32,829 bases of DNA from Patescibacteria group bacterium. GTDB taxonomy: Bacteria > Patescibacteriota > Minisyncoccia > UBA6257 > Colwellbacteraceae. Positions 1-32,829 of the stretch are shown here, in pieces (within the stretch, counting starts at the first letter, position 1; every line of letters begins with the position of its first letter). The stretch is taken from the NCBI GenBank assembly GCA_022705565.1, contig JAKJEF010000001.1, positions 75,748 to 108,576 on the forward strand, written 5' to 3'. Under the pieces are notes generated by a model. The model searched no databases and was not told where the DNA came from. It saw only the letters and a list, made by a program, of their open reading frames with translations. Made by a program: the position numbers and the translations under genes.

Positions 1-304
1 GGGAGCGCTTTTTCTGGATGGGCGTCGCCCGGCCTTGGGCTCGCGGAAGCCAACGCTTCAGCATCGGCCCTCCGTCGACCCGGATTTCCTTGATGATAAG
101 TTTTTCCGGCTTGAACCCCAAATTCTTGGCATTGGCGATGGCCGAATCCAAAAGCTTAAGCATCGGTTCGGCGGCCCGTTCGCGGCGAAGGGATAGTTCG
201 GCCTTGGCCTCCAGTGCCGATCGGTTGCGCATCAACCCGGCGATAGCCCTCGCTTTACGCGGAGCCACGTCCAGATTTTTCAATTTTGCCTTTATCTCTT
301 GCAT
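1..304 (-). CDS. rplV: 50S ribosomal protein L22, 3'-truncated by window edge
   Basis: L22 lines the peptide exit tunnel of the large subunit and binds 23S rRNA. Translating from the ATG at 302-304 gives 101 residues beginning MQEIKAKLKNLDVAPRKAR. The conserved C-terminal hairpin GGPMLKRWLPRAQGRA is visible before the sequence runs off the window. It follows rpsS by 5 nt in the S10 operon order (S19-L22). No Shine-Dalgarno is visible, so translation is probably coupled to rpsS. The C-terminus and the expected rpsC lie outside the window. Confidence 0.95.
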   Translation of the reverse strand, partial: MQEIKAKLKNLDVAPRKARAIAGLMRNRSALEAKAELSLRRERAAEPMLKLLDSAIANAKNLGFKPEKLIIKEIRVDGGPMLKRWLPRAQGRATPIQKKRS

Positions 305-309
305 GGTGC

Positions 310-633
310 TTATTTGGCGGTTTTATCCGGAGCCGGAGCGACCGGAGCTCCCGCGCCCTTTTCCAATTCTTTTTGCATCTTTCCGCCGTGGCGGACGAAC
401 TTGCGGGTCATGGCGAATTCTCCGAACTTGTGCCCGACCATTTCTTCGGTCACCCTCACTTCGACAAAATCTTTTCCGTTGTGGACTCCGAAAACAAATC
501 CGACCATCTCCGGCGCGATCGAGCTCGAGCGCGCCCATGTTTTGACAACCGTTTTGTCTCCCGGTTTCAAACCCGCGATCTTTTTCAAAAGACTCGCTTC
601 GACGTATGGACCCTTGTGGCTGCTTCTCGACAT
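310..633 (-). CDS. rpsS: 30S ribosomal protein S19
   Basis: S19 sits in the head of the 30S subunit and contacts S13 and the A-site tRNA. The 107-aa protein starts MSRSSHKGPYVEASLL and carries the family signature GHKFGEFAMTRKFVRHGGK near residues 67-85. It is about 15 residues longer than the 92-aa E. coli protein, with an Ala/Pro/Lys-rich tail (GAGAPVAPAPDKTAK) that is probably disordered. It starts 4 nt after the rplB stop, without a visible Shine-Dalgarno. Confidence 0.97.
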   Translation of the reverse strand: MSRSSHKGPYVEASLLKKIAGLKPGDKTVVKTWARSSSIAPEMVGFVFGVHNGKDFVEVRVTEEMVGHKFGEFAMTRKFVRHGGKMQKELEKGAGAPVAPAPDKTAK

Positions 634-637
634 GGTT

Positions 638-1477
638 TTATTTCTTTTTCTTCAGCCTGCGTTTGGTTATCAAAACGTTCGACCATTTTTTCTGATTTCT
701 GGTTTTTCTGCCTCCGGTGATCTTACCCCATTTGGTTTTCGGCTTCTTGGTGCCCCGAGGCTGTCTGCCTTCGCCTCCGCCGTAAGGATGATCAACCGGA
801 TTCATGACCGTTCCCCTAACCGTGGGTCTCACGCCCATGCCCCGAGTCCTACCGGCTTTTCCGATATTAACGAGACCCCAATCGGCATTGGAAACCTGAC
901 CCAAAGTGGCGAAATTGCTCCAAAGAACCTTGCGGATTTCTCCGGAAGGCATCTTAAGCTGGGTGTATCCGGCATCGTGTCCCAAAACTTCGGCCGACGA
1001 ACCGGCGGAACGAACAATCTGTCCGCCTTTGCCCGGATTCAATTCGATGTTAAAAACGGAGTATCCGACCGGAATGTTCTTGAGCATCAATCTGTTTCCC
1101 GGAACAAACTCCGCGTTTTCCGCGGTAACGATCGTCGAGCCCGCTTTCGCTCCCTGGGGCGCGATCGAATAACGCCTGGTTCCATCTTTGTAGATAAGCT
1201 TCATGATGAAAGCCGTACGGTAAGGATCGTATTCCAAAGATTCGATTCTCGCCGGGATATTCAATTTGTCGTTCCTGCGGAAATCGATGATGCGGTAGGT
1301 CCGCTTGTTGCCGGCTCCCTGATGCCTCATGGTGATGCGGCCCCGGTTGTTCCGGCCGGCTCTCTCCTGGAGATTCATCGTCAATTTCTTTTCCGGCTTC
1401 ACCCCGCTCAAAACCGAACGGTAGTCGGGCGCCGTCATGTGTCTTCTCGATGGAGTTGTCGGATTATACTTTTTCAT
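638..1477 (-). CDS. rplB: 50S ribosomal protein L2
   Basis: L2 is a primary 23S rRNA-binding protein needed for subunit association and peptidyl transferase assembly. The 279-aa length is normal. It opens MKKYNPTTPSRRHMT and has the RNA-binding core GRNNRGRITMRHQGAGNKR. The C-terminal segment GVRPTVRGTVMNPVDHPYGG contains the conserved His of the family. The start overlaps the end of rplW by 14 nt, suggesting translational coupling. The C-terminus is Lys-rich (RRLKKKK). Confidence 0.98.
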   Translation of the reverse strand: MKKYNPTTPSRRHMTAPDYRSVLSGVKPEKKLTMNLQERAGRNNRGRITMRHQGAGNKRTYRIIDFRRNDKLNIPARIESLEYDPYRTAFIMKLIYKDGTRRYSIAPQGAKAGSTIVTAENAEFVPGNRLMLKNIPVGYSVFNIELNPGKGGQIVRSAGSSAEVLGHDAGYTQLKMPSGEIRKVLWSNFATLGQVSNADWGLVNIGKAGRTRGMGVRPTVRGTVMNPVDHPYGGGEGRQPRGTKKPKTKWGKITGGRKTRNQKKWSNVLITKRRLKKKK

Positions 1478-1736
1478 TGATGGTTTGTCCTTTCTTTAAA
1501 GTGACGATGGCTTTTTTCAGATTCTTTTTGGAAATCCGGGTGATGTTCATGGCGACGACGTTCACCTTGTATTTTTTTTCGATCTGTTTCCTGACTTCGC
1601 TTTTGTTCAAGGTGTTCTTGATTATAAAAACAAACTGATTGAAGCCGCCGAGTCTTCCGGCTTTTTCGCTGAGATAAAACCGGATATCGGTTTTCTCTTT
1701 GTTGTCTTTGGTTTTCTTTTCTTTATTTGACGGCAT
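1464..1736 (-). CDS. rplW: 50S ribosomal protein L23
   Basis: L23 is at the tunnel exit and docks SRP and trigger factor. The 90-aa product has a charged Lys-rich N-terminus (MPSNKEKKTKDNKEKTD) followed by the L23 fold: LSEKAGRLGGFNQFVFII, NKSEVRKQIEKKYKVNV and VVAMNITR. The first strand segment (SEKAGRLGGFNQFVF) departs from the usual TEKS..LEE..NKYTF. Both ends overlap neighbours by 14 nt (rplD upstream, rplB downstream), a tightly packed arrangement. Identity rests on position in the operon as well as sequence. Confidence 0.93.
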   Translation of the reverse strand: MPSNKEKKTKDNKEKTDIRFYLSEKAGRLGGFNQFVFIIKNTLNKSEVRKQIEKKYKVNVVAMNITRISKKNLKKAIVTLKKGQTINEKV

Positions 1737-2361
1737 GGTAATGGGAATCTATCGCGGAAATCGCGTTCTTTTCTATGAAAATCTCCTTGAATTTCATGAG
1801 ATCGTAGACGTTCAAGTCCTTCGGCCCGAGGCTCTTCACTTTCGGCAGATTGGATGAGGCCCGATGAACGTTTTTGTTTCCGATCTCCGGTATCAAAAGC
1901 GCGTTCGGCGCTTTTTTACCGAAGAAATTCCGAAGCGTGGAATGAAGAACCTTGGTTTTCGGTTCGCTGACGGCCAAGGAATCGACGAATTTTACTTCGT
2001 TGTCTTCCAGTTTTTTGGAAAGAACGCTCATGATGGCCGCCTGCCTCATTTTCTGGTTGAGTTTGACCGAATAATCCCTTTCTTTTTTCGGGCCGTGGGC
2101 AACGCCTCCGCCTTTCCAGATCGGCGACCTGGTCGATCCGTGCCTGGCGCGGCCGGTTCCTTTTTGGCGCCACGGCTTTTTGCCGCCTCCGGAAACTTCG
2201 CCGCGGCCTTTGGCGTGGGCAAAAGGCTGACGGCTGTTTTTCTCCTGGCTGTCCAAAGCCTGTTTCACCAGATCCGGTTTCCACGGGTATCCGAAAATCC
2301 GATCCGGTATTTCCACCTGGTCGATCACTTCCATTTTGGCGTTGTAGAGATCGGCTTTCAT
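1723..2361 (-). CDS. rplD: 50S ribosomal protein L4
   Basis: L4 binds 23S rRNA domain I and, in E. coli, represses its own S10 operon; whether that happens here is unknown. The 212-aa protein has the long tunnel loop with the hallmark GGGKKPWRQKGTGRARHGS at about residues 58-76, then SPIWKGGGVAHGP. It starts 1 nt after the rplC stop. No E. coli-type S10 leader can be placed, because tuf lies only 14 nt upstream of rpsJ. Confidence 0.97.
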   Translation of the reverse strand: MKADLYNAKMEVIDQVEIPDRIFGYPWKPDLVKQALDSQEKNSRQPFAHAKGRGEVSGGGKKPWRQKGTGRARHGSTRSPIWKGGGVAHGPKKERDYSVKLNQKMRQAAIMSVLSKKLEDNEVKFVDSLAVSEPKTKVLHSTLRNFFGKKAPNALLIPEIGNKNVHRASSNLPKVKSLGPKDLNVYDLMKFKEIFIEKNAISAIDSHYHAVK

Positions 2362-2362
2362 T

Positions 2363-2785
2363 TTAGAGATAGATTTTGATTTTGCTTCCGCTCATTCCCG
2401 GAATAGCTCCTTTCAAAGCCATGGTTTTCGCTTCGCTATTCCAGGCGATCACTTTGACGTTCTTCACGGTTTTTCTGTCGACACCCATGTGTCCGGCCAT
2501 TTTGTGGCCTTTCAGAACTCTTTGCGGAGCGGTGGCGCCGATAGATCCCGGAGCGCGAAGCCGGTCTTTTTGTCCGTGCGTTTTCGGGCCGCCGTGAAAA
2601 CCCCAGCGTTTGACTCCTCCCTGGAACCCGCGGCCCTTGGTGGTGCCGACGATTTTGACTAAAGCGTTCTCCGCGATTTCCATATTTTCCGGCAGATCCA
2701 AAACCATAACCAAAGTAACCGGAATCACCCTGTCTTCCTTGAAGATCTGGCTCATTTTGATTTTTTTCGCGGTAATGTAGGCCAT
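2363..2785 (-). CDS. rplC: 50S ribosomal protein L3, markedly shortened
   Basis: L3 nucleates 50S assembly and reaches towards the peptidyl transferase centre. The core GTTKGRGFQGGVKRWGFHGG, the HGQKDRLRAPGSIG segment and MAGHMGVDRKTVKN are well conserved. The protein is only 140 aa from the ATG at 2783-2785, against about 209 in E. coli. By eye, about 60 residues are missing between the N-terminal strand (VIPVTLVMVLD) and VKIVGTTKGRG, the part that forms much of the globular beta-barrel. A GTG at 2798-2800 in the same frame would add 5 residues, but it lies inside a perfect hairpin, so I prefer the ATG. Confidence 0.93.
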   Translation of the reverse strand: MAYITAKKIKMSQIFKEDRVIPVTLVMVLDLPENMEIAENALVKIVGTTKGRGFQGGVKRWGFHGGPKTHGQKDRLRAPGSIGATAPQRVLKGHKMAGHMGVDRKTVKNVKVIAWNSEAKTMALKGAIPGMSGSKIKIYL

Positions 2786-2795
2786 TTGTTTGACG

Positions 2796-2834
2796 CCCAC
2801 AAAATAACCGAGGAAGCCTCGGTTATTTTGTGGG
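2796..2834 (-). promoter_or_regulatory. Perfect 18-bp hairpin in the rpsJ-rplC gap
   Basis: Arms 2796-2813 and 2817-2834 are exact inverted complements with a 3-nt loop. On the mRNA the stem ends 10 nt before the rplC ATG. No U-tract follows, so it is not a standard terminator. Its placement suits control of rplC translation, mRNA processing, or a feedback site for a ribosomal protein. Function is inferred only. Confidence 0.75.
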
Positions 2835-2863
2835 ATTTCTTGTTGGCTATCCTCTATCCAATA

Positions 2864-3169
2864 CTACACTGTTTTTATTTCTATGTCCACCCCCGCGGGC
2901 AGATTCAAGTCGGATAAGGATTCGATCAGTTTCTGCGTCGGATTAAGAATGTCGATCAACCTCTTGTGGATTCTCATCTCGAACTGCTCCCTGGCGTTCT
3001 TATGCACGAAAGTCGAGCGGTTGACCGTGTATTTTTTGAACTCGGTCGGAAGCGGCATCGGACCGACGATTTTGGTATCCATCCGCTCCAGAACCTCCAT
3101 GATCTGCTTGCAGGAATTGTCCACCAGCTTCTGGTCGTACGATTTGATTCTTAATCTGAGCTTTTCCAC
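2864..3169 (-). CDS. rpsJ: 30S ribosomal protein S10 (NusE)
   Basis: S10 is a 30S head protein and, as NusE, a transcription antitermination factor. The 101-aa protein has the family pattern LRLRIKSYDQKLVDNSC at the N-terminus and VGPMPLPTEFKKYTVNRS with FEMRIHKRLIDIL in the middle and C-terminal half. The start is GTG (3167-3169), chosen because the alignment with S10 begins exactly there. It follows tuf by 14 nt and has no Shine-Dalgarno. It is separated from rplC by 78 nt containing the perfect hairpin. Confidence 0.97.
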   Translation of the reverse strand: MEKLRLRIKSYDQKLVDNSCKQIMEVLERMDTKIVGPMPLPTEFKKYTVNRSTFVHKNAREQFEMRIHKRLIDILNPTQKLIESLSDLNLPAGVDIEIKTV

Positions 3170-3183
3170 GTTAGAGTAACGAA

Positions 3184-4383
3184 TTATTTGACGATTTTGG
3201 AGATGACTCCGGCGCCAACGGTCTTTCCTCCTTCGCGAATGGCGAAGTGCTGTTTTTCTTCGAGAGCGATCGGAGCGAGAAGCTTGATCGTCACGTTGAC
3301 CGTGTCTCCGGGCATGGCCATTTCCATTCCTTGCGGCAGGATCATTTCACCGGTGACGTCCGTGGTCCTCATGTAGAACTGCGGCTTGTATCCGGGGAAG
3401 ATCGGCGTGTGTCGGCCGCCTTCTTCTTTGGTCAAAAGATAAACTTCGGCCTCGAAGTCGGTATGCGGCGTGACCGATCCGGGTTTGGCGATGATCTGTC
3501 CGCGTTCCACGTCTTCTTTCTTGATGCCACGGATCAAAACACCGACGTTGTCTCCGGCTTGTCCTTCGTCCAAGGTCTTGTTGAACATCTCGATTCCGGT
3601 GACCACGGTTTTAGCGGTCGGTTTCAAGCCGATAAGCTCCACTTCGTCGTTCACGTGGACCACGCCTCTTTCGATGCGGCCGGTGACAACGGTGCCGCGG
3701 CCTTCGATCGTGAAGATATCCTCGATCGGCATCAGGAACGGCTTATCCGTTTCTCTTTTCGGTTCCGGAATATAAGAATCAAGGGCGTCCACCAATTCCA
3801 AGATCGGTTTGACCGCCGGATCGTCGAGCGAACTCGCCTCGAGCGCCTTCAAGGCCGAACCTTTGATGATCGGCACTTCGTCTCCTTTGTAGCTGTATTT
3901 GGAAAGAAGCTCCCTCACTTCGGCTTCGACGAGCGCCACCAATTCGGGGTCGTCCACCATATCGACTTTATTCAGGAATACCACCATGGCCGGAACGCCG
4001 ACCTGATGGGCCAAAAGGATATGCTCCCTTGTCTGAGGCATCGGGCCGTCGGCGGCGGAAACGACGAGAATCGCTCCGTCCATTTGGGCGGCGCCGGTAA
4101 TCATGTTTTTGATGTAATCCGCGTGTCCCGGAGCGTCGATGTGGGCGTAATGCCTTTTTTCCGACTCGTACTCCGAGTGATGCAAGGCGATGGTGATACC
4201 GCGCGCCTTTTCTTCCGGCGCCTTGTCGATATCGTCGACTTTCTCTTCTTTCTTCGCTAAACCTTTGAGGTAAAGAACGTGGATAATCGCCGCCGTCAAA
4301 GTGGTCTTGCCGTGGTCGACGTGACCGATGGTGCCGACGTTGACGTGCGGTTTAGTTCTTGAAAATTTCTCTTTTTCGGCCAT
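3184..4383 (-). CDS. tuf: Translation elongation factor Tu
   Basis: EF-Tu delivers aminoacyl-tRNA to the ribosomal A site as a GTPase. All G motifs are visible in the 399-aa protein: GHVDHGKTT (G1), the ARGIT switch I segment, DAPGHADY (G3), NKVD (G4) and GSALKALE (G5). Domains 2 and 3 follow, with the C-terminal [11 protein letters not shown]. It has a private promoter upstream (4424-4453), so it can be made in excess of fusA. The predicted leader of about 34 nt is A-rich without a Shine-Dalgarno. Only one copy is seen in the window. Confidence 0.99.
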
Positions 4384-4423
4384 TTTTGAATTTGATTATT
4401 TTTTATGACTTTGCGACCTTAAA

Positions 4424-4453
4424 ATATTACTGATTGATGGGGGTATTTGTCAA
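4424..4453 (-). promoter_or_regulatory. tuf promoter, TTGACA-18-TAATAT
   Basis: On the minus strand a perfect -35 TTGACA (4448-4453) is followed by an 18-nt spacer and TAATAT (4424-4429). The predicted start is near 4417, giving a leader of about 34 nt before tuf. It lies just downstream of the fusA stop, so tuf and the S10 genes can be transcribed independently of the str genes. Confidence 0.75.
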
Positions 4454-4481
4454 GGTTTTTTCTGGGTTTTTGGAGTTCCGG

Positions 4482-6584
4482 CTATTTCTTCCCGGAAATG
4501 ATCGCCTCTTCCAGGTTCTTCGGAACGATATCGTAGTGGTCGAACTCCATGGTAAACGCCCCTCTTCCCTGGGTCATCGAACGAAGTTTGGTGGCGTATC
4601 CGAACATCTCCGAAAGCGGGACCATGGCATCGACCACTTTGGTATTGGCCCGGTCGTTCATCGCTTCGATCTTTCCCCTTTTCGAAGAAAGGTCTCCGGT
4701 GATGTCTCCCAAAAATTCCGACGGGATGATCACCTGGATTTTCATCACCGGCTCCAAAATCACCGGTTTGGCTTTTTTGGCGCCTTCCTGCAAAGCCATG
4801 GAAGCGGCGATCTTGAAAGCGGCTTCGGACGAATCGACTTCGTGGAAAGAGCCGTCGTAAAGAGTCACCTCGAGGTCAGTCAACGTGTAGCCCGCGATAA
4901 CACCCCGATCCAAAGCTTCGCGCACGCCTTTTTCGACGGCCGGAATGAATTCCCGGGGAATGGCTCCTCCTTTGATGGCGTCGACGAAAGTGAATCCGTC
5001 TCCGCGATCCTTGGAGCTGACTTTAAGCCAGACGTGTCCGTACTGGCCGCGGCCTCCGGACTGCCTGACATATTTGCCTTCGGCTTCGGCCGAACCCAAA
5101 ATAGTCTCTTTGTAGGCGACTTGCGGCCGGCCGACGTCGGCTTCGACGGAAAATTCGCGCCGCATTCTTTCGACGAGAACTTCGAGATGAAGCTCACCCA
5201 TTCCGGCGATGATCGTTTCGCCGGTTTCGGGATCTCCGGAGACCCTGAAAGTCGGATCTTCCTCGGCCAGACGATGAAGGGCCATGCCCATTTTCTCCTG
5301 GTCGGCTTTGGTCTTCGGCGAAACTCTCTGCTCTATGACCGGCTGCGGAAAAGTGATTTTTTCCAGAATGATCGGCTTATCCGGATCGCAAAGCGAATCG
5401 CCGGTCGTCGTGTTTTTGAGTCCAACAAGGGCGCCGATCTCTCCGGCGTAAATTTCGTCCACCTCTTCCCTGTCGTTCGCGTGCATCCGCAGAATGCGGC
5501 CGATTCTTTCCTGGTTGTTTTTGGTCGAATTCAAAATATAGCTTCCCCGGCTAAGCTTGCCGCTGTAAACGCGGAAATAAGTGAGGCTTCCGACAAAAGG
5601 ATCGGTGGCGATCTTGAAAGCCAAAGCCGTGAAAGGCTCGTCGTCGCTCGGTCGGCGTTCGATCTCTTCGTTGGTTTTCGGGTCGTGGCCTTTGACCGGA
5701 GGAAGATCGGTCGGCGCCGGCAGATAGTCGATAACCGCGTCGAGCACCAACTGGACACCTTTGTTCTTCAAAGCCGAACCGCAGACGACCGGAACGATCT
5801 TTAAAGAAAGGACCGCCTTTCTCAAGATCCTCCGCAGATCTTCGAGTCCGATTTCTTTTCCTTCGAGATAATCGGACATCAATTTATCGTCGTTCTCGAC
5901 GATTTTTTCGAGAAGCGTTTGTCTCGCCGCTTTGGCGGCTTCGATCATATTCTCGGGGATGGGAATCTCCGTCACTTTTTCTCCGTGTTCGCCTTCGAAA
6001 TCAAAGGCTTTCATTTGCAAAAGGTCGATCACTCCCTTGAAATCGCTTTCGGCGCCGATCGGCAGCTGGATCGGTATGGCGTTCGGAGTGAGCCTCTCGT
6101 GGATCGATCTCAAAACAAAATCGAAACTCGCGCCCATGCGGTCCATCTTGTTGATGAAACAAATGCGCGGAACCCCGTATTCGTCGGCATAGTGCCAGTT
6201 GGTCTCGGACTGCGGCTCCACTCCGGAAACGCCGTCGAAAACAACCACGGCGCCGTCCAAAACCCGAAGCGAACGCTTAACTTCGACCGTGAAGTCGATG
6301 TGTCCCGGGGTGTCGATCAGGTTTATCCGGTGCTCGAAAGCTTTGTCGCCTTTCCGGTAAGTCGGAATCCAAAAACAGGTGGTCGCGGCCGAGGTGATGG
6401 TGATGCCGCGTTCCCGCTCCTGTTCCATCCAATCCATGATCGCCTGACCTTCGTGGACTTCGCCGAGTTTGTGGGAAACGCTGGTGTAAAAAAGGATTCT
6501 TTCCGAAACCGTGGTTTTTCCGGCATCGATGTGGGCGATGATGCCGATATCGCGGTTTTTCTCGATTGGATAGAGTCTAGCCAT
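4482..6584 (-). CDS. fusA: Translation elongation factor G
   Basis: EF-G is the GTPase that drives translocation and, with RRF, ribosome recycling. The 700-aa length is typical. Motifs seen are AHIDAGKTT (P-loop), [10 protein letters not shown] (switch I), DTPGHIDF (G3) and NKMDRMG (G4). Domain IV carries GRGQYGHV, and the domain V segment ends in [13 protein letters not shown]. It lies 27 nt after rpsG and is followed by the tuf promoter. No Shine-Dalgarno precedes the ATG at 6582-6584. Confidence 0.99.
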
Positions 6585-6611
6585 AATAGGGGTAAAAGGT
6601 GGTTGTTAAGG

Positions 6612-7076
6612 TTATCTCGCGAAATGCGCGAAAGCCCGGTTGGCTTCGGCCATTCGGTGAATGTCCAATTTTTTCTTGATGGCCGCCCCTTCGTTCTTGG
6701 AAGCGGCGATTATTTCTTCGGCCAAGCGCTCGGCGATCGGTTTACCTTTCTTGGACCTCGCGGCGTCAATGATCCATTTGCAAGCCAGCATGAATTTCCT
6801 TTCTTCGCGAACCTCGCGCGGCACCTGGTAGTTGGCGCCGCCGACTCTCTTGGAAGCAACCTCCAAAAGCGGCGAAGCGTTTTCCAAAGCTTTCGAGAAA
6901 ACCGCCAGCGGATCCGGATTCTCCTTGGAAATGATATCCATGGCGTCGTAAAAGTTTTTCTCGGCGACGGATTTCTTTCCGTCGTACATCAAATAATTGA
7001 TAAACCGGCTCGCGGCGATATCGCCGTACTTCACGTCCGGTTTTCTTTCCCTTTTATAGTTTCTTTTTTTCCTCAT
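6612..7076 (-). CDS. rpsG: 30S ribosomal protein S7
   Basis: S7 nucleates 30S head assembly and lines the E-site mRNA channel. The 154-aa protein begins MRKKRNYKRERKPDVKYGD and shows the conserved VGGANYQVPREVREERK and IAERLAEEIIAASKNEG blocks. The length is normal for the family. It follows rpsL by 8 nt. The short spacer contains no Shine-Dalgarno, which suggests coupled translation. Confidence 0.98.
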   Translation of the reverse strand: MRKKRNYKRERKPDVKYGDIAASRFINYLMYDGKKSVAEKNFYDAMDIISKENPDPLAVFSKALENASPLLEVASKRVGGANYQVPREVREERKFMLACKWIIDAARSKKGKPIAERLAEEIIAASKNEGAAIKKKLDIHRMAEANRAFAHFAR

Positions 7077-7084
7077 TGTATAAA

Positions 7085-7498
7085 TTAGGCGGCTTTGGGT
7101 TTTTTGGCGCCGTATTTGCTCCTTTGCTGTTTTCTTTGCACGCCGGCGGTATCGAGCCTGCCCCGGACAATGTGGTATCTCACTCCCGGAAGGTCTTTGA
7201 CGCGGCCCCCGCGGATCATGACGACCGAGTGTTCCTGCAGATTATGCCCTTCGCCGGGAATATAGGCGGTCACTTCCATGCCGTTCGTGAGCCTGACCCT
7301 CGCCACTTTCCGCAAAGCGGAATTCGGTTTTTTAGGGGTGACCGTGGAGACTTTCAAACACACTCCTCGCTTGAAAGGAGAATTGGAATAAACCGGCTTG
7401 TTTTGGAGCACGTTCATATAACGCCCCAAGGCCGGGGTTTTATCTTTTTTCAAAGCAGTCTTCCTGCCTTTTTTCAAAAGTTGTGGAATTGTCGGCAC
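7085..7498 (-). CDS. rpsL: 30S ribosomal protein S12
   Basis: S12 sits at the decoding centre. The 137-aa protein begins with GTG (read as Met) in (M)[12 protein letters not shown] and carries [16 protein letters not shown], with the streptomycin-site lysines (K56-K57). It also has [20 protein letters not shown] and the terminal [15 protein letters not shown]. The extra residues around 25-42 match the longer S12 type seen in Bacillus rather than E. coli. It is the first gene of the str operon; the promoter places the transcript start at, or 1 nt before, the GTG. Confidence 0.98.
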
Positions 7499-7505
7499 GA
7501 CACCT

Positions 7506-7534
7506 AATATACCAAGTCGTTCAAGTTAAGTCAA
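7506..7534 (-). promoter_or_regulatory. str operon promoter, TTGACT-17-TATATT with extended -10
   Basis: On the minus strand TTGACT (7529-7534), a 17-nt spacer and TATATT (7506-7511) preceded by TGG form a near-consensus promoter. The expected start is 7498-7499, right at the rpsL GTG, so the mRNA would be leaderless. Confidence 0.8.
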
Positions 7535-7558
7535 TAATATCGAGGCTTTTCCGGTCGT

Positions 7559-8152
7559 TCAATACCCTTGGCCGGTGAAGAGTTTGAAGATCAAACCTCC
7601 GGCGGCCGGCAAAAAAATCTGGGCTGTGAAAAGCGCGAGCAGGATGCCCCAAGCTCCGAGCTTCATCATGTTTGTCCAGGCCCGCGGGAAAAGCTCGTGG
7701 AATATTTTCGAGCCGTCGAGCGGCGGAAACGGCAAAAGATTGAACAAACCCAGGGAAATATTGACGATCACCACTTGCTCGAAAAGCATGATGGCGACCG
7801 GAGAAAAGTACCCCGTTCCCAAACGGATAAACAATCCGAAAACGGCCGCGAGGAGCATGTTGGCGGCGATACCGGCGACGCTTACTTTCAGAATTCCGTT
7901 TTTCTGGTCTTTGAACAAAAACGGATTCACCGGCACCGGTTTGGCCCAGCCGATGAAAGAACCGAAGAAGAACAAAGATAAAAGCGGCACGATCACCGTT
8001 CCGGTCATATCGAGATGCGGAATGGGATTCAAAGTCAGTCGGCCGGAATCCCGGGCGGTCGGGTCTCCGAGTTCGAGCGCCATGAGGCCGTGGCTGTATT
8101 CGTGGAAAACCGCCGAAAGAATGATGATAACGTATAGAACCAGAATATCCAT
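7559..8152 (-). CDS. Site-2 protease family (M50) membrane metallopeptidase
   Basis: This is an intramembrane zinc protease of the M50/S2P family; the substrate is unknown. The 197-aa protein is almost wholly hydrophobic. The zinc motif HEYSH (HExxH, residues 17-21) lies in the first membrane segment, and the second motif LFNLLPFPPLDG near residues 138-149 supplies the third ligand Asp. No PDZ or CBS domain is present, so it is the minimal subtype common in small genomes. It is divergent from rpmB. A TATAAT box (8162-8167) puts the transcript start about 3 nt from the ATG. It could also be read as a Zn-dependent protease of the YwhC type. Confidence 0.9.
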   Translation of the reverse strand: MDILVLYVIIILSAVFHEYSHGLMALELGDPTARDSGRLTLNPIPHLDMTGTVIVPLLSLFFFGSFIGWAKPVPVNPFLFKDQKNGILKVSVAGIAANMLLAAVFGLFIRLGTGYFSPVAIMLFEQVVIVNISLGLFNLLPFPPLDGSKIFHELFPRAWTNMMKLGAWGILLALFTAQIFLPAAGGLIFKLFTGQGY

Positions 8153-8156
8153 TGGC

Positions 8157-8185
8157 TTTACATTATAAACGTTTTTGGCTAATAT
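8157..8185 (+). promoter_or_regulatory. rpmB promoter, TTTACA-17-TAATAT
   Basis: TTTACA (8157-8162), a 17-nt spacer and TAATAT (8180-8185) predict a start at 8192-8193, which is the A of the rpmB ATG. This supports both the ATG choice and a leaderless mRNA. Confidence 0.7.
8162..8167 (-). promoter_or_regulatory. -10 box for the M50 protease gene
   Basis: A perfect TATAAT on the minus strand has a predicted start near 8155, 3 nt before the ATG. The -35 is weak. The box shares a base with the -35 of the divergent rpmB promoter, so the two promoters should exclude each other. Confidence 0.55.
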
Positions 8186-8192
8186 TTACACC

Positions 8193-8381
8193 ATGCGACA
8201 ATGCGCGATTTGCGGCAAAGGATCGATTCTCCGCTCTTCCAGGAACAAGCTCCGCGGCAAATACAATCCGACTCCGCTCAAAAGAAAATATCCGAATCTT
8301 CAATACACCCGAGACGCGAACGGCAAACGGGTTTTGGCTTGCGCCAAGTGCATCAAAGCCCAGGCCAAGAAAACAAAATAG
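8193..8381 (+). CDS. rpmB: 50S ribosomal protein L28
   Basis: L28 is a small protein of the large subunit. The 62-aa protein starts MRQCAICGKGSILRSSRN, which matches the L28 start (C-x2-C-G-K-G), and continues KLRGKYNPTPLKRKYPNLQ. A second CxxC pair (CAKC) at the C-terminus suggests a zinc-ribbon L28 (C4 form). A TTG 18 nt upstream is in frame, but it lies inside the promoter, so the ATG is preferred. A strong terminator follows directly, so the gene is monocistronic. Confidence 0.95.
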   Translation: MRQCAICGKGSILRSSRNKLRGKYNPTPLKRKYPNLQYTRDANGKRVLACAKCIKAQAKKTK

Positions 8382-8383
8382 AA

Positions 8384-8410
8384 ACATCCCGCCGGGCGGG
8401 GTGTTTTTTT
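8384..8410 (+). terminator. Rho-independent terminator of rpmB
   Basis: A 9-bp GC-rich stem (8384-8392 with 8396-8404, loop CGG, one G-T pair) is followed by a run of T to 8410. It starts 3 nt after the rpmB stop. Confidence 0.9.
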
Positions 8411-8417
8411 ATTAATG

Positions 8418-8488
8418 TCGGGCTGCCGAGAATCGAACTCGGTCTACATGCACCCCATGCATGCGTACTACCGGTATACTACAGCCCG
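8418..8488 (-). tRNA. tRNA-Pro (anticodon GGG)
   Basis: The cloverleaf is complete: acceptor CGGGCTG/CAGCCCG with the C1-G72 pair typical of bacterial tRNA-Pro, D-stem GTAT/GTAC, anticodon stem CATGC/GCATG with loop ATGGGGT (anticodon GGG, then G37), and T-arm CCGAG-TTCGATT-CTCGG. The discriminator is A, and CCA is not encoded. A possible weak promoter (TTGTTT-17-TAAAAA) overlaps the end of the upstream small RNA gene. Confidence 0.93.
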
Positions 8489-8524
8489 AAAAATGACGCC
8501 TTAATTTTTACCACAGTCCCGAAT

Positions 8525-8658
8525 CAAAAACAAAAATCCCTCTCCTATGATTACCCGGCCGAAGCCAAGGTGGGAATCCTCAATCCTCGCCCACGGGTGA
8601 AGATGCTATCGGTTTCCCCCAAAAATATCTTTGATCCGGAATCATAAGGAGAGGGATC
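8525..8658 (-). ncRNA. Candidate structured small RNA, family not recognised
   Basis: A 5' segment at 8640-8657 and a 3' segment at 8536-8552 form a 17-bp terminal stem with a single bulged base (8646). Inside are two hairpins: GTGGG/CCCAC with a 15-nt loop, and a GGC-TTCG-GCC tetraloop, both enclosed by ACCC/GGGT. A 5-bp AAGAT/ATCTT pairing is also possible. A promoter with extended -10 predicts transcription from 8657-8658, exactly at the stem base. The 3' side runs into TTTTTGTTTTT. There is no open reading frame of note and no SRP, RNase P or tmRNA signature. A 6S-like regulator is possible by size and shape but unproven. Confidence 0.7.
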
Positions 8659-8664
8659 AATCTG

Positions 8665-8691
8665 ATTATACCACCCGGAATTTATGTTCAA
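8665..8691 (-). promoter_or_regulatory. Promoter of the small RNA, extended -10 TGGTATAAT
   Basis: On the minus strand TTGAAC (8686-8691), a 15-nt spacer and TATAAT (8665-8670) preceded by TGG are seen. The predicted start at 8657-8658 coincides with the first base of the RNA's terminal stem. Confidence 0.75.
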
Positions 8692-8728
8692 GATCGCTTT
8701 CCAAAACCGTTTTGTGGATAAGCCGATC

Positions 8729-9340
8729 CTATTCCAGTATTCCGTCCAAATTGACGTCGTATAATATTTCTTCGGTCACCAGACGATAGTTGATCAACTC
8801 TTCCGGCTTGAACCAGAGATCGACTTCCATCTTCGCCTCTTCGGGAGAGCCGGAAGCGTGGATGATATTTCTCGTGATTCTTCCGTCTTCGTCCGCGGCC
8901 TGGTACGAATCGATGGTGAAATCGCCGCGGATGGTTCCGACATCGGAAACCAAAGGCTCGGTGCTGCCGGTGATCTTCCGGACAACGGCCGCGGCATGCA
9001 TTCCCTGCCAGATCATGGCCACCACCGGACCGGAACTTAGATATTTTTTCAACTTGGCCAAGGTGATGGCGTTTACGGCGAGCGGATCTTCCGAAGGCGG
9101 AACAAGGCCCTTGGCCTTGTAAGCCTCGATGGTCTTTTTTCCGTTCCGTTCGCGCCAGGTCGGATCCAAGGTGTAATGCTTTTCCGTGAATTCCGGAGTC
9201 GGAACGAGCATCTTGATCCCCACGAGCTTCAATCCCGATCGCTCATAACGCTTGATAACCTCGCCGATCAATCCCCTTTGCACGCCGTCCGGCTTGATAA
9301 CGACGAGCGTTCGCTCTTTTTTGTCTATCTGCTCCGCCAT
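8729..9340 (-). CDS. ndk: Nucleoside diphosphate kinase with insertion
   Basis: NDK balances nucleotide pools by moving the gamma phosphate through a phospho-histidine. The 203-aa protein has VVIKPDGV (residues 13-20), the SGPVVAMIWQG block (103-113), VGTIRGDF (134-141) and the active His161 in NIIHASGSPEEA. The usual length is about 140 aa. The extra length comes from about 30 residues inserted around 57-98, a short insert before the active site, and a C-terminal extension. The catalytic elements are intact, so it is probably active. It is the last gene of the aspS run. Confidence 0.93.
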   Translation of the reverse strand: MAEQIDKKERTLVVIKPDGVQRGLIGEVIKRYERSGLKLVGIKMLVPTPEFTEKHYTLDPTWRERNGKKTIEAYKAKGLVPPSEDPLAVNAITLAKLKKYLSSGPVVAMIWQGMHAAAVVRKITGSTEPLVSDVGTIRGDFTIDSYQAADEDGRITRNIIHASGSPEEAKMEVDLWFKPEELINYRLVTEEILYDVNLDGILE

Positions 9341-9373
9341 GATTTTATTTTTAGTTTTTTATTAACGACGTTT

Positions 9374-9544
9374 TTAAAGATTTTGGAAATAAACGATCGC
9401 TTCGCGGAAAACGATGAACCCGAACCAGAAAAGGATACCGTAGGCGGCGATGACGATCAAAATCATGAGAAGCTTGATCGCGGCTTCGAGAACTTTGGTC
9501 AGCCATTCGCCCAAACTGTCGAACCAGCTTTTTGGTTGGATCAT
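9374..9544 (-). CDS. Small single-pass membrane protein (56 aa), unknown
   Basis: I found this reading frame by translating the aspS-ndk gap. It begins MIQPKSWFDSLGEWL, has one long hydrophobic segment at about residues 22-46, and ends REAIVYFQNL. Its ATG overlaps the aspS TGA as ATGA, a classic coupling arrangement, which argues that it is translated. The N-terminal part is a short amphipathic helix. I do not recognise the family. Only its position after aspS and before ndk hints at anything, and that does not define a function. Confidence 0.65.
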   Translation of the reverse strand: MIQPKSWFDSLGEWLTKVLEAAIKLLMILIVIAAYGILFWFGFIVFREAIVYFQNL

Positions 9545-10953
9545 TTTGTTTTTTTCTTGATTTCGAAACCGAGCTCGTCGAGTTGCGACTTGTCGACTTC
9601 CGAAGGCGCGTCCATCATCAGATCCCGACCGTCTCCGGTTTTCGGGAAAGCAATCACCTCCCTGATGTTCGGTTCGTTCTGCATGACCATGACGAACCGG
9701 TCGATGCCCGGAGCGATTCCTCCGTGCGGCGGCACCCCGTATCGAAAGGCCTCAAGCATGTGGCCGAACCGCTCTCTCACGATTTCCGGATCGTTCCCCA
9801 TAGCCTCGAAAACCGCCTCGAGTAGTTCCGGATCGTGGATTCTTATGGATCCGCCGCCGATTTCGTAGCCGTTAAGGACGAAATCGTACTGCTTGGCGGG
9901 TATCGCCGCCGGGTCTTTCGCGAACATTTCCTTGAATTCGGCAACGTCTTTCACTTTTGGCTGGGTAAAAGGATGATGCACCGCGTCCCAGCGTTTTTCC
10001 GTTTCTTTCCACTCGAAAGCCGGAAAATCGACAACGAAAAGAAACGCCAGTTCGTCCGGATCGTTCTTATTGTCACGGATATCCGGTTTGTCGCTTCCGT
10101 ATTTTTCCATCGCCTCCTTGTAGGTCATCACGGGGATGCGGCCGTCCGGACCGAGTTTTACTTTTTTCTTTGGATAGAGATCAGCCACGAGTCCCAAATA
10201 AAGCTCTTCGGCGAGAGCCATCACTTCTTTCTCGTCGACAAAACTCATCTCGATGTCGAGCTGGGTGAATTCCGGTTGGCGGTCGCCGCGCGAATCCTCG
10301 TCTCGGAAACAGCGGGCGATCTGGAAATATCTTTCGAATCCGGCGACCATCAAAAGCTGTTTGTACTGCTGGGGAGATTGCGGCAAAGCGTAAAATTTCC
10401 CCGGATAAACGCGCGAAGGCACGAGATAATCCCTCGCCCCTTCAGGCGTGGATTTGCTGATGATCGGAGTTTCGATCTCCACGAAATCTTTTTTGGCCAG
10501 ATATTCCCGCATGTAGCGGATGATCTTGTTGCGGTTTCTCATGTTGTCCGCCATTCTTTTCTGCCGCAGATCGAGATAACGGTATTTCATCCTCGTATCT
10601 TCGCTTATGTCGCGGCCGTCGGTGTCAATCTCGAAAGGCGGCGTCTTGGCTTCGCTGATCACTTCGAGCTCTTTTACTTGGATTTCTATCCGGCCGGTTT
10701 CTATTTCCGGATTGACCATTGTTTCCGGTCTTGCAGCTACTGTTCCTTTTATTCCGATCACCCATTCGAGCCTCAAGCTCTGGGCTTTGTCGTAATCGGG
10801 GATATCCGGCGTGAAAACCAATTGGATCAATCCGCTTCTGTCCCGAAGGTCGATAAAAACAAGCTTGCCGTGGTCGCGTCTCGCGTGGACCCAGCCTTTG
10901 AGTTCGACTTCTTCTCCGATCCTCGATACGGCTTCTTTGTTCAAAATGCGCAT
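9541..10953 (-). CDS. aspS: Aspartyl-tRNA synthetase lacking the GAD insertion
   Basis: This class II synthetase charges tRNA-Asp, and possibly tRNA-Asn. The N-terminal OB-fold (GWVHARRDHGKLVFIDLRDR) is followed by the catalytic core with FRDEDSRGDRQPEFTQ (motif 2) and GIAPGIDRFVM (motif 3). The bacterial signature HHPFTQPK is present. At 470 aa it is over 100 residues shorter than typical bacterial enzymes. Sequence passes directly from YGSDKPDIRD to DELAFLFVVDFPAFEW, so the GAD domain normally inserted there is absent. A leaderless promoter lies at its ATG. Confidence 0.95.
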   Translation of the reverse strand: MRILNKEAVSRIGEEVELKGWVHARRDHGKLVFIDLRDRSGLIQLVFTPDIPDYDKAQSLRLEWVIGIKGTVAARPETMVNPEIETGRIEIQVKELEVISEAKTPPFEIDTDGRDISEDTRMKYRYLDLRQKRMADNMRNRNKIIRYMREYLAKKDFVEIETPIISKSTPEGARDYLVPSRVYPGKFYALPQSPQQYKQLLMVAGFERYFQIARCFRDEDSRGDRQPEFTQLDIEMSFVDEKEVMALAEELYLGLVADLYPKKKVKLGPDGRIPVMTYKEAMEKYGSDKPDIRDNKNDPDELAFLFVVDFPAFEWKETEKRWDAVHHPFTQPKVKDVAEFKEMFAKDPAAIPAKQYDFVLNGYEIGGGSIRIHDPELLEAVFEAMGNDPEIVRERFGHMLEAFRYGVPPHGGIAPGIDRFVMVMQNEPNIREVIAFPKTGDGRDLMMDAPSEVDKSQLDELGFEIKKKTK

Positions 10954-10959
10954 TGATTC

Positions 10960-10988
10960 AGTATATCACCGGATTTTCATAATTTTAA
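10960..10988 (-). promoter_or_regulatory. aspS promoter, extended -10 TGATATACT
   Basis: TATACT (10960-10965) preceded by TGA, with TTAAAA (10983-10988) 17 nt upstream, predicts initiation at 10953, the A of the aspS ATG. It overlaps the 3' end of the upstream metallo-beta-lactamase gene. Confidence 0.55.
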
Positions 10989-11802
10989 AGCCCTCTTTCT
11001 CGAAAACCACCCTGATGGTTCCCAAGAGGTCCGTGCGGTAGATTGCGGCGCCGGATTTCTCGAGCCGCTCCACAACTTCCGGAGTCGGATGACCATAGGA
11101 GTTTTTCCCGACTTCGATCACGGCCGCGGCCGGCCGGACCCGATTCAAAAATTCTTCGGCCGAAGAATACTTTGATCCGTGGTGCCCGACTTTCAGCACC
11201 TCGGCGGAAAGATCGCGTTTTTCCGTGATTCTTTCTTCGGTTGCCATGCCTATATCTCCGGTGAAAAGCGCTTTAACCGAACCAGTATCGAGCAAAAGCA
11301 CTAAAGACGATTCATTGACGTCTTTTAATGCTTTCTCCTTACCCGGAGACAGAACTTCGATACGGGAATCTTTAAAAACGACCCTATCTCCTTCTTCCAA
11401 ACCAATCACCGGAACACCTTCTTTAAAAAGATGTTCCAGAAATTCTTTCAAGACCCGATCGTTTTCCTGCGCTTCGGCATAGATAAAGATGCCTATGTCG
11501 TAGCTTTTGAAAACCTCCCTTAATCCGTCCAAATGATCCGCCTGAGGATGACTCAAAAAGACGACGTCGAGATAACGCCTCGAAACTTCGAGGATTCGGT
11601 CGAGTTCGTAGAGAACTTTCTTGTCCGGTCCTCCGTCGATCAAAAAGTTCGCGCCTTGGAGCCTTATAAGTTCGCTGTCTCCCTGACCCACGTCCAAAAA
11701 ATAGACCTGCTTTTCCGACAATCCCGCGTTCAAAGAATAGATCTCCCGAAAAACCAGGATATTACATAAAACGAGCGCCGAGATTAATAACGCTTTCCGC
11801 AT
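10966..11802 (-). CDS. ComEC C-terminal metallo-beta-lactamase domain as a separate protein
   Basis: In most bacteria this domain is the C-terminal part of ComEC, thought to degrade the non-transported DNA strand. The 278-aa protein has one N-terminal membrane segment (residues 4-22), DVGQGDS, the metal-binding SHPQADHLDG (HxxxDH), LFTGDIG, and KVGHHGSKYSS with a further His. It ends soon after the NSYGHPTPEVVERLEKSG block. It overlaps the channel gene by 41 nt, so the two halves are co-produced. The separate N-terminal anchor suggests it works outside the membrane next to the channel. Confidence 0.9.
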   Translation of the reverse strand: MRKALLISALVLCNILVFREIYSLNAGLSEKQVYFLDVGQGDSELIRLQGANFLIDGGPDKKVLYELDRILEVSRRYLDVVFLSHPQADHLDGLREVFKSYDIGIFIYAEAQENDRVLKEFLEHLFKEGVPVIGLEEGDRVVFKDSRIEVLSPGKEKALKDVNESSLVLLLDTGSVKALFTGDIGMATEERITEKRDLSAEVLKVGHHGSKYSSAEEFLNRVRPAAAVIEVGKNSYGHPTPEVVERLEKSGAAIYRTDLLGTIRVVFEKEGFKIMKIR

Positions 11803-13057
11803 AGCTTAATAATATCCGAAGAAAGAAAGCGAAGATAACGGCCAAAGACCGTGAAACCACCGACGCAAAAGCGCTGACGAATCCGAAAAACATGATCATC
11901 GGCATTACGGGCAAGATCAGGATATTCGGAAAAATCGCTAAAAGGCTGAATCCTCCGGTTTTGAAGAACAAAAGCGGAGCGACCATTATCTGGGCCGAAA
12001 GCGTCTGGGTGGCGTTTTCTTTCCAACCGCAAAATCCCCTGTCTTCCAAACGCAGTTTTTCTTTGAGAAAAGGCGCGAGGCAACTCACTCCGAAAAACGC
12101 GAGAAAAGACAGCTGAAAACCGAGATCGAAAACCAAAAAACGGGGATTCCAAAGCGTCATCAAGAGTCCGGTGAAAGCGACCGTGTTTTTTGTAGAATAA
12201 AAACGGCTGTTCTTTCTCGCGATCATCGAAAGCACGGCCATTATTCCAGCTCTCATGACCGAAGCACTGGCGCCGGTCATTAAAACAAATCCCGAAACGA
12301 ATAAAACAGAAAATACAAAACTCCGACGCCTCAAACCGAGAGAAGACAAGAAAATCTGGACTCCTTGGACAACGATCAAGACGTTGTATCCGGATAAGGC
12401 TATAAGATGACTGGTGCCGGTTTTCTTCAAGTTGTCCGCAAAACCGCGATCGATCAGGCTTTCGTCGCCGAACATCGCGGCGATGGCGAAACCCGCCTCG
12501 GAAACCGGCAAGATTTTTCGCAAACCCGATGTCAAAGAGCTCTTCAATCCGAAAAGCGTTTTCATAAGAGTCGATCCCTGGTCTTTACCGAGCGAAACGA
12601 TTTCCGGAAAACTGACGCTATAACCGCCGTAACCGCTTTCTTTTATCGAACCCGTCACTTGAAGCAGATCACCGTAGGCGTATTCCGGATACAGGCGATT
12701 GTAGCTTGTAACCTCGCCTTTCCAGGGAGGTTCGAGTTTGAGCTTCAAGACTTGAGATTTTTCCCTTGATTCCGGTTCAACGATCACTTTGGCGACGAAT
12801 GTCGTTTCTTCGCCTAAGGGAATTTTCGGCAAAGATAAAGATTCGCGGAAATGAAAATAAAAACAACCGAGAGGAATGAATAACGCGAGTACGGCCAAAG
12901 TTCTCCATTTTCCATTTCGGCGAGCAAACCACAAAAAACCGCCGCTCAATGCGGCGGTCAAAACCAGAATCACGATTCCCCCGATATCTAAGCTACCTAA
13001 GAAAACACCCGCGAGAAAGAAAAGCGAGGCGCTGAAAAATATCTCCGCTGGCTTCAT
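11762..13057 (-). CDS. comEC: ComEC/Rec2 DNA uptake channel (N-terminal part)
   Basis: This is the channel for single-stranded DNA import during natural transformation. The 431-aa protein starts with two or three membrane helices. An OB-like DUF4131 region follows at about 85-160, then the competence domain with FADNLKKTGTSHLIALSGYN, SGFVLMTGASASVMRAGIMA and further membrane helices. It stops before the metallo-beta-lactamase domain, which is the next gene. The start overlaps the mnmA stop by 4 nt. The conserved segments show no sign of decay, so the split is probably functional. Confidence 0.92.
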   Translation of the reverse strand: MKPAEIFFSASLFFLAGVFLGSLDIGGIVILVLTAALSGGFLWFARRNGKWRTLAVLALFIPLGCFYFHFRESLSLPKIPLGEETTFVAKVIVEPESREKSQVLKLKLEPPWKGEVTSYNRLYPEYAYGDLLQVTGSIKESGYGGYSVSFPEIVSLGKDQGSTLMKTLFGLKSSLTSGLRKILPVSEAGFAIAAMFGDESLIDRGFADNLKKTGTSHLIALSGYNVLIVVQGVQIFLSSLGLRRRSFVFSVLFVSGFVLMTGASASVMRAGIMAVLSMIARKNSRFYSTKNTVAFTGLLMTLWNPRFLVFDLGFQLSFLAFFGVSCLAPFLKEKLRLEDRGFCGWKENATQTLSAQIMVAPLLFFKTGGFSLLAIFPNILILPVMPMIMFFGFVSAFASVVSRSLAVIFAFFLRILLSYAESVINLGARFM

Positions 13058-14097
13058 TTGATTATCCCCCCGCCGAGCAGTTTTTCTTTTTGGTCGTATA
13101 AAACCGCGGACTGGCCTTCAGCCACGAATTTCTGGGGCTTTGTCGCCCGCAAAAACCATTTGTTCTTTTCTAGTGATGCCTGAACTTCAAAAAGAGGCTG
13201 CCTGTATCTCACGCGGCAGAGAATGTTTTTATCGACGAGTTCTTTTTCCGGAACCAGCCAATTCGTTTCTTCGATTTCGAATTCGTCTTTGAACAAGAGT
13301 CTGCTCTTGGCCGTAACAGCGACGATGATGTTTTTCTCCGTGTCTTTCACGGCCACGTAAAGCGGCTCTTTCCCCGGAACTCCAAGGCCGTGCCTCTGGC
13401 CGATCGTGTAATACCAGGCTCCCTCGTGCCGTCCGATCTCTTTTCCTGATTCGTCGAGTATCGGTCCTTGTTTCGGCGGAATGAAAAGTTTCAGAAAATC
13501 GTCTATCGACACTTTTCCCAAAAAACAAATCCCCTGGGAATCTTTCTTTTCGGCCGCGAGAATGCCGGCTTTTTTGGCGATTGCTCTCACTTCGGATTTC
13601 AAAAGCCCGCCCACCGGAAAAAGACAGTGTTTCAGATCTTCTTTTTTGATCGCCCACAAAAAATACGTTTGGTCCTTGTTCTTGTCTTTGGCCGCGAAAA
13701 CAGCCTTGGTCTTTGGATCGATAACGGCGTAATGGCCGGTGGCGATGTGATCGGCGCCGAGCTTTTTCGCTCTTTCCAAAAAAAGACCGAATTTGATTTC
13801 CTTGTTGCACATCACGTCCGGATTCGGTGTGAGACCACTCCTGTATCCCTCGACCATGTAATCCACCACCCGGCGTTCGTATTCTTCCCGGAAATCCCAA
13901 ACGTAAAAAGGGATGCCTATTTTCTCGGCGATCCTTCTCGCGTCCTCACTGTCTTTTTCGTCGCAGCCGTCGATGTTGTAGCCGGCCATGAAAACGCCGA
14001 CCGCGTCGTAGCCTCGGGTTTTCAGTAAATAGGCGGAGACGCTCGAATCCACTCCGCCGGACATGGCGACGAAAACTTTTTTTCCGGGACGAGGCAT
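13054..14097 (-). CDS. mnmA: tRNA-specific 2-thiouridylase MnmA
   Basis: MnmA makes the 2-thio modification of U34 in tRNA-Lys, tRNA-Glu and tRNA-Gln. The 347-aa protein has the ATP pyrophosphatase P-loop SGGVDSS (residues 13-19). Catalytic Cys residues are visible in NPDVMCNKEIKF and DSQGICFLG. GHYAVID and YTIGQRHGLGV are also family blocks. It lies 39 nt after efp and overlaps comEC by 4 nt. The tRNA-Lys(TTT) in this window is a plausible substrate. Confidence 0.97.
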   Translation of the reverse strand: MPRPGKKVFVAMSGGVDSSVSAYLLKTRGYDAVGVFMAGYNIDGCDEKDSEDARRIAEKIGIPFYVWDFREEYERRVVDYMVEGYRSGLTPNPDVMCNKEIKFGLFLERAKKLGADHIATGHYAVIDPKTKAVFAAKDKNKDQTYFLWAIKKEDLKHCLFPVGGLLKSEVRAIAKKAGILAAEKKDSQGICFLGKVSIDDFLKLFIPPKQGPILDESGKEIGRHEGAWYYTIGQRHGLGVPGKEPLYVAVKDTEKNIIVAVTAKSRLLFKDEFEIEETNWLVPEKELVDKNILCRVRYRQPLFEVQASLEKNKWFLRATKPQKFVAEGQSAVLYDQKEKLLGGGIIK

Positions 14098-14136
14098 TTT
14101 ACGGAAATATTCGATTGCGCGGATATGACGCGAGGA

Positions 14137-14709
14137 TTATTTCGTTTTCTCCACCCTCTCGACGTATTCGCCGGTTTCGGTGTTCACGCGGATGATGTCT
14201 CCCTGATTGATGAAAAGCGGAACATTGATTTTGGCGCCGCCCTGTAAAGTCACCATTTTGGCGCCTCCTTGGGCGGTGTTGCCCTTGATCGAAGGCGGAG
14301 CCTCGAGAACTTCGAGTTCCATTTTTATCGGAATCTGGATCTTGATCGGCTTCATCTCCAGCATGAAAGCAATAACCTCGGTCTGCGGTTTCAAGAATTG
14401 TCCGCTCGAACCGAGAACTTCCTCGGAAATCATAAAACGGTTTTTCGGGTTGCCTTTTTCCTGGAACCAATATTCTCCCCTATGGCTGTAAAGAAAAACC
14501 GCCTCCATCCGTTCGATGTCGATTTCTTCGATATTATCCGACGCCTGCCAGGTGCGTTCGACGACCTTGCCGCTTACGAGGTTTTTGAGCTTGGTCGTCA
14601 CCACCGCTTTTCTTTGTTGCATTCTCATGAAAGACACGTCGATCACTTCGAATATCTCGCGGTTGAAGCGGATAATCATTCCTTTTTTTAAATTGGTGTA
14701 TGAAATCAT
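14137..14709 (-). CDS. efp: Elongation factor P with atypical loop
   Basis: EF-P rescues ribosomes stalled at proline stretches. The 190-aa protein has the three-domain plan: KOW-like N-domain (MISYTNLKKGMIIRF), OB domain 2 (ERMEAVFLYSHRGEYWFQ) and OB domain 3 (KINVPLFINQGDIIRVNTETGEYVERV). The loop that usually reads KPGKG/KPGRG is replaced here by MRMQQRKA (residues 28-35), so the residue aligned with the modified Lys/Arg is Gln32 by eye. It begins 1 nt after the upstream stop codon. A specialised paralogue cannot be excluded. Confidence 0.93.
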   Translation of the reverse strand: MISYTNLKKGMIIRFNREIFEVIDVSFMRMQQRKAVVTTKLKNLVSGKVVERTWQASDNIEEIDIERMEAVFLYSHRGEYWFQEKGNPKNRFMISEEVLGSSGQFLKPQTEVIAFMLEMKPIKIQIPIKMELEVLEAPPSIKGNTAQGGAKMVTLQGGAKINVPLFINQGDIIRVNTETGEYVERVEKTK

Positions 14710-14710
14710 G

Positions 14711-16168
14711 TTATTGTTTCGTCTCTTCGGTGTTTTTCGTCTGCGGTGTTTCGGCCGCGTTCGATCCCAAAGCGTCGCTCAAGGCCTTTCTCAAATCGTC
14801 GATGATGATAGGCTTTCTTTCTTTCGGACGCAAGAGCTGGTTTATCGGCAGCTCGCTCCGACGTTCGGCTTTTTCCTCGACAACGTCCTCTCGCCTGGTC
14901 CACTCTTCGGCGATCTGCTTCTCGACGGTCGCTTTGGGCGTGCCGTGTTTTTTCCGACTCTGTTCGACGATAAGTTCGCTGAAGGATTCCTTAGGCTTCA
15001 AAGCCGGAGGCAAGTTCTGAATCGAGAAAGGTCGTGAAGGAGCTCCGTCGATGATCATTTTGATGTAGGCGTGCCAGTTGCTCAAATTGACCAAATCCTT
15101 GTCTTCGAATTCCGGCAAAAATTCTTTTTCCAAAAATTCGGCGTCTTCGGCGCCGACGCGAAAAACGATCATCGTCCCGACGTTGCCGATAATGGCCGCC
15201 TTGACGAGGTCGGTCAGCTGCTCCAGATATTGGTGCGCCAGGATCAAGCTCAAGCGGTATTTACGCGCTTCGGAAAGGACGACGGCGAAAGAATCCGTGG
15301 AAAAATTCTGGAACTCGTCGATATAAAGGAAAAAGTCGCGGCGTTCCGCTTCCGGCACGTCGGCCCGACTCATGGCCGCCTGTTGGAGTTTGGTGATGAG
15401 CATTGCTCCCAAAAGATTGGAATTGTCCTCGCCGATTTTTCCGCGGGCCAGATTGGCGATCAGTATTTTTCCCTCGTCCATGACGCTTCTCATGTTGAGA
15501 CCGGAGATCTGCTGGCCGATGACGTTTCTGATCAAAGGATTGGAAACGAATTGCCCGACTTTGTTCTGGATGGCGCCGACGGCTTCGGTGGCGTAACGAT
15601 CCGTGTACCTGGCGAACTCGTTCACCCAGAAGCTCTTGACGACCGGGTCTTCCAAACGGTCGACCACGGTCTCGCGGTATTTTTTCTCGGCGAGCATTCT
15701 CATGATTCCGAGCAAAGTCGAGCCCGGATATTCCAAAAGCGCGAGCAAGGTATTGTTCAAAATATATTCCATCCTGGCGGACCAGACATCCGGCCAGATT
15801 TTCTTGAAAACGGACATGATGCCCGAAGCCACCAGATGCCGGTGTTCTCCGTGGACGTTTTCCAGGGCGTTGAATCCTATCGGGAAATCCGTGTCCGCCG
15901 GATTGAAATAAATGACGTCGTTGATCCGCTCCGCCGGAATGAAACTCAACAGTTTTTCCGCCGCGTCTCCGTGGGGGTCGAACCAGGCGGCTCCGTGTCC
16001 GGACTGCACGTCTTCGATGAACATCCGCTCCATCATCGTCGTCTTGCCGACGCCGCTTTTTCCGATCATGTACATGTGCCGCCTTCGGTCATCGGTTTTG
16101 ATGCCGAATTTGACAACGCGATTGCGAAAATTGGTCTGACCGAAATAAATTACCTCGTTCGTGTCCAT
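14711..16168 (-). CDS. VirD4/HerA-like type IV secretion DNA-pumping ATPase
   Basis: This belongs to the FtsK-HerA superfamily of NTPases that move DNA or anchor to type IV secretion systems. Walker A GKSGVGKTT is at residues 36-44, AWFDPHGD follows at about 61-68, and Walker B FFLYIDEFQNF starts at about 279. A sensor-like SLILAHQYLEQL follows. The C-terminal 90 residues are charged and probably disordered. No membrane segment is present. The gene directly upstream encodes a membrane protein that probably supplies the anchor. Conjugation, competence and surface export are all possible; none is shown. Confidence 0.85.
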   Translation of the reverse strand: MDTNEVIYFGQTNFRNRVVKFGIKTDDRRRHMYMIGKSGVGKTTMMERMFIEDVQSGHGAAWFDPHGDAAEKLLSFIPAERINDVIYFNPADTDFPIGFNALENVHGEHRHLVASGIMSVFKKIWPDVWSARMEYILNNTLLALLEYPGSTLLGIMRMLAEKKYRETVVDRLEDPVVKSFWVNEFARYTDRYATEAVGAIQNKVGQFVSNPLIRNVIGQQISGLNMRSVMDEGKILIANLARGKIGEDNSNLLGAMLITKLQQAAMSRADVPEAERRDFFLYIDEFQNFSTDSFAVVLSEARKYRLSLILAHQYLEQLTDLVKAAIIGNVGTMIVFRVGAEDAEFLEKEFLPEFEDKDLVNLSNWHAYIKMIIDGAPSRPFSIQNLPPALKPKESFSELIVEQSRKKHGTPKATVEKQIAEEWTRREDVVEEKAERRSELPINQLLRPKERKPIIIDDLRKALSDALGSNAAETPQTKNTEETKQ

Positions 16169-16178
16169 GTCTTATGGA

Positions 16179-16184
16179 ATTATA
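16179..16184 (-). promoter_or_regulatory. -10 box before the VirD4-like gene
   Basis: A perfect TATAAT in the 36-nt gap has a predicted start near 16172, 4 nt before the ATG. No good -35 or TG extension is seen, so this is a weak or internal promoter at best. Confidence 0.35.
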
Positions 16185-16204
16185 ACCTTGTAAAGGATTC
16201 GGAG

Positions 16205-17551
16205 CTATTCTTCGATCGGCAGGTTGGCCGGAGCTTCGGCTTTGACCGCTTCGGTCTTGACGATTCCGGGAGCGCCGACGTCGGTCACCGGGAAATGGTA
16301 AATGGTCGCCAGCTCCTCGACGTTCCACAAAGAAATCTCCGGCACGCGATCCTTGAGATAAGGAGTATAAAACTGTTGCCAAGGAGAACGCATGTCGAAT
16401 TTCCGGTTGATGAAATGTTTATAAACGGATTTCTTTTTCCAAAGCAGAGTCCTGTCCCTGAAAAGGAATCTCGGCTTTTTGGTGAAAGTCGTCGGATCCG
16501 GCCTCATAAAATTCAGATGACCCACCGAGAAAATCTGGAAAGAAGAGACAAGAGCGTAAAACTTTCCCCTGTCGGCGATGCTTTTTCGGGCGATATAGAC
16601 AAATCGCGGTATGGCCTTAAAAACCAGTTTTGAGGCTTTGGCGTTCGCCGCCCGGATTTGTTCTTTTTGTTCGGCGGTCAATTCGTCGTCTCTTTTGGGG
16701 ATAAATTTTTTCTTTCCGGTTATGGGGTCTATTTTTTGTTTTCCGGTTGCGGGATCAATATCGGGTTTAAGAGCGATTTTATTGATGTATTCCTCGGACA
16801 GTTTCTTGAAATCGCCACTGTTATAAGGCTGCATCAATATCTGGTACCAGATATGTTCGCCTTCCTTCAGGTTGGCCATCGCCTCCAAAAGTCCGGCGAT
16901 CGGATCGATTTTCTCGACGTCGAACCGGAAACGGCTGATTGTGGCGCCTCCGGAAAAATCCGTGTAAGTCCTCATCGGCAAAGCGTTATTCGCGCCTCTT
17001 TTCCCGAGAATCATATCCGCCCCGAAGACGTCGTATTCGTCGTTCGGCAGATCAAGCGGCAGGATTTTGGTGTAATCTTCAATTTCGGTGATTTCGGCAT
17101 CCGGATACTGCCCGTAAATCGCCGACTGCACGGTATTCTTGTCTTTGGTCGGAAAATAAAAAATAAACCTGATTTGGTTGTGGGAAGCGGCGATCTCCGC
17201 CGAGATCCAGTCCTCGATCTTTCCTTCGAGAACGACTTCTTCCGGCTTCAAACCGAAGCTGTAAATGCCGAAGATGTTCGCGAAAACCTGCTCCATGGAT
17301 TTGGGAGATTTGATGTTCTCCCGCGGAACTTTGATTTCCACACTCATCCAAGGAAGCTTCTTCAGATAATCCGTCTGGATGGTATCCATCCACCAGAGCT
17401 TGAAAAATCGGTAAAGCGCCGTGAAGATAATAAGGAGAACCCCGCCGACGACGATCGTCTCGATGACGACCAAGTAGCTCGCCTCGGTGAAATGCACCAG
17501 GTTCGATATGAAATTGATTATGAATTTGACGGCGTTTTCTATTCTGACCAT
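16205..17551 (-). CDS. DUF8128-like membrane protein paired with the VirD4-like ATPase
   Basis: The function is unknown. The 448-aa protein has one strong membrane segment near residues 26-48 (SYLVVIETIVVGGVLLIIFT). A long cytoplasmic part follows, with KLPWMSVEIKVPRENIKSPKS, WISAEIAASHNQIRFIFYFP, GQYPDAEI and, near the C-terminus, SLWNVEELATIYHFP. A charged stretch with two DPxTGK repeats lies at about 268-290. From memory this resembles the DUF8128 family found beside VirD4-like ATPases in Patescibacteria. That assignment is recall, not a search. It likely anchors the ATPase to the membrane. It overlaps the upstream gene by 13 nt. Confidence 0.7.
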   Translation of the reverse strand: MVRIENAVKFIINFISNLVHFTEASYLVVIETIVVGGVLLIIFTALYRFFKLWWMDTIQTDYLKKLPWMSVEIKVPRENIKSPKSMEQVFANIFGIYSFGLKPEEVVLEGKIEDWISAEIAASHNQIRFIFYFPTKDKNTVQSAIYGQYPDAEITEIEDYTKILPLDLPNDEYDVFGADMILGKRGANNALPMRTYTDFSGGATISRFRFDVEKIDPIAGLLEAMANLKEGEHIWYQILMQPYNSGDFKKLSEEYINKIALKPDIDPATGKQKIDPITGKKKFIPKRDDELTAEQKEQIRAANAKASKLVFKAIPRFVYIARKSIADRGKFYALVSSFQIFSVGHLNFMRPDPTTFTKKPRFLFRDRTLLWKKKSVYKHFINRKFDMRSPWQQFYTPYLKDRVPEISLWNVEELATIYHFPVTDVGAPGIVKTEAVKAEAPANLPIEE

Positions 17552-18375
17552 TGTTTCAGGCCGTAGGTTCCCCGCGAGACCAAAACGAATTTGTCCCTGT
17601 CTTTGATGAGTTCGTTATGGACGGTCGGGGCGTGGCTCTCGATCATCGAAGCGATTTCCGTGAAATGGAGCGGCCGGCCCGATTTTTTCAAAGCCAGATA
17701 GATCTTGGCTCTTACTGTTCTCGGATTGATCTCGTCCCAGTCGCGAAGCCCGAGATCACCGTAAGGGCCGACTCCGATTTTTTTGGAAACGGAAATGTAA
17801 TTCAGGGCCACCGGCTCAGTGATGTGCTGCGGAACGATTATCGAACGGAGGATGTCCAAAAATTCTTCGGTTTTTTTCAGCTGTCGCAAAAGCGAAGAGT
17901 GAACCGACTCCAAAGTCGCCAAAGCGTCTTCTTGCGAATACCAAAAATCGTAGTAGTCTTCGTTTTCTTTTTGGAAATGCGGAGTGTCCTTCAACTGAAG
18001 CAAAAATCTCAATTTGTTCTTGAAGACCGCTTCTTCCGATTCCGGACGCGAAAGATTATAGATGTCCTTCATCAAGAAATCGTCTCCCCTGACGCCGCCG
18101 GTTCCGGAAAGATAATCGACGATGAATTCGATTAATTTGTCGGTTTCGGCGATTTTCGCGGCCGCTCTTTTCAGATCAATCAAAGCTTCCGCTTCCACCT
18201 GGCGGACCCTTTCGCGGGTGACGCCGTAAGTATTCCCGAGCTCCTGAAGAGTGGCCGGTTTGTCGGCAGCCAAGCCGAATCGTTTTTCGACGATTTTCCG
18301 GCTCCGGTCGTCGAGCTCTGTCTTCCCGATGACAGCCTCGACCAATTCTTCAATGCTCAAGGGATTTTGTTTCAT
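17539..18375 (-). CDS. Sigma-70 region 4-like protein fused to a HARE-HTH domain
   Basis: This is a probable transcription regulator of 278 aa. The N-terminal 80 residues match sigma region 4: DDRSRKIVEKRFGL, then a helix-turn-helix LQELGNTYGVTRERVRQVEAEAL that would bind a -35-like site. No region 2 is present, so it cannot act as an ordinary sigma factor. The C-terminal 70 residues (GRPLHFTEIASMI, APTVHNELIKDRDKFVLVSRGTYGL) fit a HARE-HTH domain as in the RNA polymerase delta subunit. The start is taken at the ATG at 18373-18375, because a longer frame from 18417 would overlap the promoter. It heads the VirD4/comEC gene run. Confidence 0.82.
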   Translation of the reverse strand: MKQNPLSIEELVEAVIGKTELDDRSRKIVEKRFGLAADKPATLQELGNTYGVTRERVRQVEAEALIDLKRAAAKIAETDKLIEFIVDYLSGTGGVRGDDFLMKDIYNLSRPESEEAVFKNKLRFLLQLKDTPHFQKENEDYYDFWYSQEDALATLESVHSSLLRQLKKTEEFLDILRSIIVPQHITEPVALNYISVSKKIGVGPYGDLGLRDWDEINPRTVRAKIYLALKKSGRPLHFTEIASMIESHAPTVHNELIKDRDKFVLVSRGTYGLKQWSE

Positions 18376-18382
18376 ATTGTGT

Positions 18383-18417
18383 ATTATAAAATTACAACGT
18401 TTTCTTACCCGTGTCAA
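18383..18417 (-). promoter_or_regulatory. Promoter of the sigma4/HARE-HTH gene
   Basis: TATAAT (18383-18388) predicts initiation at 18376, 1 nt before the ATG. A perfect TTGACA (18412-18417) lies upstream, but the gap to TATAAT is 23 nt. With the alternative -10 TAATTT (18389-18394) the spacer is 17 nt. Which pair is used cannot be told from sequence. Confidence 0.55.
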
Positions 18418-18462
18418 GTAAATTGTGCCGGATCAAGCGACGGATAAATAAAATTTATCCCG

Positions 18463-18534
18463 TCCCCCCGGAAGGACTCGAACCTTCAACTTTTTGCTTA
18501 AAAGGCAACTACTCTACCATTGAGTTACGGGGGG
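18463..18534 (-). tRNA. tRNA-Lys (anticodon TTT)
   Basis: Cloverleaf: acceptor CCCCCCG/CGGGGGG, D-stem ACTC/GAGT, anticodon loop CTTTTAA (TTT), T-arm GAAGG-TTCGAGT-CCTTC. The discriminator is A, with no encoded CCA. Oddities are the C1-G72 pair with a six-C acceptor, and a G27-A43 mismatch closing the anticodon stem. It lies 11 nt after the dnaJ stop and may be processed from the dnaJ transcript. Confidence 0.9.
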
Positions 18535-18545
18535 ATAAGAGAATC

Positions 18546-19604
18546 TTACCACTCGCCGTCCGATTCTTCAAGCGATTTCTTGAGGTCGGAGCTGATTTTT
18601 TTCGGGGTTTTCACCTCGAAGCGGATATAGAGATCGCCTTGCCGGGTGATACCTTCGCCCGGAACGCGAAGATCGTCGCGGAGATTAAATCCCGGCGGGA
18701 TGACCACATCTATTTTCTTTCCGGATAAAGTCGTTATCTCCAGTTTTTTGCCGAGGAGAATGTCCTTGAATCCGATCGATTTTTTCATGATAAGATCGTT
18801 CCCGCGTCGCTCGAAAACCGGATGCGGTTTTATCCTTATCCTCACATAAAGATCTCCGGCTGGAGCGTCGGCCAAAGCCTCGCCCACGCCGCTCACTTTG
18901 ATGATCTGGCCGTTTTCCACTCCGGGTTTGATGTCGATCGTAACTTCCCTTTTTCCGGAAACCGCGCCGCGGCCGCGGCAAGCAGAACAGCGTTCTTTGG
19001 GTATGCTTCCTTTTCCGCGGCATTCCGGGCAAACCGATTCCTGATAAAAACTGCCGAGGATGGTGTTTCTCATATTTTTCACCCGGCCGCTGCCTTTGCA
19101 GGCTTCGCATTTCGAAACGCCTTTCGAAGAATCGTATCCTTTGCCTTTGCATTTATCGCATTCGACCAAAGTGGAATAAGAAATCTCCGCTTTGGTTCCC
19201 GAAGCCGCCTGTTCCAAACTGATCTCCTTGACCATTTCCAAATCAACTCCTTTGCGGCGGGTTTCGTAACCGGTTCGCCCTCCTCCAAAAAACGTCTCGA
19301 AAATGTCTCCGATTCCTCCGAAGTTCCCGAAATCCGCTCCGTTGAAATCGACGTTCCAGTTGAATCCCTGAAAAGGATTGGCTCCGGCTTGTCCGGCGTC
19401 GAAAACCCGTCCGAAGCGGTCGTACTGCTGCCGCTTCTCCTTATTCGAGAGAACCTGGTAGGCTTCGTTTATTTTCTTGAATTTCTGCTCGTCTCCTCCG
19501 GCTTTGTCCGGATGATATTTGTGCGCCAGCTTGCGGTAGGCGGTTTTGATTTCCTCCTCGGAAGCATTACGGTTAAGCCCCAAAATTTTGTAATAATCGT
19601 CCAT
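18546..19604 (-). CDS. dnaJ: Chaperone protein DnaJ
   Basis: DnaJ is the Hsp40 co-chaperone that delivers clients to DnaK and stimulates its ATPase. The 352-aa protein has the J domain with HPD at residues 31-33, then a short Gly/Phe-rich linker (FGNFGGIGDIFETFFGGG). Four zinc-binding CxxCxGxG repeats follow (CDKCKGKG, CEACKGSG, CPECRGKG, CSACRGRG), then the C-terminal client-binding domains. All key residues are present, and it is only slightly shorter than usual. A possible promoter TTTACA-17-TAGCTT lies about 23 nt or more upstream of its ATG. Confidence 0.98.
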   Translation of the reverse strand: MDDYYKILGLNRNASEEEIKTAYRKLAHKYHPDKAGGDEQKFKKINEAYQVLSNKEKRQQYDRFGRVFDAGQAGANPFQGFNWNVDFNGADFGNFGGIGDIFETFFGGGRTGYETRRKGVDLEMVKEISLEQAASGTKAEISYSTLVECDKCKGKGYDSSKGVSKCEACKGSGRVKNMRNTILGSFYQESVCPECRGKGSIPKERCSACRGRGAVSGKREVTIDIKPGVENGQIIKVSGVGEALADAPAGDLYVRIRIKPHPVFERRGNDLIMKKSIGFKDILLGKKLEITTLSGKKIDVVIPPGFNLRDDLRVPGEGITRQGDLYIRFEVKTPKKISSDLKKSLEESDGEW

Positions 19605-19678
19605 CGCTTGAATGAAAAATCCGCTTTAAAGACAAGCTAAATCCAAAAACGTTTTTTGTAAACTCCCAGAAACGACAT

Positions 19679-20683
19679 CTACCGCAAGATCACGGTCTCG
19701 CGGCTCCGGTTTTCCAGGCTGACGCGGGCGAAACCGAAGAAAATCAGTATTCCGTAAAACATCAGGGCGATAGCCGAAAGGATCCAATTGAAAAGCCAGA
19801 CAAAACTCTGCATCAGTATAAGGATAACCGCGACCACGATTCCGGCGAAATTGAGAGACGGAAGGGTTTTCAGGAATCCGTCGAATCTGCTTCTCACGAT
19901 ATCGTACAGATTATCGGAAACGCTCGCGTTCGGATTGAGATCGACTTTTGCGAAATCCTCGATCGCTTTTTCGAGCTCGTCCGTCACTGTTCGCAGATAC
20001 TGTTCCCTGGTTTCTTCCGGCAGATCGTCGAATCCCACGTCTCCGACAGTCATCCGCGAAGCGTTTTTTAAAGCAAAGATGCCGAGGAAATCGCCGAACT
20101 CCATGTTGGCGTCGACTCCCGGCATGAAGATCCTCACGATCCCCGCGAGAGGCCGGCTGATATTGTTCTCGAACGATCTCCTCGAAATCCATTCCTGGTT
20201 TCCCGGATGGATACGGACGCTAAGAAGCGCTCCCTCGAAAACCAAAAGCCCGATCATGCTTCCGGAAATCACCGTTCGCGCCACGCGGAAAAAATTCACT
20301 TTCAAAGACATTTCCGATTCTCTCCGTCCGTTCCGACTCGCCCAAAAAACCAAAAGATAGAAAACGACAATACCTATCCCGAAGAGCTCTAAAGGTTCCG
20401 CCGCCTTGAAATAAAACATCGTTCCGGCCAGAGCCGATATTTCGATGAAAAGAAAAAGCGCTATCCGGCCAAGGTCTTTCACGAACAGACTCTGGAGGCT
20501 GAAGAAAATCAAAAGCCCGGCGCCGAAAAGCGCGATCCGTAAAAGTCCGCCGAAGGCAAGCGCATACCCGAGGCCCGCCGCGATGGCGGAGCCGAAAAGC
20601 AAAACAACGACGAGTTTCGGAATCGAGTAATCGACTTCCGGTTCGTTGCTAACCAGCGGAAGATTCGTCTGGGCCGCGATCAT
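19679..20683 (-). CDS. Polytopic membrane protein of unknown function within the dnaK-dnaJ operon
   Basis: I do not recognise this 334-aa protein. It has about five membrane segments in residues 22-155. A soluble loop follows at about 160-270, containing [16 protein letters not shown] and an acidic stretch [22 protein letters not shown]. Two further membrane segments lie at about 278-325. The start lies inside the dnaK 3' end (35-nt overlap), which indicates co-translation with dnaK. Its place between dnaK and dnaJ suggests an envelope-stress or folding link, but that is inference only. Confidence 0.75.
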
Positions 20684-22490
20684 CTTTTTTATTATACAAC
20701 GATGATCCTATTTTTTGAAGCGCCTGGGAAAGTTCGTCCGCCGAACGGCTGATCGCTTCCGCGTCTTCTCCCTGGTTCGCCTGCTTCAAGGCCTCGATTT
20801 TGTCGTTTACCTCTTTTCTCAGGTCCTCGGGGATTTTGTCGGCGTTGTCCTTCAAAGATTTTTCCGCCGTATAGATCAGAGCCTCGGCCTGGTTTCTGGC
20901 TTCCACCGCTTCTTTCTTTTTTCTGTCGGTTTCGGCGTATTGTTCGGCTTCCATTTTCAGACGTTCGATTTCTTCCTTGCTTAAGGAAGTTTTTGCTTCG
21001 ACCCTGACGCTTTGGGTCTTTCCGGTCGCCTTGTCGATGGCTTTGACGCTCAAGATCCCGTTGGCGTCGATGTCGAAAGACACTTCGATCTGCGGGATTC
21101 CGCGGGGCGCCGGAGGCAAGCCGTCGAGAATAAATTTGGCCAAAGTTTTGTTGTCGGCCGCCATCGGACGTTCTCCTTGCAAAACGTGCACCTCGACCGA
21201 AGTCTGGTTGTCGGCCGCCGTCGAAAAAATCTGCGTTTTGGCCGTGGGCACGGTGGTGTTTTTCGTGATCATCGGCGTCGACACGCCTCCCATGGTTTCG
21301 ATGCTCAAAGTGAGCGGCGTGACGTCAAGGAGAAGAATGTCCTTGATGTCTCCCTGGAGTATTCCTCCCTGGACCGCGGCTCCCAAAGCCACCACTTCGT
21401 CCGGATTGATGCCGCGATGCGGCTCTTTTCCGAAAAGCGCTTTGACCGCTTCCTGCATTTTCGGCATTCTCGTCTGGCCACCGACCAAAAGTACCTGGTC
21501 GATATCCGCGATCTTGAAACCCGATTCCTCGACGGTTTTTTTGGTGAGCTCCACCGAACGGTTGATATAGTCTTCCACTAACTCTTCCAGTTTGGCCCGG
21601 GTCATCTTCAAAAGCAGGTGCTTCGGGCCGGAAGCGTCGGAAGTGATGTAGGGCAGATTGATTTCCGTTTCCACGGCCGTCGAAAGCTCGTGCTTGGCGC
21701 GTTCGGCCGCTTCTTTGAGACGCTGTAGAGCCAAAGGATCGTTCGAGATGTCGACGCCTTCCTGTTTTTTGTATTCGACGATCAGGTATTCGTTGATTCT
21801 TTTGTCGAAATCGTCTCCTCCGAGATGGGTGTCTCCGCCGGTCGCTTTCACCTCGACCGTGTCTTCGCCGATTTCGAGAACGGAGACGTCGAAGGTGCCG
21901 CCTCCGAAATCGTAAACCACGATCTTCTCGTTCTTCTGCTTGTCCAAGCCGTAGGCCAAAGCGGCCGCGGTCGGCTCGTTGATGATGCGCCTCACTTTGA
22001 ATCCGGCGATTTCACCGGCGTTTTTCGTCGCCTGCCTCTGCGAATCGTCGAAATAAGCGGGAACGGTGATGACCGCTTCCTCGATTTTTTCTCCGAGTCT
22101 CATCTCGGCGTCGGTTTTGAGCTTACCCAAGACCATGGCCGATATCTCTTCGGGCGCATACCATTTTTCGCCCATTTTGATTTCCACGCCGCCGGATTGC
22201 GATTCCCGGATGTCGTAAGAAAGCCATTTTTTGTCGCGCTCCACTTCCGCATCGCTCCATTTTCTTCCGATCAGTCTTTTCACGGAAAAAATGGTGTTTT
22301 TCGGGTTGGTGATCGACTGTCTCTTCGCCAAGACGCCGACCAAACGCTCGGACGATTTGCTCAAGGCGACGATGGACGGGGTTGTCCGGTTGCCTTCGCT
22401 GTTTTCTATAATCTCGGCTTCTCCGGCGGAATGGGTGTAGGCCATCGCCGAATTGGTCGTTCCCAGATCGATTCCTATGATTTTAGCCAT
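20649..22490 (-). CDS. dnaK: Molecular chaperone DnaK (Hsp70)
   Basis: DnaK is the ATP-dependent Hsp70 chaperone. The 613-aa protein has the phosphate-binding [14 protein letters not shown] at the N-terminus, [17 protein letters not shown], and [16 protein letters not shown] with [16 protein letters not shown]. The linker [19 protein letters not shown] and the substrate-binding domain ([15 protein letters not shown]) follow. The C-terminal tail is Asp/Ser-rich and lacks the EEVK-like end. It is flanked by grpE upstream and the membrane protein downstream. No CIRCE-type repeat was seen upstream. Confidence 0.99.
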
Positions 22491-22537
22491 GTTTGTTTGA
22501 ATAATTTTTTGTTAATTTATCCGAATTTTACGAAAAA

Positions 22538-23074
22538 TCAAGACTCCGCGGATTTTTTCCGAGCCACTTTCACCCGCGACGGCCGGAGCAGTCTGCCGTT
22601 CAAGGTATATCCCCTTTCCACTTCTTCGATGATGGTGTTTTCAGGCAGATCCGAGTCGACGACGATCGCGGCGTCGTGGATCATCGGGTCGAACATCTGT
22701 CCGGTCGAGATCCTCACCCGCTCCAATCCCCGTTTTTTCAAAACATCTTCGAACTGGCTTCTGATCATGTAAAAACCCTTCATCGCCGGGCTTTCTTTGT
22801 CCGTGTCCAAGGTGGCCAATCCGAGGTCGAAGCTGTCGAGAACGATCAAAAGGTCTCTGATCAGATCCGAATTGCCGAACCTGACCAATTCCTGCAAACG
22901 TTCGGTCTCTTCTTTCTTGTAATTGATGAGTTCGGCCTTGGCCCTTTTCCAGCCGTCCAGATATTCTTCTTTTTCTTTCTCCAGTTTCCGGAGTTCGGCG
23001 TTCAAAATTTCCTCGTTCGCCTTTTCTTCGGCGTTGATTTCAATCGAATCGTTTTTGATTTCTTCGTTCGCCAT
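22538..23074 (-). CDS. grpE: Nucleotide exchange factor GrpE
   Basis: GrpE releases ADP from DnaK. The 178-aa protein has an acidic, coiled-coil N-terminal half (EKANEEILNAELRKLEKEKE), the DGWKRAKAELINYKKEE helix, and the C-terminal beta domain MFDPMIHDAAIVVDSDLPEN with GYTLNGRLLRPSRVKVA. A longer frame starts at 23089, but that ATG overlaps the -10 box, so the ATG at 23072-23074 (MANEEIKNDS) is chosen. It is the first gene of the chaperone operon. Confidence 0.96.
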   Translation of the reverse strand: MANEEIKNDSIEINAEEKANEEILNAELRKLEKEKEEYLDGWKRAKAELINYKKEETERLQELVRFGNSDLIRDLLIVLDSFDLGLATLDTDKESPAMKGFYMIRSQFEDVLKKRGLERVRISTGQMFDPMIHDAAIVVDSDLPENTIIEEVERGYTLNGRLLRPSRVKVARKKSAES

Positions 23075-23087
23075 ATTTTTCAAGCTC

Positions 23088-23115
23088 ATTGTAGATAAAA
23101 ACCTTCTCTTGTCAA
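23088..23115 (-). promoter_or_regulatory. grpE operon promoter, TTGACA-16-TACAAT
   Basis: A perfect -35 TTGACA (23110-23115) and TACAAT (23088-23093) are separated by 16 nt. The predicted start near 23081 leaves about 7 nt before the chosen ATG. It is divergent from the cysS promoter. Confidence 0.7.
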
Positions 23116-23143
23116 CCCGGATTTAGCCATCGGAGAAAACCGC

Positions 23144-23152
23144 TGTTATAAT
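23144..23152 (+). promoter_or_regulatory. cysS promoter, extended -10 TGTTATAAT
   Basis: A consensus extended -10 (TG at 23144-23145, TATAAT at 23147-23152) predicts a start near 23159, 3 nt before the cysS ATG. A weak -35-like TTAGCC (23123-23128) lies 18 nt upstream. Confidence 0.75.
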
Positions 23153-23161
23153 GAACTCAGT

Positions 23162-24526
23162 ATGAAAATCTTCAATACCCTGAGCCGCCGCGTCGAAGAG
23201 TTCAAACCCATCAAAAAAGGTTTTGTCGGGCTTTATACCTGCGGCCCGACCGTCTACGATTTCAGCCACATCGGCAATTTCCGCACCTATATCTTCGAAG
23301 ACCTTCTCCGCCGCACCCTCGAATGGAACGGATTCAAGGTGAAACAGGTGATGAACATCACCGACGTCGAAGACAAGATCATCAAAAAAGCCATCGAGGA
23401 ATCGAAAACCATTTCCGAGATCACCCTTCCCTACACCCGCATCTTTTTTTCCGATCTTAAAGACCTGAACATCGAAAAAGCCGCGGTTTATCCCCGAGCC
23501 ACCAAGCACGTCAAAGACATGCTGCGAATGGTCCAAGCCCTTGTCGAAAAAGGATTCGCCTACCGCGGCAAAGACGATTCGGTTTATTTCGAAATCGACA
23601 AATTCCCGGAATACGGAAAACTGGCCGGGCTCGACAAGGTAACGCTCAAGTCCGGAGCCCGCGTCGAAAGCGACGAATACGACAAAGAAGAAGCCCGCGA
23701 TTTCGTGCTTTGGAAAGCAATGAAACCCAAAGAACCGAGCTGGCCGTCGGATTTCGGACCCGGACGGCCGGGCTGGCACATCGAATGTTCGGCCATGAGC
23801 ATGCGTTATCTCGGACCCCACTTCGATATCCATACCGGAGGCGTGGACAACATCTTTCCCCACCACGAAAATGAAATCGCCCAATCCGAAGCCTCGACCG
23901 GAAAGCCGTTCGTCAATTACTGGATGCACTCCGAACACTTGATGGTAAACGGAGAAAAGATGTCGAAGTCGCTCGACAATTTTTACACCCTGCGGGATAT
24001 CAAAGAGCGCGGATTCGAACCGCTCGCCTTCCGCTACGCGACGCTCACTACCCATTACCGCTCCAAAATGAATTTCACCTGGGAAGCGCTCGAAGCGAGC
24101 CAAAACGCCCTGAACAATCTGCGCTTCGAAATCGCGAAGCTTAAAATGTTCGCGGCCGAATCCGGCCGCGGTTCCTTGGATAAAGAAAACAAGTTTTGTT
24201 CGGCTTTTACCGAAGCGGTGAATAACGACCTGAACGTTCCCGAGGCTTTGGGTATCGCCTGGCAAGTGGTCAAAGACGATTCCTTGTCTTCGAAGCAAAA
24301 ACTCGGGCTTTTGCTCGATTTCGACAACATCTTCGGCCTAGGTCTCAAAAACGTCAAAAAACCGGTTATTCCCCGGAAAATCAAAGCCATTGTCAAAGAA
24401 CGGGAGTTATTAAGAGCTAATCAACAGTTTGTTCAATCCGACGCTTTGAGGAAGAAAATAGAAGCGTTAGGATATAAGCTGGAAGACACGGAAAACGGCC
24501 CGATCGTCACAGAAAAAATAAAATAA
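23162..24526 (+). CDS. cysS: Cysteinyl-tRNA synthetase
   Basis: This class I synthetase charges tRNA-Cys. The 454-aa protein shows CGPTVYDFSHIGNFRTY (the zinc Cys and HIGH-like HIGN), then FGPGRPGWHIECSAM with another zinc Cys. HTGGVDNIFPHHENEIAQSE supplies further zinc ligands, and KMSKS lies in NGEKMSKSLDNF. The C-terminal anticodon-binding part is of usual length. It opens a plus-strand operon with dnaB and recR. The gap to dnaB is 7 nt, and its mRNA leader is predicted to be only about 3 nt. Confidence 0.98.
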   Translation: MKIFNTLSRRVEEFKPIKKGFVGLYTCGPTVYDFSHIGNFRTYIFEDLLRRTLEWNGFKVKQVMNITDVEDKIIKKAIEESKTISEITLPYTRIFFSDLKDLNIEKAAVYPRATKHVKDMLRMVQALVEKGFAYRGKDDSVYFEIDKFPEYGKLAGLDKVTLKSGARVESDEYDKEEARDFVLWKAMKPKEPSWPSDFGPGRPGWHIECSAMSMRYLGPHFDIHTGGVDNIFPHHENEIAQSEASTGKPFVNYWMHSEHLMVNGEKMSKSLDNFYTLRDIKERGFEPLAFRYATLTTHYRSKMNFTWEALEASQNALNNLRFEIAKLKMFAAESGRGSLDKENKFCSAFTEAVNNDLNVPEALGIAWQVVKDDSLSSKQKLGLLLDFDNIFGLGLKNVKKPVIPRKIKAIVKERELLRANQQFVQSDALRKKIEALGYKLEDTENGPIVTEKIK

Positions 24527-24533
24527 TCCGAGT

Positions 24534-25907
24534 ATGGATTCGAAAGACCTAAAAATGCCGCCCCACGATTTGGACGCCGAGCAATCGGTTTTGGGGGCGA
24601 TCCTCATCGATAAAGAAGCTTTGGCGAACATCGCCGACGTCATCGACGGAAACGACTTCTACAAGAAAGCGAACGCCGACATTTATAAAGTCTGTTTCAA
24701 GCTTTGGGAAAAAGGAGAACCGATAGATATTTTGAGCGTCACCTCCGAACTCAAGAAAATGAACCTGCTCCAGGCCGTCGGCGGATCCGGCTATCTCGCC
24801 GAACTCGTCAATTCCGTTCCTTCGTCCGCCCACGTGAGCCACTACGCCAAGATCGTCAAAGAAAAAAAGATCCTCCGCGATTTGATCAACGCCTCCCAGG
24901 AAATCACGGAAAACGCATTGGCCAGTTCCGAGGACCTCGACATGCTTTTGGACAACGTCGAACAGAAAATATTTTCCATTTCCAAGTCTTCGGTCGCCAG
25001 GAATTTCGTGCCGATCAAAGACGAGCTCCGCGGAGCCTACGAACGCATCGCCGAACTCGAGCAGGGCGACGGAAAATTAAGGGGCGTCCCCACCGGATTT
25101 GTCGCCCTCGACAACATGCTCTCCGGACTCCAGAAATCCGACTTGATCATCGTCGGAGCCAGACCGTCTTTCGGGAAAAGCTCTTTCGCCCTCGACATCG
25201 GCCGCCACGTGGCGACCAAAGTCAACCTTCCGGTCGGAATCTTCACTCTCGAAATGTCGCGCGAACAGGTCGTCGACCGTCTGATCGCCTGCGAAGCCCG
25301 GGTCGATTTGTGGAAACTGCGCACCGGACGCATCGGCAAATCCGATCCGCAGGAATACGAAATGATCCAGGGAGCGCTAGACCGGCTTTCGAGAGCGCCC
25401 ATTTTCATCGAAGACACTCCGTCCCCCAATATCATCGAACTGCGGCGTATGGCCCGCCGTCTGCAGGCCGAAGCCAGAAACTTGAGTCTTATCATCGTCG
25501 ATTATCTCCAGTTGATCCAGCCGCGTAAAAACTATGACAGCGCCGTTCAGCAAGTGACCGAAGTCTCCCGCGGTCTCAAGGCTTTAGCCAGGGAACTGAA
25601 CGTGCCGGTCATGGCCGTTTCCCAGCTTTCGAGGGCGGTCGACCAGCGGGACAACAAAGCGCCCCGGCTTTCCGACCTCCGCGATTCCGGATCCATCGAA
25701 CAGGATGCCGACGTCGTCATTTTCATCAATCCGATCTGGCGTCAGAAAGATCCGCGCTCGATCGATCCGGGAGACGACGGCGAAACCGAAATCATCATCG
25801 CCAAGCACCGAAACGGTCCGATCGGCGTCGTCAAACTCCGATTCAACAAAAACCTGGTTTCTTTCGAGAACGTGGACATCATTCATGACAATCCCGGAAT
25901 TAATTAA
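24534..25907 (+). CDS. dnaB: Replicative DNA helicase DnaB
   Basis: DnaB is the hexameric helicase that unwinds DNA at the replication fork. The 457-aa protein has the N-terminal domain starting PPHDLDAEQSVLGAILID and Walker A GARPSFGKSS at residues 208-217. Walker B is LSLIIVDYLQLI, followed by VMAVSQLSRAVDQR and LRDSGSIEQDADVVIF with the arginine-finger region. No intein is present. The 3' end overlaps the recR start by 23 nt. Confidence 0.98.
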   Translation: MDSKDLKMPPHDLDAEQSVLGAILIDKEALANIADVIDGNDFYKKANADIYKVCFKLWEKGEPIDILSVTSELKKMNLLQAVGGSGYLAELVNSVPSSAHVSHYAKIVKEKKILRDLINASQEITENALASSEDLDMLLDNVEQKIFSISKSSVARNFVPIKDELRGAYERIAELEQGDGKLRGVPTGFVALDNMLSGLQKSDLIIVGARPSFGKSSFALDIGRHVATKVNLPVGIFTLEMSREQVVDRLIACEARVDLWKLRTGRIGKSDPQEYEMIQGALDRLSRAPIFIEDTPSPNIIELRRMARRLQAEARNLSLIIVDYLQLIQPRKNYDSAVQQVTEVSRGLKALARELNVPVMAVSQLSRAVDQRDNKAPRLSDLRDSGSIEQDADVVIFINPIWRQKDPRSIDPGDDGETEIIIAKHRNGPIGVVKLRFNKNLVSFENVDIIHDNPGIN

Positions 25908-26487
25908 ACGGTTCGTCGACGTTTTCGCCGAACTGCCGGGCATCGGCCCGAGGCAGGCCATCCGCTTGGCTTTTTATTTGATCAATCGCGGCAAAGGATT
26001 CAACGAACAGGTTTCCAGCGCCGTCGATTCTTTGAAAGAGATCACTCTCTGCAAGAACTGCTTCAATATCACCCGGAACCAAAGCGGACTCTGCGACATC
26101 TGCGAAAACCCCAAACGGGACAAGGCGATCATCGCCATTGTCGAGAAAGAAACCGATTTGATGTCCATGGAAAACACCAAGAAGTGGAACGGCGTCTATC
26201 TAATCCTCGGCGACCTCAAAAAAACCGGCGTCTTGGACGCCGGACAGAAAAACCGGATCGAGGTTCTGAAAGACCGGATCGTGAGAGACCTCGGCGGCCA
26301 AGCCAAGGAAATCATCATCGCTTTCAATCCCACGACCTACGGAGACATCAATAGCCAAATCGTCGGCAAAGAGCTCCGACCTTTGACGGAAAAAATCAGC
26401 CGCTTGGGCCGCGGCATTCCGACCGGAGGCGAAATCGAATTCGCCGACGAAGAAACCCTTTCCGCCGCCATCGAACGTCGAGACTGA
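25885..26487 (+). CDS. recR: Recombination protein RecR
   Basis: RecR works with RecF and RecO to load RecA on gaps. The 200-aa protein begins MTIPELIKRFVDVFAELPGI, then GPRQAIRLAFYL (helix-hairpin-helix) and a zinc finger CKNCFNITRNQSGLCDIC. A Toprim domain (AIVEKETDLMSMENTKKW to LGRGIPTGGEIEF) follows. The Toprim part departs from the usual pattern: the canonical GG..SPL.G..P loop reads LGDLKKTGVLDAGQKN, and NPT.EGE reads NPTTYGD. The start is chosen at the ATG inside the dnaB end, where family similarity begins. A terminator follows directly. Confidence 0.95.
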   Translation: MTIPELIKRFVDVFAELPGIGPRQAIRLAFYLINRGKGFNEQVSSAVDSLKEITLCKNCFNITRNQSGLCDICENPKRDKAIIAIVEKETDLMSMENTKKWNGVYLILGDLKKTGVLDAGQKNRIEVLKDRIVRDLGGQAKEIIIAFNPTTYGDINSQIVGKELRPLTEKISRLGRGIPTGGEIEFADEETLSAAIERRD

Positions 26488-26510
26488 AAATCCCCCTTTG
26501 GGGGATTTTT
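26487..26510. terminator. Bidirectional terminator between recR and rplU
   Basis: A stem TCCCCC/GGGGGA with loop TTT is flanked by A4 on the left and T5 on the right, so it terminates recR (plus) and rplU (minus). The recR stop codon overlaps its left flank. Confidence 0.9.
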
Positions 26511-26511
26511 A

Positions 26512-26811
26512 TCAAGCTATGACGACTTCGGTGAAGTGCTGGCGGTGTCCTTTGGTCTTCCGATAGCGGGTTTTGGAGTGATAGCGGAAAACAATTATCT
26601 TTTTGTCTCTCGCCTGCCGGGCCACTTTGGCTTTGACCGAAGCGCCGGAGATATAGGGCCGGCCGATTTCCACTTGGCCGTCCTTTTCCTGGAACAGAAC
26701 TTTATCGAAAACCACCTCTTGTCCGGGCTCGGCTTCCAATTTTTCTATCTTGATTTTGTCTCCGGAAGAAACAACGTATTGTTTTCCGCCGGTTTTGATG
26801 ACTGATAACAT
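26512..26811 (-). CDS. rplU: 50S ribosomal protein L21
   Basis: L21 binds 23S rRNA in the large subunit. The 99-aa protein starts MLSVIKTGGKQYVVSSGDKI and ends in the conserved FRYHSKTRYRKTKGHRQHFT. An upstream in-frame start would add 12 residues unlike L21, and it lies in the promoter. rpmA, the usual partner, is not next to it here. The predicted transcript begins 1 nt before the ATG. Confidence 0.97.
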   Translation of the reverse strand: MLSVIKTGGKQYVVSSGDKIKIEKLEAEPGQEVVFDKVLFQEKDGQVEIGRPYISGASVKAKVARQARDKKIIVFRYHSKTRYRKTKGHRQHFTEVVIA

Positions 26812-26818
26812 AGGCCAA

Positions 26819-26847
26819 ATACTACCAGAAATAGACCACCGACGCAA
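26819..26847 (-). promoter_or_regulatory. rplU promoter, TTGCGT-17-TGG-TAGTAT
   Basis: TAGTAT (26819-26824) preceded by TGG, with TTGCGT (26842-26847) at 17 nt, predicts a start at 26812, next to the ATG at 26811. It overlaps the end of the upstream membrane-protein gene. Confidence 0.5.
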
Positions 26848-27154
26848 CCTTTATCAAAGTCAGAATGGCGACCACAAGGCCGGTCATGGCCAAAAACCAG
26901 GAAATCAGCCTTTCTTTCCTGAAGACGACGAAAGACAGCCAGGAGTTCATGAGCACGACGACAAATCCGACGCCGATGATTTCCGCGGTCGTGGTTTTGT
27001 CTCCGATGATGCCGGTCGAAACCACGAAATTGCCGGCTGGGCCGAGAATGTTGACGATGGCGGCGACAAAGATAATTCCCATGGCCGCCATATCGACGTA
27101 AGCCACCGACCGGAACAATTTCCAATCGCGCGAGAGCAAAGCTTTCAGATTCAT
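26822..27154 (-). CDS. Small polytopic membrane protein, unknown
   Basis: The 110-aa protein begins MNLKALLSRDWKLFRSVAYV and has about three to four hydrophobic segments: MAAMGIIFVAAIVNILG, TAEIIGVGFVVVLMNSWLSF and LISWFLAMTGLVVAILTLIK. I do not recognise the family. An alternative start at 27202 would add 16 residues and overlap the previous gene by 16 nt. The chosen ATG is preferred because an extended -10-like TGTTAAACA sits just upstream, though that match is weak. Confidence 0.6.
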   Translation of the reverse strand: MNLKALLSRDWKLFRSVAYVDMAAMGIIFVAAIVNILGPAGNFVVSTGIIGDKTTTAEIIGVGFVVVLMNSWLSFVVFRKERLISWFLAMTGLVVAILTLIKVASVVYFW

Positions 27155-27186
27155 GGTTTTCTGTTTAACAGCAAAATTCGAAGATT

Positions 27187-29505
27187 TCAATATTGCGGCC
27201 ATTTGCCTTCCCGGAACAGGGTAAAAGCTTTTACAACTTCTCCGAATAATTTCTCAAGCCCTTTAAATGATTCTGGTTGCGGTCTCGTCTCCTCTATTCC
27301 GGCTCCGAAGACTCTGACCGTCGCCTCTTTGGTATCGGAATCAAGATAACATTGTTCCGGCTCCAGAGTATCGCTATTCCGGCAGATGAGATTATAATCA
27401 GTGGTTTTCTGGGGAGAAACCCGATAAGAGTCCCCGCTCGGAAGAGAACTCGTAAAATTGACTCCATTGCCTCGAAGAGTACAGAATTTGTCGGTCGGAG
27501 AACCAAGCTCCTCAAAACGGGAAACCCATCTCAAGGTGGAATACTTGCGCCCAATAACTTCGTTGGCGGTATAGAGTATATCCACCGGATTGGCGAAAAA
27601 TTCAGGAATGGTCGGTCTGGAAACCACTCTCACCTCGGTTTTTCTGGATCTCGAGGCGGTATAAGTGGAATATCCGCGATGAGTTTCTCCCGGGCACATT
27701 CGAGAACAAGTCTCTCCGCTACCGCAGCGTCTGCAAACCGATCCTTCGCATTCGCAGGGGTAATCAGGATCGGTCACGTCTTCATAACATCTGTAACTAA
27801 GGTCGCACGTCAGGCCGTATTCGGAACGCCAATTCGGGCTGACAATATCCGATCCATCGGCCGAAGCGACTGTCCAATCTCCGCAAATATCTTTACAAGT
27901 AATTTGGATACTGTTTCTATCGAGAGTTTCTCCAGGGCCGCAAGACAAATTACTTGTCTCGGTTTCCCATTCTATCTCCGTAGAACTTCCTTCGGTCATG
28001 CACTGGTTAGAGGAAAGGGTAAGATTAAGTCCGGTTCCTTGGTCTCCCGGCATAGGAGAACAAGTGGAGCCGCCGCCGGAAGAAGCTCCGCAAGCCTGAG
28101 CGCAAGAAGTGGGGGTCGTATAACAGGCTTTTCCTTGGGCTGTCTCGCAATCACTTAAGGAAGCGTAGTTTCCGCTTGAACAAGAGCCGTTCGGATTGCA
28201 CCAGGAATAAGTAGTTACACTGGAACAGTTTAATCCGCAATCTTCTTCTGTATAACATTCGGAGCCAACCTCTTCTTTGCAAGCCTCTTTACTAAGAAAA
28301 GCTTTTTGGCTTTGGACGCAATTGTGAGCCAAAGGAGAACAATAATAGAATCTTCCAGGCTCAATGGGAGTTTGTTCTCCGGAAGCACAGGAAGAAGAAC
28401 AGATTTCGTAGACGGGATCTCTTTTCTCGAAGCAATAAAGACCTCCTTCGCCGTCGACGCAGTCGTTATAGCTCGTATAGTTTTTACATTTGACCGAGAC
28501 CGGACAGTTATCTCTGCAGACATAAATGTCGTTGCAAAGATAGTCGCATTCTTCTTTGGTAAGATCGTCTCTTAAGATTCCGCTATTCAAATAAGTGGAA
28601 GCGAGAGTCGGAGAAATACCGAGTGCTTCAAGAGTACCGTATTCACAAGGAGAGTTACAATCAGGATGGTAGCAAAAGTTCTCGACTGGAACGGGATTAC
28701 ATATACTTTGGCACTCACTCGGATCGATAACAGCTCCGGAGTTCCATTTCATGTTGCTTCCGGCCGGACAAACTCCTTCGGGTGGAGGGTAGTTATCGTT
28801 TGTTTCTCCGTAATACGGAACCGAAGAAACAGGATTATTGGTTTGGTTGTTACAGCAGCATTTGTAGAAGTTGCCTGATCCGATATCGCAGGAGCCCGCC
28901 CAGAGTCCGACATTATTAGCTAAGCATTGGTTGGAGGAGTTCTGGTTGGTACATTTGTCGGCCAGGGAGTAGAGACGACGGTCGATACGATATCGATAAT
29001 CATTACGGAATATTCCTGATCTTGGAAGTATTTCTTCTCTACATCTTACAATTTGATATTTACCCCAAGGTTGCAGATTATCTGTTCCGGCTATATGCAA
29101 ATCTCTCCCTGCTTGTCCGCAAGACATTCCAGAACAACCGCCAGTGCTATTTACACTGTATGAAGTGACACAGGTACTATATGGTTCCGGATTGCAACAA
29201 GATAATGGCAGAGAATCATCTAATCCCGGCTTACAGCCTTCTTCTTGCCATCGTTCATATTTTCCTTGTATCCAAACTTCATCTTTCGCGGATTTAATAA
29301 TACTTCCCGAAGGAATATACGTAGGTTCAACTTCTGATGGAGCGACACATTCATCACCAGCGCAAATTTGTCCGTTTATACATTGAAAATAGCTATCCGG
29401 AGGATAATCACCCTCAAAGCATTGAACAAACTGCGCTTGAATTGTTTTTGGGTTTAATAATAAGCACCCGACTATCAAAATCGCGAAAAAGAAAATCTTT
29501 TTCAT
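27187..29505 (-). CDS. Large secreted cysteine-rich surface protein
   Basis: The function is unknown. The protein is 772 aa, with a clear signal peptide MKKIFFFAILIVGCLLL ending near TIQAQ. The mature part carries about 60 cysteines by my count, often in CC, CCC or CxxxC groups, over its first 610 residues. This implies many disulphides in an extracellular setting. The C-terminal part has two Ig-like stretches (LNLTLSSNQCMTEGSSTEIE and the segment from LYTANEVIGRKYSTLRWVS to TTDYNLICRN), a style seen in Patescibacteria surface proteins. No LPXTG or C-terminal anchor is evident. The start is the ATG right after its promoter, not the in-frame ATG 27 nt upstream. Confidence 0.8.
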   Translation of the reverse strand: MKKIFFFAILIVGCLLLNPKTIQAQFVQCFEGDYPPDSYFQCINGQICAGDECVAPSEVEPTYIPSGSIIKSAKDEVWIQGKYERWQEEGCKPGLDDSLPLSCCNPEPYSTCVTSYSVNSTGGCSGMSCGQAGRDLHIAGTDNLQPWGKYQIVRCREEILPRSGIFRNDYRYRIDRRLYSLADKCTNQNSSNQCLANNVGLWAGSCDIGSGNFYKCCCNNQTNNPVSSVPYYGETNDNYPPPEGVCPAGSNMKWNSGAVIDPSECQSICNPVPVENFCYHPDCNSPCEYGTLEALGISPTLASTYLNSGILRDDLTKEECDYLCNDIYVCRDNCPVSVKCKNYTSYNDCVDGEGGLYCFEKRDPVYEICSSSCASGEQTPIEPGRFYYCSPLAHNCVQSQKAFLSKEACKEEVGSECYTEEDCGLNCSSVTTYSWCNPNGSCSSGNYASLSDCETAQGKACYTTPTSCAQACGASSGGGSTCSPMPGDQGTGLNLTLSSNQCMTEGSSTEIEWETETSNLSCGPGETLDRNSIQITCKDICGDWTVASADGSDIVSPNWRSEYGLTCDLSYRCYEDVTDPDYPCECEGSVCRRCGSGETCSRMCPGETHRGYSTYTASRSRKTEVRVVSRPTIPEFFANPVDILYTANEVIGRKYSTLRWVSRFEELGSPTDKFCTLRGNGVNFTSSLPSGDSYRVSPQKTTDYNLICRNSDTLEPEQCYLDSDTKEATVRVFGAGIEETRPQPESFKGLEKLFGEVVKAFTLFREGKWPQY

Positions 29506-29512
29506 TGAATTG

Positions 29513-29521
29513 ATTATATCA
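29513..29521 (-). promoter_or_regulatory. Promoter of the cysteine-rich protein gene, TGATATAAT
   Basis: A consensus extended -10 (TATAAT at 29513-29518 with TGA before it) predicts a start at 29506, 1 nt before the ATG. No -35 is visible. It lies just downstream of a terminator, so the gene is transcribed separately from its upstream neighbour. Confidence 0.75.
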
Positions 29522-29528
29522 TAGACAA

Positions 29529-29564
29529 ACAAAAACCCCGCCCATCTATAAGATGTAAGCGGGG
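29529..29564 (-). terminator. Terminator of the Pro-rich membrane-anchored protein gene
   Basis: Stem CCCCGC/GCGGGG (29559-29564 with 29536-29541) with an inner CATCT/AGATG hairpin is followed by TTTTTG on the minus strand. It begins directly after the TAG stop. Confidence 0.88.
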
Positions 29565-30215
29565 CTAGCGAAGGGCTTCGAGTATGGAGGCGACAAGCGG
29601 TTCAAGCGAATCGACATATTTCGAATATACTTGAACGATGATCACCAGGTTAATATCCTCTCCCCAGTCATTACGGAGTGGATAACTGTTCCTACTGATC
29701 ATTGTTCCAGCCGGAATCTCGGCGTATGGTTTCCCCCCTTCATCCGGATCAAAATGTGTTTCTCCGAGAGACTTCTCGATCTCTTGGGTTCGATCAACCC
29801 CAAGAAATCTAATTATCCCGATATCTGTATAGACCTCAAGACAATATTCGCCTATTGGCCGATCGACGGTATCGATATGACTTTCAAGCATCCGAACATC
29901 TGAAACGACCGTTATTTCAGTTCCTTCTGGAATCCTGCACAGGATATCAGTCATGAGAGCATGAAAGGGTCTATCTTCGGCTCTTTCTGCTTTCTTGCTG
30001 AAACTGACCGGACTAACCAGAGTTGGCTTTGTCGGCTCGATAGGCTTAACGGGTTCCGTTGGTGTCGGATTGATCGGGTCTACGGGTTCGCTTGGATCAG
30101 GTTCAATCGGAACTTCGGCAATCGGAGGGTTTGCTTCCGGAATCAGAGTTAAGGCCACGACTACCACCAAAAAGAAAAAACAGATACCTGCAACAATTCC
30201 TATTGCTCTACGCAC
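29565..30215 (-). CDS. Membrane-anchored protein with Pro-rich stalk, unknown
   Basis: The 216-aa protein has a short basic start, a membrane segment (GIVAGICFFFLVVVVALTLI) and a stalk of repeated EP/DP/TP units at about residues 26-66. A globular outer domain follows (CRIPEGTEITVVSDVRMLES, YCLEVYTDIGIIRFLGVDR, GTMISRNSYPLRNDWGEDIN) with two cysteines. I do not recognise the domain. The start is GTG at 30213-30215, because a perfect Shine-Dalgarno lies 9 nt upstream; the more distal TTG is inside that region. It has its own promoter and terminator, so it is monocistronic. Translation signals differ from all neighbours. Confidence 0.75.
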   Translation of the reverse strand: MRRAIGIVAGICFFFLVVVVALTLIPEANPPIAEVPIEPDPSEPVDPINPTPTEPVKPIEPTKPTLVSPVSFSKKAERAEDRPFHALMTDILCRIPEGTEITVVSDVRMLESHIDTVDRPIGEYCLEVYTDIGIIRFLGVDRTQEIEKSLGETHFDPDEGGKPYAEIPAGTMISRNSYPLRNDWGEDINLVIIVQVYSKYVDSLEPLVASILEALR

Positions 30216-30224
30216 CTTTTTTCG

Positions 30225-30233
30225 ACCTCCTTT
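30225..30233 (-). promoter_or_regulatory. Perfect Shine-Dalgarno AAAGGAGGT
   Basis: It lies 9 nt before the GTG of the Pro-rich anchored protein and fixes that start. It is the only strong Shine-Dalgarno I found in front of any gene in the window. Confidence 0.85.
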
Positions 30234-30254
30234 CAACGAGCTATTTGTGATTCA

Positions 30255-30284
30255 ATTACAACACAAAATAGCCTGTTCTGTCAA
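30255..30284 (-). promoter_or_regulatory. Promoter TTGACA-18-TGTAAT of the Pro-rich protein gene
   Basis: A perfect -35 (30279-30284), 18-nt spacer and TGTAAT (30255-30260) with an extended TG predict a start near 30248. The leader is about 33 nt and contains the Shine-Dalgarno. Confidence 0.75.
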
Positions 30285-30307
30285 AAAGGCTAAAAATGTA
30301 TAAATAC

Positions 30308-30838
30308 TTATCGCGCCGGGAAAAACTGCCTCGTCAAATCCGCGTCAGTCAAAGAATATCCTATTACCGCGTTATAGCGTTTGAAATCAACCAGGAAATT
30401 GTAGCCGTTGTCCGCGGATAAAGACTGAATCGTTCTTCCCAAGAAATCCCCTTTTTTCACATTGGCGGTATTTTGTTGGCCGGCGATTCTCATCAGATTC
30501 GCGAGAAAAACCGTAGCCACGCTTTGTTCGTCTAATGATCCCGAAGAATTGTTCTCCACGCTCCAAAGGCCGATTTCCCTTCCGTTCATGGTCGTTGTCC
30601 CGGAATATTTGAGAACGCCGTCGAAAGGCGCGTAAACTTTCGTCAGCGGCGGGATATTGGCGGTCATTCCGATAAATTGACCGTCAGAATAACTTTCTTC
30701 GACTGCATCGCAATAGGCCTGCGGCAGAATAACGCACGTTCCGGGCGTGCTCCTGCCGGAATCCCAAACGGAAAAACCGACCGCGGCGATTAAAACGACT
30801 ATTCCCAAAACAAAAAGAGAGATTTTTCTTTTATCCAT
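30308..30838 (-). CDS. Membrane-anchored protein with degenerate M23-like beta domain
   Basis: The 176-aa protein has an N-terminal anchor (ISLFVLGIVVLIAAVGFSVW). Its outer domain includes VYAPFDGVLKYSG and ANVKKGDFLGRTI, patterns typical of the beta-sheet fold shared by M23 peptidases and lipoyl-like domains. The metal ligands of an active M23 enzyme (HxxxD and HxH) are not visible, so it is probably a binding or scaffold protein rather than a peptidase. Two cysteines (CVILPQAYC) follow the anchor. The promoter predicts a transcript that starts exactly at the ATG. Confidence 0.65.
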   Translation of the reverse strand: MDKRKISLFVLGIVVLIAAVGFSVWDSGRSTPGTCVILPQAYCDAVEESYSDGQFIGMTANIPPLTKVYAPFDGVLKYSGTTTMNGREIGLWSVENNSSGSLDEQSVATVFLANLMRIAGQQNTANVKKGDFLGRTIQSLSADNGYNFLVDFKRYNAVIGYSLTDADLTRQFFPAR

Positions 30839-30844
30839 AAATTA

Positions 30845-30853
30845 ATTATAACA
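30845..30853 (-). promoter_or_regulatory. Promoter of the M23-like gene, TGTTATAAT
   Basis: A consensus extended -10 (TATAAT at 30845-30850, TG at 30852-30853). The predicted start is 30838, the A of the ATG. Confidence 0.75.
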
Positions 30854-30893
30854 TATTTATCCCGTCGTATAAGTATGCTTAGGTAAAGTTGAA

Positions 30894-32114
30894 TTATCTC
30901 CCGGATTTATACAAAGATTTTATCTCGTTCTCGGAAAGAGCTCGGCTATAAACACGAACTTCATCGAGTGATCCTTTAAAGAAGTTTTGCGTTCCCTTGA
31001 AACTGGCTGCTAGACAATTGTAAACACTGGTCATGTCTCCAGAGACAGCGACGGTGGTTTGCAAAACTCCGTTTTTATAAGAATGGATTGTATTTCCGTC
31101 TTTGACGGCTGTTATTAGTGTCCAATCGAACAACCTGCCCGTGTTAAAACGAATCGGCCATCTATTGGTTCCATTTTGAACCTCAAAAAGTAAATCCGAT
31201 GGCGTGGTCGCGGTACTGATATGCCAGCCCATGTATCCTGCCGTAAAGAAAGCATTGTTTTTTCCTATAACTTGATATAAGGCATCTTGAGTGCTTGTCA
31301 TCCACATCGATACCGTGGCGGACGTATGCATATTCAAATTATCATTGGCGCCAAAGTTCACCCAATCGTCAATTCCATCAAGATAAAGAGCATTCCCCAC
31401 CTTTCCCTCGACAAAGGCCATGCCCGAACCGTTCGCGTTCGAAGCCGTGCCGTTGTTCTGGAAAGCAGATTGGTCTTCGAGCCCGAGGGTCTGGCCGTTC
31501 ACGATCGATCCGGAGCCGTCGAAGGGCCAATAAGCGACGAGCCCGGACGGAAGATTCCACAGGGAAAGGTTGGTTCCCATTTCCATTCTCGCGGGATCGA
31601 TTCCTTTGTCTTTCAGGGCCGAAGATTTGAGATATCTCTCGGATTCGAGCAAGGCCGTGATCTCGTACGATCCGCCGGACATGTAAGTGTAGTAATAGGA
31701 AACGGAGTTTGCCGGATCGACCGGTAAAGTGGGTATGGGAGAACCTCCGGGAATGGAAGAGAAGTCGACCGGAATCCAGCCGGAACCGTTAATCTTTCTC
31801 AAGTTCGCTTCGGTGACGCAGGAATACTGGTAAGGAGCCGGAAGACCCGGCAAAGAATACGAAGAACAATTGACGTTATTGTCCGGAAGGGAAAGATAGA
31901 CGTAATTCTGATTGCCTCCGGGTTCGCCTCTCTGGGTGGTATAGATGAAGAGCATCTCGTTCAAGGATCTGAGGTCGGAAAGCCTCACCGAGTCCCGAGA
32001 TTCCGCGAGAAGTTCCGAGGGATTCAGGACAACGACGGTGGCCGCGGTCAAGGCGGCGAGGATGCCGATGACGACGAGAAGTTCGATAAGGGTGAAGGAC
32101 GGAGAAATCTTCAT
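30894..32114 (-). CDS. Type II/IV pseudopilin fused to a LamG-like domain
   Basis: The N-terminus MKISPSFTLIELLVVIGILAA is a class III signal and pilin helix with Glu at mature position 5; the cleavage site has Ser rather than the usual Gly before Phe. A pilin-like head (about residues 35-190, with YYYTYMSGGSYEITALLES) is followed by a LamG/concanavalin-type domain. That domain runs from GLVAYWPFDGSGSIVNG to SLDEVRVYSRALSENEIKSL. LamG domains often bind glycans or proteins, so this looks like an adhesive tip subunit of a pilus-like fibre. It is monocistronic with its own promoter. It shares a 77-bp identical block with the partial paralogue beyond the tRNA. Confidence 0.88.
   Translation of the reverse strand: MKISPSFTLIELLVVIGILAALTAATVVVLNPSELLAESRDSVRLSDLRSLNEMLFIYTTQRGEPGGNQNYVYLSLPDNNVNCSSYSLPGLPAPYQYSCVTEANLRKINGSGWIPVDFSSIPGGSPIPTLPVDPANSVSYYYTYMSGGSYEITALLESERYLKSSALKDKGIDPARMEMGTNLSLWNLPSGLVAYWPFDGSGSIVNGQTLGLEDQSAFQNNGTASNANGSGMAFVEGKVGNALYLDGIDDWVNFGANDNLNMHTSATVSMWMTSTQDALYQVIGKNNAFFTAGYMGWHISTATTPSDLLFEVQNGTNRWPIRFNTGRLFDWTLITAVKDGNTIHSYKNGVLQTTVAVSGDMTSVYNCLAASFKGTQNFFKGSLDEVRVYSRALSENEIKSLYKSGR
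31356..31432 (-). repeat. 77-bp direct repeat, copy 1, in the LamG domain
   Basis: This is base-for-base identical to 32753-32829. It encodes the GSGMAFVEGKVGNALYLDGI segment and the DDWV motif after it, at the front of the LamG domain. Copy 2 reaches the window edge, so the true repeat may be longer. Confidence 0.95.
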
Positions 32115-32129
32115 TGATTAATAGTCTAA

Positions 32130-32138
32130 ATTATAACA
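32130..32138 (-). promoter_or_regulatory. Promoter of the pseudopilin-LamG gene, TGTTATAAT
   Basis: A consensus extended -10 (TATAAT at 32130-32135, TG at 32137-32138). The predicted start near 32123 leaves about 9 nt before the ATG. It lies between the gene and tRNA-Glu. Confidence 0.7.
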
Positions 32139-32154
32139 GGCCACCAAGCAGATG

Positions 32155-32227
32155 CGCTCCCACCGGGAATCGAACCCGGGTTTTTAGGATGAGAACCTAA
32201 TGTCCTTGGCCACTAGACGATAGGAGC
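32155..32227 (-). tRNA. tRNA-Glu (anticodon CTC)
   Basis: Cloverleaf: acceptor GCTCCTA/TGGGAGC, D-stem GTCT/GGAC, anticodon stem TTAGG/CCTAA with loop TTCTCAT (CTC), T-arm CCGGG-TTCGATT-CCCGG. The discriminator is G, as expected for Glu, and no CCA is encoded. It sits between two pseudopilin-LamG paralogues. Confidence 0.95.
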
Positions 32228-32272
32228 AACGAATAAATACTGCCAAAAATTAGACAAAAAGTGAAGTTCGGA

Positions 32273-32829
32273 TCATTTCTCCGCTTTATATATCGCCCTG
32301 GCTTCTTCGGCCGACAAAACGCGGTTATAGATCCTTACCTCGTCCAAATTCCCTTTCGCGAAATACATCGCTTCGTCGGCATAGCTCGCGCCGATAGTGA
32401 CCGGCGTCGCGAAGTTGGTTTTCAAAACACCTCCGAAGTTGTCGGAATAAACAAGGTTACCGTTGACGTATACCTGATAAGTCGATCCGTTCCATGTTCC
32501 CAACAGATGGGCCCAAGTATTTGTTCCGACTCCGCCCACCTGTCTATCGAGTGATCCTCCGGTGGCCGTATAAAGGCTGAACCTGTATGTCGATTGGTAA
32601 TAACCCAATTGGTAACAAGAGGTCGCCGTGGTTTCCGAGGTGTCGGAATATTGTTTGGAAATAATCCGACTGGTTCCTCCGGGGGCCGGGGTGTTGAACC
32701 AGCCGGCGAGAGTGATCGGACCGGAAATATTGACGCTCGCGCCGTTCCCGGCGTTCACCCAATCGTCAATTCCATCAAGATAAAGAGCATTCCCCACCTT
32801 TCCCTCGACAAAGGCCATGCCCGAACCGT
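32273..32829 (-). CDS. LamG-domain protein, probable second pseudopilin, 5' end outside window
   Basis: The open frame runs past the right edge, so the start and any pilin helix are not seen. The visible 185 or so residues are a LamG domain: GSGMAFVEGKVGNALYLDGI, ITLAGWFNTPAPGGTSRIIS, NTWAHLLGTWNGSTYQVYVN and NLDEVRIYNRVLSAEEARAI. The first part is identical at the DNA level to the neighbouring pseudopilin-LamG gene over 77 bp; the rest is clearly diverged. By that relationship it is probably another pseudopilin-LamG fusion, but this is inference. Confidence 0.8.
   Translation of the reverse strand, partial: GSGMAFVEGKVGNALYLDGIDDWVNAGNGASVNISGPITLAGWFNTPAPGGTSRIISKQYSDTSETTATSCYQLGYYQSTYRFSLYTATGGSLDRQVGGVGTNTWAHLLGTWNGSTYQVYVNGNLVYSDNFGGVLKTNFATPVTIGASYADEAMYFAKGNLDEVRIYNRVLSAEEARAIYKAEK
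32753..32829 (-). repeat. 77-bp direct repeat, copy 2, cut by window edge
   Basis: Identical to 31356-31432. Identity starts at the codons for the DDWVN motif and extends upstream in the gene to the edge of the window, so its full length is unknown. Confidence 0.95.

Follow-up and report, generated by a model that had tools for sequence, protein, structure and literature searches.

The locus and its surroundings

The window analysed here is a stretch of 32,829 nucleotides from a Patescibacteria group bacterium of the Colwellbacteraceae (GCA_022705565.1, contig JAKJEF010000001.1). On its minus strand aspS and ndk lie together (8729-10953), aspS being the further upstream, and ndk is followed on the same strand by a gene for a small structured RNA, with tRNA-Pro downstream. 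The features of the RNA gene and its upstream neighbour are given below; R1, R2 and RF00013 are covariance models dealt with in the following sections.

8729-9340, minus strand: ndk (nucleoside diphosphate kinase; PF00334, E 3.7e-37), upstream neighbour of the RNA
8665-8673, minus strand: extended -10 promoter element TGGTATAAT (direct reading; TATAAT conserved in homologues)
8526-8658, minus strand: gene of the putative compact 6S RNA, 133 nt from the predicted start to the end of the T-run (R1 and R2 matches of 102-116 bits)
8638-8658, minus strand: closing stem, 5' strand (covarying pairs; matched versus swapped duplex energy)
8621-8637, minus strand: central bubble, 5' side, GGAUCAAAGAUAUUUUU (column counts in 75 homologues; matched to the 5' central bubble in the alignment with RF00013)
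8633, minus strand: C, predicted template base for the pRNA start (pyrimidine in 72 of 75 homologues; spacing to the apical arm)
8572-8620, minus strand: apical stem, 49 nt (two helices, covarying)
8557-8571, minus strand: central bubble, 3' side, ACCUUGGCUUCGGCC, with a small hairpin and CCCACCU at its border (RF00013 alignment; hairpin pairs)
8537-8556, minus strand: closing stem, 3' strand (covarying pairs; matched versus swapped duplex energy)
8526-8536, minus strand: T-run TTTTTGTTTTT, probable terminator tail (direct reading; TTTT downstream in homologues)

Several other minus-strand features of the window were recorded. The protein of 17539-18417, beside tRNA-Lys, carries sigma-70 region 4 (PF04545) and a weak HARE-HTH near its end, with no match to region 2, and is possibly an unusual transcription factor. 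At 14711-17551, a TrwB/TraG-like type IV coupling ATPase lies beside a 448-aa protein without a Pfam match. The two adjacent open frames of 30894-32818 have MAFVEGKVGNALYLDGIDDWVN in common, one of them with a pilin-like N-terminus and a laminin-G-like domain, and look like a duplicated surface protein. A cysteine-rich protein of 781 aa without a Pfam match (27187-29532) is probably secreted.

Conservation of the RNA gene

A DNA search retrieved homologues of the RNA from five relatives, two of them in the same genus and the other three elsewhere in the family. A covariance model built from the window copy and these five relatives (R1, six sequences) matched 24 of 27 family genomes (E <= 1e-4). 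A second model (R2), built from those 24 family sequences with no input from 6S RNA, matched 186 of 244 order genomes (E <= 0.01), nearly always in single copy; the other 58 gave no R2 match at that threshold. In an exact-pattern scan of GTDB genomes 13 matches were obtained, 8 titled Patescibacteria, 2 only "bacterium" and 3 from unrelated groups; by rough arithmetic the last three are about the number that chance would give.

The predicted transcription start of the RNA gene is G8658 on the minus strand. The promoter call rests on the extended -10 element, since a simple promoter scan returned no -35/-10 pair at the gene. A perfect TATAAT is present in 44 of 75 homologues and a five-of-six match in 25 of the 75, as compared to a perfect box in 9 of 525 control windows. 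The T-run TTTTTGTTTTT begins right after the closing stem, and a simple scan detected no classical terminator hairpin at the gene. A TTTT follows within 70 nt in 65/75 homologues, as against 24/75 of the control stretches. The RNA is predicted to be about 120-130 nt long.

The nucleoside diphosphate kinase gene is near the RNA in 48 of 94 loci, for the most part lying upstream in the same orientation; it is on the opposite strand in several loci (L053, L061, L083, L097 and L113) and was not found nearby in others. Downstream, tRNA-Pro is not a constant neighbour in relatives. Since the RNA has a conserved promoter of its own and ndk is sometimes elsewhere, it is an RNA gene in its own right and does not belong to ndk. 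It usually follows aspS-ndk, and many families of the order share this same-strand arrangement, a synteny that offers a handle for locating the RNA in divergent genomes. An Rfam match to the SpF41 sRNA near the RNA was rejected, as it is the tRNA-Pro only.

Structure and covariation

Of 200 dinucleotide shuffles, 198 fold less strongly than the minus-strand RNA (z = -3.1). The comparative evidence for the gene is far stronger than the evidence from folding. Among 75 homologues, 88.4% of the cells of the 27 modelled pairs are paired and 25 of the 27 pairs show changes on both sides; such double changes occupy 469 cells, as compared to 131 after shuffling. The covariation score is 0.638; shuffling lowers it to 0.212, and sliding the partners to 0.129 or less. 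All five covariation measures lie above every one of the 500 shuffles and of the slid controls; fitting the alignment to the model works in favour of the structure, but the margin is large. The two apical helices are paired in 85.5% and 95.2% of cells, with 14 of their 16 pairs changed on both sides, and the pairs of the 3' bubble hairpin are kept in 81% of cells.

The covariance models comprise a core of 105 positions because MAFFT misaligned the 3' closing stem of the extended RNAs, and the outer closing stem was tested separately, outside the model. Its mean duplex energy is -13.3 kcal/mol with its own partner and -6.8 kcal/mol with swapped partners. In the 5' bubble, GGAUCAAA forms a nearly invariant opening, followed by an A/U-rich stretch in the 75 homologues.

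The preliminary description of this DNA had proposed an unannotated structured small RNA of about 120-130 nt with its own promoter on the minus strand, and conservation, covariation and the -10 box confirm it. Its long terminal stem is present, at about 8638-8657 with 8537-8556. Both the extended -10 element with a predicted start at the stem base (TGGTATAAT at 8673-8665, start at G8658) and the T-run at the 3' side (TTTTTGTTTTT at 8536-8526) are found in the sequence, with TTTT enriched downstream of homologues. The compensatory changes that it suggested as a check were sought in the 75 homologues, and both-side changes lie far above the shuffled and slid controls. The search of related Patescibacteria, also suggested there, established conservation in the family and order. 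The TTCG hairpin GGCTTCGGCC (within 8557-8571) persists as a hairpin, although its loop sequence varies among relatives.

Probable identity as a 6S RNA

The RNA is best read as a diverged, shortened 6S RNA (SsrS) of a Patescibacteria lineage, acting as a promoter mimic on the sigma70 holoenzyme, a reading to which we assign a probability of roughly 0.88. The Rfam scan of the window returned nothing at the RNA, even at E<1. The curated cut-off (gathering score) of the Rfam 6S model RF00013, 46.4 bits, was reached by no scanned family or order member, the best relative scoring 31 bits. When relatives were scanned with permissive filters, sub-threshold RF00013 matches of 22.7-31 bits fell exactly at the RNA and on its strand in seven loci (L030, L029, L031, L032, L053, L051 and L054). 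The best of them, L030, has an E of 6.7e-5 against all 4227 Rfam families. In its alignment the A/U-rich 5' bubble and GGGAG match RF00013, and the CCCACCU of the relatives equals the consensus CCCACCU.

The reverse match, that of R2 on RF00013 loci, is the decisive test of the 6S identity. R2 matches 20 of 20 RF00013 loci fetched from other parts of the phylum, agreeing with RF00013 in position and strand, with E from 6e-15 to 0.03 over 63 kb; four of these loci lie above the Rfam cut-off, RF00013 scores outside the order reaching 55-60 bits. Homology to recognised 6S RNAs is thus seen in reciprocal model matches, whereas R2 gives no match to E. coli 6S RNA itself, so that the link to 6S runs via intermediates in other Patescibacteria. 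No second 6S RNA was detected in the genome itself or in 20 relatives. The layout is also that of the 6S rod, with a closing stem, an open 5' bubble, a 3' bubble with a small hairpin, and an apical stem. A 6S-like polymerase regulator, one option put forward in the preliminary description, is therefore supported by the reciprocal covariance-model matches; its other option, a lineage-specific RNA, holds only as regards a divergence so great that Rfam misses the RNA.

This form of 6S RNA is widespread in Patescibacteria and was previously missed by Rfam. In 380 sampled Patescibacteria genomes RF00013 gave 4 matches above its cut-off and 30 at E <= 0.1; a third model (R3), which includes the 6S loci found with RF00013, matched 147 of the same 380, a figure that estimates the distribution and is not independent proof because R3 contains 6S loci. 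The standard RNA library thus almost never detects a 6S form that is present in many Patescibacteria. The open-access literature yielded no paper joining 6S RNA with Parcubacteria, Saccharibacteria or the Candidate Phyla Radiation, and the one paper joining it with Patescibacteria concerns mitochondrial SRP.

Comparison with known RNAs and alternative readings

Like the 6S RNAs of E. coli, B. subtilis and A. aeolicus (RF00013), the RNA has a closing stem, an A/U-rich 5' bubble and an apical stem. The 3' side of the bubble begins with CCCACCU and carries a small hairpin, resembling the one that B. subtilis 6S-1 has in its 3' bubble; a template pyrimidine stands 14-15 nt before the apical stem, and the gene is single and independently promoted. 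It differs from typical 6S RNA in being about 120-130 nt long rather than about 180-200, with a shorter apical stem (49 nt) and a shorter closing stem. It differs from RF00013 in that it falls below the Rfam cut-off and has the conserved GGAUCAAA in its 5' bubble. The gene lies beside aspS-ndk, whereas that of E. coli lies between zapA and fau. The 6S RNA of A. aeolicus, of about 160 nt, is among the shortest known (PMC9130861), and the window RNA is shorter still. Longer 6S RNAs of other Patescibacteria (L062-L081), of about 143-161 nt and in four cases beyond the Rfam cut-off, are matched by RF00013 and R2 at the same place.

Ms1 of Actinobacteria shares the rod with a central bubble, binds polymerase and is related to 6S in its structure (PMC9130861). 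A relative of 6S with such a changed partner would bind the core polymerase or another form of the enzyme and store it, with no pRNA template, and this is improbable here. Ms1 itself looked 6S-like yet binds the core enzyme (PMC9130861), and the short closing stem and apical arm of the window RNA would reduce promoter mimicry upstream of the bubble. However, the 5' bubble is among the best-conserved parts of the RNA, and its predicted template pyrimidine is nearly invariant and spaced as in E. coli. Ms1 is also about 300 nt long, with extra terminal hairpins at its 5' and 3' ends, and binds the core polymerase (PMC9130861); the window RNA differs from it in length and structure, and the matches of its family are to RF00013.

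The great sequence divergence, and the window copy having no Rfam match by itself, would fit a new class of structured RNA that has no kinship with 6S and arrived at a similar rod with a bubble by convergence. We hold this to be very improbable, as 20/20 reciprocal matches at the same place and strand speak against it, and on both sides of the bubble the likeness to 6S extends beyond shape to sequence motifs (GGGAG and CCCACCU). An attenuator, leader or 3' UTR element acting in cis and tied to ndk or to the tRNA-Pro that follows is scarcely credible: the frequent proximity of ndk and the adjacent tRNA-Pro in the window are set against a conserved -10 box of the RNA's own, the loci in which ndk is on the opposite strand or not found near, and varying downstream neighbours, tRNA-Pro included.

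The chance that the RNA is the missing SRP RNA of the lineage, diverged past recognition, is negligible: although RF00169 finds no SRP RNA in 41 relatives, the absence of the Ffh M domain from 31 of 31 genomes leaves no SRP partner, the apical loop is CGUG/CUUG/UUCG-like and not the SRP domain IV motif, and the matches are to 6S. SRP RNA was accordingly excluded as a candidate, there being no RF00169 match, no domain IV motif and no Ffh partner.

The signal recognition particle itself seems missing from this genome (G000) and from 30-40 relatives of the same family and order. SRP RNA (RF00169) was found in none of the 41 genomes examined, and the Ffh M domain (PF02978) in none of 31 genomes of the same family and order, while it was detected in 14 of 14 controls. 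Matches to SRP54-type GTPases in the relatives are weak and partial only.

Proposed mechanism

The predicted template pyrimidine lies 14 nt (44 homologues) or 15 nt (20 homologues) before the apical arm, that is, in 64 of the 72 homologues that have it. The corresponding distance in E. coli 6S RNA, from U44 to G59, is 14 nt, U44 being the pRNA start there. As read from the sequence, the 5' bubble holds a candidate template pyrimidine at the right spacing. RNA polymerase prefers to start with a purine, and a pyrimidine template base gives a purine start of the pRNA. As the U beside C8633 is also conserved, the true start may be shifted by one base.

Known 6S RNA is a rod with a central bubble like an open promoter; it binds the housekeeping holoenzyme and is released from the polymerase by the synthesis of a pRNA on itself (PMC9130861, PMC8876501, PMC4227106). 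We infer that the compact 6S RNA would bind the polymerase, inhibit it and template a pRNA. By mimicking an open promoter, it would occupy the housekeeping sigma70 RNA polymerase holoenzyme, and this occupation would lower transcription under nutrient scarcity. Once nucleotides are back, the polymerase would take the 5' bubble as template and start opposite C8633, giving a predicted pRNA like 5'-GAUCCGGAAUC... with the start 5'-GAUCCGGAAU. Extension of the pRNA into the closing stem would unwind the stem, upon which the RNA would refold and the enzyme would be released. Among the reading frames of the genome is one of 419 aa with sigma70 region 2.

B. subtilis 6S-1 RNA trimmed to its bubble and two short arms still goes through the 6S cycle in vitro, although it binds less strongly (PMC8876501), which makes a compact 6S RNA plausible. 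The likeness lies in a bubble between short arms; the truncated constructs are artificial, whereas the Patescibacteria RNA is natural and conserved.

Biological significance

The RNA may represent a natural minimal 6S, its apical and closing stems cut to about the least workable across the order and the polymerase captured mainly via the bubble, a proposal that we put forward tentatively and at somewhat under even odds. If it is true, the RNA would be the shortest 6S found in nature and would serve as a global switch of transcription at the sigma level in host-dependent cells with few regulators. If the 6S reading is right, a global regulator of RNA polymerase has gone unnoticed in one of the largest groups of bacteria, and very short natural 6S RNAs could define the minimum for a promoter mimic. 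The growth-state control of uncultured epibionts would then be testable from metatranscriptomes.
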